This document shows, piece after piece, positions 1-64,000 of a stretch of 64,000 nt of DNA; position 1 is the first letter of the stretch, and every line of letters starts with the position of its first letter. This DNA is from Modestobacter italicus (GTDB lineage Bacteria > Actinomycetota > Actinomycetes > Mycobacteriales > Geodermatophilaceae): NCBI RefSeq assembly GCF_000306785.1, contig NC_017955.1, positions 5,394,001 through 5,458,000 on the forward strand, in the 5' to 3' direction. A program made the translations under genes and the position numbers. Under the pieces are notes generated by a model. It was not told where the DNA came from. It saw only the letters and a program-made list of their open reading frames with translations, and did not search any database.

Positions 1-103
1 CGGTGGCCAGCCCCTCGTCGGGCAGGTAGCCGGTGGCCTCCAGCGCGGTGCCGAGTGCGACGGGGTCAGCGGGGAGGGTGGGCTGGCTCACGCCCAGCAG
101 CAT
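1..103 (-). CDS. MoxR-family AAA+ ATPase, N-terminal fragment
   Basis: Only the first 34 codons lie in the window; the gene runs off the left edge. The peptide contains ALEATGYLPDEGLAT, which matches the segment just before Walker A in actinobacterial MoxR ATPases. These act as chaperone-like ATPases, usually beside VWA-domain proteins. The ATG at 103 gives MLLGVSQPT; a GTG at 91 (MSQPT) is an equally good start. It lies 27 bases downstream of the small gene at 131-400 on the same strand, so the two may be cotranscribed. The call rests on a short conserved stretch; no Walker motif is visible. Confidence 0.55.
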   Translation of the reverse strand, partial: MLLGVSQPTLPADPVALGTALEATGYLPDEGLAT

Positions 104-130
104 CCCACCCCGGCGGTGGGTCGTGCGCCG

Positions 131-400
131 TCAGTCGGTGGCCATCGCCTCGAGGTAGTCGTCGTAGCCGGCGATCACGTCCTCCAGGTCCAGGACCTCG
201 GGGAAGTCGGCCACCTCCTGGTGCTTGCGCAGGAACAGCACCGTCCGCCGGACGACGTCCTCCTCGTCGTCGCTGCCCAGCCGGTCCATCACCTCGGGCG
301 TCACCGTGACGTAGGTGCGGACGTCCTCCAGCTCGCTGGGCTGCACCACCAGGTAGGAGTTCTCGCCCTGCGCGTCGATCTCGATGTCGTCGTCGGCCAT
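131..400 (-). CDS. small acidic protein of unknown function
   Basis: An 89-residue, strongly acidic protein with no signal peptide or membrane segment. The N-terminus is rich in Asp/Glu. The rest is predicted-helical in character and contains a motif around DEEDVVRRTVLFLRKHQEV. The ATG at 400 has a good ribosome site (GGAGG, 2-6 bases upstream). It is the upstream partner of the MoxR fragment and follows the alcohol dehydrogenase on the same strand, 42 bases away. I do not recognise the family and assign no function. Confidence 0.75.
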   Translation of the reverse strand: MADDDIEIDAQGENSYLVVQPSELEDVRTYVTVTPEVMDRLGSDDEEDVVRRTVLFLRKHQEVADFPEVLDLEDVIAGYDDYLEAMATD

Positions 401-442
401 GTCCTCCGCCCTACCCGGACCAGCCAGCTGAAACGCGGCCGG

Positions 443-1489
443 TCAGCCGGCCATCGTGGCGATGTCGATGACGAACCGGTAGCGGACGTCGCTGGCGACC
501 ACCCGGTCGTAGGCCTCGTCGATCTGGTCGGCGGAGATGACCTCGACCTCGGCGCCCAGCCCGTGCTCGGCGCAGAAGTCGAGCATCTCCTGGGTCTCCC
601 GGATGCCGCCGATCATCGAACCGGCCAGGCTGCGCCGGCCCTCGAGCAGCGGGAACGCCGGCACCTGCAGCGGCTCCTCCGGCAGGCCCACGTTGACCAG
701 CGCGCCGTCCAGCTTCAGCAGGCCCAGGTAGGCGCCCATGTCGACGGAGGCGGAGATGGTGGACACGATCAGGTCGAAGCGGCCGGCCAGCGCCTGGAAG
801 GTCTCCGGGTCGCCGGTGGCGTGGTAGTGGTCGGCGCCCAGGCGCAGCCCGTCCTCCTGCTTCTTCAGCGACTGGCTGAGCACGGTGACCTCGGCGCCCA
901 TCGCCTTGGCGAGCCGGACGCCCATGTGGCCGAGCCCGCCGAGACCGACGACGGCCACGTGCTTGCCCGGGCCGGCGCCCCAGTGCCGCAGCGGCGAGTA
1001 GAGCGTGATGCCGGCGCACAGCAGCGGCGCGGCGACGTCGAGGGCGATGCCCTCCGGGATGTGCAGCGTGTACGCCTCGTCGACGACGATCTTCTCGCTG
1101 TAGCCGCCGTCGGTGGGCCGGCCGTCGCGGCCGATCGCGTCGTAGGTGCCGATGTTGCCCTGCTGGCAGTACTGCTCCTCGCCGGCCAGGCAGGGATCGC
1201 ACTCGCGGCAGGAGTCGACCATGCAGCCGACGCCGGCCCGGTCGCCGACCGCGAACCGGGTGACCTCGGAGCCCACGGCCGAGACGACGCCGGCGATCTC
1301 GTGGCCGGGGACGAGCGGGAAGAGGGTGTCGCCCCACTCCCCGCGGGCGGTGTGGATGTCGGAGTGGCAGATGCCGGCGTAGGCGATGTCGATGAGCACG
1401 TCGTGCGGGCCCAGGTCGCGGCGCTCGATGGTCGTCGCCACGAAGGGCGCGCCGGTGCCGGAGGTGGAGCGGGCGTTGACGGTCAGCAC
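443..1489 (-). CDS. zinc-dependent NAD(P) alcohol dehydrogenase (cinnamyl-alcohol-dehydrogenase type)
   Basis: A medium-chain dehydrogenase of about 348 residues, interconverting alcohols and aldehydes with NAD(P)H in the cytosol. Visible motifs are the catalytic zinc site ([15 protein letters not shown] and GHEIAGVV), the structural-zinc cysteines ([15 protein letters not shown]) and the Rossmann motif [20 protein letters not shown]. This pattern is that of the CAD/YahK/AdhC group, which reduces a broad range of aldehydes. The reading frame stays open to 1549, but the GTG at 1489 follows a GGGAGA ribosome site and gives the family-like [11 protein letters not shown]; the upstream 20 residues look non-coding. 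It is divergent from the M18 peptidase. The physiological substrate is unknown. Confidence 0.88.
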
Positions 1490-1628
1490 GTGGGGGGTCT
1501 CCCGGGGTCCTCGGGCCCGCTCCCTGCCGGCGGCCCGTTCGGCCCCCACAACCTACGGTCCGCAGCGGGAGCCGCCCCCGGCGAGACCGCAGGCTGGGGG
1601 CACCTCGGCGATTGGGCAGGATGGCGGC

Positions 1629-2924
1629 ATGCCGACGCCGGACCGCACGCCGACCGACGAGCTCGCCCTGGGCGACGACCTGCGCGCGTTCGTCGACGCC
1701 TCGCCGTCGCCGTTCCACGCGGTGGCCGAGCTGTCGCGGCGGTTGCGGCCGGCCGGGTTCACCGAGCTGGCCGAGCCGGACGCCTGGTCGCTGACGCCGG
1801 GCGGGGCGCACTTCGTCGTCCGGCACGGCAGCCTCATCGCGTTCCGGGTGGGCAGCGCACCGCTGGCCGAGGCCGGGATGCGGCTGGTCGGCGCGCACAC
1901 CGACTCCCCCACGTTCAAGGTGCGCCCGCACTCCGACGTCCGGCAGGCCGGCTACCGGCTGGTCGGGGTCGAGCCCTACGGCGGCGGCCTCTGGCACACC
2001 TGGCTGGACCGGGAGCTGACCGTGGCCGGCCGGGTGGCGCTGCGCGGCGGCGAGGTGGCGCTGGTGCGGCTGCCCGGTGCCCCGCTGCGGCTCCCCTCGC
2101 TCGCCATCCACCTCGACCGCGGCGTGCGGGACGGGCTGAAGCTCGACCCGCAGCGCGACCTCGTACCGGTGTGGTCCCGCGACCTGGGCACCGAGCCCGG
2201 CCTGGTCGAGGCGCTGGCGGAGGCGGCCGGGGTCGCGGCCGGGGAGGTCGTCGGACACGACCTGGTGCTCGCCGACACCCAGCCCGCCGGCACCGCCGGG
2301 GCCGACGGCACCTGGGTGGCCGCCCCCCGGCTGGACGACCAGGCCTGCTGCCACTCCGGGCTGACCGCGCTGATCGGGGCGCCGGCCGGCGCGCGCACCC
2401 AGGTGCTGGTCTGCAACGACCACGAGGAGGTGGGCAGCGGGTCGATGTCCGGGGCGCGCGGCAGCTTCCTGGAGGACGTCGTCCGCCGGTTGGTGGCGCT
2501 CACCGACGCCGGTGACCCGCAGGCGCTCCCCCGGGCGCTCGCGCAGTCGCGGCTGGTGTCGGCGGACATGGCGCACGCCGTCCACCCGACCCGGTACGAC
2601 CGGCACGAGCCGGCGCACCGGCCGCAGCTCGGCGGCGGCCCGGTGCTGAAGGTGAACGGCAACCAGGCCTACGCGACCGACGCGGCGTCCAGCGGGTGGT
2701 TCGCCGAGCGGTGCGCCGCGGCGGACGTGCCGGTGCAGTGGTTCGTCACCCGCGCCGACCTGCCCTCGGGCAGCACCATCGGCCCGCTGACCGCGACCCG
2801 GCTGGGCGTCCCGACGGTCGACGTCGGCGCGCCGATGCTGGCGATGCACTCCTGCCGGGAGCTGGCCTCGGCCCTCGACGTCCCGCTGATGGTCGGCGCG
2901 CTCACCGCCTGCTTCGCCGACTGA
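1629..2924 (+). CDS. M18-family aminopeptidase (aspartyl aminopeptidase type)
   Basis: A cytosolic dizinc aminopeptidase of 431 residues, the usual length of the M18 family, which removes N-terminal residues (often acidic) from peptides. Metal-site signatures are visible in order: VGAHTDSPTFKV, the central RLDDQ segment, CNDHEEVGSGS with the catalytic glutamates, and the C-terminal AMHSCREL histidine. The ATG at 1629 gives the family start MPTPDRT and is preceded by a weak CAGGA. The open frame extends upstream to 1386 but only as antisense of the dehydrogenase. No obvious operon partner; the next gene on this strand starts 133 bases later. Confidence 0.9.
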   Translation: MPTPDRTPTDELALGDDLRAFVDASPSPFHAVAELSRRLRPAGFTELAEPDAWSLTPGGAHFVVRHGSLIAFRVGSAPLAEAGMRLVGAHTDSPTFKVRPHSDVRQAGYRLVGVEPYGGGLWHTWLDRELTVAGRVALRGGEVALVRLPGAPLRLPSLAIHLDRGVRDGLKLDPQRDLVPVWSRDLGTEPGLVEALAEAAGVAAGEVVGHDLVLADTQPAGTAGADGTWVAAPRLDDQACCHSGLTALIGAPAGARTQVLVCNDHEEVGSGSMSGARGSFLEDVVRRLVALTDAGDPQALPRALAQSRLVSADMAHAVHPTRYDRHEPAHRPQLGGGPVLKVNGNQAYATDAASSGWFAERCAAADVPVQWFVTRADLPSGSTIGPLTATRLGVPTVDVGAPMLAMHSCRELASALDVPLMVGALTACFAD

Positions 2925-3057
2925 CCGCGGCGCCGGTGCCCGGAGTCACCACCCGGCGGGCGCGGGACGTGGGAGGGTGGAGGTGGGACCGCGACGGGTC
3001 TCCCGGACGAGCACGCCGTACCCGGACAGCGACAAGACGGTGTCCCAGGAGATCCCC

Positions 3058-3372
3058 GTGTACTGGCTCGTCCTCGTCCTGTCCGGCGTCCTCGAGGCCG
3101 TCTGGGCCACCGCCCTCGGCCGCTCCGAGGGGTTCACCCGCCTCGGGCCGACCGTCGTGTTCGGCGTCGCGCTCGCCGCGAGCATGGCCGGTCTGGCCCT
3201 GGCCATGCGCAGCCTGCCGGTCGGCACGGCCTACGCCGTGTGGGTCGGCATCGGCGCCGCGCTGACCGCCGGCTACGCCATGGCGACCGGGCAGGAGCCG
3301 CTGAGCGCCGTCCGGGTGCTGCTGCTGCTCGGCATCGTGGGCTGCGTCGTCGGGCTCAAGCTCACCCACTGA
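3058..3372 (+). CDS. SMR-family exporter (Gdx/SugE subtype)
   Basis: A small multidrug-resistance protein of 104 residues with four hydrophobic helices, expected to work as a dual-topology dimer in the inner membrane exporting guanidinium or small quaternary cations against protons. The key glutamate is present in LSGVLEAVWATALGRSEGF, the signature of the SugE/Gdx branch. The GTG at 3058 is chosen because AGGAG lies 6 bases upstream and the product then begins MYWLVLVLSG, as in the family; an in-frame GTG at 3040 lacks such a site. It is convergent with the diguanylate cyclase, with 11 bases between stops. Confidence 0.87.
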   Translation: MYWLVLVLSGVLEAVWATALGRSEGFTRLGPTVVFGVALAASMAGLALAMRSLPVGTAYAVWVGIGAALTAGYAMATGQEPLSAVRVLLLLGIVGCVVGLKLTH

Positions 3373-3383
3373 CGGCTCGCGCG

Positions 3384-4577
3384 TCAGACCCCGACCGGCG
3401 TCGCCTCCGGGGTGTACTCGGCGTGGCGGTGGACGCAGTAGTCGGGCCGGTCGTCGCCGGTGGAGACCCACACCTGGTCGCGGCCGGCGTGCTTGGCCGA
3501 GTACATCGCCCGGTCGGCGGCCTCGAGGACCTCCTGCACCGGACGGTCGGCGGTCACCAGCGCCATGCCCGCGGAGAACGTGACGCCCGGGCAGGCGAGG
3601 GCCAGCGCCTCGCGGAAGCGGTGGGTCACCGTCTGCCCGCAGCGGCTCTCGCCGCAGCGCAGCAGGACGACGACCTCCTCGCCTCCCGAGCGGGCCGCCC
3701 GGTCGCGGGTGCGCAGCTGCTGCGTCAGCACCCGGCCGAAGGTCTGCAGGACGACGTCGCCGGCCGCGTGGCCGTGCTCGTCGTTGAGCCGCTTGAAGTT
3801 GTCCAGGTCGAACACGATGAGGACGTCGCCGGGCTCGGCCTCGGCCAGGAAGACCTCCATGCCGCGGCGGTTGGCCAGCCCGGTGAGCGGGTCGGTGAGG
3901 TTGTCGGCGCGCAGCTGCCCGATGAGGGCCAGCTGCCGGGTCTGCAGCCGGTTCAGCAGGCCGGCCAGCACGACCCAGGCGGCCGCGACGAAGACCGTCC
4001 GAACGGCGAGCTCGGGGGTGACCGCGCGCAGGGTGCCGAAGTAGGTGGCGACCGCGGGCACCAGCAGCACCCAGCTGCCGTGCGCCGGCAGGAACAGCCC
4101 GGTGTAGGCGAAGCAGAGCACGAAGTAGGCGACCGTGACGCCGGCCAGCCCGGGCGCGGCGTCGGTGACCAGCACCAGGGCTGCCATCGAGGTGACCGGG
4201 AAGGCCACCAGCGCCCACGGTGACCAGCGGCGCCAGGGCAGCGCGAAGCTCAGCCAGACCGCGACCAGGTGGAACCCGGCCAGCACGCCCAGCTGGTCCC
4301 AGTGCACCTGCGCGGGGTGCAGCAGCAGCAGGGCCAGGCCGGAGATCAGCAGCGAGCCGAGCCCGAGCAGCCGGCCGTAGCCGACCGCGTCACCGCCGCG
4401 CCACCACCAGCCGGGCAGCAGCCGGGGCGCCGTCTGGGCGTCGTCGTCGTGGTCGAGGAGCACGAGCAGGTCATCGGCACCGGCCCGCCGGCCCTGCAGC
4501 GCACCACCGGCGGGGTCCCGCCTACGGGTGAGGTGCCCAGCCCAGCGCGGCCGCGACCCGGGCGGCCGCGGCGGCAC
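3384..4577 (-). CDS. membrane-anchored diguanylate cyclase (GGDEF domain)
   Basis: Makes cyclic di-GMP from two GTP. The N-terminal half has about six hydrophobic segments (roughly residues 65-210), followed by a linker and a GGDEF domain (about 225-385) with DPLTGLANRRGME, FDLDNFKRLNDEHGH and the active-site loop RSGGEEVVVLL. The loop reads GGEEV rather than the usual GGEEF, so the last signature residue is changed. The inhibitory I-site RxxD (RTRD) is present five residues before it. The drawn start overlaps the patatin gene by 56 bases and the first 30 residues look spurious; a GTG at 4463 is a plausible true start. Likely cotranscribed with the patatin gene. Confidence 0.85.
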   Translation of the reverse strand: MPPRPPGSRPRWAGHLTRRRDPAGGALQGRRAGADDLLVLLDHDDDAQTAPRLLPGWWWRGGDAVGYGRLLGLGSLLISGLALLLLHPAQVHWDQLGVLAGFHLVAVWLSFALPWRRWSPWALVAFPVTSMAALVLVTDAAPGLAGVTVAYFVLCFAYTGLFLPAHGSWVLLVPAVATYFGTLRAVTPELAVRTVFVAAAWVVLAGLLNRLQTRQLALIGQLRADNLTDPLTGLANRRGMEVFLAEAEPGDVLIVFDLDNFKRLNDEHGHAAGDVVLQTFGRVLTQQLRTRDRAARSGGEEVVVLLRCGESRCGQTVTHRFREALALACPGVTFSAGMALVTADRPVQEVLEAADRAMYSAKHAGRDQVWVSTGDDRPDYCVHRHAEYTPEATPVGV

Positions 4578-5415
4578 CGACCACCCGGCCGGCCTGCGCG
4601 GCGGCCGCCCGGGTCGACGGCGACAGCGCGTTGCTGCCGAAGGCCTCGACCGAGGCCTGGTCGGCGTGGACGACGGCGACCGCCGCCGGCGCCAGGTCCG
4701 CGATCTCCTCGGCCAGGCTGCGACCCCACAGCTGCGGCGCGTCCTCGAGGGCCGGCACCACGACGAGCACCCGCTGCGCCCCGGCGGCGAGGTCGGCGTT
4801 GGTCATCGAGCGCGTGCCGCCGTCCATGTACCGCCGCCCGCCGATCGCGACCGGCGGCCACACGCCGGGCACCGCGCAGCTGGCCGCGACCGCGTCGACC
4901 AGCGGCACCCCCGACGCGCGGGTGAAGACGGCGACCTCGCCGGACCCGGTGTCGACCGCCGGCAGCAGCACCCGCCGCTCCGGCCAGTCGGGCACCGGCA
5001 CCCGGGCGGCGATCGCCGCCCGCCGGCGCGCCGGGTCCCCGGCCGGGGCGGCCAGCGCGAGCGCACCCATCCGCCGCCCGGCGTCCGCAGCGTCCGCGGC
5101 GCCGGCCATCACCGCGCCCATGTCGGCGAAGAGCGCCGGCAGGTCGACGTCGACCTCGATCTCCGCGGTCTCCGGGCGCAGCTGGGCCTGGTACAGCGCG
5201 TCGAGGTCCACCCCGCTGGTCACCTGCGCGGCGACCGACGACCCGGCCGACGTGCCGACCACCAGGTCGGCCGCCAGCAGCCGGTCGGCCAGCGCGGGGT
5301 CGGCGTCGGCGATGCCGCGCAGCACGCCGAGCTCCCAGGCGATGCCGGCCACCCCACCGCCGGCGAGGACCAGCGCGGTGCCGGCAGGAACGGGCGGAGG
5401 GGCGGGGTACATCAC
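4522..5415 (-). CDS. patatin-like phospholipase / acyl hydrolase
   Basis: A 297-residue patatin-fold lipid acyl hydrolase with a Ser-Asp dyad. The glycine-rich oxyanion element (VLAGGGVAGIAWELGVL), the nucleophile elbow GTSAGSS and the C-terminal DGG motif (RYMDGGTRSMTN) are all intact, so it should be catalytically competent. No signal peptide is seen, so a cytosolic or membrane-peripheral role is likely. It starts at ATG 5415 (a second ATG follows at once), upstream of the cyclase gene. A perfect palindrome lies in the divergent gap toward the ArsR-SRPBCC gene and may influence both. Confidence 0.85.
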   Translation of the reverse strand: MMYPAPPPVPAGTALVLAGGGVAGIAWELGVLRGIADADPALADRLLAADLVVGTSAGSSVAAQVTSGVDLDALYQAQLRPETAEIEVDVDLPALFADMGAVMAGAADAADAGRRMGALALAAPAGDPARRRAAIAARVPVPDWPERRVLLPAVDTGSGEVAVFTRASGVPLVDAVAASCAVPGVWPPVAIGGRRYMDGGTRSMTNADLAAGAQRVLVVVPALEDAPQLWGRSLAEEIADLAPAAVAVVHADQASVEAFGSNALSPSTRAAAAQAGRVVGAAAAARVAAALGWAPHP

Positions 5416-5434
5416 GCCCGCACCGTAGGGCAGC

Positions 5435-5463
5435 GTGACATGCAGGTGAATGCCTGCATGATC
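5435..5463 (+). promoter_or_regulatory. promoter with embedded ArsR-type operator palindrome
   Basis: CATGCAGG (5439-5446), six spacer bases and CCTGCATG (5453-5460) form a perfect inverted repeat. A possible -35 (GTGACA, 5435-5440) and -10 (CATGAT, 5458-5463) are 17 bases apart, so the palindrome fills the promoter. The GTG of the regulator gene begins 6 bases after the -10, implying a leaderless message. Size and placement suit autoregulation by a winged-helix ArsR dimer. The binding itself is inferred. Confidence 0.6.
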
Positions 5464-5468
5464 GACCC

Positions 5469-6278
5469 GTGGACGGCGACCTGACCCTGGTGTTCAAGGC
5501 GCTCGCCGACCCGACCCGCCGCGCACTGCTCGACCGGCTGCGCGAGCGCAACGGCCAGACCCTCGGCGAGCTCTGCGGTGAGCTGGCCATGGCCCGGCAG
5601 TCGGTCTCCCAGCACCTGGCCGTGCTGGAGGCCGCGAACCTGGTCAGCACCGCCTGGCGCGGCCGGGAGAAGGTGCACCACCTGAACGTGGTGCCCCTGC
5701 ACGAGGTCCAGGAGCGCTGGATCGACAGGTTCGAGACCCCGCGGCTGCGCGTCCTGAGCGCTGTCCGCCGTGCAGCAGAGGAGCCCGAGATGACCGACCA
5801 GCCCACCTTCGTCTACGTCACCTACATCGCCGCCACGCCCGAGCGGGTGTGGCAGGCGCTCACCGACGCCGACCTGACCGCCACGTACTGGGGCCACCGC
5901 AACGAGTCGGACTGGCAGCCCGGCTCGACGTGGCAGCACGTGCGCACCGACGGGTCGGGCACCGCCGACGTCGTCGGCACGGTCGTCGAGTCCGTCCCGC
6001 CGGAGCGCCTGGTCCTCACCTTCCCGGGGTCGGACGAGCAGCGGTCGGGCACGCCGTCGACCGTCACCTTCACCATCGAGCGGGACCGGGAGCTCGTCCG
6101 GCTCACCGTGCAGCACCGGGACCTGCCCACCGCCGCCGACACCGCCGCGGTGTCCACCGGCTGGCCGGCCGTGCTCGCCAACCTCAAGTCGCTGTTGGAG
6201 ACCGGCCGGGTGCTCCCGCAGGCGCCCTGGGAGTTCGCTGCCGAACCGCGGACCGGGCAGTTGGCAGACCACGACTGA
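5469..6278 (+). CDS. ArsR-family regulator fused to SRPBCC (AHSA1-type) domain
   Basis: A 269-residue two-domain protein. Residues 1-100 are an ArsR winged helix: FKALADPTRRALLDRL, then the recognition region MARQSVSQHLAVLEAANLV. Residues 110-250 form an SRPBCC/AHSA1 lipid-binding-type fold, with the typical start YVTYIAATPERVWQALTD and GSTWQHV. In many genomes these are two adjacent genes; here they are one frame with an internal ATG (5790) at the junction that could also allow separate translation of the second domain. No metal-binding cysteine motif is seen in the ArsR part, so the signal is probably a hydrophobic ligand or protein contact. GTG at 5469 directly follows the promoter palindrome. 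Confidence 0.87.
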   Translation: MDGDLTLVFKALADPTRRALLDRLRERNGQTLGELCGELAMARQSVSQHLAVLEAANLVSTAWRGREKVHHLNVVPLHEVQERWIDRFETPRLRVLSAVRRAAEEPEMTDQPTFVYVTYIAATPERVWQALTDADLTATYWGHRNESDWQPGSTWQHVRTDGSGTADVVGTVVESVPPERLVLTFPGSDEQRSGTPSTVTFTIERDRELVRLTVQHRDLPTAADTAAVSTGWPAVLANLKSLLETGRVLPQAPWEFAAEPRTGQLADHD

Positions 6279-6309
6279 TCGACCGCCGTCCCGGGGCCGC
6301 AGGCGGTAG

Positions 6310-6326
6310 GGTTTACGACGTAAACC
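6310..6326. promoter_or_regulatory. perfect inverted repeat upstream of the STAS gene
   Basis: GGTTTAC, three bases (GAC), then GTAAACC make a perfect 7-bp-arm palindrome, 35 bases upstream of the STAS-domain start codon. It is AT-richer than its surroundings and well placed for an operator. I do not recognise a known regulator for it; no stress-sigma -10 follows at the expected distance. Confidence 0.45.
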
Positions 6327-6361
6327 GACCAACCACCGGCTCGGAACGGACGGAGGTCGCC

Positions 6362-6733
6362 ATGTCGGCACCGTCCGGCACCCGGGACCTCGACGTCCGG
6401 GTGGGCATGATCGACGGTGGCTGCACCGTCACCGTCGTCGGCGAGGTCGACACCCTGGGTGCCCCCGTGCTCGGGGGCTGCCTGGACGAGCTGCTCGCCT
6501 GCCCGGACGTCCGTGCGGTCGAGCTGGACCTGTCCGGCGTCACGTTCCTGGACTCGGCCGGCCTGACCGTCCTCGTCCGGGCGCACCGGACGGCGGAGGG
6601 CAGCGGTCGGGTGCTGCGGCTGCGCTGCGGCACCGGCCGGGCCGTCCTGCGGCCGCTGCAGCTCACCGGGCTGGTCGACGTGCTGACCCTGGCCGACGCG
6701 CCCGACGGTCTCTCCCGCCACCTCAACGTATAG
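6362..6733 (+). CDS. STAS-domain anti-sigma factor antagonist
   Basis: A 123-residue single STAS domain, the SpoIIAA/RsbV type that binds and inactivates an anti-sigma kinase when unphosphorylated. The motif LSGVTFLDSAGLTVLVRAHR carries the phosphorylatable serine (DSAG). The N-terminal VGEVDTLGAP strand matches the family. Start ATG 6362 has GGAGGT 6 bases upstream. No cognate kinase or sigma factor lies adjacent, so it is an orphan antagonist; a SpoIIE-type phosphatase that could dephosphorylate such proteins is encoded at 29432-31024, but a link is only inference. Confidence 0.87.
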   Translation: MSAPSGTRDLDVRVGMIDGGCTVTVVGEVDTLGAPVLGGCLDELLACPDVRAVELDLSGVTFLDSAGLTVLVRAHRTAEGSGRVLRLRCGTGRAVLRPLQLTGLVDVLTLADAPDGLSRHLNV

Positions 6734-6741
6734 CCGACCCC

Positions 6742-6761
6742 GGGGCTTGCGGCAAGACCCC
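6742..6761 (+). promoter_or_regulatory. rifamycin-associated element (RAE)-like palindrome
   Basis: GGGGCTTGCGGCAAGACCCC contains the inverted repeat CTTGC-G-GCAAG flanked by GGGG and CCCC, with one inserted A. It lies 75 bases before the HelR start. As I recall, the RAE of rifampin-inducible actinobacterial genes has the core CTTGCGGCAAG flanked by G and C runs, and helR is a known target. The match is by eye. Confidence 0.7.
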
Positions 6762-6792
6762 GGTCCGGCCGCACACTCGCGCACCTGGTCCA

Positions 6793-6814
6793 TGACCTGC
6801 GCAGACGCAGGTCA
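6793..6814 (+). other. 22-base perfect hairpin in the HelR leader
   Basis: TGACCTGCG, four bases (CAGA), CGCAGGTCA: nine perfect base pairs with a tetraloop. It lies between the RAE-like site and the HelR ribosome site (GGGAG around 6823). It could be a leader RNA structure, a terminator/attenuator behind the STAS gene (no T-run follows), or an operator. Confidence 0.6.
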
Positions 6815-6835
6815 CGAGATGCGGGAGACGCGGAC

Positions 6836-8986
6836 GTGAACACCCTGACCCCCAGTGCCTTCGACCTGCCCGCCCACCTCACCGCCAAGGCCGACCCGGC
6901 GCTCACCGGCGCCGACGAGCGGCACTTCGCGGTCGTCGCGGAGAGCCTCGCGGCAGCGGTCGCCGACCTGTCCGCCCGGCTGGCCGCCGAGCGGAGGGCG
7001 CCCGGCGGCACCGGGCAGGCCGCGCTGGACCGGGACCTGGAGGTCCACCGGCTCGCCGCCCGGCTGCGCGCGCTGCGGCGCTCCGGGCTGGACCTGTGCC
7101 TCGGGCGCATGGTCGGCGCCGACGACGCCGAGCCGGTGTACGTCGGCCGGCTGGGCCTGACCGACCCCACCGGCCACCGGCTGCTGGTCGACTGGCGCTC
7201 CCCCGCGGCCGAGCCGTTCTTCGGCGCGACGCACGCCGACCCGATGGGGCTGGCCAGCCGCCGCCGGTACCGCTGGACCCGGGGCCGGGTCACCGACTAC
7301 TGGGACGAGGTGTTCACCGCCGACGGGCTCCGGCAGCAGGTCGCGCTCGACGACGAGTCCGCCTTCATCGCCAGCCTCGGTGCCAGCCGCTCGGCCCGGA
7401 TGCGCGACGTGCTCAGCACCATCGCCGCCGACCAGGACGCGGTGGTCCGCGCCGGGTCGGCCGGCGCGCTCGTCGTCGACGGTGGCCCGGGGACCGGGAA
7501 GACCGTCGTCGCCCTGCACCGCACCGCCTACCTGCTCCACGCCGACCCCCGGCTGGGACCGGGCCGGGGCGGGGTGCTGTTCGTCGGCCCGCACCAGCCC
7601 TACCTGGCCTACGTCTCCGACGTCCTGCCCAGCCTCGGCGAGGAGGGGGTGCTGACCTGCACGCTGCGCGACCTGGTGCCCGAGGGCGCCACGGCGGCGG
7701 TCGAGACCGACCCGGCGGTGGCCCGGCTGAAGTCCTCCGCGCGGCTGGTGCAGGCGGTCGAGGCGGGCGTCCGGTTCTACGAGGAGCCGCCCCGCCTCGG
7801 GACGACGATCGAGACCGACGGCGCCGAGCTCCGGGTGACCGCCGAGGACTGGGCCGAGGCGTTCGGGGCGGCCGACCCGGGCACCCCGCACAACGAGGCC
7901 CGGGACCAGGTGGAGGACGCGCTCGTCGCCGTCCTCGTCGACCGGCTGGCGGACGACGACGTCCCGCCCGACCGGCTCCGCGCGTCGCTGGCGCGCAGCG
8001 GTGAGCTCGTCGCGGCCGTCGACCGCACGTGGCCGCTGCTCGAGGCGACCGACCTGGTCGGCGACCTGTGGTCGGTGCCGGCGTTCCTGCGGCACTGCGC
8101 GCCCTGGCTCACCGCCGCGGAGGTGCGGGCGCTGCAGCGCCGCGACCCGCACGCCTGGACGGTGCCCGACCTGCCGCTGCTGGACGCCGCCCGGCAGCGG
8201 CTCGGCGACCCGGGTGCGTCCCGGCGCAGGCGCCGGCACGCCGCCGCCGTGGCCGCCGAGCGCGACCGGATGGCCGGCGTCGTCGATGAGCTGATCGCGA
8301 CCGACGACTCCGACCTGCTGCTGATGACGACGCTGCGCCACCAGGACCTGCGCGACGCCCTGGTCGACGACGACGTGCTGCCCCGCCCCGACCCGGACCG
8401 GCTGGCCGGACCGTTCGCGCACGTCGTCGTGGACGAGGCGCAGGAGCTGACCGACGCGGAGTGGCAGATGCTGCTGCTCCGCTGCCCGTCGCGCAGCCTC
8501 ACCGTCGTCGGCGACCGGGCCCAGGCCCGACGCGGCTTCCCGGAGTCGTGGGCGGAGCGGCTGGCCCGGATCGGGCTCGACCGGGTCCAGCTGGCCTCGC
8601 TGACCGTCAACTACCGGACGCCGGAGGAGGTCATGGCCGAGGCGGAGCCGGTGATCCGGGCCGCCCTGCCCGACGCCAACGTGCCCACCTCGATCCGCAG
8701 CACCGGTGTCCCCGTCCAGCACGGGCGGACCACCGAGCTGGGTGCGGTGCTCGACGGCTGGCTGGCCGAGCAGCACGAGGGGGTCGCCTGCGTCATCGGC
8801 GACCCGACGTTCGCGGCGACCCCGCGGGTCCGGTCGCTGACCCCGGAGCTGGCCAAGGGCCTGGAGTTCGACCTGGTCGTGCTGGTCGACCCGGAGTCGT
8901 TCGGCGCGGGCACCGAGGGCGCGGTCGACCGCTACGTCGCGATGACCCGGGCGACCCAGCGGCTCGTCGTCCTCACCCGTGCCTGA
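6836..8986 (+). CDS. helR: RNA polymerase-recycling motor ATPase HelR (UvrD/HelD-like)
   Basis: A 716-residue superfamily-1 helicase-like ATPase of the HelD class II (HelR) group, which dislodges stalled or rifamycin-bound RNA polymerase and gives rifamycin tolerance. An N-terminal coiled arm (1-110) precedes the insertion-bearing core. Walker A GGPGTGKTVVALHRTAYLL lies near residue 217, motif II VVDEAQELTDAEWQMLLLR near 532, then TVVGDRAQ and the C-terminal EGAVDRYVAMTRATQRLVVL. SRSARMRDVLSTIAADQDAVVRA before Walker A is the typical HelD Q-motif region. GTG 6836 has GGGAG about 10 bases upstream. The upstream RAE-like palindrome supports rifamycin induction and the HelR assignment over other UvrD-like proteins. 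Confidence 0.87.
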   Translation: MNTLTPSAFDLPAHLTAKADPALTGADERHFAVVAESLAAAVADLSARLAAERRAPGGTGQAALDRDLEVHRLAARLRALRRSGLDLCLGRMVGADDAEPVYVGRLGLTDPTGHRLLVDWRSPAAEPFFGATHADPMGLASRRRYRWTRGRVTDYWDEVFTADGLRQQVALDDESAFIASLGASRSARMRDVLSTIAADQDAVVRAGSAGALVVDGGPGTGKTVVALHRTAYLLHADPRLGPGRGGVLFVGPHQPYLAYVSDVLPSLGEEGVLTCTLRDLVPEGATAAVETDPAVARLKSSARLVQAVEAGVRFYEEPPRLGTTIETDGAELRVTAEDWAEAFGAADPGTPHNEARDQVEDALVAVLVDRLADDDVPPDRLRASLARSGELVAAVDRTWPLLEATDLVGDLWSVPAFLRHCAPWLTAAEVRALQRRDPHAWTVPDLPLLDAARQRLGDPGASRRRRRHAAAVAAERDRMAGVVDELIATDDSDLLLMTTLRHQDLRDALVDDDVLPRPDPDRLAGPFAHVVVDEAQELTDAEWQMLLLRCPSRSLTVVGDRAQARRGFPESWAERLARIGLDRVQLASLTVNYRTPEEVMAEAEPVIRAALPDANVPTSIRSTGVPVQHGRTTELGAVLDGWLAEQHEGVACVIGDPTFAATPRVRSLTPELAKGLEFDLVVLVDPESFGAGTEGAVDRYVAMTRATQRLVVLTRA

Positions 8987-8996
8987 GACTGGGCGC

Positions 8997-9383
8997 GTGC
9001 CGACCACCCTCTGCCCGTGCGGCTCCGGGCTGCCCTACGCCGACTGCTGCGGGCGGCTGCACGACGGGACGGCGACCGCGGCGACGGCCGAGCAGCTGAT
9101 GCGCAGCCGGTACAGCGCCTTCGCCGTCGGCGACCCGGCGTACCTGCTGCGCACCTGGCACTCCTCGACCCGGCCCGGCGCGATCGACCTCGACCCGCGG
9201 ATCCGCTGGATCGGCCTGGAGGTCCTGCGCACCACCGGCGGCGGGCTGCTGGCCACCGTGGGCACCGTGGAGTTCCGCGCGCACTCGGTCGTCGACCGGG
9301 CCGCCGGCACCCAGCACGAGGAGAGCCGGTTCGTCCGCGAGGACGGCCAGTGGCGCTACCTGGACGGCGACCCGCTGGACTGA
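8997..9383 (+). CDS. YchJ-family (UPF0225) SEC-C motif protein
   Basis: A 128-residue protein with an N-terminal SEC-C zinc motif, CPCGSGLPYADCCGRLH, followed by the UPF0225 body (AEQLMRSRYSAFAVGDPAYLLRTWH). The family is widespread, small and cytosolic; its biochemical function is unsettled. The frame allows a GTG at 8979 overlapping the end of helR by 8 bases, but GTG 8997 gives the family-like MPTTLCPCGSG and is preferred. It probably shares the helR transcript. The end is convergent with the dehydratase gene, 13 bases away. Confidence 0.88.
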   Translation: MPTTLCPCGSGLPYADCCGRLHDGTATAATAEQLMRSRYSAFAVGDPAYLLRTWHSSTRPGAIDLDPRIRWIGLEVLRTTGGGLLATVGTVEFRAHSVVDRAAGTQHEESRFVREDGQWRYLDGDPLD

Positions 9384-9396
9384 TCCACGTGGAACA

Positions 9397-10338
9397 TCAG
9401 CGCTCGGCCGGCTCGGCGGCCAGGGTGACCGGGTCGGTGTTCGCGCCGCACACCACGGTGACCACCCGCTCGCCCGGCGCCGGGACGTAGGCACCGGAGG
9501 TCAGCGCCGCGTACGCCGTCGCGGCGCCGTGCTCGCTGGCGACCCGGGCCTCGCTCCACAGCTCCGCGCGGGCCGCGACGACGGCGGCGTCCTCGACCAG
9601 CACGCTGACCAGGCCGGGGGACCGCCGGGCGACGTCCCAGGCGATCGACCCCAGCCGCCGGGCGCCGAGGGAGTCCTTGGCGACGCCGGACACCTCGACG
9701 TCCACCGGCTCCCCAGCGGCGAGCGCGGCGGCCAGCGTCGGCGCGGTCACCGGCTCGACCGCCACCACCCGGGCCCGGCCGTCGACCGCGGCGAGCACGC
9801 CGGCCAGCAGCCCACCGCCGCCCACCGCGACGATGACGGTGTCGGTGGCCGGCAGGTCGTCGAGCAGCTCCTCGGCCAGCACCCCGGCGCCGGCGGCGAT
9901 CTCCGGCTGGTCGTAGGCGTGGCAGAAGACCGCGCCGGCGGCCTCGGCGAACGCGACCGCCGCCGCGTACGCCTCCGCGTACTCGCTGCCGCCCAGCCGG
10001 ACGTCGGCGCCGTAGGCGTGCAGCCGGTCCACCTTCACCGCCGGGGTCGTCTCCGGCACGAACACGGTGGCCGGGACGCCGATCGAGCGGGCCGCGAACG
10101 CGTGCGCCATCCCCGCGTTGCCCCCCGACGCCGTGACGACCCCGACCGCCGGGTCGAGCTCGCCGCGCTCGGCCGCGGCCAGCTGCCGGTTGAACGCCCC
10201 GCGGGCCTTGAACGACCCGGTGTGCTGCAGGAACTCCAGCTTCAGCCAGCCGGACCCGCCCACCTGGAGCAGCGGGGTGCGGCGGACGCGGCCGGCGGTC
10301 CGCTCCCGGGCGGCGAGGACGTCATCGCGGGTGAGCAC
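9397..10338 (-). CDS. PLP-dependent serine/threonine dehydratase
   Basis: A fold-type II pyridoxal-phosphate enzyme of 313 residues. The Schiff-base lysine is in HTGSFKARGAFN, the cofactor-contact loop is SGGNAGMAHAFA, and the phosphate-binding glycine loop is VAVGGGGLLAGVLA. It lacks a C-terminal ACT regulatory domain, so it resembles catabolic threonine/serine ammonia-lyases (2-oxobutanoate or pyruvate plus ammonia) rather than biosynthetic IlvA. A serine racemase activity is possible in this family. Starts at GTG 10338; monocistronic by layout. Confidence 0.85.
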   Translation of the reverse strand: MLTRDDVLAARERTAGRVRRTPLLQVGGSGWLKLEFLQHTGSFKARGAFNRQLAAAERGELDPAVGVVTASGGNAGMAHAFAARSIGVPATVFVPETTPAVKVDRLHAYGADVRLGGSEYAEAYAAAVAFAEAAGAVFCHAYDQPEIAAGAGVLAEELLDDLPATDTVIVAVGGGGLLAGVLAAVDGRARVVAVEPVTAPTLAAALAAGEPVDVEVSGVAKDSLGARRLGSIAWDVARRSPGLVSVLVEDAAVVAARAELWSEARVASEHGAATAYAALTSGAYVPAPGERVVTVVCGANTDPVTLAAEPAER

Positions 10339-10436
10339 GGCCGCACGATACGGCCGGTGGCGGTCCGCGCCGGGGTCCCTGCTTGGGTGGGGGTCCGCGG
10401 TGACCCCGCGCCCGCCCCAGCCCCGGGAGGCCCCCC

Positions 10437-11084
10437 ATGCCGCACCTGCTGCACCTCGACTCGTCCGCCGACCCCCGCAGCTCCTCGTCGCGGGCGGTGA
10501 CCGCGGCCTTCGTCCGCGGCTGGCAGGAGCGGGGCGAGGCCTTCACGGTCACCTCCCGCGACCTGCAGGCCGACCCGCCGCCGCACCTGCCCGACGCCGC
10601 GCTGCACTGGGCACCGCGGCTGCGCACCGCCGACGAGACCGTCGACCCGGCCGACGAGCTCCGCCAGCAGGGCTACCTCGACGAGCTGCTGGCCGCCGAC
10701 GTCCTGCTGGTGGGGGCGCCGATGTACAACTGGTCGCTGCCCTCGACGCTGAAGGCGTGGCTGGACCACGTGCACGTCCTGGGCACCACCGTGCCGTTCG
10801 GCGAGTACGAGGCGCGGCCGCTGGCCGGGCGCACCGCGGTCGTCGTCTCCAGCCGGGGCGCGAGCTACGACTCCGGCGGCGAGCAGGCCAGCTGGGACCA
10901 CACCGTGCCGCCGCTGGAGCTGGTGCTCGGGCAGTCCTTCGGCATGCAGGTCTCGGTGATCACCCTGCAGCTGACCCTGGCCGACCGCGTGCCGGCGATG
11001 GCCGACCTGCGCGGCCAGGCCGCGGCCGAGGCCGACGCCGCCCGCAGCTACGCCGAGGAGCTCGCCGCCGGCATCGCCGCCTGA
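10437..11084 (+). CDS. FMN-dependent NADH azoreductase-like flavodoxin-fold oxidoreductase
   Basis: A 215-residue flavodoxin-fold protein of the AzoR/NAD(P)H:quinone reductase group, reducing azo dyes, quinones or electrophiles with NAD(P)H. Family marks are the FMN phosphate region LDSSADPRSSSSRAVT, the isoalloxazine loop GAPMYNWSLPSTLKAWLDH and the conserved SSRGASY segment. ATG 10437 follows GGGAGG. It is divergent from the dehydratase with a 98-base gap and stands alone as a transcription unit. Confidence 0.87.
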   Translation: MPHLLHLDSSADPRSSSSRAVTAAFVRGWQERGEAFTVTSRDLQADPPPHLPDAALHWAPRLRTADETVDPADELRQQGYLDELLAADVLLVGAPMYNWSLPSTLKAWLDHVHVLGTTVPFGEYEARPLAGRTAVVVSSRGASYDSGGEQASWDHTVPPLELVLGQSFGMQVSVITLQLTLADRVPAMADLRGQAAAEADAARSYAEELAAGIAA

Positions 11085-11190
11085 CCGACGGCGACGCGCC
11101 GGGCCGCGGCCACCGGCCGGACACCTGGGCCGGTGACCCTGGCGGCGTCCGGGTCCCGTCCGGGGGCCCGCCGGCAGCCGAGGTGTCGTC

Positions 11191-12105
11191 GTGACCGCAG
11201 TCCTCCCCTGGGTCCCCCGCTCCCCCTGCACGCCCCGCTGCGCCGCCGACCCGGCGCCCGCGGCCGACCCCGCGCTGCAGCGGCAGCGCCGCCGCCGGCT
11301 GGCCGGCGCGCTCGCCGGCACCGCGGTCGCCTCCGCGCGCGCCCGGCTGACCGGTGCCCGCGGCCGGCGGCGGCTGGTGGTCTGCGCCGCGGCCCGGGTG
11401 CTCACCGCGGCCGGGGTGCGGGTCGAGGTGCACGCCTCGCCGGTCGGCTGGCCGCGGTCGGGCACCGGGCACCTGGTGGTCGCCAACCACGTCTCCTGGC
11501 TCGACGGGCTGGCGCTGCTCACCGTCGTCCCCGGCGTCCCGGTGGCCAAGGCCGAGATCGGCGGGTGGCCGCTGGTCGGCGGGCTGCTCCGCCGCACCGG
11601 CGTCGTGCTGCTGGACCGGGCCCGGGTCCGCGCGCTGCCCGGCGCGGTCGCGGCGGCGGCCGGGCTGCTGCGGGCCGGGACGTCGGTGACCGTGCACCCC
11701 GAGGGGACGACGTCCTGCGGCGTGCAGCTGGGCCGGTTCCGGCCGGCGTTCTTCCAGGCCGCGGTGGACGCCGCCGCCCCGGTCTGCCCGGTCGCCGTCC
11801 GCTACCGGGTCGACGGCGGGGCGGGGACCGCGGTCGCGGCCTACCTGGGCGGTGAGTCGCTGCGGCGCAGCCTCGCCCGGGTGCTCGCCACCCGCGGGCT
11901 GGTCGTCGAGGTGCACCTGCTGCCGGCCCTCGACCCGGCCGGCGCCGACCGCCGCGAGCTCGCCGCGCTCGCCGAGTACGCGATCGCCGAGGTCACCGAG
12001 GCGCGGCCGCCGGTGGTCACCGCCCACCCGCGGCTGCCCCGGGTGCCGACCCCGGCGCCGGTGCGCCGCCCGGCCCGCCGGTCCGGGGTGGCCCGTGCTG
12101 CCTGA
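11191..12105 (+). CDS. 1-acyl-glycerol-3-phosphate acyltransferase (PlsC-like)
   Basis: A 304-residue lysophospholipid acyltransferase-family protein. The catalytic HX4D box is present as NHVSWLDGLALL, and the second motif as HPEGTTSCG, where glycerolphosphate would be bound. A basic N-terminal stretch (residues 30-60) probably associates with membrane. The C-terminal proline-rich tail is not conserved in the family. The next gene, a GT4 glycosyltransferase, starts 7 bases after its stop, suggesting a joint role in a membrane glycolipid such as a mannosylated phospholipid; that role is inference. Confidence 0.85.
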   Translation: MTAVLPWVPRSPCTPRCAADPAPAADPALQRQRRRRLAGALAGTAVASARARLTGARGRRRLVVCAAARVLTAAGVRVEVHASPVGWPRSGTGHLVVANHVSWLDGLALLTVVPGVPVAKAEIGGWPLVGGLLRRTGVVLLDRARVRALPGAVAAAAGLLRAGTSVTVHPEGTTSCGVQLGRFRPAFFQAAVDAAAPVCPVAVRYRVDGGAGTAVAAYLGGESLRRSLARVLATRGLVVEVHLLPALDPAGADRRELAALAEYAIAEVTEARPPVVTAHPRLPRVPTPAPVRRPARRSGVARAA

Positions 12106-12112
12106 GGTCGGC

Positions 12113-13228
12113 ATGCGGGTCGCGGTCGTCGCCGAGACGTTCCTGCCGGCGGTGAACGGGGTGGTCGGCTCGGTGCTGCGGGTGGTCGACCACCTCGCCC
12201 TGCGCGGCCACGACCCGGTGGTGATCGCCCCCTCGGGGAGCAGCTACGAGTCCCGCTGCGGCGCCCGGGTCGAGGTGGTCACCGTCCCGGCGATGCGGCT
12301 GCCCCGCTACCGGCAGCTGCCGCTGGCCCGGCCCGCCGGCGACCTGACCGACCTGCTCCGGCGGCTGCGGCCCGACGTCGTGCACCTGGCCTCCCCCGCG
12401 GTGCTCGGGCTGGCCGCCGCGCGGGCCGCCCGGACGCTGGGCGTGCCGTCGGTCGCCGTCTTCCAGACCGACCTCGCCGCCTACGCCCAGCGCTACCGGC
12501 TGCCCGGCGGGCCGGCCGCGGCGTGGCGGTACCTGCGCACCGTGCACGGGACGGCGGACCTCACGCTGGCGCCGTCGTCCGCGGCCGTGGCCCAGCTGGC
12601 CCGGCAGGGCATCGGCCCGGTCGCGCTCTGGCCGCGCGGGGTGGACCTCGAGCAGTTCGCGCCCGGCCACCGGGACCCCGCGGTGCGCGCCGTGCTGGCG
12701 CCGCGCGGCGGGCTGGTCGTGGGCGTGGTGGCGCGGTTGGCGGTGGAGAAGCGGCTGGAGCTGCTCGCCCCGCTGAGCGCGCTGCCGGGGGTCCAGCTGG
12801 TCGTCGTCGGCGACGGCCCGCAGCGGCGGGCGCTGGAGCGGGCGATGCCGCGAGCCCGGTTCCTCGGCCGGCTCGGCGGGGCGGAGCTGGGCGCCGTCGT
12901 CGCCTCGCTGGACCTGTTCGTGCACCCGGGCGCCGACGAGACCTTCTGCCAGGCGGTCCAGGAGGCGCTCGCCGCCGGGGTGCCGGCCCTGGTGGCCGCC
13001 TCGGGCGGGCCGCTGGACCTGGTGCGGCACCGGGAGAACGGCTGGCTGTGGGCCGGGGACGACCCGCACCTGCTGGCCGCGATGGTCGCCGGGCTGCGCG
13101 ACGACCCCGCCGTGCTGGCCGCCGCCGCGGCCCGGGCCCGGCCGTCGGTGGACGGGCGGACCTGGGGCCGGGTCGGCGACGAGCTCCTCGGTCACCTCCA
13201 GCGGCTGCGCACCCCCGTCGCCGCCTGA
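12113..13228 (+). CDS. GT4-family glycosyltransferase (PimB/MgtA-like)
   Basis: A 371-residue GT-B glycosyltransferase of family 4, transferring mannose or a similar sugar from a nucleotide donor to a lipid. The N-terminal acceptor domain starts VAETFLPAVNGVVGSVLRV; the C-terminal donor domain has VARLAVEKRLE, VVGDGPQRRALERAMP, and the EX7E-type segment HPGADETFCQAVQEALAAGVP. It resembles actinobacterial GDP-mannose-dependent mannosyltransferases acting on phosphatidylinositol or glucuronosyl diacylglycerol. ATG 12113 is chosen for the GAGGT site 4 bases before it and the family start MRVAVVAETF. Coupled to the PlsC-like gene. Confidence 0.85.
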   Translation: MRVAVVAETFLPAVNGVVGSVLRVVDHLALRGHDPVVIAPSGSSYESRCGARVEVVTVPAMRLPRYRQLPLARPAGDLTDLLRRLRPDVVHLASPAVLGLAAARAARTLGVPSVAVFQTDLAAYAQRYRLPGGPAAAWRYLRTVHGTADLTLAPSSAAVAQLARQGIGPVALWPRGVDLEQFAPGHRDPAVRAVLAPRGGLVVGVVARLAVEKRLELLAPLSALPGVQLVVVGDGPQRRALERAMPRARFLGRLGGAELGAVVASLDLFVHPGADETFCQAVQEALAAGVPALVAASGGPLDLVRHRENGWLWAGDDPHLLAAMVAGLRDDPAVLAAAAARARPSVDGRTWGRVGDELLGHLQRLRTPVAA

Positions 13229-13251
13229 TGGGCCGGCCTGGAGCGAGCTGC

Positions 13252-15192
13252 TCAGCGGCGGGCGCCGCCCCGGCCCAGCCGGCGCAGCAGCCGGCCCACC
13301 GTGCCGCCGCTGCCCTGCTGGGCGGCCTCGGCCTGCTTCTCGGTCAGCAGCGCGGCGAACTCCGCCAGGGTCGGGTGCGCCGCCAGGTCGTCGATGACCA
13401 GGGACACCCCGAACTCCCGGGACAGGGCGGTGAACATCTCCTCGACGTCCAGGGACTCCCCGCCCAGGGCGGTGAAGCTCTCCTCCCGGCCGACGTGCTC
13501 GACCCCGAGGATCGGCGCCCACACCTGCTCGACCGCCCGTTCGGTGTCGGTGGCCGGCGCGGCGCCCTCGTGCCGCTCCGCGGGGGCGGGCAGCGCGCCG
13601 ACGTCGACCTTGCCGCGCTCGTTGCGCGGCAGCTCGGGGAGCAGCACGACGTCCCGGGGCACCATCCACTCGGGCAGCTGCTGCCCGACGTCGCGGCGCA
13701 GCCCCTGCGCGGTGGGCTCGGGGCGGTGCGGGTCGGGCACCACCCAGGCCACCAGGCGCACGTGCTCGTCGGTGCCCGTGCCGCGGACGACGGCGTCGAC
13801 GACGTCCGGCAGCGCGCGCAACGCCGACTCGACCTCCGCCGGCTCCACCAGGTAGCCCCGGATCTTCACCGAGTCGTCGCCCCGGCCGAGGATCTCCACC
13901 ACGCCGTCGGCGTCCATCCGGGCGCGGTCCCCGGTGCAGTACCGGGTCCGGCCGTCGGGCTCGACGCGGAACCGGGTGGCCGTCGCCGCCGGGTCGCGCC
14001 AGTAGCCGGCGGAGAAGTACTCCGAGGTGGCGTGCAGCACCCCGACCTCACCGGGCTGCACCGGCTCGTCGGTGGGGCCGAGGACCGACAGCGTGCGCAG
14101 CGGGATCGCCGTCCCGATGGGCACCGCCCCGCTGGGGACCGGGTCGCCGGGCCGGATCTCGAAGCTGGTCAGCGCCTCGGTCTCCGAGGAGCCCATCCAG
14201 TTCATGAAGCTCGCGCCGGCCGGCAGGTGCTGGCGGAAGTCGCTGACGTCGGTGCCGTAGACCTTCTCCCCGGCGGTGGTGACCAGCCGGAGCGCGGGCA
14301 GCACGTGGCCCTCCGGGAGCGCGCCGTGCAGCGAGCGCAGCAGCGAGGGGGTGCAGTTGAGCACCGTGACGCCGGTCGCCTCGACCCACGCGGCGAGGTC
14401 GTGGATGCCGTGCACCCGCGGGTCGCGGACGCACAGCGTCGCACCGTTGAGCAGCGCCGCGACGACCGACAGCTGGCCCACCGCGAAGCCCTGCGGCAGG
14501 GCGAGGGAGACCCGGTCGGCCGGGGTGATCCGCAGCGTCTCCCGGCTGGTCTGGCCGCAGGCGAGGACGGTGCGCTGGGTCCAGACGACGCCCTTGGGCA
14601 GCCCCGTCGTCCCGGAGGTGAAGACCAGCGTCGCCGGGTCGTCGAGGGCCGGGGCGACGGGCACCTCGACCTGCGCCCCGCCCTGGGCACCGTCCGGCAT
14701 GGCCAGGTCGCGCACGGTGTGCACCCCGGGCATCGCCGCGGCGGCGTCCCGGCGCTCGGCGTCGGCGAGCACCACGCCGACCCCGGCGCGCTCGACGATC
14801 ACCGCGGCCCGGGCCGGCGGCAGCAGCACGTCCAGGACGACGCAGGCGTGGCCGGTCGCCATCACGGCGAACATGGCGGCGACGCTGTCCACGCCCTGCT
14901 CGGCGTAGATGCCCACCGGCTGGCGGGCGTCGGCCGGGGTCACCCCGGCGTCGCCGGCCAGCAGCGGGACGAGCTCGGCGGTCAGCGCCTGGACGCGGTG
15001 CTGCAGGTCGGCGTAGCTGACGTCGAGGTCACCGGTGGTGATCGCCACCTGGTCCGGCAGGGCGGCGGCGACCTCGCGGAGCCGCTCGGCCGCGGAGGTC
15101 TGGCGCGGGGGCATGACCAGCAGCTCGGGACCGTCGGATGTCGCCGCGGTGCGGCGCACGGCCGCCTGGTCGGGCGACATGTCTTCCGTCAT
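13252..15192 (-). CDS. stand-alone adenylation plus carrier-protein (A-PCP) enzyme
   Basis: A 646-residue NRPS-like protein. The adenylation domain (about 30-545) shows A3 LVFTSGTTGLPKGV, A5 NWMGSSETE, A7 YCTGDRARMD, A8 GRGDDSVKIRGYLVEPAEVE and A10 LPRNERGKVD. A carrier domain (about 560-625) has the phosphopantetheine serine in LGGESLDVEEM. There is no condensation, thioesterase or reductase domain and no biosynthetic neighbour. In core A4 the residue matching the amino-acid-binding Asp of PheA is Ala (GFAVGQLS), so the substrate is probably not an alpha-amino acid. ATG 15192 with GGAGGA upstream is preferred over the longer open frame to 15303. Product unknown. Confidence 0.85.
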   Translation of the reverse strand: MTEDMSPDQAAVRRTAATSDGPELLVMPPRQTSAAERLREVAAALPDQVAITTGDLDVSYADLQHRVQALTAELVPLLAGDAGVTPADARQPVGIYAEQGVDSVAAMFAVMATGHACVVLDVLLPPARAAVIVERAGVGVVLADAERRDAAAAMPGVHTVRDLAMPDGAQGGAQVEVPVAPALDDPATLVFTSGTTGLPKGVVWTQRTVLACGQTSRETLRITPADRVSLALPQGFAVGQLSVVAALLNGATLCVRDPRVHGIHDLAAWVEATGVTVLNCTPSLLRSLHGALPEGHVLPALRLVTTAGEKVYGTDVSDFRQHLPAGASFMNWMGSSETEALTSFEIRPGDPVPSGAVPIGTAIPLRTLSVLGPTDEPVQPGEVGVLHATSEYFSAGYWRDPAATATRFRVEPDGRTRYCTGDRARMDADGVVEILGRGDDSVKIRGYLVEPAEVESALRALPDVVDAVVRGTGTDEHVRLVAWVVPDPHRPEPTAQGLRRDVGQQLPEWMVPRDVVLLPELPRNERGKVDVGALPAPAERHEGAAPATDTERAVEQVWAPILGVEHVGREESFTALGGESLDVEEMFTALSREFGVSLVIDDLAAHPTLAEFAALLTEKQAEAAQQGSGGTVGRLLRRLGRGGARR

Positions 15193-15291
15193 ACCGGTCG
15201 TTCCTCCACGCAGGTCGGACGGTCCGCCCCCGGCGGACACGCGTCTGGACACGATGATCCCTGCACAACGCACGCACAACCCGGCCCGTTC

Positions 15292-15314
15292 CGCCGATCC
15301 CACCGGGATCGGCG
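15292..15314. promoter_or_regulatory. perfect 10-bp inverted repeat between A-PCP and ppk2
   Basis: CGCCGATCCC, ACC, GGGATCGGCG: a perfect palindrome in the divergent intergenic gap, 55 bases before ppk2 and 100 before the A-PCP start. The 3-base centre fits a protein operator better than an RNA hairpin. No regulator for it is evident nearby. Confidence 0.55.
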
Positions 15315-15368
15315 ACCTGCGGCAGGATCAGACCTCTCGTCGCCGTTCCCCGCACCCCTGGAGGCGTC

Positions 15369-16352
15369 ATGACCCAGTCCTTCCGCGACCACGTCCCCGA
15401 CGGCACCCCGTCGCCCGTGGCGGACCTCAGCCGGTGGCGGCTCAACGCGCTGCCCGACGAGAGCTCCGACGAGGACTGGGACGACGACCGCGAGCTCTTC
15501 GACCCCTCGGGCCGGCGGGTCGACACCTGGCGGGAGGGCTACCCGTACGACCACCGGATGGAGCGCCGCGAGTACGAGATCGAGAAGCGGAAGCTGCAGA
15601 TCGAGCTGCTGAAGCTGCAGGGCTGGGTGAAGGACACCGGCCAGAAGCTGGTGCTCGTCTTCGAGGGCCGGGACGCCGCCGGCAAGGGCGGCACCATCAA
15701 GCGGTTCACCGAGCACCTGAACCCGCGCGGCTCCCGGGTGGTGGCGCTGGACAAGCCCTCGGAGCGGGAGAAGACCCAGTGGTACTTCCAGCGCTACGTC
15801 TCCCACCTGCCGGCCGCCGGCGAGATCGTGATGTTCGACCGCTCCTGGTACAACCGGGCCGGCGTCGAGCGGGTCATGGGCTACTGCACCGCCGACGAGT
15901 ACCTGGAGTTCATGGCCCAGGCGCCGGAGATCGAGCGGATGTTCGTGCGCAGCGGGATCCAGCTGGTCAAGTTCTGGTTCTCGGTCACCCGGGGTGAGCA
16001 GCGCAGCCGGTTCATCGTCCGGCAGATCGACCCGGTGCGGCAGTGGAAGCTCTCGCCGACCGACCTCGCCTCGCTGGACAAGTGGGAGGCCTACACCGAG
16101 GCCAAGGAGGCGATGTTCCTGCACACCGACACCGAGCACGCCCCGTGGACGGTGATCAAGAGCAACGACAAGAAGCGGGCCCGGCTGGAGGCCATCCGGC
16201 ACGTGCTGGCGCGGTTCGACTACACCGACAAGGACGCGGCGACGGTCGGCGACCCCGACCCGCTGATCGTCACCTCGGCCGCCGACGTCGTCGAGGACTT
16301 CAGCGAGCCGGCCATGCCAGAGCCCGGCGATTCCCTGCCGCTGGAGGCGTGA
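15369..16352 (+). CDS. ppk2: polyphosphate kinase 2
   Basis: A 327-residue PPK2-family enzyme that moves phosphate between polyphosphate and nucleotides, mainly to make NTP from NDP or the reverse. Walker A is GRDAAGKGGTIKRFTEHLNP, the lid module contains WYFQRYVSHLP, and Walker B is EIVMFDRSWYNRAGVERVMG. The acidic N-terminal 50 residues are family-typical and length matches single-domain class I PPK2. ATG 15369 has GGAGG 5 bases upstream. Divergent from the A-PCP gene over a perfect palindrome; convergent with the FAD oxidoreductase. Confidence 0.92.
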   Translation: MTQSFRDHVPDGTPSPVADLSRWRLNALPDESSDEDWDDDRELFDPSGRRVDTWREGYPYDHRMERREYEIEKRKLQIELLKLQGWVKDTGQKLVLVFEGRDAAGKGGTIKRFTEHLNPRGSRVVALDKPSEREKTQWYFQRYVSHLPAAGEIVMFDRSWYNRAGVERVMGYCTADEYLEFMAQAPEIERMFVRSGIQLVKFWFSVTRGEQRSRFIVRQIDPVRQWKLSPTDLASLDKWEAYTEAKEAMFLHTDTEHAPWTVIKSNDKKRARLEAIRHVLARFDYTDKDAATVGDPDPLIVTSAADVVEDFSEPAMPEPGDSLPLEA

Positions 16353-16365
16353 CGAGGGGCGTCCC

Positions 16366-17493
16366 TCAGCGGTCCGGGCGGAAGGGGGTCAGGTCGAACG
16401 GCGGCCGGCCGCCGAGGGCGAGGTCGGCGGCGAGGACGCCGGTGAGCGGCCCGTAGGTGAGGCCGTTGGCACCCAGCCCGGTCGCGAGCACCAGGCCGCC
16501 GAGCCCCGGGACGGCGCCCAGCAGCGGGTACCCGTCGGGCGTGACCGGCCGGAAGCCCACCCGGGTCTCCAGCACCGTCGCCTCGGCCAGCCCCGGCGCG
16601 AGGGTGAGCGCGGCGTCGAGCACCTGGCGCTGACCGGCGACCGTCACCCGGGAGTCGAACCCCGCCCCGGCCTCGCGGGTGGCGCCCACCACGACGCGGC
16701 CCCCGGGGAAGGCCAGCGCGTAGTGGTGGCCGTGCTCCTCGCCCAGCGTCATCACCGTCGGCCATGGCGCGGTGTCCTGCCCGGGCAGCTCGACGTGCAC
16801 GATCTGCCCGCGCATCGGCCCCAGCCCCAGGTGCAGGCCCAGCGGCGCGCACAGCTGCGTCGTCCAGGCGCCGGCCGCGAGCACGACGGCGTCCCCCGGC
16901 AGCTCCTCACCGTCGACCTGCACCCGCACCCGGCGCCCATCGGCCACCAGCTCCGCGCGGCCGGGACGGCGGACCGCGCCGGCGCGCTGCGCCGCGACCA
17001 GCGCGGCGTCCCGGAACGCCCGGCCGTCGACCCGGCACACGCCGCCGGTCCAGACGGCCGCGAACCCCGGGTCCAGCACCGGGAAGCGCTCGGCGGCCTG
17101 CCCGGGCGCCAGGAGCTGCACCTCGCCCAGACCGGTCCAGCCGCGATCGCTCCGGGCCTGCTCCAGCGCCCCGGCCGCCGTCCGCAACCCGGTGACGTCC
17201 CGGCTGACGGTCAGCCCGCCGACGGCGGCGTAGCTCGGGTCCTGCCCGGACTCGGCGGCCAGCTCGGCCGCCAGCTGCGGCCAGCGTGCGCCGGCCAGGT
17301 CGCTGTAGGCCGCCCAGGGCCCGGCGGCGGCCGGCCGCCAGGGCTGCACGATGCCGGCGCCGGCCGCCGTCGCGGGGCCGGTCTCCCCGGACTCGACCAG
17401 GTCGACGTGCACGCCGCGGCGGGCGAGCTGCCAGGCCGCCGTCGCCCCGACGATGCCGGCCCCGACCACGACGACGCTCTCCGGTGCGGCCAT
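16366..17493 (-). CDS. FAD-dependent oxidoreductase of the DAO family
   Basis: A 375-residue protein with an N-terminal FAD Rossmann motif VVVVGAGIVGATAAWQLARR and a D-amino-acid-oxidase/glycine-oxidase fold: GLTVSRD, DAVVLAAGAWTTQL in the middle, and the C-terminal GFRPVTPDGYPLLGAVPG plus GLVLATGLGANGLTYGPLTG flavin-closing segment. It likely oxidises a secondary or primary amine such as an amino acid or sarcosine-like compound; the substrate cannot be set from sequence. No ThiO-type thiamine genes are adjacent. Starts ATG 17493; 13 bases from the convergent ppk2 stop. Confidence 0.83.
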   Translation of the reverse strand: MAAPESVVVVGAGIVGATAAWQLARRGVHVDLVESGETGPATAAGAGIVQPWRPAAAGPWAAYSDLAGARWPQLAAELAAESGQDPSYAAVGGLTVSRDVTGLRTAAGALEQARSDRGWTGLGEVQLLAPGQAAERFPVLDPGFAAVWTGGVCRVDGRAFRDAALVAAQRAGAVRRPGRAELVADGRRVRVQVDGEELPGDAVVLAAGAWTTQLCAPLGLHLGLGPMRGQIVHVELPGQDTAPWPTVMTLGEEHGHHYALAFPGGRVVVGATREAGAGFDSRVTVAGQRQVLDAALTLAPGLAEATVLETRVGFRPVTPDGYPLLGAVPGLGGLVLATGLGANGLTYGPLTGVLAADLALGGRPPFDLTPFRPDR

Positions 17494-17534
17494 GCCGTCA
17501 ATCTGCCACGGCGGATCCCGGCCCCGGACAGCAC

Positions 17535-17566
17535 AGCGCCCGCCCCGAACGGCCGGGGCGGGCGCT
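17535..17566 (-). terminator. GC-rich stem-loop terminator after the DUF2382 gene
   Basis: Thirteen perfect base pairs (17535-17547 with 17554-17566) around a six-base loop. It lies 35 bases downstream of the DUF2382 stop on the minus strand and 41 bases before the FAD oxidoreductase start. No T-run follows, as is common for actinobacterial terminators. Confidence 0.7.
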
Positions 17567-17601
17567 GGCGGGCCCTGCGGTGGATCAGGTGGTGCGGTGG
17601 A

Positions 17602-18558
17602 TCAACGCCGGTCGTCGTCCCGGCTGATCGCGTCCTTGGCCTTGTCCTTCAGGCTACGGTTGTCGCCCGTGGTGGTGCCGCGGGTGGTGTCGCGGCCCGT
17701 GGTGACGTCGTCGGTGTCGACCCGCTCCTTGCGCACCTGCTCGTTGACCTGCACCTGCTCGGTGACGGTCTCGGTGTCCAGGCGCACGCGCTCGACCGGC
17801 ACGGCCTCCTTCTCCACGACGGGACGCTCGGCGTGCAGCGTCACCTCGTGCTCCTCCTCGGAGATGGCCGGCCCGTCCAGGGCGTTGCCGACGTTGGCGT
17901 CGGTGATGGGCTCGCGCTGGACGCGGACCTCCTCGTGCGAGACGGGGACGGTCTGGGTGACGTTCTCGGTCACGACGTACTTGCGCAGCCGGGCGCGGCC
18001 GGCCTCGACCTGCTGGGTGCCGACGTTGACGCGCTCCTCGGAGAGCGTCATGGCGTCGTCCGTCGTGGGGCCGGAGGTGTCGTGGCCCTTGGTGCCGTGA
18101 CGGTTCACGTCGGTGTCGGTGTAGCCGGTGGTGGTGTTCGCCGTGGTGTCGCCGACCCGGTCGGTGACGCCCGCGCCCATGCCGGTGTTGGTGGTCGTCC
18201 GCGAGGTGTCGGTGGTGGTGGACTGGACGTCGGTGTGCCGTCCGGTGCCGCCCACGCCGTAGTAGCGGTACAGCTCCTCCTCCTCCTGCGGGGAGAGGTG
18301 GCCGTCCGTGTCGATCTTCGGTGCGTCCTTGACCTGGGCCTTGCTCACGGGTACGCGCAGACCGTCGCTGGTCAGGTCGGCCTCACGGATGGGCACAAAG
18401 GTCTCCTTCGTGCCGAACAGGCCGGTCTTCACGGTCACCCACTCGGGGTTGCCGGACTGGTCGTCGAGGAAGACCTCGGACGCCGTGCCGATCTTGCTGC
18501 CGTCGGCGTCGTAGACGTCTGCGCCGATCACGCGGTCGAGGGTGTCGGTGCCGATCAT
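17602..18558 (-). CDS. PRC-barrel and DUF2382 domain stress protein
   Basis: A 318-residue hydrophilic protein. Residues 1-85 form a PRC-barrel (VIGADVYDADGSKIGTASEVFLDD). A Thr/Asp/Gly-rich linker (110-175) follows, then a DUF2382 domain (176-290) with repeated EERVNVGTQ, VVTENVTQTVPVSHEEVRVQREP and HAERPVVEKEAVPVERVRL, and a charged tail. Such proteins are common in desiccation- and radiation-tolerant actinobacteria and are usually stress-induced; molecular function is unknown. ATG 18558 has AAGGAG 9 bases upstream. A GTTT-N15-GGGCAT element upstream fits a general-stress sigma factor. Confidence 0.87.
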   Translation of the reverse strand: MIGTDTLDRVIGADVYDADGSKIGTASEVFLDDQSGNPEWVTVKTGLFGTKETFVPIREADLTSDGLRVPVSKAQVKDAPKIDTDGHLSPQEEEELYRYYGVGGTGRHTDVQSTTTDTSRTTTNTGMGAGVTDRVGDTTANTTTGYTDTDVNRHGTKGHDTSGPTTDDAMTLSEERVNVGTQQVEAGRARLRKYVVTENVTQTVPVSHEEVRVQREPITDANVGNALDGPAISEEEHEVTLHAERPVVEKEAVPVERVRLDTETVTEQVQVNEQVRKERVDTDDVTTGRDTTRGTTTGDNRSLKDKAKDAISRDDDRR

Positions 18559-18606
18559 GGGTTCCGCTCCTTGGCTCGGGGGATCTGACGTGGCTCGCTC
18601 AGAGTC

Positions 18607-18631
18607 ATGCCCCTGGGGTACTTCCGGAAAC
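18607..18631 (-). promoter_or_regulatory. candidate general-stress sigma (SigB/SigF-type) promoter
   Basis: On the minus strand GTTT (18631-18628), 15 bases, then GGGCAT (18612-18607) resembles the GTTT-N14-16-GGGTAT consensus of SigB/SigF-like sigma factors. It lies 49 bases upstream of the DUF2382 start. One -10 base differs. Confidence 0.5.
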
Positions 18632-18838
18632 GGCGTGTTCATGATCGATCTGACCGTGTGTGATGGCCGTGCGCGGCAAGGTCGTCCACGTCGTACCGGA
18701 ACCCGCAGGTCAGACCGTGAATCTGAGCTGGACACGCCGTCCGGACGGAACGGTCCGACTCGCCGGGAACCGAGGTGCCCTGTTCGTCCCGGGCGTGTCG
18801 CGGCCGCTGCGGGCGCCGTTCGACCTGAGCATGGAGGC

Positions 18839-19648
18839 GTGCCTCCTCGTTCGCCGTACGACGACCTGGTCCACCCGCGCACCCAGAAGAAGCCCTCACC
18901 CGAGGTCGAGGCGCTCAAGGACGTCGTCGTGGAGGACCCCAGCAGCGGGTTCGTCGGCGCGGTGGTGCGCTGCGAGAAGGACGTCGTCCACCTGGAGGAC
19001 CGCTTCGGCAAGGTGCGGGCCTACCCGCTCGGCCCCGGTTTCTGGGTCGACGGGCGGCCGGTCGTGCTGGTCCGGCCGAAGCAGAACGCACCGTCGGGCC
19101 CGCAGCGCAGCGCGTCGGGCTCGACCTACGTCGTCGGCGCCCGGGCCCGGGTCGCCCGCGAGGGCCGCATCTACGTCGAGGGCAAGCACGACGCCGAGCT
19201 GGTGGAGAAGGTCTGGGGCCACGACCTGCGGATCGAGGGCGTCGTGGTCGAGCCGCTGCACGGCGTGGACGACCTGCCGGGGATCGTGCGGGAGTTCCGG
19301 CCCTCGGCCGGCCGCCGGCTCGGCGTCCTCGTCGACCACCTGGTCACCGGCTCCAAGGAGACCCGGATCGCCGCTCAGGTGACCGGCGCCCACGCGCTCG
19401 TCGTCGGGCACCCGTTCATCGACATCTGGCAGGCGGTCAAGCCCTCCGTCGTCGGCATCACGGCGTGGCCGACGGTGCCGAGGGGCGAGGACTGGAAGAC
19501 CGGTGTCTGCCGCCGGCTGGGCTGGGAGGACGACACCGGGTACGTCTGGGCGCAGCGGATCCTCGCCCGGGTCAGCACCTGGACCGACCTGGAGCCCACG
19601 CTGATCGGCCGGGTCGAGGAGCTCATCGACTTCGTCACCACCGAGTAG
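18839..19648 (+). CDS. DUF3097 family protein
   Basis: A 269-residue actinobacterial conserved protein of unknown function. Recognisable stretches are VVVEDPSSGFVGAVVRCEKD, LEDRFGKVRAYPLGPGFW, the acid-rich IYVEGKHDAELVEKVWG, VEPLHGVDDLPGIVREF and VGHPFIDIWQAVKP. The EGKHDAEL plus LVDH pattern is reminiscent of Toprim-like metal sites, but that is my impression only. The start GTG 18839 is chosen from family alignment (MPPRSPYDDLVHP); GGAGG ends only one base before it, so a leaderless or unusual initiation is possible. Ends in a strong bidirectional terminator. Confidence 0.82.
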   Translation: MPPRSPYDDLVHPRTQKKPSPEVEALKDVVVEDPSSGFVGAVVRCEKDVVHLEDRFGKVRAYPLGPGFWVDGRPVVLVRPKQNAPSGPQRSASGSTYVVGARARVAREGRIYVEGKHDAELVEKVWGHDLRIEGVVVEPLHGVDDLPGIVREFRPSAGRRLGVLVDHLVTGSKETRIAAQVTGAHALVVGHPFIDIWQAVKPSVVGITAWPTVPRGEDWKTGVCRRLGWEDDTGYVWAQRILARVSTWTDLEPTLIGRVEELIDFVTTE

Positions 19649-19688
19649 TGGAGTGCCACGGCGCGGAAAACGCGTCCGTGGCACTCCA
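19649..19688. terminator. bidirectional stem-loop terminator
   Basis: Starts at the base after the DUF3097 stop. Outer stem of 13 perfect pairs (19649-19661 with 19676-19688); inner CGCG-GAAAA-CGCG stem (19662-19674). It separates two convergent genes and should terminate both. Confidence 0.85.
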
Positions 19689-19694
19689 CCAGGC

Positions 19695-20534
19695 TCAGCT
19701 CGGGATGTAGTTGAACGTGTCCGGGTCGGGGCCGGTGCGCTCGTTGCGGTCCAGCGCGGTGATCTCGCGCAGGTCGTCCTCGGAGAGCTCGAAGTCGAAG
19801 ATGGCGAAGTTCTCCTCGACCCGGCTGCGGGTGACCGACTTCGGGAACACGATGTCGCCCCGCTGCACGTGCCAGCGCAGGGTGACCTGCGAGGCGGTCT
19901 TGCCGTAGCGCTCGGCCACCCGCAGGATCGCCGGGTCGTCGAGCACCTTGCCCTGGGCGATCGGGGACCACGCCTCGGTGGCGATCTGGTGCTGGGCGTT
20001 GAACGCGCGCAGCTCGTCCTGGGCCAGGTAGGGGTGCACCTCGATCTGGTTCACCGCCGGGATGACCTCGGTCTCGCCGTGCAGCTTGCGCAGGTGGTGG
20101 GCGCTGAAGTTCGAGACCCCGATCGACTTCGCCCGGCCGGACGCGTAGATCTCCTCCAGCGCCTTCCAGGTCTCGACGAAGTCGACGTCGATGCCCGGCA
20201 GCGGCCAGTGGATGAGGAACAGGTCGACGTAGTCCGAGCCCAGCGCCTCGAGGGTGCCGTCGAAGGCCTTGAGCGCGTCGTCGTGGGCGTGGAAGCCGTT
20301 GTTGAGCTTGGAGGTCACGAAGACCTCCTCGCGCGGGATGCCGGAGTTCCGGATCCCCTCGCCGACGCCGGCCTCGTTGCCGTACATCTCGGCGGTGTCG
20401 ATGTGCCGGTAGCCGACCTCGAGGGCGGTCTGCACCGCCTGCGCGGTCTCGTCCGGCTTGACCTGGTAGACGCCGAAGCCGAGCTGGGGGATCTCGACGC
20501 CGTTGTTCAGGGTGATCGTGGGCACGGTGGCCAT
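19695..20534 (-). CDS. aldo/keto reductase (AKR5-like)
   Basis: A 279-residue NADPH-dependent aldo/keto reductase with the usual TIM-barrel motifs: GYRHIDTAEMYGNEAGVGEG (catalytic Asp and Tyr), VTSKLNNGFH (catalytic Lys), DLFLIHWPLP (catalytic His), AKSIGVSNFSAHHL and the cofactor-binding FPKSVTRSRVEENFAIFDF. This is the 2,5-diketo-D-gluconate reductase-like branch, with broad aldehyde specificity. ATG 20534 with GGAGGA 8 bases upstream replaces the longer open frame to 20648. Confidence 0.9.
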   Translation of the reverse strand: MATVPTITLNNGVEIPQLGFGVYQVKPDETAQAVQTALEVGYRHIDTAEMYGNEAGVGEGIRNSGIPREEVFVTSKLNNGFHAHDDALKAFDGTLEALGSDYVDLFLIHWPLPGIDVDFVETWKALEEIYASGRAKSIGVSNFSAHHLRKLHGETEVIPAVNQIEVHPYLAQDELRAFNAQHQIATEAWSPIAQGKVLDDPAILRVAERYGKTASQVTLRWHVQRGDIVFPKSVTRSRVEENFAIFDFELSEDDLREITALDRNERTGPDPDTFNYIPS

Positions 20535-20720
20535 GCGGGGTCCTCCAGGGGTGGGACGGATGGGAGGCGGCGCGCGGACCTGCGGGCGCGACCGGCCTGC
20601 TCCCCGACCTACCCGGCCCGTCGCCGTCCTACCCGCGAGGCATCTCACCGCGCCCGCGGGAATGCGCGCCGCGGCAGCTCAGTACGGTGACGGCTCCGTC
20701 GTCGGGCAGGAAGAGGGCAC

Positions 20721-21119
20721 GTGACACAGCCGCAGCGAGTCACCGACGGCACCGGGTGGGAGGCGTCGGCCGGTTACAGCCGGGCGGCGCGCGCCGGCTG
20801 CTGCATCGCCGTCAGCGGCACCACCGACACCGGCCCGGACGGGACGGCGGCGCACCCCGGCGACACCCACGCCCAGGCCGGTGCGGCGCTGCGCCGGGCC
20901 GTCGCCGCGGCCGAGGCCCTCGGGGCCGGCCCCGACCAGGTGCTGCGCACCCGGCTGCTGCTCGCCCCGGGCGCCGACTGGGAGGGCGCCGCGCGGGCGC
21001 ACGCCGAGGTGCTCGGTGCGGTCGCCCCGGCCAACACCACGCTGTTCGTGGCGGGGCTGATCGGCGAGGGCTTCCTGGTCGAGGTCGAGCTCGACGCGTG
21101 CACCGGGCCGGCCTCGTGA
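20721..21119 (+). CDS. RidA/YjgF-family protein
   Basis: A 132-residue member of the RidA superfamily, whose best-known members hydrolyse reactive enamine/imine intermediates from PLP enzymes. Family segments are GTTDTGPDGTAAHPGDTHAQ, LLLAPGADWEGAARAHAEV and the C-terminal LIGEGFLVEVELDA. It keeps an Arg in VLRTRLLL and a late Glu, positions important in active RidA; the exact subfamily is uncertain. Starts at GTG 20721 and overlaps the following LLM oxidoreductase by a GTGA, indicating translational coupling and probably a shared catabolic step. Confidence 0.85.
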   Translation: MTQPQRVTDGTGWEASAGYSRAARAGCCIAVSGTTDTGPDGTAAHPGDTHAQAGAALRRAVAAAEALGAGPDQVLRTRLLLAPGADWEGAARAHAEVLGAVAPANTTLFVAGLIGEGFLVEVELDACTGPAS

Positions 21120-22111
21120 CCGGGCGGACCAGCCTGCGGCTGAACAACGACCTGCCGGTGGCGGAGTACGTCGACCTCGTCGTCGCCGCCGAGGCCCTGG
21201 GCTTCGACCAGGTGTGGGTGTCCGACGACCTCTTCCTGCGCTCGGCACCGGTGATGGTGACCGCCGCGGCGGCGCGGACGTCCCGGATCGGCCTGGGCAT
21301 CGGGATCATGAACCCGTACTCGGTGCACCCCGCCGAGCTGGCGATGCTCGCCGCCACCCTGCAGGAGGTCTCCGGCGGCCGGTTCCTGCTCGGGCTGGCG
21401 GCCGGCGCCGAGGAGTTCCTCGGCTGGGCCGGCATCCCGCGGCCGCTGCCGCTGACCCGCACCCGCGAGGCCGTCCGGGCGGTGCGCGCGCTGACCCGCG
21501 GCGACCGGCCCTCCGACGTCCCCGGGGCCGGCGAGGACTGGACGTCCGAGGCGTACCTGCGCTTCCCGCTGGGCGCCCCGGCCCCGGTCTACGTCGGCGC
21601 GATGAGCCCCAAGATGCTGCAGATGTCCGGCGCCGAGGCCGAGGGCGTGCTGCCGCTGCTCTACCCGCCCGAGCACTTCCCGGTCGCCCGCGACCTGGTG
21701 CACGACGGTGCCCGCGCCGCCGGCCGCGACCCGGCCGAGGTCGACGTCGCCGCCGCGTTCTGGGTGTCGGTCGACGACGACGGCGCCCGGGCGGAGCGGG
21801 CCCTGGCGGAGAAGATCGCCTACTACGGCGCCTCGTTCTCCCCCTACCTGCTGTCCCGGGCCGGCCTGGCGGTCGAGGACTTCGCCGACATCCAGGCGGC
21901 GCTGTCGGCCGGCGAGCCGGAGCGGGCCACCGACCTGGTCACCCCGGAGATGCTGCGGCTGGGCATCGCCGGGGACGCCGACGAGGTCGTGCGCCGCTGC
22001 CGCTGGCTGCAGGAGCAGGGCGCCACGCACCTGTCCTTCGGCCCACCGCTCGGCCCGGACCCGGTCGCCGCGGTCACCGTCCTCGGCGAGCAGGTCCTCC
22101 CCCGCCTCTGA
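21116..22111 (+). CDS. LLM-class (F420/FMN-dependent) oxidoreductase
   Basis: A 331-residue luciferase-like TIM-barrel protein. The start (LRLNNDLPVAEYVDLVVAAE), the flavin/F420 pocket RIGLGIGIMNPYSVHPAELA, GGRFLLGLAAGAEEFLGW and the C-terminal GDADEVVRRCRWLQEQGATHLSFG match actinobacterial F420-dependent 5,10-methylene-H4MPT reductase-like enzymes. It likely uses F420 as hydride carrier on an unknown small molecule. Coupled to the RidA gene by a 4-base overlap. Convergent with tryptophan dioxygenase, two bases apart. Confidence 0.83.
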   Translation: MTGRTSLRLNNDLPVAEYVDLVVAAEALGFDQVWVSDDLFLRSAPVMVTAAAARTSRIGLGIGIMNPYSVHPAELAMLAATLQEVSGGRFLLGLAAGAEEFLGWAGIPRPLPLTRTREAVRAVRALTRGDRPSDVPGAGEDWTSEAYLRFPLGAPAPVYVGAMSPKMLQMSGAEAEGVLPLLYPPEHFPVARDLVHDGARAAGRDPAEVDVAAAFWVSVDDDGARAERALAEKIAYYGASFSPYLLSRAGLAVEDFADIQAALSAGEPERATDLVTPEMLRLGIAGDADEVVRRCRWLQEQGATHLSFGPPLGPDPVAAVTVLGEQVLPRL

Positions 22112-22113
22112 GC

Positions 22114-23037
22114 TCACACGGTGGTGCGGGCGGCCCAGAGGTCGGGGAAGACGACGCGGGCGGCGCTGCGCTCCAGCCAGACCAGGCCGGCGGAGCCGCC
22201 GCTGCCCGGCTTGGCCCCCATCGCCCGGCGGACGGCGGTGACGTGCCGCTGCCGCCAGGTGGTGAACACCTCGGCGACGTCGGTGAGCGCCTCCCCCAGC
22301 GCGAACAGCTCGTTCGACGGGCGCGGGTCGCGGTAGACCTCGGCCCACAGCCCGGTCACCGCCGGGTCCGGCTCGTGGGTGACGGTCCGGTCCCGCGCCA
22401 GGACGGCGGCCGGCACCGGCAGGCCGCGCCGGGCCAGGAACGCCAGCACGTCGTCCTCCAGCGACGGCGCGGCCAGCGCCCGCTGCAGGTCGGCGTGGAC
22501 GACGGGCAGCCCGCGGTGCGGCCGGACGACGGACTCCGCCTTGAGCCCGAGCAGGAACTCCACGTGCCGGTACTCGTAGGACTGGAAGCCCGACGCCTCG
22601 CCGAGGGAGTCCCGGAAGCCGTTGAACTCAGCCGGGGTCAGCCACAGCAGCGACCCCCAGCTGGCGTCCAGCGACCGCAGGTGGTGCACCGAGCGGCGGA
22701 CCGAGGCCACCGCGCCGTCCAGGTCGTCGGCCCGCAGCTGCCGCTGCGCGAGCTCCCACTCGCGGCGCAGCAGCGTGAACCACAGCTCCATCACCTGGGT
22801 GACGACGAGGAACGCCGGCTCGGCCGGGTGGTCGGTGACCGGGCGCACCAGCGCCTGCAGCTGGCGCACCCCGACGTAGGTCTCGTACGGCGTGGCCTCG
22901 GCGAACTCGACGGTCGGCAGACCGGCGTTGGCGGCGGCCCGCTCGGCGCGGAGCTGGGCGTCCACCGGGGGCGGGGCGGCGGGACGGATCGCGGCGGGCG
23001 CCTCGGGCCGGGCGCCCGGCAGACGGCGGGTGGTCAT
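22114..23037 (-). CDS. kynA: tryptophan 2,3-dioxygenase
   Basis: A 307-residue heme dioxygenase that opens tryptophan to N-formylkynurenine. Visible family motifs are EATPYETYVGVRQLQAL, LVVTQVMELWFTLLRREWEL, GEASGFQSYEYRHVEFLLG and TTWRQRHVTAVRRAMGAKPG with the proximal heme histidine. The proline/alanine-rich first 35 residues are an extension. No kynureninase or formamidase gene is next to it, so the rest of the kynurenine route must be elsewhere. Confidence 0.88.
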   Translation of the reverse strand: MTTRRLPGARPEAPAAIRPAAPPPVDAQLRAERAAANAGLPTVEFAEATPYETYVGVRQLQALVRPVTDHPAEPAFLVVTQVMELWFTLLRREWELAQRQLRADDLDGAVASVRRSVHHLRSLDASWGSLLWLTPAEFNGFRDSLGEASGFQSYEYRHVEFLLGLKAESVVRPHRGLPVVHADLQRALAAPSLEDDVLAFLARRGLPVPAAVLARDRTVTHEPDPAVTGLWAEVYRDPRPSNELFALGEALTDVAEVFTTWRQRHVTAVRRAMGAKPGSGGSAGLVWLERSAARVVFPDLWAARTTV

Positions 23038-23064
23038 GGGGACTCTCTACAGCAGCATGGGGGC

Positions 23065-23622
23065 GTGCCCACCGCCGCCGTCCCACCGCTGCCGGCCGAG
23101 GACCACGTCTGCCGCACCTGCGGGCTGGACTTCGCGGCGCTGTCCGTCGAGGACGCGGCCGCGCTGGTCGCCGCCGTCCCGCAGCGGGCCCGGGCCGTGG
23201 TCGAGGGCCGGCCGGACGCCGACCTGCGCCGCCGCCCCGACCCGGGCACCTGGTCGGCCGCGGAGTACCTCTGCCACCTGCGCGACGTGCACGTCACCAC
23301 GACCATCCGGCTGCACCGGGCGCGCACCGAGGAGCTGCCGGTGGTCGAGCCGATGCTCAACGACCTGCGGGCCCGGCGGTTCCGCTACGCCGACTGCGAC
23401 GTCCCGGCGGTGCTCGGCGAGCTGGCCGCGGCGGTCGCCGGCGTCGCCGACGAGCTGCGCCGGGTCGGCCCGGACGGCTGGGAGCGTCAGGTCACCCGGC
23501 TGCCCGGCGAGGAGCGCACCGTCCGCTGGCTGCTCCGCAACGCCGCGCACGAGGGCCGGCACCACCTGGCCGACGTCGAGCGCGGGCTCAGAGCTGCGCG
23601 GCCACCAGCGGCTCGAGGGTGA
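23065..23622 (+). CDS. DinB-family (four-helix, metal-binding) protein
   Basis: A 185-residue DinB/YfiT-like protein. An N-terminal CRTCG pair of cysteines (DHVCRTCGLDFAAL) precedes the four-helix bundle with histidines in WSAAEYLCHLRDVHVTT and in NAAHEGRHHLADVERGL, the usual triad for a nickel or zinc site. Actinobacterial relatives include mycothiol-dependent enzymes. GTG 23065 gives the best N-terminus. Its last 35 bases overlap the end of prfC on the opposite strand. Confidence 0.78.
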   Translation: MPTAAVPPLPAEDHVCRTCGLDFAALSVEDAAALVAAVPQRARAVVEGRPDADLRRRPDPGTWSAAEYLCHLRDVHVTTTIRLHRARTEELPVVEPMLNDLRARRFRYADCDVPAVLGELAAAVAGVADELRRVGPDGWERQVTRLPGEERTVRWLLRNAAHEGRHHLADVERGLRAARPPAARG

Positions 23623-25192
23623 GCTCGGGGCTGCGCTGCTGCAGCGAGCGCAGGTCCCACTTGTCCATGAACAGCGCCAGCAGCTCGCCGTCCTCGCGCT
23701 CGAGCACCTCGACCCCGCGGGCCGCGGCCACCGCCGGGGCCGACGCCGCGTCGGTGCGGACGGCGATCGTGTACGACAACCGGTCCAGCTCCACCGGCGC
23801 GCCGAACTCGGACTCCATCCGGTGCTGGGCGACCTCGAACTGCATCGGGCCGACGACGGCGAGCACCGGCGCCTGGTCGCCGCGGCGGTCCGAGCGCAGC
23901 ACCTGGGCCACGCCCTCGGAGTCCAACTGGCCGATGCCGCGGCGGAACTGCTTGAACTTGGCGGTGTCCTTGCCGCGCATCACCGCGAAGTACTCCGGGG
24001 CGAAGGTGGTCAGCGGCGGGAACTGCACCTTGGCGTCGACGTAGAGGGTGTCGCCGACCGACAGCGCGTTGGCGTTGACCAGGCCGACGACGTCACCGGG
24101 GTAGGCGACGTCGACGCTCTCCCGCTCGCGGCCGAACACGTGCTGGGCGTACTTGGTGGCGAACGGGCGGCCGGTGGTGGCGTGCGTGACGACCATGCCG
24201 CGCTCGAACACCCCGGAGCAGATCCGGATGTAGGCCAGCCGGTCGCGGTGCGCGGCGTCCATGCCGGACTGGACCTTGAAGACGAACGCGCTGAACGGGT
24301 CGTCGAGCTTGCGCACCGCGCCGTCGGCGTCCGGCCGGCCGGACGGCGGGGGCGCGAGGTCCACCAGCACGTCGAGCAGCGCACCGACGCCGAAGTTGGA
24401 CACCGCCGAGGCGAAGATGACCGGCGTCGTCTCCCCGGCCAGGAAGCGCTCCTGGTCGTGGTCGGCCTCGGTGGCGTCGAGCAGCTCGCCCTCCTCCACC
24501 GCGCGGGTCCAGTCGACGCCCTCGCGGGCCTCGGCCGCCGCGGCGGTGAGCACCTCCTCGGGGGCGATCGTCGCGCCGCCCGCGGTGCGGGTGAACCGGT
24601 GGTAGCTGCCGTCGCGGCGGTCGAGCACGCCGCGGAAGTCACCGGCGATGCCGACCGGCCAGGTGAGCGGGGTGGGCACCAGGCCGGTGCGCTCGCTCAC
24701 CTCGTCCATCAGCTCGAGGGCGTCCTTGCCCGGCCGGTCCCACTTGTTGACCACGGTGATCACCGGGATGCCGCGGTGCCGGCAGACCGCGAACAGCTTC
24801 ATGGTCTGCGCCTCGAGGCCCTTGGCGGCGTCGATCAGCATCACCGCGGCGTCGACGGCGGTGAGCACCCGGTAGGTGTCCTCGGAGAAGTCCGCGTGCC
24901 CCGGGGTGTCCAGCAGGTTCACCACCGCGTCGCGGTACTCGAACTGCAGCGCCGCGGAGGTGATGGAGATGCCGCGGGCCTTCTCCATGTCCATCCAGTC
25001 CGACACCGTGCCGCGCCGGCCGGCCTTGCCGTGCACCGCGCCGGCCGAGCCGATCACCCGGGCGTGCAGCGCGAGGGCCTCGGTGAGCGTGGACTTGCCC
25101 GCGTCGGGGTGGCTGATGACGGCGAAGGTGCGCCGACGCGCTGCCTGGGGGAGCACCTCGGCCGCGGCGGCGGCGATCGACGGGCTGCTCAT
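23588..25192 (-). CDS. prfC: peptide chain release factor 3
   Basis: A 534-residue translational GTPase that recycles RF1/RF2 from the ribosome. G1 SHPDAGKSTLTEAL, G2 GISITSAALQFEY, G3 DTPGHADFSEDTYR, G4 NKWDRPGKD and G5 SAVSNFGVGAL are all present, followed by domains II (FVFKVQSGMDAAHRDRLAY) and III (VVGPMQFEVAQHRMESEFGAP). The ATG at 25192 is preceded by GAGGAG; the open frame extending to 25384 is not credible. Stands alone. Confidence 0.93.
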   Translation of the reverse strand: MSSPSIAAAAAEVLPQAARRRTFAVISHPDAGKSTLTEALALHARVIGSAGAVHGKAGRRGTVSDWMDMEKARGISITSAALQFEYRDAVVNLLDTPGHADFSEDTYRVLTAVDAAVMLIDAAKGLEAQTMKLFAVCRHRGIPVITVVNKWDRPGKDALELMDEVSERTGLVPTPLTWPVGIAGDFRGVLDRRDGSYHRFTRTAGGATIAPEEVLTAAAAEAREGVDWTRAVEEGELLDATEADHDQERFLAGETTPVIFASAVSNFGVGALLDVLVDLAPPPSGRPDADGAVRKLDDPFSAFVFKVQSGMDAAHRDRLAYIRICSGVFERGMVVTHATTGRPFATKYAQHVFGRERESVDVAYPGDVVGLVNANALSVGDTLYVDAKVQFPPLTTFAPEYFAVMRGKDTAKFKQFRRGIGQLDSEGVAQVLRSDRRGDQAPVLAVVGPMQFEVAQHRMESEFGAPVELDRLSYTIAVRTDAASAPAVAAARGVEVLEREDGELLALFMDKWDLRSLQQRSPELTLEPLVAAQL

Positions 25193-25253
25193 GGACGTGC
25201 GAGGTCTCCTCGGGTGGAACGGGGTGTACCCCCGACTGTACGGCGGTCGGCGG

Positions 25254-26438
25254 TCAGAAGTAGTCGAGCAGCTGCGCCTGGGGACCGCTGGCCAGCAGGT
25301 CCAGCGCTGCCGGGTCGCCGGTCCCGCCCACCAACCCGGCCTGGGCCACCGACCGGCCGGTGCCCGCCCCGCCGTAGAGGACACCGAAGCCGCGGACGTC
25401 GAGCGCCAGGTCAGGCTCCCGCGCCGCCCGGGTGAGCGTCCCGGCGCCGTCGGCCACGGTGAGCTCCCAGGCGCCGGCGTTCCACAGTGCCAGGGCGTCG
25501 TCGAGCCGGAACGCCACCCGCCCGCGCACGTGCGCCGGCCAGCCGCGGGTCTCCACCGCCCGGACGACGTCGACCGGGCGGAGCATCCAGACCTGGCCCG
25601 AGTGCTCGGCCCGCTCCAGCGGCAGGACCACCGAGAACGGGTCCCCGGCCAGCAGCGGCACCCGCACGGTGCGGGTGACCGTCCGCCAGCCGGCGAGCAC
25701 GCCGACCAGCGCCCGCGCGGTCGGTGCGTCGCGGGCCAGCAGCGTGGTCACGTCCAGCCGGGCGTCCGGGCCGTAGCCGCGGCCCCGGCCGAACAGCAGC
25801 GCACCGGTGAGCTCGCCGTCGACCTCGGCCAGCGTGACGGCGTCGACGCCGCGGGGCAGCGGGGTGTCCGGCGGCTGCAGGTCGAAGAAGCCGCCGCGGC
25901 GGGTCAGCAGCCCGTCGCGGGTGCGGGCGACCTGCTCGTACAGGTCGGTGACCAGCGGCAGGTCCGCGGCGTCCCCCGGGCGCAGCGCCACCGCGCCGGT
26001 GTCCCGCGGCCGGGGCAGCCCGGCGACGTCCAGCGAGACGGCGCCGAGCACCCCGGCCACCTCCCAGCCGGCGGACCGGTAGACGTCGGAGACCGTCGGG
26101 TACAGCGCGCTGACCGCCGCACCGCGCTCGCGGGCGTGCGCGAGCAGCGTGCCCAGCATCGCCCGGGCCACGCCGCCGCCCCGGCTCTCCGGGCGGACCG
26201 CGACGCCGCTGACCCCGGCGGAGACCACCCGCCGGCCGCCCCACCAGTGCTCGTGCGGCAGCTCGGTGATCTTGCCGACGAGCCGGCCGGCGTCGTCGAA
26301 GGCGCCGAACCGGACGACGCCGTCGACCTCCCGCAGCGCCGAGGGCGGCGGCTCGTCGGGCCCGCCGAAGGCCAGCCGGCCCAGCGACCAGGCGGCCGGC
26401 AGCTCCTCGGTGGTCAGCGGGCGCACGGTGGAGCTCAC
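25254..26438 (-). CDS. Eis-like GNAT N-acetyltransferase
   Basis: A 394-residue protein with a GNAT domain (acetyl-CoA loop VSGVAVRPESRGGGVARAML near residue 85), a second degenerate GNAT half, and a C-terminal SCP2-like domain (ELTVADGAGTLTR). It ends in Phe (QLLDYF), the terminal carboxylate used as a catalytic base in Mycobacterium Eis. Eis proteins multi-acetylate aminoglycosides and other amines, so it may acetylate small amines or polyamines. GTG 26438 overlaps the upstream MFS stop by 4 bases, making a two-gene export/acetylation unit. Confidence 0.85.
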   Translation of the reverse strand: MSSTVRPLTTEELPAAWSLGRLAFGGPDEPPPSALREVDGVVRFGAFDDAGRLVGKITELPHEHWWGGRRVVSAGVSGVAVRPESRGGGVARAMLGTLLAHARERGAAVSALYPTVSDVYRSAGWEVAGVLGAVSLDVAGLPRPRDTGAVALRPGDAADLPLVTDLYEQVARTRDGLLTRRGGFFDLQPPDTPLPRGVDAVTLAEVDGELTGALLFGRGRGYGPDARLDVTTLLARDAPTARALVGVLAGWRTVTRTVRVPLLAGDPFSVVLPLERAEHSGQVWMLRPVDVVRAVETRGWPAHVRGRVAFRLDDALALWNAGAWELTVADGAGTLTRAAREPDLALDVRGFGVLYGGAGTGRSVAQAGLVGGTGDPAALDLLASGPQAQLLDYF

Positions 26439-27673
26439 GGCGTCACCCCCGCGGCGACCTCGGTCCGGACGTCGGTCCGGCGGAGCACCAGCCAGGCCGC
26501 GACGGCGAACAGCCCGGCGACGGCGGCGCCCAGCGCGGGCACCGCGAACGCGGACTCGGCGCCCCACGCGTCGACCGCCGTCCCGGCCAGCGCGGAGCCG
26601 GCGGTGACCCCGACGGTGAGCCCGGTCGAGGTCCAGGTCAGCCCCTCGGTCAGGCCGGCGCGCGGCACCCGCGCCTCCACCAGGCTCATCCCCGCGACCA
26701 GCACCGGGGCGATGGTCAGCCCGGCCAGGAACGCGAGGGCGACCAGGGCCGGCAGCGAGCCGACCAGGTGCAGCGACTGCGCGGCGACGGCGAACAGCAG
26801 CGCGGTGCCCACGAAGCGGCCGACGAGCGTGCCCGGTACCCGGGCGATGCCGTAGACCAGGCCGGCCACCAGGCTGCCGCCGGCGTAGGCCGACAGCGCG
26901 ACCCCGGCGGCGACGCCGTGGCCCTCCGCCTCGGCGAAGCCGACGACCACGACGTCCATCGCGCCGAACACCGTGCCGACCGCCAGGTAGGTGACCGCGA
27001 TCCCGATCAGCCCGGGGGTGAGCACCCGGACCCGGGTCCGCGGCTCACCGGCCACCCGGGGGGTCACCGGCGGCGCGGTCTCCTCCAGCCGGGAGAGCGC
27101 CAGCGCGCCGGCCACGCCGAGCAGCAGCCCGGTGAGGAAGCCGACCGGCGGCGCGATCAGGGCGGCCAGGAAGGTGACCAGCGGCGGCGCCATGACGAAC
27201 ACCACCTCGTCGGCGACCGACTCGAACGCGAACGCCGTCTGCCGCTGCCCCGCGTCGGGCAGCGCGTGCGCCCACCGGCTGCGGACCACCGAGCCCACGT
27301 TGGCGCCGCTGACCCCGCTGAGCGCGGCGAGGGCGAACCAGGTCCAGTGCGGGGCGTCGGCGAGGACGACGGTGACGAACGCCAGCCCGAACACCAGGTA
27401 GAGCAGCGCGGTGCCGCGCAGCACCCGGCTCTGGCCCACCCGGTCCATCGCCCGGGCCCACTGCGGGCTGCCGACCGCGAAGGAGAGGGAGAGGGTCCCG
27501 GCGACGGCGCCGGCCAGCGCGTAGCTGCCGGTCTCGCCCTCCACGAGCAGCACCGAGCCGAGGCCGACGGTGGCCATCGGCACGCGGGCGACCAGCCCGG
27601 TGAGGGAGAACGCCCGGGTGCCGGGGACGGCGAACAGGTCGAGGTACGGGGTGAGGACGGTGCGGGGTGACAC
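26435..27673 (-). CDS. MFS transporter
   Basis: A 412-residue major facilitator with about twelve hydrophobic helices and an N-terminal motif-A-like loop GSPQWARAMDRVGQSRVLRG. The closest general type is a drug/proton antiporter (DHA1-like); substrate cannot be read. GTG 27673 gives MSPRTVLTPYLDLFAVPGTRA, a common start in actinobacterial relatives; the very long upstream open frame is antisense of moaA. Translationally coupled to the Eis-like gene. Confidence 0.85.
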   Translation of the reverse strand: MSPRTVLTPYLDLFAVPGTRAFSLTGLVARVPMATVGLGSVLLVEGETGSYALAGAVAGTLSLSFAVGSPQWARAMDRVGQSRVLRGTALLYLVFGLAFVTVVLADAPHWTWFALAALSGVSGANVGSVVRSRWAHALPDAGQRQTAFAFESVADEVVFVMAPPLVTFLAALIAPPVGFLTGLLLGVAGALALSRLEETAPPVTPRVAGEPRTRVRVLTPGLIGIAVTYLAVGTVFGAMDVVVVGFAEAEGHGVAAGVALSAYAGGSLVAGLVYGIARVPGTLVGRFVGTALLFAVAAQSLHLVGSLPALVALAFLAGLTIAPVLVAGMSLVEARVPRAGLTEGLTWTSTGLTVGVTAGSALAGTAVDAWGAESAFAVPALGAAVAGLFAVAAWLVLRRTDVRTEVAAGVTP

Positions 27674-27891
27674 AGCTGCTCTCGCGCTTCCTGGCCACAG
27701 GCGAGTGCGGGGGTGCCCGCCGGACCCTCGGGTGGCACGGCGACCGTAACAGCCAGGTGCGACCGCGCCACGGGCTTTCCGGTGCTGGACGCGCCTCCGC
27801 CGGCGCGGAACCCTGCACCGCTCCCGGCCGCATCTGCGGAGCGGCGTCGGGAGCCGTTGCCTCGACCAGCGGCACGGCCGGTCCGGACGAC

Positions 27892-27897
27892 TAGATT
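27892..27897 (+). promoter_or_regulatory. -10 element of a leaderless moaA message
   Basis: TAGATT ends 7 bases before the moaA GTG, placing the expected transcription start on the start codon. No clear -35 is visible. No ribosome site is present, which is consistent with leaderless translation. Confidence 0.45.
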
Positions 27898-27904
27898 CGG
27901 AGCG

Positions 27905-28963
27905 GTGACGACCCCCAGCCCCCTGCCCGACCCGCGGGTCCGCCCGCAGGTGGTCGCGGGCAACCCCGGTTCCGGTGGCCTGGTCGACCGGCACGGCCGC
28001 GTCGCGACCGACCTCCGGGTGTCGCTGACCGACCGCTGCAACCTCCGCTGCACCTACTGCATGCCGCCCGAGGGGCTGCAGTGGCTGCCGAAGGTCGAGC
28101 AGCTCACCGACGAGGAGGTCGTCCGGCTGGTCCGGATCGGCGTCGAGCACCTCGGCATCCGCGAGGTCCGGTTCACCGGCGGCGAGCCGCTGCTGCGCCC
28201 CGGCCTGCCCGGCATCGTGGCCGCCACCACCGCGCTGCGGCCCCGGCCGGAGGTGTCGCTGACCACCAACGCCGTCGGGCTCTCCCGGATGGCGCCCGCG
28301 CTCGCCGCGGCCGGGCTGGACCGGATCAACGTCAGCCTGGACACCCTGGACCGCGAGCGGTTCAAGCAGCTCACCTACCGGGACCGGCTGCCCGACGTGC
28401 TCGCCGGGCTCAAGGCCGCCAAGGACGCCGGGCTGACCCCGGTGAAGATCAACACGGTGCTGCTGCGCGGCATCAACGAGGACGACGCCGTCCCGCTGCT
28501 GGAGTACTGCCTCGAGCACGGCTACGAGCTGCGCTTCATCGAGCAGATGCCGCTGGACGCCCACCACGCCTGGACCCGCGGCGAGATGGTCACCGCCGAG
28601 GACATCCTGGCGAAGCTGACCGCCGCGCACACCCTGGTGCCCGACGTCGAGGAGCGCGGCGCCGCCCCCGCCGAGCGCTGGCTGGTCGACGGCACCGGGC
28701 TGACCGTCGGGGTGATCGCCTCGGTGACCCGCTCGTTCTGCGGCGCCTGCGACCGGACCCGGCTGACCGCCGACGGCCAGATCCGCAACTGCCTGTTCGC
28801 CCGCGAGGAGTCCGACCTGCGCACCGCCCTGCGCGAGGGCGCCGACGACCAGGAGATCGCCGACCGCTGGCGGATCGCCACGCTGTCCAAGCTCCCCGGG
28901 CACGGGATCGACGACCCCAGCTTCCTGCAGCCGTCGCGTCCGATGTCCGCGATCGGCGGCTGA
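27905..28963 (+). CDS. moaA: GTP 3',8-cyclase MoaA
   Basis: A 352-residue radical SAM enzyme for the first step of molybdopterin synthesis. The SAM cluster is CNLRCTYCMPPEGL; FTGGEPLLRPG and NVSLDTLDRERF follow; the C-terminal second 4Fe-4S cluster is SFCGACDRTRLTADGQIRNCLF; the product ends in GG as required in MoaA. GTG 27905 has no good ribosome site but sits just behind a -10. The next gene moaD begins 2 bases after its stop. Confidence 0.95.
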   Translation: MTTPSPLPDPRVRPQVVAGNPGSGGLVDRHGRVATDLRVSLTDRCNLRCTYCMPPEGLQWLPKVEQLTDEEVVRLVRIGVEHLGIREVRFTGGEPLLRPGLPGIVAATTALRPRPEVSLTTNAVGLSRMAPALAAAGLDRINVSLDTLDRERFKQLTYRDRLPDVLAGLKAAKDAGLTPVKINTVLLRGINEDDAVPLLEYCLEHGYELRFIEQMPLDAHHAWTRGEMVTAEDILAKLTAAHTLVPDVEERGAAPAERWLVDGTGLTVGVIASVTRSFCGACDRTRLTADGQIRNCLFAREESDLRTALREGADDQEIADRWRIATLSKLPGHGIDDPSFLQPSRPMSAIGG

Positions 28964-28965
28964 GC

Positions 28966-29205
28966 GTGGTCACCGTCCGCTACTTCGCGGGGGCGCGGGC
29001 CGCGGTGGGCGTCGACACCGAGACCCGGGAGGCCGGCAGCCTCGACGAGCTGGTCGGCCAGATCGTCGACGCGCACGGCGAGCGGCTGGAGCGGGTGCTC
29101 ACCGCCTGCTCGTTCCTGGTCGACGGAACCAGCACCCGCGACCGCGCGTTGGTGCTGGCGCCCGGCGCGGTCGTCGACGTACTACCGCCCTTTGCCGGCG
29201 GATGA
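28966..29205 (+). CDS. moaD: molybdopterin synthase sulfur carrier subunit MoaD
   Basis: A 79-residue ubiquitin-fold protein with the diagnostic C-terminal Gly-Gly (DVLPPFAGG) that is thiocarboxylated and delivers sulfur with MoaE to form molybdopterin. The N-terminus VTVRYFAGARAAVGV is typical. Starts at GTG 28966, 2 bases after moaA. Its partner moaE lies 2 kb away on the opposite strand. Confidence 0.9.
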   Translation: MVTVRYFAGARAAVGVDTETREAGSLDELVGQIVDAHGERLERVLTACSFLVDGTSTRDRALVLAPGAVVDVLPPFAGG

Positions 29206-29215
29206 GGAGGGCGAG

Positions 29216-29407
29216 ATGAGCCTGTTCGGGAAGGCCAAGGCCAAGGCGGAGGAGCTGCTCGGTCACGCCGAGGAGGTCTACGGCCAGTCGCACGGCGACG
29301 CCGCGGCGACGCTGGACGGCGAGGCCCGCCGGCTGGAGGGCGAGGCCGAGGAGGAGCAGGGCGAGGGCACCGACCGCCGCGACGACGGGCTGGCCGGCGC
29401 CCGCTGA
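29216..29407 (+). CDS. small charged CsbD-like protein
   Basis: A 63-residue hydrophilic, probably helical protein: MSLFGKAKAKAEELLGHAEE then GDAAATLDGEARRLEGEAEE. The Lys/Ala/Glu heptad-like pattern recalls CsbD-type stress proteins, but the match is weak. ATG 29216 has GAGGAGG 7 bases upstream. It follows moaD by 10 bases and may be carried on the moa transcript, though a functional link is unlikely. Confidence 0.65.
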   Translation: MSLFGKAKAKAEELLGHAEEVYGQSHGDAAATLDGEARRLEGEAEEEQGEGTDRRDDGLAGAR

Positions 29408-29435
29408 GCGCACCGGCTGACGCGCCGGCGCTCAG
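29404..29435. terminator. bidirectional stem-loop overlapping two stop codons
   Basis: CTGAGCG (29404-29410) pairs with CGCTCAG (29429-29435), and CCGGC (29413-29417) with GCCGG (29424-29428), leaving a two-base bulge and a six-base loop. Both convergent stop codons lie in the stem. Confidence 0.6.
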
Positions 29436-31024
29436 CCCTGCGGCAGCAGCCGGATCGCGACGAGGGCGACGTCGTCCTCGGGGCGGCCGTGCACCAGCCG
29501 GTCCACGAGCTCGTCGCACAGCTCGGGCAGCGGCCGCGCGCCCAGCGCGGCCGCTGCCTCCCGCAGCCTCGCCATGCCCTCGTCGAGGTCGCCGCCGCGC
29601 CGCTCGATGAGCCCGTCGGTGAAGAGCAGCACCGTCGTCCCGCGGTCGAGCACGACCACCGACTCGCCGCGCGGCGTGGCCGGGTCGACCCCGAGCATCA
29701 GCTCGCCCCGCCACTCGGCGAGCGCGGCCAGCGACCCGTCGGGGTGGATGACCAGCGGTGGCAGGTGCCCGGCGTTGCTCCAGCGCATCCGGGTGACGCC
29801 CCGGCTGCGCTCCTCGGCGGTCTGCTCGAGCCGGGCGACCGCCGCGGTGGCGTAGGTGCCCACCCGGAGCTGGGCCATCGCGGCGTCCAGCCCGCGGAGC
29901 ACCTCGGCCGGCCCGCCGTCGCTGTAGCTGGCGATGCCCCGCAGCAGCGACCGCAGCTGCCCCATCGCCGCGGCCGCGGCGGTGTCGTGACCGACGACGT
30001 CGCCGATCACCAGCATCGTCGCGCCCGAGGGCTGGTTGAACGCGTCGTACCAGTCACCGCCGACGCGGGCCGCCTCCGCCGCGGGCAGGTACCGCACCAC
30101 GACCTCGGCGTGGTCGTGCACGAACGCGTCGGTCAGCAGGCTGCGCTGCAGCTCCTCGGCCAGCTGCACCTGCTGGCTGAACAGCCGGGCGTTGTCCAGC
30201 GCCAGCCCGGCCCGGTCGGCGATCTCCTGCGCGGTGGCCTGGTCGGCGCCGGTCAGCCGGCGGTCGCCGTCCAGGTACAGGGTGAGCGCGCCCAGCGTCC
30301 GGCCGCGGCCGCGCACCGGCAGGGTGACCGCGGACGTCGGGTCGAGCAGCCGGAGCAGCTCCCGGGCCTCGCCCTCCACCATCCCGGCGAGGACCTCGGA
30401 GGCGTCCGCGGCGACCGTCTCGCCCAGCAGGGCCCGCACCACCGGTGACGTCACCGGCATCGCCTCGAGCCGGACGGCGGCGTAGCGCTCGAGGAGGGCC
30501 CGGCGGGCGGGGGTGCCGTGCCACCAGCCGACGTCGGCCGGCCGGCCCTCGTCGTCGAGCACGGTGAGGACGCACCAGTCGGCCATCAGCGGGACGATCA
30601 GCCGCGGGATCCGGGCGGCCGCGGTCTCGACGTCCAGCGTGCCGGCCAGCTCGGCGGTGACCCGGGCGAGCATCGCCAGCCGCTCCACCGCAGCCCGGCG
30701 GTCGGTCACGTCGGTGAAGAACATCGCCAGCCCGCCGTCCTCGGGCACGGCGCGCACCTCGAACCACGCGTCCAGCGGGTGCGGGTAGAAACCCTCGACG
30801 GTGCACGGCCGGCCGGTGGCCACCGCCTCGCGGTAGGCGCGGCCGAACTCGTTGTCGACGTTGGCCGGGAACGCCGTCCAGTAGTCGGCGCCGACGAGCT
30901 GCTCGACGGTGTACCCGACGACCGCGGCCCCGGCCGGGTTGAGGTAGCTGACCCGCCAGTCGGCGTCGACCTTCAGCACCCCGATGGGCACGCTGTCGAG
31001 CGGGGACGGGGTGGACCCGGTCAT
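29432..31024 (-). CDS. PAS-GAF-SpoIIE protein phosphatase (PP2C-type)
   Basis: A 530-residue signalling phosphatase. A PAS domain (10-115; VLKVDADWRVSYLNPAGAAVVGY), a GAF domain (135-290; ISDRAGLAL-type end) and a SpoIIE/RsbU PP2C catalytic domain (305-528) follow in order. Metal-binding acids are in RVGGDWYDAF, VIGDVVGHD and FTDGLIERRGGDLDEG and HGRPEDDVALVAI. Such enzymes dephosphorylate STAS anti-sigma antagonists in response to sensed signals, turning on stress sigma factors. No transmembrane segment, so sensing is cytosolic. It lies alone; the STAS protein at 6362 is a possible but unproven substrate. Confidence 0.9.
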   Translation of the reverse strand: MTGSTPSPLDSVPIGVLKVDADWRVSYLNPAGAAVVGYTVEQLVGADYWTAFPANVDNEFGRAYREAVATGRPCTVEGFYPHPLDAWFEVRAVPEDGGLAMFFTDVTDRRAAVERLAMLARVTAELAGTLDVETAAARIPRLIVPLMADWCVLTVLDDEGRPADVGWWHGTPARRALLERYAAVRLEAMPVTSPVVRALLGETVAADASEVLAGMVEGEARELLRLLDPTSAVTLPVRGRGRTLGALTLYLDGDRRLTGADQATAQEIADRAGLALDNARLFSQQVQLAEELQRSLLTDAFVHDHAEVVVRYLPAAEAARVGGDWYDAFNQPSGATMLVIGDVVGHDTAAAAAMGQLRSLLRGIASYSDGGPAEVLRGLDAAMAQLRVGTYATAAVARLEQTAEERSRGVTRMRWSNAGHLPPLVIHPDGSLAALAEWRGELMLGVDPATPRGESVVVLDRGTTVLLFTDGLIERRGGDLDEGMARLREAAAALGARPLPELCDELVDRLVHGRPEDDVALVAIRLLPQG

Positions 31025-31140
31025 GGCGCTCCCTCGGGGTCCGCTGCCTGCGGCGTACCGGAGGAGCGCCCTCCCCGGGGTCTGGAGTCGAGCTCGTGCA
31101 GTCTACGGGAGGGGGACGTGCGCCTCGGCGAGGACGGCGG

Positions 31141-31560
31141 TCACGGGCAGGCCACCCACTCCTCCTGGCCGTCGGTGAACACCTGGCGCTTCCAGATCGG
31201 CAGCCGGGCCTTCACCTCGTCGACCAGCTCGGCGCAGGCGGCGAACGCCTGCCCGCGGTGGGCCGCGCTGACCGCGCAGGCCAGGGCGACGTCGCCGATG
31301 GCGAGCAGGCCCACCCGGTGAGAGACCGCGACCGAGGTGACCTCGGGGCGGGCGGCGAACTCGGCGGCGATCTCGGCGATCAGCTCCGGCGCGGTGGGGT
31401 GCCCGACGTACTCCAGCTCGGTGACCGACCGGCCGCCGTCGTGGTCCCGGACCACCCCGGCGAAGGAGACGACGGCGCCCGCCGCCTTGTCGGCGACGGC
31501 GGCCTCGTGCTCGGCGACCGACAGCGGCTCCTCGGTGACCCGGGCCAGCAGCGTGTCCAC
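31141..31560 (-). CDS. moaE: molybdopterin synthase catalytic subunit MoaE
   Basis: A 139-residue protein with the MoaE marks VVSFAGVVRDHDGG, SVAVSHRVGLLAIGD, AHRGQAFAACAELVDEVKARLP and the catalytic IWKRQ with lysine. It converts cyclic pyranopterin monophosphate to molybdopterin using MoaD thiocarboxylate. Starts at GTG 31560. Last gene of the minus-strand molybdenum run, 19 bases after the cytidylyltransferase-like gene. Confidence 0.93.
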   Translation of the reverse strand: MDTLLARVTEEPLSVAEHEAAVADKAAGAVVSFAGVVRDHDGGRSVTELEYVGHPTAPELIAEIAAEFAARPEVTSVAVSHRVGLLAIGDVALACAVSAAHRGQAFAACAELVDEVKARLPIWKRQVFTDGQEEWVACP

Positions 31561-31579
31561 GGCGCGACGGTACCCGCGC

Positions 31580-32152
31580 TCAGCCCGGCGGCACGTCGAG
31601 GTCGGTCGGGTCGGCCAGACCGGTGCAGTCGACCTCGAGGACGTCGTGCGCGGCCAGGTAGCGGCGGGCGCCCTCGTCGCCGGTCGCCGTCCCTGCCACC
31701 CCGGCCCAGTGCTCGCGGCCGAGCAGCACCGGGTGCCCGCGGACGCCGTCGTAGCTCGCCACGGCCAGCGCGTCGGGCGCCGCGTGCCCGGCCATCCGGG
31801 CCAGCGCCCCCGGGGTCATCCCCGGCATGTCCACCAGCTGCACCAGCGCCGCGTCGACCCGCCCCGGCCACCCGCGCAGCCCGTCCAGCCCGGTGCGCAG
31901 GCTCGACGCCATCCCGCTCGCCCAGTCGGGGTTGACCAGCACGGTCGCGCCGGCCAGGTCGGCGGTGCGCCAGACGTCGGCCGCCTGCGCGCCGAGGACG
32001 ACCAGCACCGGGTCGCAGACCGCGGCCGCCGTCCGGACCGCCCGCTCGACCAGCAGGCTGCCCTCGTACTCGACCAGCGCCTTGGGCATGCCGTACCGCC
32101 GTCCCCCGCCGGCGGCCAGCACCAGCCCCGCCACCGGCACGTCCGACGTCAC
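31580..32152 (-). CDS. MobA/MocA-like molybdenum cofactor nucleotidyltransferase
   Basis: A 190-residue NTP-transferase fold protein. The nucleotide-binding start is AGLVLAAGGGRRYGMPKALV; downstream NPDWASGMASSLRTGLDGL and QLVDMPGMTPGALARM match the MocA/CoxC-like CTP:molybdopterin cytidylyltransferase group more than MobA. It would form the cytosine dinucleotide cofactor used by xanthine-dehydrogenase-type enzymes, which is inference from subgroup. GTG 32152; a perfect 18-bp palindrome lies 29 bases upstream, in the gap after modC. Confidence 0.83.
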   Translation of the reverse strand: MTSDVPVAGLVLAAGGGRRYGMPKALVEYEGSLLVERAVRTAAAVCDPVLVVLGAQAADVWRTADLAGATVLVNPDWASGMASSLRTGLDGLRGWPGRVDAALVQLVDMPGMTPGALARMAGHAAPDALAVASYDGVRGHPVLLGREHWAGVAGTATGDEGARRYLAAHDVLEVDCTGLADPTDLDVPPG

Positions 32153-32180
32153 GCCGCCCACCCTGCCAGACCCCTCCGCA

Positions 32181-32198
32181 GGTTTCGGCGCCGAAACC
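32181..32198. promoter_or_regulatory. perfect 18-bp palindrome between modC and mocA-like gene
   Basis: GGTTTCGGCGCCGAAACC is fully self-complementary with no spacer. It sits 7 bases past the modC stop and 29 bases before the next gene start on the minus strand. As DNA it suits an operator; as RNA it would be a 7-bp hairpin with a GCGC loop. Confidence 0.65.
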
Positions 32199-32204
32199 GG
32201 GTCC

Positions 32205-33251
32205 TCAGCGGGTGTAGACGGCGACCTCGGAGGCCTTGACCGAGGCCCAGACCTCGGCTCCGGGCGCCAGGCCGAGCTCGGCGAAGGACGTCGCGGTGAC
32301 GTCGGCGGTGAGCGGCACCTCGCCGGCCAGGTCGCAGCGCACCACCGAGCCGTGCGGGGTGGCCGCCACCAGGCGGAGCTGCCAGACGTTGCGCGGGCTG
32401 CCCGCCGGGCGCTGCAGGTACAGCGCCACCGACTCGGGCCGGATCGCCACGAACACCGGTCCGGCGGCCTCCTCCGCGACCGTGACGAGGCCGCCACCGT
32501 CGAGAGCGACCTGCTGGCCGGTCCCGGTGCCGGGCAGCAGCACCAGCCCGACCAGCCGGGCCACGTAGTCGGTGCGCGGCCGCCGGGCGACCTCGGCGGG
32601 CGTGCCGGCCTGGACGATGCGGCCGTCCTCGACCACCACCACCCGGTCGGCCAGCGCCATCGCGTCGACCGGGTCGTGGGTGACCAGCACCGCGCTGCCG
32701 GCGTAGTCCGCGAGGTGCCGGTGCAGCTCGGCGCGCACGGTGAGCCGGGTGCGGGCGTCGAGCGCGGACAGCGGCTCGTCCAGCAGCAAGACCCGCGGGT
32801 CACCGACCAGCGCCCGGGCCAGGGCCGCGCGCTGCGCCTGCCCGCCGGAGAGCTCGCCGGGACGGCGGTCGCCCAGCTCGCCCAGCCCGACCCGGTCCAG
32901 CCACGGCGCGGCCGCGGCCCGGGCCGGCGCCCTGCGCATCCCCCGCGACCGGAGCCCGAAGGCGACGTTCTCGGTGATCGACAGGTGCGGGAACAGCAGG
33001 TGGTCCTGGAACACCATGCCCAGCGACCGCTGGTGCGCCGGCAGGTGCCGGTCGGCGGCGTCCCAGACCTCCTCGCCGACCACCACCCGGCCGGCGTCCG
33101 GGGAGAGCAGCCCGGCCAGCACCCGCAGCACCGTGGACTTGCCGGCACCGTTGGGCCCGAGCAGGGCGAGGACCTCCCCGTCGGCCACCGACAGGTCGAC
33201 GTCGACCTCCAGCGACCCGCGCTGGACGACGACGTGCGCGTGCAGGCTCAT
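32205..33251 (-). CDS. modC: molybdate ABC transporter ATP-binding protein
   Basis: A 348-residue ABC ATPase. Walker A is LLGPNGAGKSTVLRVLAGLL, signature LSGGQAQRAALARALVG, Walker B LLLDEPLSALD and the H-loop VLVTHDP. A C-terminal TOBE region (about 275-345; FVAIRPESVALYL) is typical of ModC/CysA. Context with ModA and ModB fixes the substrate as molybdate or tungstate. ATG 33251 overlaps the modB stop by 3 bases (ATGA). Confidence 0.92.
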   Translation of the reverse strand: MSLHAHVVVQRGSLEVDVDLSVADGEVLALLGPNGAGKSTVLRVLAGLLSPDAGRVVVGEEVWDAADRHLPAHQRSLGMVFQDHLLFPHLSITENVAFGLRSRGMRRAPARAAAAPWLDRVGLGELGDRRPGELSGGQAQRAALARALVGDPRVLLLDEPLSALDARTRLTVRAELHRHLADYAGSAVLVTHDPVDAMALADRVVVVEDGRIVQAGTPAEVARRPRTDYVARLVGLVLLPGTGTGQQVALDGGGLVTVAEEAAGPVFVAIRPESVALYLQRPAGSPRNVWQLRLVAATPHGSVVRCDLAGEVPLTADVTATSFAELGLAPGAEVWASVKASEVAVYTR

Positions 33252-34054
33252 GCCGCCGCTCCGCGCCCGAGCCACCGGTCGCGCAGCAGCAGCAGCGTGC
33301 CGAGCGAGACGGCCAGCAGCACCAGCGACAGGACGATCGCCGCCTCGGGGTCGCGCTGCAGGGCGAGGTAGACCGCGAGCGGCATGGTCTGCGTGGTGCC
33401 CGGGAAGTTGCCGGCGAAGGTGATCGTCGCGCCGAACTCGCCGAGCGCGCGGGCCCAGCACAGCACGGCACCCGCGCCGATCCCCGGCGCGACCAGCGGC
33501 AGCGTGACCCGGCGGAACGCCGTCCACCGGTCGGCGCCGAGGGTGGCCGCGGCGTCCTCGAACCGGGCGTCGGCCGCCCGCAGCGCGCCCTCCACGCTGA
33601 TCACCAGGAACGGCATCGCCACGAACGTCTCGGCGATGACCACGGCCGCGGTGGTGAACGGGATGGTCACCCCGAGGTGCTCGTACAGCGGCCGGCCGAG
33701 GATGCCGGTGCGGCCGAGGACGAGGAACAGCGCGACCCCGCCGACCACCGGTGGCAGCACCAGCGGCACCGTCACCAGCGCGCGGAGCACCGCCCGGCCG
33801 CGGATCCGCGAGCGGGCCAGCACCCAGGCCAGCGGGACGCCGAGCACCAGCGACACCAGGGTGGCCAGCGTGGCCGAGAGCAGCGAGAGCCTCAGCGCCT
33901 GGCCGACCTCCGGCTGCGCCAGCTGCGGCCCGATCGACGACCACGGCGCCCGGACCACCAGCCCGAGCAGGGGCAGCACCAGGAAGGCGACCGCCAGCAG
34001 CGCCGGGACGAGCAGCGGCAGCGGCACCCCGCTACCCCGGGGTCGTCGCCTCAC
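33248..34054 (-). CDS. modB: molybdate ABC transporter permease
   Basis: A 268-residue integral membrane protein with about six helices and the EAA cytoplasmic loop AATLGADRWTAFRRVTLPLVAPGIGAGAVL that contacts ModC; VTVPLVLPPVVGGVALFLVLG is typical of ModB. GTG 34054 overlaps the modA stop by 4 bases. Forms the channel of the molybdate importer with ModC, fed by ModA. Confidence 0.92.
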   Translation of the reverse strand: MRRRPRGSGVPLPLLVPALLAVAFLVLPLLGLVVRAPWSSIGPQLAQPEVGQALRLSLLSATLATLVSLVLGVPLAWVLARSRIRGRAVLRALVTVPLVLPPVVGGVALFLVLGRTGILGRPLYEHLGVTIPFTTAAVVIAETFVAMPFLVISVEGALRAADARFEDAAATLGADRWTAFRRVTLPLVAPGIGAGAVLCWARALGEFGATITFAGNFPGTTQTMPLAVYLALQRDPEAAIVLSLVLLAVSLGTLLLLRDRWLGRGAAA

Positions 34055-34848
34055 GCCGGCGCGCGGAAGCCCGCGTCGGTGAGCGCCTGCTGCCCGGCGT
34101 CGGACTCCACCAGGTCCACGAACGCCTGCGCGGCCTCGGGGTTCGGTGCGGCCGCCATCGTGCAGATCGGGTAGTCGTTGACCTCCTGCTCGGCCTCCGG
34201 GAACGGGATCCCCTCGACGTCGGGGCCGGCCGCCTGCACGTCGGTGGCGTACACGAGCGCCGCGTCCACCTCACCGAGCTGCACCTTGGTGAGCGCCGCC
34301 TTGACGTCCTCCTCCTCGGTGTCGGGCTGCGGGGTGATCCCGGCGTCGGCGAAGACGGCGGCAGCCGCGGCACCGCACGGGACGTCGGCGGCGCAGACGG
34401 CGAGGGTGAGGTCGGCGTCGCCGAAGTCGGCCAGGCCGGTGACGTTGCCGGGGTTGCCCTCGGGCACCGCGATCTCCAGCACGTTCCCGGTGAAGACCGC
34501 CGGGTCGGCGGCCTGCAGACCGGCGTCGGTGACCACGGTCATCTGCTCGTCGTTGGCCGAGGCGAAGACGTCGGCCGGGGCGCCCTGGGTCAGCTGGGTG
34601 GCCAGCGCGGAGCTGCCGGCGAAGTTGAACTGGACCTGCAGTCCGGGGTTCTCGGCCATCAGCTGGTCGCCGAGGTCACCGAAGACGTCGGTCAGCGAGG
34701 CGGCGGCGAACACGGTCAGCGTGCCGCTCAACCCACCGCCCGGGCCCGACGACGTCGTCCCGACGGCGGTGTCCGACGCGGACCCCCCGCACCCGGTGAG
34801 CGCGAGCACGGCGACCGCCGGCAGCGCGAGCAGTGCCCGGGTCCTCAT
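34051..34848 (-). CDS. modA: molybdate-binding lipoprotein
   Basis: A 265-residue periplasmic-type binding protein exported as a lipoprotein: signal MRTRALLALPAVAVLALTG then lipobox cysteine. The binding fold shows LTVFAAASLTDVFGDLGDQL, FNFAGSSALATQLTQGAPAD and FASANDEQM, with the oxyanion-contact serines of ModA, ending DAGQQALTDAGFRAP. First intact gene of modABC. A decayed second copy lies immediately upstream. Confidence 0.92.
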   Translation of the reverse strand: MRTRALLALPAVAVLALTGCGGSASDTAVGTTSSGPGGGLSGTLTVFAAASLTDVFGDLGDQLMAENPGLQVQFNFAGSSALATQLTQGAPADVFASANDEQMTVVTDAGLQAADPAVFTGNVLEIAVPEGNPGNVTGLADFGDADLTLAVCAADVPCGAAAAAVFADAGITPQPDTEEEDVKAALTKVQLGEVDAALVYATDVQAAGPDVEGIPFPEAEQEVNDYPICTMAAAPNPEAAQAFVDLVESDAGQQALTDAGFRAPA

Positions 34849-34912
34849 CGCGTCCTCCGCTCCGGCGACCCACTCGCAGTGGACCGCGCCTGCGGCACCC
34901 TAGCCCACGAAC

Positions 34913-34928
34913 CTCCGCAGGTGCGGAG
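34913..34928. repeat. inverted repeat upstream of modA
   Basis: CTCCGCA, GG, TGCGGAG: perfect 7-bp arms, 65 bases before modA and immediately after the ancestral stop of the decayed modA copy. It could be the terminator of that copy or an operator for modABC; sequence alone does not decide. Confidence 0.45.
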
Positions 34929-34929
34929 C

Positions 34930-35394
34930 TCAAGGGAGGCTGAAGCCGGCGGCGGTGAGCGCCTACTGGCCGGTGTCGGACACCACCAGCTCGACGAAGG
35001 CCAGCGCGCCGTCCGGGTTGTCCGCGTCGGTGAGCAGGCAGATCGGGTAGCCGACGAGGTCCCCGGTCCGGTCGTCGGTGGCGAACAGGGTCGGCGCCGT
35101 GGAGACGATGCCGTTGTTCGTGACCACGTCCATCGGGTCGGTGCCGGCGGAGGCGAAGACGTCGGCCGGGGTGCCGTCGGTCAGCCGCTGCGCCAGGTCG
35201 GCGCTCGCACCGAACTCGAACTGCACGTCCAGCCCGGGGTGGTCGTCCTCCAGTTGCTGCCCGAGCTCGGTGAAGACGCCGGTGAGCGAGGTGTCCGCGA
35301 GCACGGTCACCGTGCCCGTGAGCTCCTCGGCCGGTGCGTCGTCCGCCCCGCAGCCGGCCAGGGCCAGGACAGCGAGGAAGGCCGCCCACCTCAC
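34930..35394 (-). pseudogene. decayed second modA copy (internal deletion plus amber stop)
   Basis: The 5' part is intact: GTG 35394, lipobox LALAGCGADD, VTVLADTSLTGVFTELGQQL, FGASADLAQRLTDGTPADVF and FASAGTDPMDVVTN. Then about 100 residues present in the neighbouring ModA are missing: the frame jumps from LFATDD to GYPICLLTDADNPDGALAFV without a frameshift. A TAG at 34963-34965 replaces the residue after SDTGQ, and the frame beyond it still reads ALTAAGFSLP to a TGA at 34930. The result is a 143-residue product lacking most of lobe 2 and the last helix. The start overlaps the upstream TOBE gene by a GTGA, so it was once an operon member. Confidence 0.85.
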
Positions 35395-35783
35395 GGCACG
35401 TCGACGCTGACCTGGGTGGCCTTCACGGTCGCGACCGCCCGGACGCCGACCTCCAGCCCGAGCTCGTCGGCGGCCTCGCGGGACATCAGCGAGACCAGCC
35501 GGAACGGGCCGGCCTGGATCTCGACCTGGGCCATCACGGTGTCCCGGACGACGCGGGTGACGATGCCGGTCAGCCGGTTGCGCGCCGACGACGACCGGGT
35601 GGTGCCCGGCTGCGGGGCCGGGTGCAGCTCGGTGGCGACCCGGGCCAGGTCGGCGCCGTCGACCTGCGCCGGGCCGGACTCGCGGGTGGCCGACAACCGG
35701 TCGCTGTCGATCCAGCGGCGGACGGTGTCGTCGCTGACGCCGAGCAGCGCGGCGGCCTCGGCGATCCGGTAGGAGGTGGGCAC
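35391..35783 (-). CDS. HTH-TOBE (Mop-domain) molybdate-responsive regulator or storage protein
   Basis: A 130-residue protein. Residues 4-50 are a MerR/excisionase-like HTH (YRIAEAAALLGVSDDTVRRWI); residues 65-130 are a Mop/TOBE oxyanion-binding domain (SARNRLTGIVTRVVRDTVMAQVEI to GVRAVATVKATQVSVDVP). This architecture is common in actinobacteria upstream of modABC and probably senses molybdate as a small ModE substitute. GTG 35783 chosen as the family-like start. First gene of the minus-strand mod run; divergent from recQ. Confidence 0.85.
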   Translation of the reverse strand: MPTSYRIAEAAALLGVSDDTVRRWIDSDRLSATRESGPAQVDGADLARVATELHPAPQPGTTRSSSARNRLTGIVTRVVRDTVMAQVEIQAGPFRLVSLMSREAADELGLEVGVRAVATVKATQVSVDVP

Positions 35784-35880
35784 GGGCGCACGGTAGTCCG
35801 CCGGGACGTGCGGTCTGCCCGGCCGACTCGGTGGTGCACGATCTGGTTTGTCGATCAGACCTCGCGGGCAGTCGGCGACG

Positions 35881-37608
35881 GTGACCGCGACCGCCCAGCG
35901 TCCCGCCGACCCAGCGACCAGGGCGGGTGGCTCGGCGTCCGTGCGCACCCGCCGGATCCGGGAGACCGCCCGCGACGTCCTGGGGTTCACCGAGTTCCGC
36001 CCGGGCCAGGAGGCCGCCATGCAGGCGGTGGCCGCGGGGCGGGACACCCTGGCCGTGCTGCCGTCGGGCGCGGGCAAGTCCGCCGTCTACACGGTCGCCG
36101 GCCTGCTGCTCGACGGCCCGGTCGTCATCGTCTCGCCGCTCATCGCCCTGCAGCGGGACCAGGTGCAGCGCCTGGAGGAGCTCGGCGAGGACGCGGTCGG
36201 CCGGGCCGCGGTGCTCAACTCCGGGCTGTCCGTGCTGGAGCACCAGGCGGTGCTCGACGGCATGCGTGACGGAACGGTCCGCTTCGTCTTCCTCGCCCCT
36301 GAGCAGCTGGCCAAGGCCGAGGTCGTCGAGGCCATCCGGACGGCGGCGCCGGCGCTGTTCGTCGTCGACGAGGCGCACTGCGTCTCCGCCTGGGGCCACG
36401 ACTTCCGCCCGGACTACCTGCGGCTCGGCGGCGTGGTGCAGCAGCTCGGGCACCCGACGGTGCTCGCCCTGACCGCCACCGCGGCCCCGCCGGTGCGGGC
36501 CGAGATCCTCGAGCGGCTGGAGATGGTGGACCCGGCGGTCGTCGTCGCCGGGTTCGACCGCCCGGAGATCCGGCTGGAGGTGGAGCACCACGCCGACGCC
36601 CAGCACAAGCACCACGCTGTCCTGGACAAGGTCTCCGACCTGAGCCGGCAGGGCATCGGCATCCTCTACAGCGCCACCCGCAAGGGCACCGAGGAGTTCG
36701 CCGCGGCGCTCACCGGCCGGGGGCTGCGCGCGGCGGCGTACCACGCGGGGCTGAAGAAGAGCGACCGCGAGGAGGTGCAGCGGCAGTTCATGGACGACGA
36801 GCTGGACGTCGTCGTGGCCACCACCGCGTTCGGCATGGGCATCGACAAGCCGGAGACCCGCTTCGTCGTGCACGCCGAGCCCGCCGACTCGGTCGACAGC
36901 TACTACCAGGAGATCGGCCGGGCCGGGCGGGACGGTGAGCCGGCGGTCGCCGTCCTGGTCTACCGGCAGGAGGACCTGGGCATCCGGAAGTTCTTCGCCG
37001 CCGGCGCACCCGCCGAGGAGGAGCTGCAGGAGGTCGCCGGCCTGGTGCAGGCCGGTGTCGCGGCCGGCCTGGACGGCGTCGACGTCACCGAGCTCCGCGA
37101 GGAGACCGGCCGGCCCGCCACCCCGCTGGTGCGCGACCTCAACCTGCTCGAGCAGGCCGGGGCCGTCGTCCTCGACGACGAGGGGGCGGCGTCCCCGGCA
37201 CCGGGCGGACCCGCGCCCGGGGAGGCCGCCGCGGCCGCCCGCGAGCTCGCCGAGCAGCACACCAAGGTCGACGAGAGCCGGATCGAGATGATGCGCGGCT
37301 ACGCCGACACCACCCGCTGCCGCCGCCAGTACCTGCTCGGCTACTTCGGCGAGCAGCTCGACGAGCCCTGCGGCAACTGCGACACCTGCAGCTCGGGCTC
37401 CGCCTACGAGCACGCCGACGCGGTCGTCGACGGCGACCACCCGTTCCCGGTGGACACCGCCGTCGAGCACACCGAGTGGGGCCCCGGCGTGGTCATGCGG
37501 CACGAGGAGGACCGCGTCGTCGTCCTGTTCGAGCAGGTCGGCTACAAGACGCTGGGGCTGCAGGCCGTGCTGGACCACCACCTGCTCAGCGAGCGCGCCG
37601 GGGCCTGA
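35881..37608 (+). CDS. RecQ-family ATP-dependent DNA helicase
   Basis: A 575-residue 3'-5' DNA helicase. Motif 0 [13 protein letters not shown], Walker [40 protein letters not shown] (motif II and aromatic loop), [11 protein letters not shown], and C-terminal [36 protein letters not shown] zinc-binding domain ([14 protein letters not shown] then CGNCDTC) follows. The HRDC domain is absent; the C-terminus is a short [20 protein letters not shown] module seen in actinobacterial RecQ-like proteins. GTG 35881 is preferred; a TTG at 35848 is possible. Confidence 0.9.
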
Positions 37609-37612
37609 GGCC

Positions 37613-39112
37613 TCAGCAGCGGACCCAGTCGCTCCAGCCCTCGCCCTCCTCGCGGCGCTGCAGCAGCGCCCCGTCCGCGGTCACCGCGAGCAGGACCTGG
37701 CCGCGGTCGGGTCCGGGCCCGGCGGCGACCGAGACGACGCGGAGGCCGTCGGGGGCGCTCATCGGCTGCCAGTCCGACCACCCGCCGTCCGGGCCGGACC
37801 TGCTGTGCTGCAGGCCGCCGTCGGACCGGACCACCCACCGCTCCAGCGAGGTCGGCCCGACGGTGGACAGGGCGACGGCCCGGACCCGGTCGACCGGCAG
37901 CCCCTCCCACCCGGACCACCCGCCGGACCCGTCGTGCCGGGACCAGGCGCAGCCGGCGGTGTCGGAGACGACGAGCTCGGTGCCGCCGTCGCCGCGCGGG
38001 GCGGCGGCCACGGAGGTGACCCTCCCGGGGGCCTCCATCCGGGCCCACTCCGACGCGCCCTGCGGGCCGACCTGCTGGTGCCACAGCTGCCCGTCGTCCT
38101 GCACGACCCAGCGCGCCAGCCGGCCGGCGCCGGCGGAGGTCGCGACGCTGCGGGCGGTGCCGTCGAAGGGCAGCCGCTCCCACGCGCCCCACGCCCGCCC
38201 CTGCCCCTGCCGGGCCCACAGCCGGCCGTCGAGGTCGGCGACCAGCAGCCGGCCGTCGCCCTCGGCCGGGGAGCCGGCGCTGACCGAGGCGGCCAGCGCA
38301 CCCTCGGGCAGCTCGCTCGGCTCGCCGTCCGACAGGAGGCCGCCGTCGCGGTCGACGGACCAGGTCTGCAGCTGCCCCGGGGCCGGCGACCACAGGTCCA
38401 CGACCCGGCGGACGCCGTGCGTCTCGGGCCGGGCGTCCTCGCCGTCGGTGGCCAGCGAGGGGAGGTCCAGCCGCCACCGGCACTGGTCGGCGACCCACTG
38501 GTCGTGGGTGATCACGATGACCGGGATCTGCCGGGCGGCCTGGCGCAGCGCGTCGAGGACGTCGCGCGTCGTCGCCACGTCGAGGTTGGCCGTCGGCTCG
38601 TCGGCGACCACCAGCCCGACGTCGCGGGCCAGCATCCGGGCGATGGCCACCCGCTGCTGCTGGCCGCCGGACAGCTCGGCGATGAGCCGGTCGGCCATGC
38701 CGGCCAGCCCCATCGCCTCCAGCGCCCGCTCCGCCCGGCCGGCCCGCTCCGCCTGCGGGATCTCGGCGTCGCCCATGTCCAGCAGCAGCATGTCCCAGGG
38801 GGTGTAGTCCGGGAGCAGGCCGTAGCCCTGCGGGATGTAGCCGATCCGCCGGCGGTGCAGCTGCCGGTCGGCGTCCCGCCCCTCCTCCACGACCGCGGAC
38901 CACTCCTGCCCGAACACCCGCAGCGACCCCTCGTAGGGCGACTGCTCCTGACCGCCGAGGAGGGCGCCGAAGGTGGACTTGCCTGCGCCGGACTCGCCCA
39001 TCACGGCCACCAGGCCGGGCTCGGACACGGAGAACTCGTCGACGGCGAGCAGCAGCGGGCCGCCCGGGTAGCGGAAGCGGAGCCCGACGACCTCGACCAC
39101 CGGGGCGGTCAC
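37613..39112 (-). CDS. ABC ATPase fused to a C-terminal lectin-like repeat (beta-propeller) domain
   Basis: A 499-residue protein. Residues 5-225 are a LolD/MacB-type ABC ATPase: Walker A VMGESGAGKSTFGALLGG, signature LSGGQQQRVAIARML, Walker B VVADEPTANLD, H-loop VITHDQ. From about 240 to the end are five to six repeats of 45-50 residues, each with a strand like LVADLDGRLW and a tryptophan motif (WGAWERLP, GGWSGWEGLP, GGWSDWQPM, GWSDWVRC). This is the pattern of PLL/tachylectin-like beta-propellers. No signal or membrane segment links the two, so the repeats should be cytosolic. GTG 39112 overlaps the permease stop by 4 bases. I know no described ABC ATPase with this tail. Confidence 0.82.
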   Translation of the reverse strand: MTAPVVEVVGLRFRYPGGPLLLAVDEFSVSEPGLVAVMGESGAGKSTFGALLGGQEQSPYEGSLRVFGQEWSAVVEEGRDADRQLHRRRIGYIPQGYGLLPDYTPWDMLLLDMGDAEIPQAERAGRAERALEAMGLAGMADRLIAELSGGQQQRVAIARMLARDVGLVVADEPTANLDVATTRDVLDALRQAARQIPVIVITHDQWVADQCRWRLDLPSLATDGEDARPETHGVRRVVDLWSPAPGQLQTWSVDRDGGLLSDGEPSELPEGALAASVSAGSPAEGDGRLLVADLDGRLWARQGQGRAWGAWERLPFDGTARSVATSAGAGRLARWVVQDDGQLWHQQVGPQGASEWARMEAPGRVTSVAAAPRGDGGTELVVSDTAGCAWSRHDGSGGWSGWEGLPVDRVRAVALSTVGPTSLERWVVRSDGGLQHSRSGPDGGWSDWQPMSAPDGLRVVSVAAGPGPDRGQVLLAVTADGALLQRREEGEGWSDWVRC

Positions 39113-39687
39113 TGCACGGCCTGCATGGTCTTGGGCGACTTGCCGGCGGCCAGCCAGGCGGGGATCGCCGTCGCGACCCCGGCCAGCAGGATCGTGATCG
39201 GGAACGAGGCGAACAGCGAGACGGCGTTGAAGGTGACCGGCAGCACCGTGAGGTCCCGGATGGCGAACCCGCCCAGGACGCCGAGCGCCTCGCCGACCAG
39301 CGCGCCGCCCACCACCGGCGGCGTCATCTCCTTCATGAAGTCGGTCACCAGCCGGCCGCGGAACACCCCGCTCTGCCGGCGGATGCCGATCTCGCGCTTG
39401 CGCGACTGCATGAGCACCCAGCCGACGGTCGCCGTGGCGGCGGCCGTCTGGATGATCATGGCCGAGGTCACCGCCACGGTCAGCGCGCCGAGGATGGCCT
39501 CGATCAGGCCGACGTCGAGGAAGCCCACGTCCTGCAGCTGCGGCACGTCCAGGTCGGCCTGGATCCGGTCGGAGACGCCGTAGGAGATCGACATCAGCAG
39601 GACGGCGAAGGCGACGCCCATGGCCACCGACAGCCCGGAGACGAGTCGCCACGGCCCGGAGCGGGCGGGCCGGGGGGAACGGGTCAT
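39109..39687 (-). CDS. reduced FtsX/MacB-type ABC permease
   Basis: A 192-residue membrane protein with four helices: about 14-34, 58-85, 125-150 and 160-182. The cytoplasmic coupling loop RKREIGIRRQSGVFRGRLV is the hallmark of FtsX/LolC/MacB permeases. The extracellular domain between helices 1 and 2, usually 100-250 residues, is only about 20 residues (DRIQADLDVPQLQDVG). It is coupled by overlap to the ATPase-propeller gene, forming a two-gene type VII-like ABC system. Function could be mechanotransmission or lipid extraction; no substrate can be named. Confidence 0.8.
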   Translation of the reverse strand: MTRSPRPARSGPWRLVSGLSVAMGVAFAVLLMSISYGVSDRIQADLDVPQLQDVGFLDVGLIEAILGALTVAVTSAMIIQTAAATATVGWVLMQSRKREIGIRRQSGVFRGRLVTDFMKEMTPPVVGGALVGEALGVLGGFAIRDLTVLPVTFNAVSLFASFPITILLAGVATAIPAWLAAGKSPKTMQAVQ

Positions 39688-39717
39688 GCGCGCAGCACTC
39701 CAGGGTCGGGCCGGACG

Positions 39718-39741
39718 GGATGATCAACTACGGATGATCAA
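39718..39741. repeat. direct repeat in divergent promoter region
   Basis: GGATGATCAA occurs at 39718-39727 and 39732-39741 (14-base phase); a partial copy GATGATC lies at 39798-39804. The repeats sit in the 162-base gap between the permease and carbamoyltransferase genes, so they may bind a shared regulator. Confidence 0.5.
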
Positions 39742-39849
39742 GATAGCCACAGTTCCGTCCGAACGGGGTTCGTCCTGCGCCGTCCCTGATCCCAGGTGAT
39801 GATCTAGGTCTGACCGGGCGGCCAGCGCCCGGCTGATTGGAGCGCGCAC

Positions 39850-41505
39850 GTGAAGGTGCTGGGCATCAACGCCATCTACCACGACCCGTCGGCCGCCCTG
39901 GTCGTCGACGGCAGGGTCGTGGCCGCCGCCGAGGAGGAGCGGTTCAGCCGGCGCAAGCACGGCAAGCGCCCGCTGCCGTGGAGCGCCTGGGAGCTGCCCG
40001 AGCTGTCCGCGGCCTGGTGCCTGGCGGAGGCCGGGATCCGGCCCGAGGAGCTCGACGCGGTCGCCTACTCCTTCGACCCGGCGCTGATGGGCACCCCGGA
40101 GGACTCCGGCCTCTTCGACGACGGCGACGTCATGCGCAAGCGGTACGCCGAGATGGCGCCGGACTTCCTGGCCCACGCGCTGCCCGGCCTCGACCCGGCG
40201 AAGGTCCGCTTCGTCAAGCACCACGTGGCCCACGCCGCCTCGGCCGGGCTGGCCGCGCCGCAGCGGGACAACTCGGTGCTGGTGCTCGACGGCCGCGGCG
40301 AGGCGCACAGCCACCTGGCCGGCCGGTACGTCGACGGGCAGCTGGAGGTGCTCGCCGGCCAGGCGCTGCCGCACTCGCTGGGGCTGATGTACGAGGACCT
40401 CACCGACCACCTGGGCTTCCTGCGCAGCTCCGACGAGTTCAAGGTCATGGCGATGGCCTCCTACGGCAAGCCGCGCTTCGCCGGCGAGCTGTCGGAGCTG
40501 ATCCGCGCCACCGGCGACGGCGGCTTCCGGACGGAGAAGATCGACTACACCGAGTTCGCCCCCCGGCTGGGCAAGGGCGACGCCTGGACCGAGGACCACG
40601 CCGACCTGGCCGCCAGCGTGCAGCAGCGCCTCGAGGAGGTGCTGGTCGACCTGGCCCGCTGGGTGCACGAGCAGACCGGCGACCGGGTCCTCACCCTCGC
40701 CGGCGGCACGGCGCTGAACTGCGTGGCCAACACCCGCATCCTCGCCGAGAGCCCGTTCGAGCAGGTCTGGGTGCAGCCGGCCGCCGGCGACTCCGGGACG
40801 GCGCTCGGCGCCGCCCTGCACGTGGCCCGCGAGCTCGGCGAGGACACCCAGCCCATGCCCGGCGCGGCGCTGGGCCGCGGGTGGAGCGACGCGGAGATCG
40901 AGCAGGTCCTCACCACCGCGGCCATCGACTACGAGCGCCCCGACGACGTCGCCGAGGCCGTCGCCGAGGTGCTGGCCGACAACGGCATCGTCGCCTGGTT
41001 CCAGGGCCGCAGCGAGTACGGCCCGCGCGCGCTGGGCCACCGCTCGCTGCTGGCCCACCCCGGCTTCGAGGCCAACCTCGAGCGGATGAACGACGTGAAG
41101 GGCCGCGAGCAGTTCCGGCCGGTCGCGCCCATGGTGCTGCTGGAGAAGGCGGCGGAGATCTTCAGCCGCGGCCCGATCCCCTCGCCGTACATGCTCTTCG
41201 TGCACGACGTGGCCCCGGAGTGGCGGGACCGCATCCCCACCGTCACCCACGTCGACGGGACGGCGCGGATCCAGACGATCGACCCGGAGGTCTCCCCCCT
41301 GGTCCACCGGATGATCTCCGCCTTCGAGCGGCGCACCGGGCTGCCCGTGGTGGTCAACACCAGCCTCAACACCGCCGGCCGGCCGATGGTCGACGACCCG
41401 CGGGACGCGCTGGAGTGCTTCGGCTCGGCCCCGGTCGACCTGCTCGCCATCGGCCCGTTCGTCGTCCGCCGGCCGCGGGCGACCCCGCGGCCGGCCGCCA
41501 GGTGA
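39850..41505 (+). CDS. NodU/CmcH-family O-carbamoyltransferase
   Basis: A 551-residue enzyme transferring a carbamoyl group from carbamoyl phosphate to a hydroxyl, usually of a sugar or antibiotic. The N-terminal Kae1-like domain shows VLGINAIYHDPSAALVVDG, AAAEEERFSRRKHGKRPLP, VKHHVAHAASA and LVLDGRGEAHSHLAGRY. The C-terminal part has FQGRSEYGPRALGHRSLLAHP, REQFRPVAPMVL and NTSLNTAGRPMVDDPRDALE. Length is typical. GTG 39850 with GGAG 10 bases upstream. No glycosyltransferase or antibiotic cluster is adjacent; divergent from the ATPase-propeller/permease pair, which might use its product. Confidence 0.9.
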   Translation: MKVLGINAIYHDPSAALVVDGRVVAAAEEERFSRRKHGKRPLPWSAWELPELSAAWCLAEAGIRPEELDAVAYSFDPALMGTPEDSGLFDDGDVMRKRYAEMAPDFLAHALPGLDPAKVRFVKHHVAHAASAGLAAPQRDNSVLVLDGRGEAHSHLAGRYVDGQLEVLAGQALPHSLGLMYEDLTDHLGFLRSSDEFKVMAMASYGKPRFAGELSELIRATGDGGFRTEKIDYTEFAPRLGKGDAWTEDHADLAASVQQRLEEVLVDLARWVHEQTGDRVLTLAGGTALNCVANTRILAESPFEQVWVQPAAGDSGTALGAALHVARELGEDTQPMPGAALGRGWSDAEIEQVLTTAAIDYERPDDVAEAVAEVLADNGIVAWFQGRSEYGPRALGHRSLLAHPGFEANLERMNDVKGREQFRPVAPMVLLEKAAEIFSRGPIPSPYMLFVHDVAPEWRDRIPTVTHVDGTARIQTIDPEVSPLVHRMISAFERRTGLPVVVNTSLNTAGRPMVDDPRDALECFGSAPVDLLAIGPFVVRRPRATPRPAAR

Positions 41506-41527
41506 CGGTTTCCTCTCCGTTCGGGTG

Positions 41528-41557
41528 ACCCCGCGTTCCCGGGTCGGGGCGCGGGGT
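41528..41557 (+). terminator. stem-loop terminator after the carbamoyltransferase
   Basis: ACCCCGCG (41528-41535) pairs with CGCGGGGT (41550-41557), and CCCG (41538-41541) with CGGG (41545-41548). It begins 22 bases after the stop codon. Confidence 0.65.
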
Positions 41558-41614
41558 ACCTGAGGGCCGCCTGTCGAGACACCGGCGGGCGCGACACACA
41601 GGGGACGACCCCCC

Positions 41615-41990
41615 ATGTCCACCGCAGACCTCCCGGCGTCGGCTCCCGGGGGATGACCTGGCCCGAGCAGCTGGCCCTGGCCTTCGGCGTGGTCTACATC
41701 AACCCGATGCACAACGTGGTGCACATCCTGGTCGGCGTGGCCGGCATCGCGCTGTCGGGCACGCTCGGGGTGCCCGCACCTACGGCTGGCTGCTCGCCGT
41801 CGGCTACGGCGCGGCCTTCGTCTACGGGCTGATCGCCATCGACGAGGACTGGGACTTCCTGAACCTGAACTGGGCGGACAACCTCCTGCACCTGGGAACG
41901 GCTCTGGTCGGCCTGGTCATCGCCCTGGGCATGGTGCGGACGGTCCGGACCGAGCGCGGCGCCGACCACTCGCTGCGCACGAACCGCTAG
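41615..41990 (+). pseudogene. broken DUF4383 membrane protein gene
   Basis: Three pieces of one DUF4383-like protein occur in three different frames. MSTADLPASAPGG (ATG 41615) ends at a TGA. The next frame (from 41653) reads LALAFGVVY then INPMHNVVHILVGVAGIAL, with the usual segment between these two parts missing. The third frame reads ARTYGWLLAVGYGAAFVYGL through DNLLHLGTALVGLVIALGMV to TAG 41990. DUF4383 proteins are four-helix membrane proteins of unknown function. With two frame changes and an internal deletion, no intact product can be made unless the sequence has errors. A strong terminator follows. Confidence 0.82.
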
Positions 41991-42000
41991 TCCCCACCCC

Positions 42001-42037
42001 CGACCGCCCCGGACGCCGCCGGTGTCCGGGGCGGTCG
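42001..42037 (+). terminator. 14-bp stem-loop terminator after the DUF4383 remnant
   Basis: Perfect pairing of 42001-42014 with 42024-42037 around a nine-base loop, 10 bases beyond the TAG of the DUF4383 remnant. Confidence 0.8.
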
Positions 42038-42089
42038 CGCGTGCGCACCCCGGTGGGCTGCGACACAGCTCCGGCGCTAACGTCCCGGC

Positions 42090-43301
42090 ATGGACTTCAC
42101 CCTCTCCGCCAAGGCCGAGGACGTCAGTGGCCGGATGTGGGACTTCATGCGGGACCAGGTGTTCCCCGCTGAGCCCGTCTACGAGGAGTGGCGCGCCGCG
42201 CGCGGCCACGACGACCACGCCCACCCACCCGTGCTGGAAGAGCTCAAGACCGAGGCCCGCAAGCGCGGCCTGTGGAACCTCTTCCACCACGAGCTCGGCG
42301 GGATGACCAACCTCGAGTACGCCTCGATCGCCGAGATCATGGGCTGGTCGCCGACGATCGCGCCGGAGGTGACCAACTGCGGGGCGCCGGACACCGGCAA
42401 CATGGAGACCCTGATGCTCTTCGGCACCCAGGAGCAGAAGGACCGCTGGCTCGCCCCGCTGCTCGAGGGCGAGATCCGCTCCGGGTTCGCCATGACCGAG
42501 CCGGACGTCGCGTCGTCGGACGCGCGCAACATCCAGACCTCGATCGTCCGCGACGGCGACGAGTACGTGATCAACGGCCGCAAGTGGTGGACCTCGGGTG
42601 CCGCCGACGAGCGCTGCCAGATCTTCATCGTCATGGGCAAGACCGACCCCGAGGGCGCGCCGCACCGGCAGCAGTCGATGGTGCTCGTGCCGCGGGACAC
42701 CCCCGGCCTGGAGATCGTCCGGCACCTGCCGGTGTTCGGGTACCAGGACCAGCACGGGCACTCGGAGCTGCGGTTCACCGACGTCCGGGTGCCGGTGACC
42801 AACATCCTCTCCGGCGAGGGCGACGGCTTCATGATCGCCCAGGCCCGGCTCGGGCCCGGGCGCATCCACCACTGCATGCGCGCGATCGGCATGGCCGAGC
42901 GGGCGCTGGCGCTGATGGTGGAGCGGTCCCAGGCACGCGTGGCGTTCGGCCGGCCGCTGGCCGAGCAGGGCACCGTGCGGGAGTCGATCGCCCTCTCCCG
43001 GATCGAGATCGACCAGGCGCGGCTCTACGTGCTCAAGACCGCCGACCTGATCGACCGGTACGGGGCCAAGGGCGCCCGTACCGAGATCTCGGCGATCAAG
43101 GTGGCCGCACCGCGGGTGGCGCTCGACGTCATCGACCGCGCCATCCAGCTGCACGGCGGTGCCGGCGTCAGCAACGACACGATCCTGGCGCGCTTCTACG
43201 CCAGCGCCCGCACGCTGCGGATCGTCGACGGCCCGGACGCGGTGCACATTCGCGGCGTCGCCAAGGAGGAGCTGGCCCGGGAGCGCCCCTACAGCGGTTG
43301 A
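42090..43301 (+). CDS. acyl-CoA dehydrogenase
   Basis: A 403-residue FAD acyl-CoA dehydrogenase introducing a 2,3 double bond. Motifs are [20 protein letters not shown] (FAD/substrate loop), [14 protein letters not shown], and [19 protein letters not shown], ending with [41 protein letters not shown] resembles the ACAD10/11-like branch, which often handles unusual or branched acyl groups; this is inference. ATG 42090 follows TAACGT by 6 bases, so the message may be leaderless. No ETF or ligase gene adjacent. Confidence 0.9.
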
Positions 43302-43319
43302 CCGGCGGGCCGGTGGCCG

Positions 43320-43520
43320 TCAGGGGGTGAGCGTGCTCCCGAACGAGCCACCGGCCAGCTTGGCCATCAGCTGCGTCCGGTCCAGCCCCACCGCGGCCAG
43401 CGCGTCGGCGTCCCGGTCGGTGTCGATCTGCTCGGGCAGCTGCGCGGCCACCTTCTCGGCCTGCTCGTTGTCACCCTCGGTGTGCAGCAGCTGCACCAGC
43501 TTGGCGCGGTCGATGTGCAC
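43320..43520 (-). CDS. small conserved-type protein of unknown function
   Basis: A 66-residue soluble protein, MHIDRAKLVQLLHTEGDNEQ then AEKVAAQLPEQIDTDRDADA, ending GGSFGSTLTP. It appears to be an all-helical acidic protein. GTG 43520 has GGAGGA 4 bases upstream, which decides the start over the ATG at 43553. Found next to a small membrane protein on the same strand. No family recognised. Confidence 0.7.
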   Translation of the reverse strand: MHIDRAKLVQLLHTEGDNEQAEKVAAQLPEQIDTDRDADALAAVGLDRTQLMAKLAGGSFGSTLTP

Positions 43521-43590
43521 GGCTCCTCCTGACCTCGGTGTGCTGGCGGTCACACTGCCGCGTCCGCCGCGGCCGCGCCAGCCCTGCGGG

Positions 43591-43797
43591 TCAGCGCGGC
43601 TGCGACCGCCGGACCAGGAAGCCGCCGACGCCGGCGAGCACCAGGGCCAGCACGAGCTGGCCGATGCCCACCCCGCTGCGGTCGCTGCTGAACCAGGTGA
43701 CCGAGGACAGCAGCAGGACGACGGCGACGCCCAGCACGAGCAGGCCGACCAGCCGCTCGCGGCGCGCGGGTGGGCTGCCGGGCTCGGGTGAGGTCAC
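43591..43797 (-). CDS. small membrane protein, two helices
   Basis: A 68-residue protein with two hydrophobic helices, LVGLLVLGVAVVLLLSSVTW and IGQLVLALVLAGVGGFLV, and a basic C-terminus. Starts at GTG 43797 (MTSPEPGSPPARR). It precedes the 66-residue gene on the same strand by 70 bases and is divergent from the LacI remnant. Function unknown. Confidence 0.68.
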   Translation of the reverse strand: MTSPEPGSPPARRERLVGLLVLGVAVVLLLSSVTWFSSDRSGVGIGQLVLALVLAGVGGFLVRRSQPR

Positions 43798-43885
43798 GAC
43801 CGGAGACCCTAACGACCGCCCGCTGGAAGCGGTCCCAGTCCTCGGCGGCCCCCGGCGGCGTGTCCCCGGTGGTAGGACGAGGGGC

Positions 43886-44868
43886 ATGGACGACCGGCGC
43901 CGGCCCCCCGTGACGCTCGAGCACGTCGCCCGGGTCGCCGGGGTCTCCCGGGCCACCGCGTCCCGGGTGCTGACCGGCTCCGGACCGTCGTCGGCGGAGG
44001 CCCGGCGCCGGGTGCAGGCGGTGGCCGAGCAGCTGGGCTACGCCGCCGACCCGGTCGCCCGGGCGCTGGTGCACGGCCGGGGCACCCGGCTGGTGGTCGC
44101 GGCCACCGCCACCGCGCCGGACGCGCTGGCGTGCGCGTACCTGTCCCGGGTGGTCACCACCGCCGCCGCGGTCTGCGCCGGGCAGGGGCTCGGGGTGGCG
44201 CTGGAGTGGCTGCCGCTGGACGGGCCGGAGTCCGTGCTCGACGGGCTGGCCCGGGACCGCTCGGTGGCCGGGGTCGTGCTGGTCAACACCACCCGGCGGG
44301 TGCTGGGCTCGGTGCCCCGGGAGCTGCACGGCCGGGTCGTCTCCATCGGCGCCGGCAGCGGCGAGGTCCCGTTGGTCGACATCGACACCGAGGCGGCCGC
44401 GACGGCGATCGTCGGCCACCTGGTGACCGCGGGGCGCCGGCGGATCGCGCTGCTGGCCGGCCCGGCCTGGCTGCCGTGCTCCGAGCGGCCGGTGGCCGCC
44501 TACCGGGCGGCGGTCGCCGCCGCCGGGCTGCCGGTGCGCGTCGTCGGCGGCGGCTTCGACACCGCCAGCGGCCGGGCGGGGCGGCCGAGGCACTGCGCCG
44601 CTGGCCGGACACCGACGCCGTCTACGGCATCTGCGACGAGGTGGCGCTCGGCGCCCTGCAGGTGCTGCGGGCCGCGGGCCGGCAGGTGCCCGGCGACGTC
44701 GCCGTGGCCGGCTTCGACGACATCCCGGCCGCGGAGCCGACCGGGCTGACCACCGCGACCCACCCGGTCGAGCGCATCGCCGGCGCCGCGGCCCGCAGCC
44801 TCCTGGTCGGGGGCACCGGCGGGCCGACGTACTTCGGTTCCGACCTGGTGGTCCGGCAGAGCGCCTGA
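43886..44868 (+). pseudogene. LacI-family regulator with a one-base frameshift
   Basis: The first frame encodes a normal LacI start (VTLEHVARVAGVSRATASRVL, hinge and core lobe 1) to about codon 232. At 44570-44585, in a GGGCGGGG run, the frame changes by minus one: the continuation GGAAEALRRWPDTDAVYGIC, DEVALGALQVL and VAGFDDIPAAEPTGLTTATH occurs in the next frame and ends at 44868. Adding one G restores a full-length protein of about 327 residues. Either a true recent pseudogene or a homopolymer sequencing error. The unshifted product would end at 44749 with a scrambled C-terminus and no effector lobe 2. Confidence 0.85.
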
Positions 44869-44872
44869 GCCC

Positions 44873-44902
44873 TTGTCAGGCAAGTGCCCACTTGCCTATC
44901 GT
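44873..44902 (+). promoter_or_regulatory. promoter with ArsR-type operator
   Basis: TTGTCA (44873-44878), 18 bases, TATCGT (44897-44902) form a good housekeeping promoter. The perfect 20-bp inverted repeat AGGCAAGTGCCCACTTGCCT (44878-44897) fills the spacer. The regulator's GTG begins 7 bases after the -10, so the message is probably leaderless and autorepressed. Confidence 0.7.
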
Positions 44903-44909
44903 CTCCGGG

Positions 44910-45197
44910 GTGGGCGACGTGTTCAAGGCCCTCGCCGACCCGACCCGGCGGCTGGTGCTCGACGAGCTGCAGGAACGGGACGGGCAGACGCTGTTCGAGC
45001 TGTGCACCCGGCTGGTCACCCGGCACGGGGTCGGCTCGAGCCGGCAGGCCGTGTCCCAGCACCTGGACGTGCTGGAGGCGGCCGGCCTGGTGGTCCGCCG
45101 GCGCGAGGGCCGCTACACGTTCCTGCACCTGGACACCGCACCGCTGCGGGCCATCACCGACCGCTGGCCCGCCCGCCCCCCGGAGGAGACCCCGTGA
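44910..45197 (+). CDS. ArsR-family transcriptional regulator
   Basis: A 95-residue winged-helix repressor: VFKALADPTRRLVLDELQER, then the recognition helix region GVGSSRQAVSQHLDVLEAAG and wing RREGRYTFLHLD. No metal-ligand cysteine cluster is visible, so it probably belongs to the non-metal SdpR-like branch. GTG 44910 fits the promoter and family start; a TTG at 44892 would lie inside the operator. Overlaps the VOC gene by GTGA. Same arrangement as the ArsR-SRPBCC gene at 5469. Confidence 0.87.
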   Translation: MGDVFKALADPTRRLVLDELQERDGQTLFELCTRLVTRHGVGSSRQAVSQHLDVLEAAGLVVRRREGRYTFLHLDTAPLRAITDRWPARPPEETP

Positions 45198-45577
45198 AGA
45201 TCGCCATGACCAGCGTCCTCGTCGACGACCAGGAGAAGGCGCTGCGGTTCTACACCGACGTGCTGGGCTTCGTGACCAAGCACGACGTCCCGATGGGCGA
45301 GCACCGCTGGCTCACCGTCGTCTCCCCCGAGGCCCCCGACGGCGTGGAGCTGGTGCTGGAGCCCGACGCCCACCCGGCGGTGCGGCCGTTCAAGGCGGCG
45401 CTGGTCGCCGACGGCATCCCGTTCACCGCCTTCGCGGTCGAGGACGTGCACGCCGAGCACGCCCGGCTGGTCGCGGCCGGGGTCACCTTCACCCAGGCGC
45501 CGCTGACCATGGGCCCGGTCACCACCGCCGTCCTCGACGACACCTGCGGCAACCTCATCCAGCTCGCCAGCATGTGA
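45194..45577 (+). CDS. VOC-family (glyoxalase-like) protein
   Basis: A 127-residue single VOC module: MTSVLVDDQEKALRFYTDVL, GEHRWLTVVSPEAPDGVELVL and a C-terminal VLDDTCGNLIQLA. Members act as small metalloenzymes (glyoxalase, dioxygenase) or resistance/binding proteins; the metal-binding residues are only partly evident and the reaction cannot be assigned. Translationally coupled to the ArsR gene, so expression is likely induced when the repressor is released. Confidence 0.87.
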   Translation: MKIAMTSVLVDDQEKALRFYTDVLGFVTKHDVPMGEHRWLTVVSPEAPDGVELVLEPDAHPAVRPFKAALVADGIPFTAFAVEDVHAEHARLVAAGVTFTQAPLTMGPVTTAVLDDTCGNLIQLASM

Positions 45578-45622
45578 CCTCGGGGGGGCTCACAGCGCCC
45601 CTCTGAAAGCTGTGACCCGCGT

Positions 45623-45645
45623 TACGAAAGCGCTCGACTTTCGTA
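45623..45645. promoter_or_regulatory. DeoR-type operator inverted repeat
   Basis: TACGAAAG, seven bases, CTTTCGTA: perfect 8-bp arms. Related half-sites (GAAAG at 45605-45609, CTTTCG at 45670-45675) flank it, giving a cluster that overlaps the promoter of the DeoR operon. Suits autoregulation by the adjacent DeoR protein. Confidence 0.6.
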
Positions 45646-45658
45646 CGCCTGTGCACCG

Positions 45659-45688
45659 TTGACGCGCTGCTTTCGCGGGGTTTACGTT
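45659..45688 (+). promoter_or_regulatory. promoter of the DeoR/rha-type operon
   Basis: TTGACG (45659-45664), 18 bases, TACGTT (45683-45688). The start site would be near 45695, 60 bases before the DeoR ATG. A CTTTCG half-site lies within the spacer. Confidence 0.6.
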
Positions 45689-45755
45689 CCCCGCCACCAG
45701 GTCCACCGAGGGGCCCGGTCTCGTCACCGCCGACGAGGAGCGCGAGGGGGTCGTC

Positions 45756-46544
45756 ATGCCGTCCTACGACGAGCACGCCCGCTCCGAGCTGATCCTCTCG
45801 GCGCTCGGTGCGAACGGCCGGGTGCAGGTCAACGAGCTCGCCGAGCGGCTCGAGGTCTCCGCCGTCACCATCCGCAAGGACCTCGACGCCCTCGAGCAGC
45901 GGTCCGCGCTCCGCCGGGTCCGCGGCGGCGCCGTGACCGCGCCGATGCTGGACGAGGGCTCCTTCGAGACCCGGCTGCAGGCCCACCGCGCGGAGAAGCA
46001 GGCGATCGCCCGGGCGGTCGCGCCGCTGGTCCGGGACGGCGACGTCATCGCGCTGGACTCCTCGAGCACCTGCCACTACCTGGCCCGGGAGCTGGTGGAC
46101 CGCCGCTCGCTCGTGGTGATCACCAACGGCATGCCGACCGCGACGCTGTTCTCCGAGCGGTCGGACGCGACGGTGCTCGTCCCGGGCGGCGTCGTCCGCC
46201 GGTCGGCCCGGTCCGTGGTCGGGGTGTTCGGCGACGTGCTCGCCGGGCGCGGCTCCATCGACAAGCTCTTCATCGGCGCGCACGCGGTCTCCGTCGAACG
46301 CGGGCTGCTGGAGATGGCCCTGGAGGAGGCGCAGGCCAAGCAGTACCTCGCCGCGCACTGCCGCCAGCTCTACGGGCTCGCCGACGCCAGCAAGTTCGGC
46401 AGCTTCTCGCTGCACACCGCGGCGCCCACCGCCGACATCACGGCGGTCTACACCGACGCCGGAGCCGACCCCGAGCTGGTCGCGAAGCTGGAGGCCGACG
46501 GCCTGCCGGTGCACCGGGTGCCCGTGCCCGAGGAGGACCGGTGA
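45756..46544 (+). CDS. DeoR/GlpR-family sugar regulator
   Basis: A 262-residue repressor. N-terminal HTH: ILSALGANGRVQVNELAERL, VSAVTIRKDLDALE and the RRVRGGA wing. The C-terminal DeoRC sugar-phosphate-sensing domain has EKQAIARAVAPLVRDGDVIALDSS, TNGMPTATLF, GGVVRRSARSVVG and FIGAHAV. It resembles RhaR of rhizobial rhamnose operons in position and family. ATG 45756. First gene of an operon of ten genes linked by overlaps; probably senses a phosphorylated ketose made by the encoded kinases. Confidence 0.88.
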   Translation: MPSYDEHARSELILSALGANGRVQVNELAERLEVSAVTIRKDLDALEQRSALRRVRGGAVTAPMLDEGSFETRLQAHRAEKQAIARAVAPLVRDGDVIALDSSSTCHYLARELVDRRSLVVITNGMPTATLFSERSDATVLVPGGVVRRSARSVVGVFGDVLAGRGSIDKLFIGAHAVSVERGLLEMALEEAQAKQYLAAHCRQLYGLADASKFGSFSLHTAAPTADITAVYTDAGADPELVAKLEADGLPVHRVPVPEEDR

Positions 46545-48043
46545 CCCGGGCCGTGCGCACCGTCGCCGCGGTCGACCTGGGCGCCGAGAGCGGCCGGGTC
46601 GTGCGCGCCACCTTCGACGGCGAGCGCCTGGACGCCGCCGAGGTCAGCCGGTTCGCCCACCTGCCCCGGCCGGTCGACGGGATCCTCCGCTGGGACCTGG
46701 CCGGCCTGACCCGGGACATCACCGCCGGGCTCGGCGCGCTCGGCACGGACGCCCCGGTCGCGTCGGTCGGGGTCGACTCCTGGGGCGTGGACTACGGCCT
46801 GCTCCGGGCCGACGGCACGCTGCTGGACGCCCCCACCTGCTACCGCGACCCGCGGCAGCTGGTCGCGCTCGACGAGGCCCTGGCCACGGTCGGCCGGGAC
46901 CGCCTGTACCGGGCCACCGGGACCCAGATCAACGAGATCAACACCGTGTTCGCGCTGCTCTCCGACGCGCGCACCACCCGCCGGCTGGACGACGCGGCGA
47001 CCCTGCTGATGCTCCCGGACGTCTTCCACCACCTGCTGTCCGGCTCCCGGGTCACCGAGTTCACCGCCGCCTCCACCTCCGGGCTCTACGACATGGTCGG
47101 CCGGCGCTGGGCGGTCGAGCTCGCCGAGGAGCTGGGCATCCCGGCCCGCGTGCTGCCGGAGGTCGTGCCGGCGGGCACCGACCTGGGCCCGGTCGTCGGC
47201 GCCCTCGGCGAGGGGCCGCTGGCCGGCGCCCGGGTGGTCGCGCCGGCCGGTCACGACACCGCGAGCGCCGTCGTCGCCACGCCCTTCACCGCACCGGGGG
47301 CGCTGTTCGTCTCCTCGGGCACCTGGTCCCTGGTGGGCGTCGAGACCCCGCACGCCGTCGTCACGCCGGAGTCCGAGGCGGCCAACCTCACCAACGAGGG
47401 CGGCGTCGCCGGCACCACCCGGCTGCTCCGCAACGTGATGGGCCTGTGGCTGCTGCAGGAGTGCCGGCGGGCCTGGGCCCGGCAGGGGCTGCAGCTCAGC
47501 TACGCCGAGCTGGTCGAGCTGGCCGCGCAGGAGCCGGAGCTGCGCAGCGTGGTCAACCCCAACGCCCCGGAGTTCCTCGCCCCCGGCGACATGCCCGCCC
47601 GGGTGCAGGCCTACTGCGAGCGCACCGGCTCGCCGGTGCCGCAGACGCCGGGCGCGGTCGCGCGCTGCGTCGTCGACAGCCTGGCGCTGTCCTACCGGAC
47701 CACCGTGGAGGACATCGCGGCGGTCACCGGCACGCCACCGCCGGCCGTGCACATCACCGGCGGCGGCGCCCGCAACCGGCTGCTGGCCCAGGCCACCGCG
47801 GACGCGACCGGGCTGCCGGTGCACTGCGGTCCGGTCGAGGCGACCGCCCTGGGCAACGCCGCCGTCCAGCTGGTCGCCCTGGGCGAGCTGGCCGACGTGG
47901 CCGAGGTGCGCGCCGTCGTGGCCCGGACCGCCGAGATCCGCACTTGCTCCCCGCGCCCGCAGGCGCGCTGGGAGGAGGCCGCAGCCCGGCTGCGGCAGAT
48001 GACTCTGGACGACGACCGGCGACGGGGGCTCCTCCCGAGCTGA
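46541..48043 (+). CDS. rhamnulokinase-family FGGY kinase (RhaK-like)
   Basis: A 500-residue FGGY kinase of the rhamnulokinase type: VAAVDLGAESGRVVRATFDG, VGVDSWGVDYGLLRADG, LPDVFHHLLSGSRVTEFTAA, APAGHDTASAVVATPF, SSGTWSLVGVE, NEGGVAGTTRLLRNVMGLWL and HITGGGARNRLLAQATADATG. It would phosphorylate L-rhamnulose or a similar ketose at O1. GTGA overlap with the DeoR gene. A second RhaB-like kinase lies in the facing operon, so one of them may act on another sugar. Confidence 0.85.
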   Translation: MTRAVRTVAAVDLGAESGRVVRATFDGERLDAAEVSRFAHLPRPVDGILRWDLAGLTRDITAGLGALGTDAPVASVGVDSWGVDYGLLRADGTLLDAPTCYRDPRQLVALDEALATVGRDRLYRATGTQINEINTVFALLSDARTTRRLDDAATLLMLPDVFHHLLSGSRVTEFTAASTSGLYDMVGRRWAVELAEELGIPARVLPEVVPAGTDLGPVVGALGEGPLAGARVVAPAGHDTASAVVATPFTAPGALFVSSGTWSLVGVETPHAVVTPESEAANLTNEGGVAGTTRLLRNVMGLWLLQECRRAWARQGLQLSYAELVELAAQEPELRSVVNPNAPEFLAPGDMPARVQAYCERTGSPVPQTPGAVARCVVDSLALSYRTTVEDIAAVTGTPPPAVHITGGGARNRLLAQATADATGLPVHCGPVEATALGNAAVQLVALGELADVAEVRAVVARTAEIRTCSPRPQARWEEAAARLRQMTLDDDRRRGLLPS

Positions 48044-48130
48044 GACACGACCGACGTCCCGAGCACTCCACCGGCTCGCCGAGCTGGTGACACCGCGGGG
48101 AGCACATCCCCACTCCGATGAGGTGGCCCG

Positions 48131-49186
48131 ATGAGGAAGACACGAACGACGAAGATCGCTGCTGGACTCGGCCTCGCCCTGGCCCTGACCGTCACCGCCT
48201 GCGGTGAGGGCAGCGGCGGATCGGCCTCCAGCGGTGACAGCGGGGGCAGCGGCTCCAGCGAGGGCGGGGGTGGCGGCGACTACACCGTCGCGTTCGTCCC
48301 GAAGCTGCAGGGCATCCCGTACTTCGAGGCGATGAACAGCGGTGGCGAGGCCGCCTGCGCGGAGATCGGCTGCACCTGGCTGTACCAGGGCCCGGTCGAG
48401 GCCGACCCGGCCGCGCAGGCCGACATCGTCCGCTCCTACATCCAGCAGGGCGTCGACGCGCTGATCGTGGCCCCGAACGACCCCGACTCGATGGCCCCGC
48501 TGCTCAAGCAGGCCGCCGACGCCGGGATCAAGGTCGCCACCGCCGACACCGACGCGCCGAACTCGGTGCGCGAGGTCTTCGTCAGCCAGGCCTCCACCGA
48601 GGGCATCGGCCAGGCGCTGACCGACGGGCTGCTGTCGGCCATGGGCGGCAAGGGCAAGTACGCGATCGTCTCCTGCGGCCAGACCGCGCAGAACCTCAAC
48701 GCGTGGATCGACGTCCAGAAGGCGTACACCGCCGAGAAGTACCCGGACGCCGAGATCGTCGACATCGTCTACGCCGGTGAGGACCAGGCGGCGGCCACCC
48801 AGATGGCGACGGACCTGATGAACGCCAACCCGGACCTCACCGGCCTGGTCGGCGAGTGCACCTCGTCGGCTCCCGGTGTGGCGCAGGCCATCCGTGACGC
48901 CGGCAAGATCGGCAAGGTCTTCTCGGTCGGCCTGGGCACCCCGCAGTCGATGGCGCCCTACCTGACCGACGGCTCCTCCAGCGCCAGCATCCTCTGGGAC
49001 GTCGAGAACCTGGGCTACCTGACCGCGTGGACCGGCGTCCAGCTCGCCGACGGCAAGGAGCTGCAGGCCACCAACGACGTCAGCAGCGACATCACCGGGG
49101 TGACCTTCGACCCCAGCAGCAAGGTCCTCCTGCTCGGTCCGCCGCTGACCATCACCAAGGACAACGCCGGGGACTACGACTACTGA
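48131..49186 (+). CDS. sugar ABC transporter substrate-binding lipoprotein (RhaS-like)
   Basis: A 351-residue type I binding protein. Signal peptide with lipobox (LALALTVTACGEG), a Gly/Ser-rich tether (residues 25-48), then VAFVPKLQGIPYFEAMNSGG, YQGPVEADPAAQADIVRSYI, DALIVAPNDPDSMAPLLKQA and VGLGTPQSMAPYLTDG. The pattern belongs to the RhaS/LsrB branch. Compared with LsrB, the AI-2-contact Asp-Gln pair seems replaced (NLNAW), favouring a sugar ligand. ATG 48131 with GAGGTGG upstream. A strong stem-loop follows the gene inside the operon. Confidence 0.87.
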   Translation: MRKTRTTKIAAGLGLALALTVTACGEGSGGSASSGDSGGSGSSEGGGGGDYTVAFVPKLQGIPYFEAMNSGGEAACAEIGCTWLYQGPVEADPAAQADIVRSYIQQGVDALIVAPNDPDSMAPLLKQAADAGIKVATADTDAPNSVREVFVSQASTEGIGQALTDGLLSAMGGKGKYAIVSCGQTAQNLNAWIDVQKAYTAEKYPDAEIVDIVYAGEDQAAATQMATDLMNANPDLTGLVGECTSSAPGVAQAIRDAGKIGKVFSVGLGTPQSMAPYLTDGSSSASILWDVENLGYLTAWTGVQLADGKELQATNDVSSDITGVTFDPSSKVLLLGPPLTITKDNAGDYDY

Positions 49187-49193
49187 TCCCCAC

Positions 49194-49229
49194 CTCCCGG
49201 GGAGGGCCGGCCCACCGGCCCTCCCCGGG
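49194..49229 (+). other. 16-bp intra-operon stem-loop after the binding-protein gene
   Basis: 49194-49209 pairs perfectly with 49214-49229 around the loop CCCA. It lies between the binding-protein gene and the ATPase gene and probably acts as a 3' RNA stabiliser or partial terminator that raises binding-protein output. Confidence 0.8.
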
Positions 49230-49250
49230 ACCGTCCGGAGCGAGGAGACG

Positions 49251-50822
49251 ATGAGCGACACCAGTACGACCGGGTCGGCCGACGCCGCACCGGTCCCGTC
49301 CAGCACCTCCGGAGCCGGCGAGGAACGCCTGTCGGTGACCGGGGTGTCCAAGCGCTACGGCGCCGTGCGGGCCATCCGCAACGCCGACATGACCGTCCGC
49401 GCCGGGACGGTGCACGCCCTGGTCGGCGAGAACGGCGCCGGCAAGTCCACGCTGATCAAGATCCTCTCCGGGGCGGCGACCGCCGACACCGGCGCGATCA
49501 CCTTCGACGGCCGGCCGGTGACCATCCACAGCACCGCCGACGCCATCGCGCTCGGCATCGCCACCGTCTACCAGGAGCCGCAGCTCTTCCCCGACCTGAC
49601 CGTCGCCGAGAACGTCTTCACCGGGCGCGAGATCAAGCGCCACGGCCGGGTCGACTGGATGGCGCAGAACGCCCGGGTCGTCGAGCTGCTCGAGCTCATC
49701 GGCCTGCCGGCCCGCTACGCCACCGTCCCGGTCAGCGAGCTGTCCATCGCCGAGCAGCAGCAGGTGTCCATCGCCAAGGCGCTGGTCGGCAACGCCCGGG
49801 TGCTGATCCTCGACGAGCCCTCCGCCATCCTCACCGACACCGAGATCGAGGTGCTGTTCGGCGTCGTCCGCCGGCTGGCCGCCTCCGGTGTCTCGATCAT
49901 CTACATCTCGCACCGGCTCGACGAGCTGTTCGTCATCGCCAACGAGGTCACCGTCATGCGCGACGGCCAGACGCTGGGCACCTGGCCCATCGGGGAGCTG
50001 TCCGTGCGCCGCGTCGTCGAGCTGATGGTCGGCGGCATCCTCGAGGACAACCCGGTCGAGCGGACCATCCCCGACGGTCCGCCCCGGCTGGTGCTCGAGG
50101 GGCTGGCCTGCGCCGGGGAGTACACCGACGTCGACGTCGCCATCCGGCCCGGCGAGATCGTCACCCTCTACGGCCTGATCGGCTCCGGGGCCGCGGAGAT
50201 CGCCGAGACCGTCTACGGCATGCGCCGGGCCACCTCCGGCCGGATGCTGCTCGACGGGAAGCCGATCTCCCCCGGCTCGCCCCGCGAGGCCAAGAAGCTG
50301 GGCATCGCCCTGCTGCCGGCCAACCGCAAGCTGCAGGGCCTGTTCAGCTTCCAGTCCATCGCGTTCAACATCTCCGCCGGGCACCTGCCGCTGCTGTCCC
50401 GGCTGGGCACCTGGGTGGACCGCGGCCGCGAGCGGCAGGTGGCCCGGGACTTCATCCAGCGGCTGTCGGTCAAGACCCCGCACGAGCGGCAGCCGGTCTC
50501 GGCCATGTCCGGCGGCAACGCGCAGAAGGTCGTGCTCGCCCGCCAGCTGGTCGAGCGGCCCCAGGTGCTGGTCCTCGCCGAGCCGACCCAGGGGGTCGAC
50601 GTCGGCGCCAAGGAGGAGATCCACAAGATCATCCGCTCGCTCGCCGACGAGGGCACCGCCGTCCTGATCGTCACCTCCGACCTGCCCGAGGCGATCCGCG
50701 TCTCCGACCGGCTGCAGGTGGTCCGGGCCGGCACCACGACGGTCGAGTTCGGCCCCGGCGCGACCCAGTCCGATGTCCTCGCCGCAGCCGCCGGCGCGGT
50801 CGACCAGGAGGAGGCGGCATGA
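49251..50822 (+). CDS. sugar ABC transporter ATP-binding protein (RhaT-like, two NBDs)
   Basis: A 523-residue tandem ABC ATPase. NBD1 (25-255): Walker A VGENGAGKSTLIKILSGAAT, signature-like VSELSIAEQQQVSIAKAL, Walker B VLILDEPSAIL, H-loop IYISHRLDE. NBD2 (275-515): degenerate Walker A GLIGSGAAEIAETVYG, strong signature MSGGNAQKVVLARQL, Walker B changed to VLVLAEPTQGVDVGA. A degenerate second site is usual in this carbohydrate family. ATG 49251 with GAGGAG upstream. Drives sugar import with the next two permeases. Confidence 0.9.
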   Translation: MSDTSTTGSADAAPVPSSTSGAGEERLSVTGVSKRYGAVRAIRNADMTVRAGTVHALVGENGAGKSTLIKILSGAATADTGAITFDGRPVTIHSTADAIALGIATVYQEPQLFPDLTVAENVFTGREIKRHGRVDWMAQNARVVELLELIGLPARYATVPVSELSIAEQQQVSIAKALVGNARVLILDEPSAILTDTEIEVLFGVVRRLAASGVSIIYISHRLDELFVIANEVTVMRDGQTLGTWPIGELSVRRVVELMVGGILEDNPVERTIPDGPPRLVLEGLACAGEYTDVDVAIRPGEIVTLYGLIGSGAAEIAETVYGMRRATSGRMLLDGKPISPGSPREAKKLGIALLPANRKLQGLFSFQSIAFNISAGHLPLLSRLGTWVDRGRERQVARDFIQRLSVKTPHERQPVSAMSGGNAQKVVLARQLVERPQVLVLAEPTQGVDVGAKEEIHKIIRSLADEGTAVLIVTSDLPEAIRVSDRLQVVRAGTTTVEFGPGATQSDVLAAAAGAVDQEEAA

Positions 50823-51856
50823 GCACCCCGACCCTGACCCCCACCGGCGGCGCACCCGCCGGCGAGGGCGAGCACACCGCGCAGGCGCGCGGCCGCGTGC
50901 TGCCGTTCCCGATCACCGGCCAGGAGATCGTCCTGATCGTGGTCATCGTGGCGCTCTGGATCGCCCTCTGGCTCGGCACCCCGGCGTTCCTGACCAGCGG
51001 CTCGATCGTGCCGCTGCTGGTCGCGATGGCGCCGGTCGCGCTCATCGGCATCGGCATGACCGTCATCATCATCACCGGCGGGATCGACGTCTCCGTGGCC
51101 AGCATGGTGATGGTCTGCGCGGTCGTCGTCGCCAAGGCGATGGTCGACTCCGGCGCCTCGCTGCCGGTGGCAGTGCTGCTGTCGATGGCCCTGGGCGGCG
51201 TCCTCGGGCTGGTCAACGGCGTGCTCATCGCCTACGGGCGGGTGCACGCGATCATCATCACCTTCGGCACCGCGAACCTGTTCAAGTTCGTCGGGCTGCA
51301 GGTGTTCGGCGGCTCGACGGTCAACGGCATCCCGGACACCCTCGACGTGTTCGGCCGCGGGGCGGACGGGCGCACGCTGGGCGTCCCGCACAGCTTCCTG
51401 CTGATGCTGGTGATCGCGGCGCTGGCCTGGTACTACCTGCGGCACACCCCGAACGGCCGGCACCTGTACGCCATCGGCGGCGACGCCGACGCGGCGCGGC
51501 TGGCCGGGGTCAAGGTGCAGCGCCGGGTGCTGTCGGCCTACGTGCTCACCGGCCTGCTCACCGGGCTGGCCGCCTGCTTCGTGATCGCCCAGGGCACCTC
51601 GACCCTGGCGCCCAACGTGGGCGCCGGGATGGAGCTGTCCGCGATCGCGGCGGTGGTCATCGGCGGCACCTCCATCATGGGCGGGCGCGGGTCGGTCCTC
51701 GGGACCGTGCTCGGCGCCCTCCTGGTCCAGACGGTCGCCTCGGGGGTGACCCAGCTCGGCTGGCGCTCCCAGCTGGCCAGCCTCTTCATCGGCATCTTCA
51801 TCCTGATCGCCGTCGGAGCCGACCTGCTCCGGCAGCGCGCGAGGAGGACGGCATGA
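50819..51856 (+). CDS. sugar ABC transporter permease (RhaP-like)
   Basis: A 345-residue inner membrane permease of the RbsC/AraH family with about ten helices; marks are VALIGIGMTVIIITGGIDVSVASM, NGVLIAYGRVHAIIITFGTANL, and the C-terminal ELSAIAAVVIGGTSIMGGRGS. Starts with an ATGA overlap to the ATPase gene. Pairs with the next permease as a heterodimer. Confidence 0.9.
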   Translation: MSTPTLTPTGGAPAGEGEHTAQARGRVLPFPITGQEIVLIVVIVALWIALWLGTPAFLTSGSIVPLLVAMAPVALIGIGMTVIIITGGIDVSVASMVMVCAVVVAKAMVDSGASLPVAVLLSMALGGVLGLVNGVLIAYGRVHAIIITFGTANLFKFVGLQVFGGSTVNGIPDTLDVFGRGADGRTLGVPHSFLLMLVIAALAWYYLRHTPNGRHLYAIGGDADAARLAGVKVQRRVLSAYVLTGLLTGLAACFVIAQGTSTLAPNVGAGMELSAIAAVVIGGTSIMGGRGSVLGTVLGALLVQTVASGVTQLGWRSQLASLFIGIFILIAVGADLLRQRARRTA

Positions 51857-52962
51857 GCACCGCGGTCTCCCCTGCCCCTGCGCAGGCCCCCCACCCCGAG
51901 GACGGCGGCACGCCGCCCCGGTCGCGGCTGGCCCAGCTGCCCGCCGCGCTGCTGCGGGCGCTGCTGACCCAGCGGATCGTGCTGCTGCTGGTGCTGCTGC
52001 TCGTCGTCGTGGTGACGATGACCACGCTGAGCAGCAACAACTACCTGACGGCGCCCTACGACCTGTCCTACATGTCCTCGGCGCTGATCAGCGCCGTCCC
52101 GCTGGTCATGCTCGGCCTGGCCGAGCTGCTGGTGATCACCTCCGGCCGGGGCGGCATCGACCTGTCGGTCGGCGCCATCGTCTCGCTGACCAGCATGGTG
52201 TTCGGCTTCGCCTACGGGGAGTGGGGCTGGCCGCTGTGGCTGGCGATCCTGCTGGCCGCCGGCTTCGGCGGGCTGTGCGGCGCGGTCAACGGCTTCCTCA
52301 TCGCCTACGTCGGCTACCCGGCGCTGATCACCACGCTGGCGACCTACTACGCGTTCTCCTCGGTCGCCATCGTCATCAACGACCAGCAGCCGATCAGCAC
52401 CGCGCCGATCCAGGAGTTCTTCTCCACCGCGCGGTCGATCGACGTGCCGGTGGGCGACGGCCTGCCGGTCCCCCTCGGCACGCTGACCTTCCTCATCCCG
52501 GTCGCGGTCGTGGTCTGGGTGCTGCTCAACCGCACCACCTTCGGCCGCCGGCTCTACGGCATCGGCACCAACGACGTGGCCGCCCAGTGGGCCGGCATCG
52601 ACGTGCGGCGCACCCGGTTCTCCGCCTACGTCCTCGCCGGGGTCATCTCCGGCCTGGTCGCGGTGGTCACCGTCGCGCAGTTCGCCTCGGCCCGCCCGGA
52701 CGCCGGGGTCACCGGCACCGGCATGGCGCTGCCGGCGATCACCATCGCGGTGCTCGGCGGCGTCGCCATCACCGGCGGCATCGGCCGGGTCGCCGGCGTG
52801 GTGCTCGCCACGCTGCTGATCGTGTGGCTGAACGCCGGCATCCTGCTGGCCGTGCCGGGCAACGCCGGCTCGCAGTACCAGCTGCTCGCCCTCGGCGTCG
52901 TCCTGGTCTTCGCCGCGCTGCTCAACGGGCTGACCAACCGGAAGTACGGGCGGACCGGGTGA
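51853..52962 (+). CDS. sugar ABC transporter permease (RhaQ-like)
   Basis: A 369-residue permease of the same family with a 45-residue proline-rich cytoplasmic extension. Marks are VMLGLAELLVITSGRGGIDLS, NGFLIAYVGYPALITTLATYY and LPAITIAVLGGVAITGGIGR. Overlaps the previous gene by ATGA and the aldolase by GTGA. Two distinct permeases with one tandem ATPase is the layout of rhizobial rhaSTPQ. Confidence 0.9.
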   Translation: MSTAVSPAPAQAPHPEDGGTPPRSRLAQLPAALLRALLTQRIVLLLVLLLVVVVTMTTLSSNNYLTAPYDLSYMSSALISAVPLVMLGLAELLVITSGRGGIDLSVGAIVSLTSMVFGFAYGEWGWPLWLAILLAAGFGGLCGAVNGFLIAYVGYPALITTLATYYAFSSVAIVINDQQPISTAPIQEFFSTARSIDVPVGDGLPVPLGTLTFLIPVAVVVWVLLNRTTFGRRLYGIGTNDVAAQWAGIDVRRTRFSAYVLAGVISGLVAVVTVAQFASARPDAGVTGTGMALPAITIAVLGGVAITGGIGRVAGVVLATLLIVWLNAGILLAVPGNAGSQYQLLALGVVLVFAALLNGLTNRKYGRTG

Positions 52963-53738
52963 CCGCGGTCTGGGACCCGTCGCTGGTCAGCGCCGAGCTG
53001 CTCGCCCTCACCCGCTCGCTGGGCGAGCAGGAGCGGGGGCTGGTCATCCTGGCCGAGGGCAACACCTCGCAACGGCTGCCCGACGGCCGGGTGGTGGTCA
53101 AGGCCTCCGGGTCGAACATGCGGACGGCGACCGCGGAGGACTTCGTCGTCGTCGACGTCGACCCGCTGGTGGAGCTGATGCGGTCGGCCTCCGCCAGCCA
53201 GGCCGACCTGACCGCGGCGCTGGACGCCGGCGAGCACGACGGCCGGCGCCGGCGGGCCTCCATCGAGACCCTGGTGCACGTGGCCGCGCAGGCGCTGGCA
53301 CCCACCGCCTTCGTCGGCCACACGCACCCCACGGCGGTGGTGGGGCTGCTGGCCAGCGTGCACGGGCCGACGGCGTGGGAGCGGCACGTGTACTCGGACG
53401 AGGCGGTGGTCATCGGCCGGCCGCTGTACGTGCCGTACGCGACCCCGGGGATCGACCTGGGCCGGGTCTACCTGCGGGCGCTGGAGGAGCACGTGGCCCG
53501 GCACGGCGAGCTGCCCACCCTGGTGCTGCTGGGCAACCACGGCATCGTGGTCAACGCCCCCGGCCCCGCGGGGGTGCACGCGGCCTCGGAGATGGCGGTC
53601 AAGGGCGCCCAGGTTCGCGTGGCCGCGTACTCGGTGGGCGGCGTCGTGCCGCTGGAGACCGCGTCGGTGGAGAAGTTCTTCGCCCGGGAGGACGTCATCG
53701 AGCGCCGGGCCCGCCTGGGCGGGGGCAGCCCGGCGTGA
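52959..53738 (+). CDS. class II aldolase/adducin-family protein
   Basis: A 259-residue zinc aldolase-type protein: LAEGNTSQRLPDGRVVVKAS, HVAAQALAPTAFVGHTHPTAVVG with zinc histidines, and LLGNHGIVV. It resembles sugar-phosphate aldolases or epimerases of the L-fuculose/ribulose-5-phosphate family and would cleave or epimerise the product of the operon's kinases. GTG 52959 overlaps the permease stop. Exact substrate unknown. Confidence 0.83.
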   Translation: MTAVWDPSLVSAELLALTRSLGEQERGLVILAEGNTSQRLPDGRVVVKASGSNMRTATAEDFVVVDVDPLVELMRSASASQADLTAALDAGEHDGRRRRASIETLVHVAAQALAPTAFVGHTHPTAVVGLLASVHGPTAWERHVYSDEAVVIGRPLYVPYATPGIDLGRVYLRALEEHVARHGELPTLVLLGNHGIVVNAPGPAGVHAASEMAVKGAQVRVAAYSVGGVVPLETASVEKFFAREDVIERRARLGGGSPA

Positions 53739-53748
53739 CGGTGCCCTC

Positions 53749-54456
53749 ATGACGCTGCCCGCCGACCTGCGGGCGGTGTTCCTCGACGTCGGCGGGCCCG
53801 TCTACGACGACGGCAACTTCGTCGCCGCCGTCGTGCGGGCGCTGGACGACCTGCGCGCCGAGCAGGGCCGCGGCCCGGTCGACCGGGCCGCGGTCTCCCG
53901 GGTGTACGACGCCGTCCGCGCCCGGCAGGGCGGCTCGCTGCGCACCGCGCTGGCCACCGAGCTGCTCGGGGACGCCGGGCTCCGGGGGCCGCTGCACGAG
54001 CGGACCCGCCGCTACTGGACCCACCCGCCGGGCACGCTGTACCCCGACGTGCTGCCGCTGCTCCGTGCGCTGTCCGGTCGGGTGGTCGTCGGGGTGCTCG
54101 CCAACCAGGAGGCGCCCGTCGTCGACGCGCTGACCCGGGACGGCGTCGCCCCGTTCGTCGACGTGTGGGGCATCTCGGCGCTGGTCGGCCACGAGAAGCC
54201 CAGCCCCGAGCTGTTCACCTGGTGCCTGGACCGGGCCGGCTGCGCGGCCGGGCAGGCCGTGCACGTCGGCAACCGGCTGGACACCGACGTGCGCCCGGCC
54301 GCGGCGCTGGGCCTGGGCACCGTGTGGGTGCTGCGCGGCGAGGCGCCGGACTCCCCCACGCCCGAGCAGCTCGCCGAGCCCGACCTGGCCGTGCCCGACC
54401 TCACCGGGCTGGCCGAGGTGCTGCTCCCCCGGGTCGCCGGCGGTACCGGGGCGTGA
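53749..54456 (+). CDS. HAD-superfamily protein
   Basis: A 235-residue HAD-fold protein with a C1 helical cap. Motif I reads FLDVGGPVYDD: the nucleophile Asp is present but the second Asp of DxD is Gly, so classical phosphatase activity is doubtful. Motif II is near VGVLANQEAPV and motif III/IV HEKPSPELFTWCL plus HVGNRLDTDVRPAAALG. Starts 10 bases after the aldolase and overlaps the kinase by GTGA. Might act on a sugar phosphate of the pathway. Confidence 0.8.
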   Translation: MTLPADLRAVFLDVGGPVYDDGNFVAAVVRALDDLRAEQGRGPVDRAAVSRVYDAVRARQGGSLRTALATELLGDAGLRGPLHERTRRYWTHPPGTLYPDVLPLLRALSGRVVVGVLANQEAPVVDALTRDGVAPFVDVWGISALVGHEKPSPELFTWCLDRAGCAAGQAVHVGNRLDTDVRPAAALGLGTVWVLRGEAPDSPTPEQLAEPDLAVPDLTGLAEVLLPRVAGGTGA

Positions 54457-55889
54457 CCGCCGACGGCGAGCTGGTGCTGGGCGTCGACCTCGCCACCGCG
54501 GCCGTCCGGGTGCTCGCCGTGGACGTCGCCACCGGGGCGGTCGCCGCCTGCGCCGAGCTGCCGCTGCCCGCCCCGACCTCCCCCCGGCCCGGGGAGCTGG
54601 AGCAGCCGCCGGCGCACGCCGCCGCGGTGCGCACCGCCGTCCGGCGGCTGGCCGCCGACCTCGGCCCCCGCGCCGCCGCCGTCCGGGCGCTGTCGGTCAC
54701 CGCCACCTCGGGCAGCGTGCTCGCCGCCGATGCCGAAGGCGCACCCACCGGCCCGGTGCTGCTCTACGCCGACCAGCGGGGCGCCGCGCAGGCCGCCCGG
54801 GTCAGCGCGGCCACCGGGCAGCCGGTCGGCGCGGCCGGCACCCTCGCCCGGCTGGCCTGGCTGGCCGAGCAGCACCCCGCCGCCGGGCTCCGGCTGCTGC
54901 ACGTCCCGGACGTCGTCGTGGCCGACCTGACCGGGCGGCTGGTCACCGACACCTCGCACGCCCTCAAGGCCGGCATCGCGCCCGCGGCGGCCCGGTGGCC
55001 CGCGGAGCTGCTGGCCGCGGCCGGGGTCCCCGCCGGGGCGCTGCCGCCGCTGGTGCACCCCGGCACGGTCGTCGGGTCGCTGCGCCCGGACGTCGCGGCC
55101 GACCTCGGCCTGCCGCCGCAGGTCCAGGTGGTCGCCGGCATGACCGACGGGTGCACCGCGCAGGTCGCCGCCGGCGCCGTCGCGCCCGGGCAGAGCACCG
55201 GCGTGCTGGGCACCACGCTGGTGCTCAAGGGCGTGTCGGCCACCGAGGTCACCGGGTTCGACGGCGCGGTCTACTCCCACCTGGGCCCCGACGGGCTCTG
55301 GTGGCCCGGCGGCGCCTCCAACTGCGGCGCCGGCGTCCTCGACCCCGCGGCCGACCTCGCGGCAGCCGACGCGGCCGCGGCCGGGCGCGGCCCCTCGCCG
55401 CTGACGGCCTACCCGCTGCCCGGCACCGGGGAGCGGTTCCCGTTCGCCCGGCCCGACGCCACCGGCTTCCTGCTCGGCGCCGCCGCCGAGGTGGACCCGC
55501 TGGACCGGCACCGGGCCCTGCTCGACGGCGTCGCGTACGTCGAGCGGCTCGGGCTGGAGCGTCTCGCCGCCCTCGGGGTGGCCTCGGCCGACCACCGGGT
55601 GGTGGGCGGCGGCACCCGGTCGCGGGTGTGGACCACGATCCGGGCCAGCGTGCTCGGCCGCCCGGTCACCCGCCCCGCGCAGCCCGCGAGCGCCTTCGGC
55701 GCCGCGCTGCTGGCCGCCGCCGCCTGGACCGGCAGCACCCTCGCCGTGACGACCGGCCGCGCGGTGCGCCCGGCCGAGGTCGTCGACCCCGATCCCGCGC
55801 AGGTCGACGCCCTCGAGGAGGGCTACCAGCGGCTGCTGGCCGAGCTGCGCCGACGGGGCTGGCTGGACGACCGTCCGGCCGGCCACTGA
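54453..55889 (+). CDS. FGGY-family carbohydrate kinase (xylulokinase-like)
   Basis: A 478-residue sugar kinase: VLGVDLATAAVRVLAVDVAT, LYADQRGAAQAARVSAATG, VPDVVVADLTGRLVTDTSHA, VAGMTDGCTAQVAAGAVAPG, LGTTLVLKGV and the C-terminal VVGGGTRSRVWTTIRASVLG. More like xylulokinase/gluconokinase than rhamnulokinase. It is the second kinase of the operon, next to a HAD protein and a ketose 3-epimerase, and may phosphorylate the epimerised ketose. GTG 54453. Confidence 0.82.
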   Translation: MTADGELVLGVDLATAAVRVLAVDVATGAVAACAELPLPAPTSPRPGELEQPPAHAAAVRTAVRRLAADLGPRAAAVRALSVTATSGSVLAADAEGAPTGPVLLYADQRGAAQAARVSAATGQPVGAAGTLARLAWLAEQHPAAGLRLLHVPDVVVADLTGRLVTDTSHALKAGIAPAAARWPAELLAAAGVPAGALPPLVHPGTVVGSLRPDVAADLGLPPQVQVVAGMTDGCTAQVAAGAVAPGQSTGVLGTTLVLKGVSATEVTGFDGAVYSHLGPDGLWWPGGASNCGAGVLDPAADLAAADAAAAGRGPSPLTAYPLPGTGERFPFARPDATGFLLGAAAEVDPLDRHRALLDGVAYVERLGLERLAALGVASADHRVVGGGTRSRVWTTIRASVLGRPVTRPAQPASAFGAALLAAAAWTGSTLAVTTGRAVRPAEVVDPDPAQVDALEEGYQRLLAELRRRGWLDDRPAGH

Positions 55890-55908
55890 GAGAGAAGAGG
55901 AGCTGTCC

Positions 55909-56799
55909 ATGGCTGTCACCCACGGCGTCCACGCCCTGGTCTGGACCGGGGGCTGGTCCCGGGACGAGGCCGAGCGGGCCATCGCGTCCAGCGCGGAGGC
56001 CGGCTACGACCTGATCGAGATCGCCCCGATCGACCCGACCGGGTTCGACGGGGACATGACCGCGCAGCTGCTGCAGCAGTACGGGCTGCAGGTGAGCGCC
56101 TCGCTGGGGCTCAGCGACGACACCGACGTCTCCAGCGAGGACCCGGACGTCGTGGCCCGCGGCCGGGAGCGGCTGGCGACCGCCCTCGGCGTGCTGCGCG
56201 ACAGCGGCGGCACGACCCTGTGCGGCGTCCTGTACTCGAAGCTCGGCAAGTACTCCGCGCCGGCCACCGAGCGGGGCCGGGCCAACTCGCAGGAGACGAT
56301 CGCCTGGCTGGCCGACAAGGCCGCCGAGTCCGGCATCACGCTGGCGCTGGAGTTCTGCAACCGGTACGAGACCAACGTCATCAACACCACGCAGGAGACG
56401 CTGGACTTCATCGCGGCGGTGGACCGGCCCAACGTGATGGCCCACCTGGACACGTACCACATGAACATCGAGGAGCACTCGTTCACCGAGGCGGTCCGCG
56501 CCGCCGCAGCGGCCGGGCGGCTCGGGTACGTGCACGTCGGGGAGTCGCACCGCGGCGCCCTGGGCACCGGGTCGATCCCCTGGACGGAGTTCTTCACCGC
56601 CCTCGACGAGGTCGACTACTCCGGGATCGTCACGTTCGAGTCGTTCTCCTCCGAGGTCGTGCACCGCACGCTCTCCAACGACCTGGCGATCTGGCGCAAC
56701 CTGTGGACCGACAACCGGACCCTGGCCCGGGACGCGCTGGCCTTCACGAAGGCCGGCCTGGCCGAGGCGGCCGCCCGGCGCGGCCAGGCCCCGGCCTAG
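55909..56799 (+). CDS. ketose 3-epimerase / sugar isomerase-epimerase
   Basis: A 296-residue TIM-barrel epimerase of the D-tagatose/D-psicose 3-epimerase type. The metal ligands are visible in order: Glu in LALEFCNRYETN, Asp in VMAHLDTYHMNIEEHSF, His in YVHVGESHRGALG and Glu in VTFESFSSEV. It would epimerise a free or phosphorylated ketose at C3. ATG 55909 has GAGGAG 7 bases upstream. Last gene of operon 1; its stop TAG (56797-56799) lies in the target duplication of the insertion sequence. Confidence 0.87.
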   Translation: MAVTHGVHALVWTGGWSRDEAERAIASSAEAGYDLIEIAPIDPTGFDGDMTAQLLQQYGLQVSASLGLSDDTDVSSEDPDVVARGRERLATALGVLRDSGGTTLCGVLYSKLGKYSAPATERGRANSQETIAWLADKAAESGITLALEFCNRYETNVINTTQETLDFIAAVDRPNVMAHLDTYHMNIEEHSFTEAVRAAAAAGRLGYVHVGESHRGALGTGSIPWTEFFTALDEVDYSGIVTFESFSSEVVHRTLSNDLAIWRNLWTDNRTLARDALAFTKAGLAEAAARRGQAPA

Positions 56800-56800
56800 C
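56795..56800 (+). repeat. IS target-site duplication, left copy (CCTAGC)
   Basis: CCTAGC directly abuts the left IS end and is repeated at 57882-57887 after the right end. It contains the TAG stop of the epimerase gene. Confidence 0.85.
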
Positions 56801-57881
56801 TGTACCTGGCCAGGACGTTGGTGACAGCGGTCGGGCTTGAACGCAGGAGAACCTCCGAGTGGGGTGTGGCTTGTCGAAGGCCCACATCCACCCGGAGGTT
56901 CTCATGTCTCACGGTAATGCCCGCCTGACCGTCCACGGCCGCAAGTTGATCGTCGACCGGCATGCCGCCGGCTGGAAGCAGGCGCACATCGCCGCGGCGA
57001 TGGGTATCTCACGCAAGTGCGTGAAGACGTGGATCACCCGCTACGACGCCGAGGGCGAGGCCGGGCTGGCCGACCGGTCCAGCCGCCCGCACACCACCCC
57101 AACCCGCACTCCGGTGCAGGTCGAGGACCGCATCATCGAACTACGCGGCCGTGAGCGCCGGGGACCTGACTGGCTCGGCGCCGAGCTGGGCGTGCCAGCC
57201 CGCACCGTGTCCCGGGTCTTGGTCCGCCGCGGGCAACCCCGGCTGTGCGCCCTGGACCCGCTCACCGGGCAGATGATCCGCTCCTCCAAGCAGACCGCGG
57301 TCCGCTATGAGCGATCCCGGCCCGGCGAGCTGGTGCACATGGACGTCAAGAAGCTCGGACGCATCCCCGACGGCGGGGGCTGGCGTTCGCTGGGCCGGGC
57401 CGCGCGGGAGACCACCCGGGACCGCACCAGCAAGCTCGGTTATGACTACGTGCACTCACTCGTCGATGACTACTCCCGGCTGGCCTACTCCGAGGTGCTC
57501 CCCGACGAGAAGGGCAGCACCTGCGCCGGCTTCCTGACCCGGGCCGCGGGCTACTTCGCCGCTCATGGCATCAACCGGATCGAACGGGTGATGACCGACA
57601 ACGCCTGGGCCTACAAGTACTCACTCACAGGCGTCTGCGCCCAGCTCGGGGCCCGACAGAAGTTCATCCGCCCGCACTGCCCGTGGCAGAACGGGAAGGT
57701 CGAGCGACTCAACCGCACCCTGGCTACCGAGTGGGCCTACCGGCAGGTCTTCACCAGCAACGACCAACGCGCCGCTGCCCTTGCTCCCTGGATCGAGCAC
57801 TACAACACTCGACGCCGCCACTCAGCACTCGGCGGCCTGCCCCCGATCAGCCGACTGGCACCAACCTGATGGCCGGGTACA
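56801..57881 (+). mobile_element. IS481-family insertion sequence, intact
   Basis: A 1081-bp element. The left end (56801-56827, TGTACCTGGCCAGGACGTTG...) and the right end read inward (57881-57855, TGTACCCGGCCATCAGGTTG...) match at about 22 of 27 positions. A 6-bp duplication CCTAGC flanks it. It carries a single transposase gene whose stop lies inside the right repeat. Intact ends, duplication and reading frame indicate a recent, possibly active copy. Confidence 0.92.
56904..57869 (+). CDS. IS481-family DDE transposase
   Basis: A 321-residue transposase. N-terminal HTH (LTVHGRKLIVDRHAAGWKQA, MGISRKCVKTWITRYDAEGE), a second HTH (LGVPARTVSRVLVRRG), then the rve/DDE core: Asp in GELVHMDVKKLG, Asp in RVMTDNAWAYK and Glu in NGKVERLNRTLATEW, and the C-terminal HYNTRRRHSALGGLPP. 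All three acids present. ATG 56904 has GGAGG 7 bases upstream; codon use is less GC-extreme than neighbours, fitting a mobile gene. Confidence 0.95.
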   Translation: MSHGNARLTVHGRKLIVDRHAAGWKQAHIAAAMGISRKCVKTWITRYDAEGEAGLADRSSRPHTTPTRTPVQVEDRIIELRGRERRGPDWLGAELGVPARTVSRVLVRRGQPRLCALDPLTGQMIRSSKQTAVRYERSRPGELVHMDVKKLGRIPDGGGWRSLGRAARETTRDRTSKLGYDYVHSLVDDYSRLAYSEVLPDEKGSTCAGFLTRAAGYFAAHGINRIERVMTDNAWAYKYSLTGVCAQLGARQKFIRPHCPWQNGKVERLNRTLATEWAYRQVFTSNDQRAAALAPWIEHYNTRRRHSALGGLPPISRLAPT

Positions 57882-57887
57882 CCTAGC
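57882..57887 (+). repeat. IS target-site duplication, right copy (CCTAGC)
   Basis: Second copy of the duplication. It contains, on the minus strand, the TAG stop of the rhaB gene (57883-57885). Confidence 0.85.
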
Positions 57888-59316
57888 CGCCCGGGACGTA
57901 CCGCACCAGGTCGCTGGTGGCGGCCACCAGCGCGCGGAGGTCCTCCAGCGCGCCGGTGACCGCCCCGGCGGCCCGGGCCTGCACCAGCACGTTGCCCAGC
58001 GCGGTCGCCTCCACCGGGCCGGCCAGCACCGGCCGGCCGCACGCGTCGGCGGTTAGCTGGCAGAGCAGCGCGTTCTGCGCCCCGCCGCCCACGACGTGCA
58101 CCACGTCGACGTCCCGCCCGGAGAGCCGGACGGCGTCCTCCACGACCCGGGCGAAGGCGGTGGCCAGGCTGTCGAGCACGCACCGGACGACGGCCGGCCG
58201 GGCGACCGGCACCGGCTGCCCGGCCGCCTCGCAGGCCTGCTGCACGCGGGTCACCATCGGGCCCGGCGGCAGGAACGCCGGGTCGTCGACGTCGACCACG
58301 GCGCCACCGGCGGGCAGCTCCGCGGCCGCGGCGAGCAGGGCGGTCAGGTCGGCGCTGTCCAGCCCCCAGTCGGCCAGGCAGCCCTGCAGCACCCACAGGC
58401 CCATGACGTTGTGCAGGTACCGGATCCGGTCGTCGACGCCCCGCTCGTTGGTGAACCCGGCGGCCAGGCTCTCCGCGCCGAGCACCGGGGCCTCCAGCTC
58501 CACCCCGACCAGCGCCCAGGTGCCGCAGGCGACGTAGGCGAACCGCTCGTCGGTGGCCGGCACACCCACCACCGCCGACGCGGTGTCGTGGCTGCCCACC
58601 GCGACCAGCCGGGCGTCGTCGAGCCCGGTGGACGCCGTCACGGCCGGGCGGAGCCCGCCGAGGACCGCGCCCGGGTCGTGCACCGGCGGCAGCAGGCCGG
58701 CGTCGATCCCGGCCAGGGCGACCAGGTCCTCGGCCCACCGGCCGGTGCGCACGTCGGCCAGCCCGGTGGTGGAGACGTTGGTGGCCTCCGCCCCGAGGTG
58801 CCCGGACAGCCAGTACCCGACCAGGTCGGGCACCAGCAGCAGGTTCCGGGCCGCGGCCAGCAGCGGCCCGTCCTGCTCGGCGACGAGCTGGTAGAGCGTG
58901 GTGAACGGCAGGTGCTGCAGCCCGTTGCGCCGGTAGAGCTCGACGGCGGGCAGCCGCTGGTGCACTCGCTCGGCCACGCCGTCGGTGCGCGCGTCCCGGT
59001 AGGAGCGCGGCGCGCCCAGCAGCGTGCCGTCGGCGGCCAGCAGGCCGTAGTCGACCGCCCAGGTGGCCACCCCGACGCTGGCGACCGGCTCCCCCGCCGC
59101 GCGGGCCAGGGCGCCCACCTGGCGCAGCCCGGCCAGCGACTCGCGCCACAGCCCGAGCACGTCCCAGTGCAGCGCGGCGCCCCGCTCCCCCGGCACCTCG
59201 ACGGCGCCGTTGCGGAAGCGGGCCGCCTCGGTGAGCCGTAGGCGGCCCGGCCCGACCGCCCCCAGCATCACCCGGCCGCTGGACGCCCCGAAGTCGACCG
59301 CGGCGTGCAGGCTCAC
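57883..59316 (-). CDS. rhaB: rhamnulokinase
   Basis: A 477-residue FGGY kinase phosphorylating L-rhamnulose at O1: AAVDFGASSGRVMLGAVGPG, VGVATWAVDYGLLAADG, LLLVPDLVGYWLSGHLGAEA, AVGSHDTASAVVGVPATDER, CGTWALVGVELE, TNERGVDDRIRYLHNVMGLW and HVVGGGAQNALLCQLTADAC. Operon context (rhaM-rhaI-rhaDE) fixes the substrate better than for the paralog at 46541. GTG 59316 overlaps the upstream stop by 4 bases. Last gene of operon 2; its stop abuts the insertion sequence. Confidence 0.9.
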   Translation of the reverse strand: MSLHAAVDFGASSGRVMLGAVGPGRLRLTEAARFRNGAVEVPGERGAALHWDVLGLWRESLAGLRQVGALARAAGEPVASVGVATWAVDYGLLAADGTLLGAPRSYRDARTDGVAERVHQRLPAVELYRRNGLQHLPFTTLYQLVAEQDGPLLAAARNLLLVPDLVGYWLSGHLGAEATNVSTTGLADVRTGRWAEDLVALAGIDAGLLPPVHDPGAVLGGLRPAVTASTGLDDARLVAVGSHDTASAVVGVPATDERFAYVACGTWALVGVELEAPVLGAESLAAGFTNERGVDDRIRYLHNVMGLWVLQGCLADWGLDSADLTALLAAAAELPAGGAVVDVDDPAFLPPGPMVTRVQQACEAAGQPVPVARPAVVRCVLDSLATAFARVVEDAVRLSGRDVDVVHVVGGGAQNALLCQLTADACGRPVLAGPVEATALGNVLVQARAAGAVTGALEDLRALVAATSDLVRYVPGG

Positions 59317-61403
59317 CGCAGGAAGGCCGCTGCCACGCCGGAGTCGACGGGCACGTGCAGCCCCGTCGTCCGGGTCAGCTCACCGCCGGTGAGGGCGAAG
59401 ACCGCGTCGGCGACGTGCTCGGGCAGCACCTCCCGCTTCAGCAAGGTCCGCTGGGCGTAGAACTTGCCCAGCTCCTCCTCCGGGACGCCGTAGGTCTTGG
59501 CCCGCTGGGCGCCCCAGCCGCCGGCGAAGATGCCCGACCCGCGGACGACGCCGTCGGGGTTGATCCCGTTCACCCGGATGCCGAACTCGCCCAGCTCGGC
59601 GGCCAGCAGCCGGACCTGGTGCGCCTGGTCGGCCTTGGTCGCGGAGTAGGCGATGTTGCTCGGGCCGGCGAAGACGCTGTTCTTGGAGGAGATGTAGACG
59701 AGGTCCCCGCCCATGCCCTGCGCGATGAGCACCCGGGCGGTGGCCTGGGAGACCAGGAACGAGCCCTTGGCCATCACGTCGTGCAGGAGGTCCCACTGCT
59801 GCTCGGTGGTCTCCAGCAGCGAGGCCGAGATGGACAGGCCGGCGTTGTTGACCACCAGGTCCAGCCCGCCGAAGGCCAGCACCGCGGCGTCGACGGCCGC
59901 GGCCACGGCGGCGGCGTCGGAGACGTCGGCCGCGACGCCGATCGCCACGTCGGAGCTGCCGATCTCGGCAGCCGCGTCCGCCGCCTTGGCCGCGTCGAGG
60001 TCGGCGACGACGACGCAGGCGCCCTCGGCGGCCAGCCGCTGGGCGATCGCCCTGCCGATGCCCGAGGCGGCGCCGGTGACCAGCGCGATCCGGGTGGCCA
60101 GCGGCTTCGGCTTCGGCATCCGCTGGAGCTTGGCCTCCTCCAGCGCCCAGTACTCGATGCGGAACTTCTCCGCCTCGTCGATCGGCGCGTAGGTGCTGAT
60201 CGCCTCCGCGCCGCGCATCACGTTGACGGCGTTGACGTAGAACTCGCCGGCCACCCGGGCGGTCTGCTTGTCCTTGCCGTAGCTGAACATGCCGACGCCG
60301 GGCACCAGGACGACGAGCGGGTCGGCCCCGCGCATCGCCGGGGAGTCCGCGGTGGCGTGCCGGGCGTAGTAGGCCGCGTACTCCTCGCGGTAGGCCTCGT
60401 GCAGGGCCGGCAGCCGGTCCAGCACCTCCTGCACGCTCGCGGTGGCCGGCAGGTCGACGACCAGCGGGCGGACCTTGGTGCGCAGGAAGTGGTCCGGGCA
60501 GGAGGTGCCCAGCGCGGTCAGCCGGGGGTGCTCGGCGCGGGCCAGGAAGTCCAGCACCACGTCGGAGTCGGTGAAGTGGCCGACCTGCGGGCGGTCGGTG
60601 CTGGCCAGCCCGCGCAGCGCCGGTGCCAGCGCGGCGGCCTTGGCCCGCCGCTCGGCCTCGGGCAGCGGGGCGTAGCCGTCGAGCTGCTCGCCGAAGGGGT
60701 GCCGGCCGAGCTGGCTGGTCCGCTTGGCGATGAAGTCCTCCGCCGTGCGGATGATCTCCAGCGACCGGTCCTGGCACTCCTGGCTGGTGGCGCCCCACGC
60801 GGTGATGCCGTGGCCGCCCAGGACGCAGCCGATGGCCTGCGGGTTCTCCGCGGCGATCGCCCGGATGTCCAGCCCGAGCTGGAAGCCCGGACGGCGCCAG
60901 GGCACCCACACCACGCGGTCGCCGAACACCTCCGCCGTCAGCGCCTCGCCGTCGGCGGCGGTGGCCAGCGCGATCCCGGAGTCGGGGTGCAGGTGGTCGA
61001 CGTGGGCGACGTCGACCAGCGCGTGCATGGTGGTGTCGATCGAGGGCGCGGCCCCGCCGCGGCCGTGCAGGCAGTAGTCGAACGCGGCGACCATCTCGTC
61101 CTCGCGGTCCACCCCGGGGTAGACGTCGACCAGCGCGCGCACCCGGTCCAGCCGGAGCACGGCCAGCCCGGCCGGGGTCAGCGTGCCCAGGTCGCCGCCG
61201 GAGCCCTTGACCCAGAGCAGCTCGACCTCGCCCCCGGTGGCCGGGTCGGTACCGGTGCCCTTGGCGGAGGTGTTGCCGCCGGCGTAGTTGGTGTTGCGCG
61301 GGTCGGCGCCGAGCGCGTGGGAGCGCTCGATCAGCTGCTGCACGGTGGTGGCGCTGTCGTCCATGGTCGTCGTCTCCTCGGAGGGGGCGGTCGGGGTCGT
61401 CAT
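59313..61403 (-). CDS. bifunctional rhamnulose-1-phosphate aldolase / short-chain (lactaldehyde) dehydrogenase
   Basis: A 696-residue fusion. Residues 15-420 form a class II aldolase splitting L-rhamnulose-1-phosphate to DHAP and L-lactaldehyde: NYAGGNTSAKGTG, VAHVDHLHPDSGIALATAAD with zinc histidines, and LGGHGITAWG. Residues 440-695 form an SDR: ALVTGAASGIGRAIAQRLAA, VNNAGLSISASLLE, YISSKNSVFAGPSNIAYSATK with catalytic Ser/Tyr/Lys; it would oxidise lactaldehyde to lactate. This is the RhaE/RhaW-type enzyme. ATG 61403 lies just past the rhaI stop; ATG 61364, with a better GAGGAG site, is an alternative. Confidence 0.92.
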   Translation of the reverse strand: MTTPTAPSEETTTMDDSATTVQQLIERSHALGADPRNTNYAGGNTSAKGTGTDPATGGEVELLWVKGSGGDLGTLTPAGLAVLRLDRVRALVDVYPGVDREDEMVAAFDYCLHGRGGAAPSIDTTMHALVDVAHVDHLHPDSGIALATAADGEALTAEVFGDRVVWVPWRRPGFQLGLDIRAIAAENPQAIGCVLGGHGITAWGATSQECQDRSLEIIRTAEDFIAKRTSQLGRHPFGEQLDGYAPLPEAERRAKAAALAPALRGLASTDRPQVGHFTDSDVVLDFLARAEHPRLTALGTSCPDHFLRTKVRPLVVDLPATASVQEVLDRLPALHEAYREEYAAYYARHATADSPAMRGADPLVVLVPGVGMFSYGKDKQTARVAGEFYVNAVNVMRGAEAISTYAPIDEAEKFRIEYWALEEAKLQRMPKPKPLATRIALVTGAASGIGRAIAQRLAAEGACVVVADLDAAKAADAAAEIGSSDVAIGVAADVSDAAAVAAAVDAAVLAFGGLDLVVNNAGLSISASLLETTEQQWDLLHDVMAKGSFLVSQATARVLIAQGMGGDLVYISSKNSVFAGPSNIAYSATKADQAHQVRLLAAELGEFGIRVNGINPDGVVRGSGIFAGGWGAQRAKTYGVPEEELGKFYAQRTLLKREVLPEHVADAVFALTGGELTRTTGLHVPVDSGVAAAFLR

Positions 61404-61404
61404 C

Positions 61405-62574
61405 TCAGGCGCCCCAGCCGGCCTGCTGGCCACCGACGCGGTCGGCGGCGATGCGCTCGGCGTGGCCGGAGGCCGCGTAGGCCGCGTAGGGGTCGGCGGG
61501 CAGGCCCTGCGACTCCCGCAGCTGCGCCAGCAGCGGCCGGACGTCGGTGTTGTAGGCGTCCATCAGCGCGGCGTTCGCGCCGAGCACGTCGCCGCTGCGC
61601 TGGGCGGTGCGCAGCGCCTCGCGGTCGACCAGCAGCGCCTTGGCGGTGGCCTCCTGCACGTTCATCACCGAGCGGATCTGGCCGGGGATCTTCGGCTCGA
61701 TGTTGTGGCACTGGTCGAGCATGAAGTTGACGCCGGAGTCCGGCCGCAGCGCGTCGGCGCGGACGATCTCGTTCATGATCCGGAACAGCTGGAACGGGTC
61801 GGCGGCGCCGACGATGAGGTCGTCGTCGCCGTAGAAGCGGGAGTTGAAGTCGAAGGCGCCGAGCCGGCCGACCCGCAGCAGCTGGGCGACGATGAACTCG
61901 ATGTTGGTGTTCGGCGCGTGGTGGCCGGTGTCCAGCACCACCTTGGCCTGCTCGCCCAGGGCCAGGCAGTGCAGCAGCGACGTGCCCCAGTCCGGGATGT
62001 CCATCGTGTAGAAGTACGGCTCGTAGAACTTGTACTCCAGGATCAGCCGGTGCCCGGGGTCCAGCTCGGCGTAGACCTGCTGCAGCGACTCGGCGAGCCG
62101 TTCCTGGCGGTCGGTGATGTCGTCCTGGCCGGGGTAGTTGGTGCCGTCCGGCAGCCAGATCTTCAGGTCGGTGGAGCCGGTGGCGCGCATGACGTCGATG
62201 CACTGCACGTGGTGCGCCACGGCCTTGGCCCGCACGGCCGGGTCGGCGTTGGTCAGCGACCCGAGCTTGTAGTCGTCGTCCTGGAACAGGTTGGAGTTGA
62301 TCGCGCCGATCGAGACGCCCTCGTCGGCGGCGTGCTGGGCCAGCTTGCCGAAGTCGTCGACCAGGTCCCACGGGACGTGCAGCGACACCCGCGGCGCGAT
62401 GCCGGTGAACCGGTGCACCTGGGCGGCGTCGCTGATCTTCTCGAACGGCGTGCGCGGCACGCCGGGTGAGCTGAAGACCTTGAACCGGGTGCCGGCGTTG
62501 CCGAACGCCCACGAGGGCAGCTCGATGGTCTGGGTGGCGAGGGCGGCGAGCGCCTGCTCGCGGAGGTCGGTCAC
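61405..62574 (-). CDS. rhaI: L-rhamnose isomerase
   Basis: A 389-residue TIM-barrel isomerase converting L-rhamnose to L-rhamnulose, of the Pseudomonas stutzeri/RhaI type rather than E. coli RhaA. Metal and substrate residues are seen in KIWLPDGTNYPGQDD, LILEYKFYEPYFYTMDIPDW, VVLDTGHHAPNTNIEFIVAQ, AFDFNSRFYGDDDLIVG and FMLDQCHNIEPKIP. GTG 62574 overlaps the rhaM stop by GTGA; the open frame beyond is not used. Confidence 0.93.
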   Translation of the reverse strand: MTDLREQALAALATQTIELPSWAFGNAGTRFKVFSSPGVPRTPFEKISDAAQVHRFTGIAPRVSLHVPWDLVDDFGKLAQHAADEGVSIGAINSNLFQDDDYKLGSLTNADPAVRAKAVAHHVQCIDVMRATGSTDLKIWLPDGTNYPGQDDITDRQERLAESLQQVYAELDPGHRLILEYKFYEPYFYTMDIPDWGTSLLHCLALGEQAKVVLDTGHHAPNTNIEFIVAQLLRVGRLGAFDFNSRFYGDDDLIVGAADPFQLFRIMNEIVRADALRPDSGVNFMLDQCHNIEPKIPGQIRSVMNVQEATAKALLVDREALRTAQRSGDVLGANAALMDAYNTDVRPLLAQLRESQGLPADPYAAYAASGHAERIAADRVGGQQAGWGA

Positions 62575-62933
62575 GGGGTGTCTCCCATCGGTGGGGTGGG
62601 CTCGGCCGCGGCCGCCCGGAGCTGGGCGTCGAGGTCGAAGACGAGGTCGAGCGAGGACTTGCCGCGGCCGTCCCCGGTCTGGAAGAAGGGGGCCATCTCG
62701 GCCTCCCAGCGGGCGCTCACCGCAGCGGCGTCCACGGCGGCCTGCGCCGCGGCCAGGTCGTCGGTCACCACGGTGCCGACCAGCAGGCCGTCGTCCCGCA
62801 GGAAGAGCTGGTAGTCCCGCCACCCGGCGTCGCGCAGGGCGTGCAGCATCTCCGGCCACACCGCGGCGTGCCGCTCGCGGTACTCGGCGAGCCGGTCCGG
62901 GCGCACCTGGAGGGTGAAGCAGACGCGGGGCAC
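62571..62933 (-). CDS. rhaM: L-rhamnose mutarotase
   Basis: A 120-residue ferredoxin-like mutarotase equilibrating alpha and beta L-rhamnose. Signature segments are FTLQVRPDRLAEYRERHAAVW with the catalytic His, ALRDAGWRDYQLFLRDDGLL and RWEAEMAPFFQ. GTG 62933 with AGAGGA just upstream. First gene of operon 2, behind a strong promoter and a LacI-type operator. Confidence 0.92.
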   Translation of the reverse strand: MPRVCFTLQVRPDRLAEYRERHAAVWPEMLHALRDAGWRDYQLFLRDDGLLVGTVVTDDLAAAQAAVDAAAVSARWEAEMAPFFQTGDGRGKSSLDLVFDLDAQLRAAAAEPTPPMGDTP

Positions 62934-62965
62934 ACGGTTCCTCTCGCACGGCGCTGTGCGGCGCA

Positions 62966-62977
62966 TGAAACGTTTCA
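62966..62977. promoter_or_regulatory. LacI-type operator O1
   Basis: TGAAACGTTTCA is a perfect 12-bp palindrome of the LacI/PurR class with central CG. It lies 18-29 bases downstream of the rhaM -10, where a bound repressor would block transcription. Confidence 0.8.
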
Positions 62978-62994
62978 GGGTGTCTGTGGCGCAG

Positions 62995-63024
62995 ACCATA
63001 GGGAACCTGCTAGGAAGGTGTCAA
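62995..63024 (-). promoter_or_regulatory. rhaM operon promoter
   Basis: On the minus strand TTGACA (63024-63019), 18 bases, TATGGT (63000-62995): a near-consensus vegetative promoter, with the start expected near 62988 and the LacI operator just downstream. Confidence 0.75.
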
Positions 63025-63054
63025 CCACCGCAAGGAGACGAGTTCGTCCCGTGG

Positions 63055-63068
63055 TTGAGACGTTTCAA
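63055..63068. promoter_or_regulatory. LacI-type operator O2
   Basis: TTGAGACGTTTCAA is a 14-bp palindrome with one mismatch, sharing ACGTTTCA with O1. The centres of O1 and O2 are 90 bases apart. It lies 24 bases before the LacI coding region, suggesting autoregulation and possible looping. Confidence 0.72.
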
Positions 63069-63091
63069 CGCGCACCCCGAGGGAGGCCCCG

Positions 63092-64000
63092 CTGACCGCC
63101 AGCATCCGGGACGTCGCCCTCTGGGCCGGGGTCTCGGTGGGCACGGTCAGCAACGTCCTCAACCGCCCGGAGGCGGTGAGCCCGGCGACCCGGGAGCGCG
63201 TGCAGACGGCGATCGCCGCGCTCGGCTTCGTCCGCAACGAGTCGGCCCGGCACCTGCGCGCCGGGCGCAGCCGAACGATCGGGCTGGTGGTGCTCGACAT
63301 CGCCAACCCCTTCTTCACCGACGTCGCCCGCGGGGTCGAGGACGTCGCCGCGGCCGCCGGGCTCGCCGTGATGCTCTGCAACTCCGACGACCGGGCCGAC
63401 CGCGAGGCCGCGCACCTCGACGTCCTCACCGAGCAGCGCGTGCAGGGCGTGCTGATCACGCCCACCGCGGAGCTCTCCCCGCACGTCGAGGCGCTGCGCT
63501 CCCGGGGCACCCCCGTCGTCCTGCTGGACCGCCGCGCGACCGGGCCGGACCAGTGCGCCGTCGCGGTCGACGACGCCCTCGGGGGCCGGCTGGCCGCCGA
63601 CCACCTGCTGGAGCGCGGGCACCGGCGGATCGCCTTCATCGGCTCCTCCGGGCTGCCCCAGGTGCACGAGCGGCACGCGGGCGTGGCGGCCGCCGTCCGG
63701 GAGGGCACCGGGTCCGAGGACGCGCTCACCGTCTTCTCCCCCGCGCACCTCACCGTCGCCGGCGGCCGGGAGGCGGCCGCGCAGATCATCGGGCTCCCGG
63801 CCGGCCGGCGGCCCACCGCGGCGGTCTGCGCCAACGACCTGGTCGCCCTCGGCGTGCTCCAGGAGATGGTCCGGCACGGGGTGCGGGTCCCCGACGACTT
63901 CGCCATCGTCGGCTACGACGACATCGACTTCGCCGCGGCGGCCGCGGTGCCGCTCACCTCGGTGCGCAAGCCCCGGGTCGAGCTCGGCCGGCGGGCCGCC
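63092..64000 (+). CDS. LacI-family rhamnose regulator, 3' end outside window
   Basis: At least 303 residues: HTH SIRDVALWAGVSVGTVSNVL, hinge VRNESARHLRAGRSRTIGLV, core ANPFFTDVARGVEDVAAAAG, GVLITPTAELS, GHRRIAFIGSSGLPQVHERH, CANDLVALGVLQ and VGYDDIDFAAAAAVPLTSVR. In this frame a TGA lies at 63056-63058 and no ATG, GTG or TTG occurs before the HTH, so translation most likely starts at CTG 63092, with GGGAGG 5 bases upstream. Divergent from rhaM with two LacI operators between; it should repress operon 2 and respond to rhamnose or rhamnulose. Confidence 0.88.
   Translation, partial: MTASIRDVALWAGVSVGTVSNVLNRPEAVSPATRERVQTAIAALGFVRNESARHLRAGRSRTIGLVVLDIANPFFTDVARGVEDVAAAAGLAVMLCNSDDRADREAAHLDVLTEQRVQGVLITPTAELSPHVEALRSRGTPVVLLDRRATGPDQCAVAVDDALGGRLAADHLLERGHRRIAFIGSSGLPQVHERHAGVAAAVREGTGSEDALTVFSPAHLTVAGGREAAAQIIGLPAGRRPTAAVCANDLVALGVLQEMVRHGVRVPDDFAIVGYDDIDFAAAAAVPLTSVRKPRVELGRRAA

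Follow-up and report, generated by a model that had tools for sequence, protein, structure and literature searches.

An ABC ATPase with a predicted PLL-type propeller tail and a Porter-less FtsX-fold permease partner in Modestobacter italicus

The closest described relatives of the locus analyzed here are the type VII ABC systems MacB, LolCDE and FtsEX, which share with it the type of ATPase and an FtsX-fold permease with a coupling region. A passage of one review states that, as far as its authors are aware, a Porter domain is present in all type VII members (PMC5985334), and according to a 2025 paper YbbAP has two periplasmic domains, the first of which is missing from BceAB (PMC12646458). 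In our literature search we found no description of a type VII member devoid of any extracytoplasmic domain. A second point of comparison is provided by MetN and ModC, in which, according to passages of PMC10710835, C-terminal domains block transport on ligand binding; the same passages describe these systems as importers whose regulatory domains have other folds and bind the substrate. The PLL lectins are a third, described in a section of PMC6943638 as a family of seven-bladed propellers. In the related lectin PHL, the text of PMC5584973 that we used describes galactose-type sites made of Arg, Glu and a stacking Trp, and fucose-type sites made of two Trp and a Thr, the latter also holding methionine side chains in crystals. 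Finally, passages of PMC8195603 propose lectin-fold intracellular sensors for EAD-linked conflict systems, and passages of PMC7159879 place beta-propellers in the conflict systems treated there; word searches returned no "ABC" in the former and neither "ABC transporter" nor "ABC ATPase" in the latter.

Our window, the whole stretch of 64,000 nucleotides that was analyzed, comes from a genome consisting of a single contig of 5,575,517 bases. On its minus strand, positions 37613..39112 encode a protein of 499 residues that begins with a GTG start at 39112, a start common to its homologues, and ends with a stop at 37613-37615; the plus-strand frame over the same interval is an unrelated shadow of this gene. 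The protein comprises an ATPase (nucleotide-binding) domain (residues 1-225, 38438..39112, minus strand), a linker (residues 226-240, 38393..38437, minus strand) in which 5 of 15 positions are invariant across eight fusions, and a putative six-bladed PLL-type propeller (residues 230-499, 37616..38425, minus strand) recognized by self-similarity, a blade HMM and profile homology. An initial annotation of this DNA, which specified no strand, had described an ATPase running in one frame into a Trp-rich tail, and we confirm that the two are encoded as a single protein; both repeats that it quoted, GGWSGWEGLP and GGWSDWQPM, are present in the translated tail.

The idea that a sequencing error merged two genes can be dismissed with near certainty. 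Protein searches yielded seven fusions beyond the window's own; the resulting eight proteins are all distinct, two come from separate genomes, and they carry the same fusion at an identical junction. The reading frame is open across the fusion in all eight, GC3 of the gene is 0.96-1.0 over its full length, and the sole internal start within residues 200-280 is the GTG at 238. The number of distinct proteins, the even GC3 and the single internal start indicate that the fusion is not a frameshift or assembly artefact. These searches covered approximately 5.8 billion sequences, with only the 8000 candidates having the most short words in common being scored, and more divergent fusions may have been missed.

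The ATPase domain matches Pfam ABC_tran at 6.4e-27. We take residues G39-T47 to be the Walker A motif, Q95 the Q-loop, LSGGQ at 147-151 the signature, the segment ending in D171-E172 the Walker B motif, D178 the D-loop and H203 the H-loop. Every motif is present and intact, and the related PDB chains are those of LolD, MacB and FtsE, in agreement with the earlier description of a complete LolD/MacB-type ATPase. Among the best NCBIfam models were bacteriocin exporter, FtsE, DevA, LolD and MacB; because all of them fell far below cut-off, we assign the ATPase no subfamily name.

The tail is strongly repetitive: aligning one half against the other gave a score of 165, compared with 38.9 +/- 6.9 in 300 shuffles (maximum 71), and the ATPase half, used as a control, scored 36 against 27.2 +/- 5.2 when shuffled. 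Searched against the PDB, the window's tail alone gave four matches with E no higher than 10, the best at 3e-7. A profile built from five ABC tails gave seven (best 2e-17), and a mixed profile of ABC, EAD1 and kinase tails gave nine lectin-type matches, the best at 1.6e-28, along with two weak ones of other kinds. The named matches of the tail profiles were PLL, PLL2, PLL3, PHL or BP39L; 8q82, 8q83 and 8q7u, named in the PDB only after a Photorhabdus genome record, are taken to be PLL-family lectins. A blade HMM, seeded partly from the same tails, placed six blades in all ten tails tested. Blade 1 is weak, with E of 0.16 in the window's copy and 0.34 in P0003, and it carries a 10-residue deletion in the window's copy that is common to P0003 and P0004. 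The linker strand VRRVVDL probably closes the propeller ring. On the strength of this homology, the PLL-type propeller proposed in the initial annotation is upheld, and we regard it as confirmed at the level of sequence that the tail is a six-bladed propeller homologous to PLL/PHL lectins.

Compared with the PLL/PHL/CV39L-type lectins of Photorhabdus and relatives, the tail has homologous blades with the W-motif, but six of them rather than seven, and it sits behind a cytosolic ATPase. The window's tail has no match to the NCBIfam beta-propeller lectin models at E up to 1, which places this copy among the more decayed ones. The tails of P0008 (M. lapidis) and P0010 do match such models, at 73-86 bits against cut-offs of 200 and 350, and they alone match the CV39L model, again below cut-off.

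The partner gene, at 39109..39687 on the minus strand, encodes an FtsX-fold permease of 192 residues, identified by Pfam FtsX (5.3e-11) and hydropathy. Its end overlaps the ATPase start by 4 nt (GTGA), and the C-terminal part of the protein aligns to a MacB chain at 9.1e-5. Averaged hydropathy runs span residues 19-33, 61-86, 128-150 and 152-175; because the last two are one residue apart, four helices are likely but not proven. Between the second and third hydrophobic segments there is a basic region, and RKREIGIRRQSGV is part of the coupling region. Approximately 25 residues separate the first two segments, at the point where MacB-type permeases carry an extracytoplasmic domain, and an insertion after the first segment was found in none of the 18 aligned permeases, four of which begin late as annotated. 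Unlike MacB, LolCDE and FtsEX, then, the window's permease has no extracytoplasmic Porter domain, no adaptor gene adjoins it, and a propeller is present on the ATPase in the cytosol. In other words, the extra domain of this system lies inside rather than outside.

We found 22 homologues of the permease. The permease gene and the fusion are adjacent in the window and in G088 (M. lapidis), and the fusion and permease of P0006/P0020 and of P0010/P0033 were taken as together because the lengths of their contigs agree. For two homologues on long contigs, P0027 and P0032 of Modestobacter sp. SYSU DS0875, no tail-bearing ATPase was found among the protein-search matches, so that some relatives may work without a propeller.

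An ABC ATPase with an added C-terminal domain is known already; what is new here is the combination with a propeller and with a Porter-less partner. Open-licence PMC full text, as far as we searched it, yielded no ABC ATPase bearing a PLL-type propeller, and the protein and literature searches that we made did not turn up many described ABC ATPases with the same tail. The Porter-less 192-residue permease would be a minimal system in which to study the need for a Porter domain.

The ABC ATPase with its propeller is probably a sensor or a docking module that faces the cell interior. More specifically, judging from sequence, we consider it an evenly balanced question whether the propeller acts as a cytosolic regulatory or sensor domain on a minimal MacB-like ABC machine. 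The two genes would encode this minimal MacB/FtsX-fold machine, with two permeases and two ATPases forming a homodimer and two propellers hanging in the cytosol below the ATPase dimer, in the position of the MetN and ModC regulatory domains. The propeller would bind a cytosolic partner or ligand, most likely through Trp pockets in blades 2-4 and not through the lost galactose-type sites, and binding could alter the ability of the ATPase dimer to close, thereby turning the membrane machine on or off. Because there is no outside domain, the output would probably be movement within the membrane, for example to pull out or extrude a lipid-like molecule, or to signal, and not an action on a wall enzyme or an outer adaptor. 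As in MetN and ModC, the extra domain follows directly on the C-terminal side of the ATPase, and a position below the dimer is likely; the fusion differs from both in fold, transporter type and ligand. Should the propeller indeed regulate the ATPase, C-terminal control of ABC machines would have gained a new fold, and a MacB-like system would be receiving its input from inside the cell instead of from outside.

To compare binding sites, we mapped the PHL sites onto the blades through HMMER alignment, and the equivalences given here are those of a blade alignment, not of a structure. In the window's copy, none of the 5 aligned blades has the galactose-type Trp, blade 1 has lost the segment and has no Trp there, and no blade combines Arg, Glu and Trp. 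The count is also zero in P0003, P0004, P0005 and P0007 (5 or 6 blades aligned in each, some partly). By comparison, the galactose-type Trp is kept in one blade of P0006, four of M. lapidis and five of P0010, and in six of six blades of the EAD1 tail (P0011) and the kinase tail (P0012).

A fucose-type Trp pair is kept in blade 2 (W299/W311, equivalent to PHL W199/W214; 38180..38218, minus strand), in blade 3 (W344/W356; 38045..38083, minus strand) and in blade 4, where T385 joins W390/W402 in the best-kept fucose-type site (37907..37960, minus strand). All six Trp are invariant in the eight fusions in the full alignment, which restores the pair in blade 2 of P0007 where the blade model had clipped it. 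Blade 4 is the only one in the window's copy with a Thr beside the pair, at 385, a position occupied by Ser in P0010. Two points tell against a special meaning of the pair. The EAD1 tail has it in only two of six blades and the kinase tail in one of six. The second Trp of each pair (the W214 equivalent) belongs to a WSxW blade motif found in most blades, and the conservation of this residue may thus be structural and not functional.

The initial annotation had suggested that the tail could sense an intracellular glycan or protein ligand. As a glycan sensor, the cytosolic propeller might bind a sugar-nucleotide, a lipid-linked sugar or a glycoprotein and gate the transporter in response, a reading that we consider distinctly unlikely. 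It is consistent with the homology to sugar-binding PLL/PHL lectins, with the Trp pair in blades 2-4 and Thr or Ser at 385 in blade 4 of all eight fusions, and with the M. lapidis and P0010 tails, which combine their lectin-model matches below cut-off with galactose-type Trp in four and five of six blades. However, the window's copy is among those with no galactose-type Trp, it lacks the blade 1 segment, and it matches none of the lectin models, while the methionine held by the PHL fucose-type sites means that Trp pockets need not signify sugar. The residues thus support glycan sensing only in part: the fusion tail has the fucose-type Trp pair in common with PLL/PHL lectins, and the window's copy does not have the galactose-type site.

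The tail also stands apart in its rate of change. Between the two genomes in which the fusion was found, G000 and G088, omega is 0.28 (bootstrap 0.18-0.43) for the ATPase and 0.70 (0.52-0.94) for the tail, compared with 0.23 for the permease and 0.25 and 0.31 for the flanking genes; blade by blade, the estimate varies between 0.49 and 1.16, and the intervals are wide. These estimates come from one genome pair, a simple method and saturated GC3, and it is the contrast that counts, not the values. Across the eight fusions, 149 of 225 positions are invariant in the ATPase and 86 of 259 in the tail. The sequence comparison suggests that the tail evolves faster than the ATPase, a pattern that fits a changing partner or ligand and a relaxation of selection alike. 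The weak constraint on the tail and the partial loss of blade 1 in the window's copy both count against a regulatory role.

A changing partner surface is what might be expected of a docking scaffold, in which the propeller brings a client protein, or else a second complex, to the transporter and no ligand controls gating. Propellers often serve as platforms for interaction, and the 86 tail positions remain invariant even though the galactose-type sites have been lost. On the other hand, no client gene is linked to the pair: the flanking genes, for a RecQ-type helicase (convergent; 35848..37608, plus strand) and a NodU-type carbamoyltransferase (divergent; 39850..41505, plus strand), occur in 22 of 23 genomes of the genus whether or not the pair is there. 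Moreover, the three conserved Trp pairs resemble pockets more than a general surface, although part of this conservation may belong to the blade framework. We judge docking without gating to be possible but not probable.

The alternative of relaxation would make the tail a decaying passenger, a domain that was once useful and is now less constrained, borne by an accessory transporter that is disappearing as well. The contrast in omega arises at equal dS, blade 1 has the 10-residue deletion, and the history of the locus points in the same direction. The interval between the RecQ and carbamoyltransferase genes (37609-39849 here) is variable in the genus: by sizes derived from gene coordinates, of 22 genomes, 2 have the pair there, 13 have just 91-168 nt and 7 have a longer stretch of DNA. 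Because the pair is absent from 20 of the 22 genomes with both flanks, it is dispensable, which likewise counts against a regulatory role. In one close relative, G087, a stretch corresponding to 37707..39764 is missing from an alignment that matches on both sides, a deletion of approximately 2.06 kb. This genome retains a 58-nt remnant of the last blade at 83% identity, with a score of 68 against at most 33 in 100 shuffles, and the scar documents one loss of the pair; a remnant was sought at nine other empty sites, of 13 in all, and none was found. Against decay, omega of the tail stays below 1 (the bootstrap upper bound is 0.94), the six Trp of blades 2-4 are invariant in eight proteins, and the frame is open in every one of them. 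We therefore hold decay to be improbable. Between G000 and G088, dS is similar throughout, 0.42-0.43 in ATPase, permease and tail and 0.36 and 0.41 in the flanks, which would be expected of a pair resident about as long as its neighbours. By eye, the other genes seen in the RecQ-carbamoyltransferase interval include PilZ, hybrid histidine kinase, GGDEF-EAL and HNH.

The usual setting of such propellers was said in the initial annotation to be secreted, and our surveys bear this out in that they often ride on secreted enzymes. Surveys of the class and the phylum found propeller matches in 30 of 394 and 21 of 396 genomes, respectively, and gave 61 propeller frames in 56 loci, with an ATPase only on the window's own. 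We scanned 43 of the 61 frames with Pfam after excluding 18 by hand as duplicates, pieces, weak matches or another type of propeller. Among the best 25 of 33 families, secreted hydrolase domains were represented by Matrixin (4), SLT (3), Astacin (2), M23 (2) and S8 (2), and cytosolic domains by ABC (1, the window's own), Pkinase (2) and EAD1 (1).

A PLL-type C-terminal propeller is thus shared by the fusion with several other cytosolic proteins: an EAD1 protein of Frankia (P0011), Ser/Thr kinases (P0012, L014 and L015) and a STAND-like NTPase (L133/P0038) found in the order search. "STAND-like" here refers to matches to NF040586 (7e-26) and AAA_16 (2e-5), both below cut-off, together with our own reading. 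Apart from ABC proteins, the EAD1 protein and the kinase P0012 are what the M. lapidis tail matches best. They differ from the fusion in having other effector or switch domains and no known membrane partner, and in keeping galactose-type Trp in six of six blades but the fucose-type pair in only two and one. The complete set of galactose-type Trp in P0012 makes this kinase a stronger candidate than the window's fusion for sensing sugar in the cytosol. By eye, the gene contexts of the EAD1 and STAND-like proteins showed no obvious system, and no obvious effector gene adjoins that of the STAND-like protein. To these cytosolic proteins with PLL-type propellers, whose existence favours the regulatory reading of the fusion's tail, the fusion adds a membrane machine.

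We considered whether the cytosolic propellers form a single clade and rejected this, since the common ancestor of the ABC, EAD1, kinase and STAND tails spans all 70 tips of the propeller tree. The ABC tails themselves form one clade (9 tips, 0.999). The tree was rooted at its midpoint. A length filter had removed 15 of 85 sequences, the two Frankiaceae kinase loci among them, one protein is represented by copies at several tips, and a tree built on repeats carries little weight in either direction. As the cytosolic tails are not united in it, the propeller was more probably recruited several times than passed down in a single sensor lineage. A bolder interpretation, which we think unlikely, is that the locus encodes a type VII machine turned inside out: the Porter domain was dropped, a lectin-derived sensor was attached inside, and the membrane responds to a cytosolic signal in the form of a glycoconjugate or hydrophobic molecule that is foreign or out of place. 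If that were true, the same type of propeller, attached separately to EAD1, kinase and STAND-like proteins, would be an intracellular sensor that actinobacteria reuse and that is coupled in this locus to an effector in the membrane.

As the initial annotation suspected, the fusion is rare. It is carried by 2 of 112 genomes of the family (2 of the 96 near-complete ones), with the permease in the same two, and in the samples searched we did not find it outside Modestobacter-type sequences. In a survey of the order, 11 of 397 genomes matched, one of the matches without a locus, and the fusion was confined to G000 and G088. The class, phylum and order samples overlap, each being an even draw from a larger group; mostly six first-look candidates were scored per genome, 13 in the family search, and further places per genome gave no locus. 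Apart from the fusion, nothing in the source genome matches the tail profile at 1e-6. Plasmids gave no match to the fusion at 1e-30, and viral contigs none for the permease or the tail. Phages gave 73 records at 1e-15, none with at least 80% query coverage, and the five listed reach at most residues 1-259.

We also considered and rejected a defence island, as the interval is mostly near-empty in the genus and its immediate flanks are the RecQ and carbamoyltransferase genes. No known defence or effector genes were among the immediate neighbours checked. The PADLOC matches of the fusion (mad3 at 1.2e-26 and two weaker) fall within residues 19-212, that is, in the ATPase; the permease had none.

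Scans for promoters, terminators and RNA families found nothing in the region, and its repeats are short and chance-like only. Two TGATCA motifs, 14 nt apart, lie at 39721-39740 of the window, upstream of the permease gene, and G088 has two TGATCA within 170 nt upstream of its permease. Farther away, on the minus strand, there is a full gene for a lipoprotein that by eye is ModA-like, of the molybdate-binding type (34051-34848), and a second, shorter ModA-like frame of approximately 140-150 residues that ends near 34960 (region 34051-35418) and looks like a truncated duplicate.
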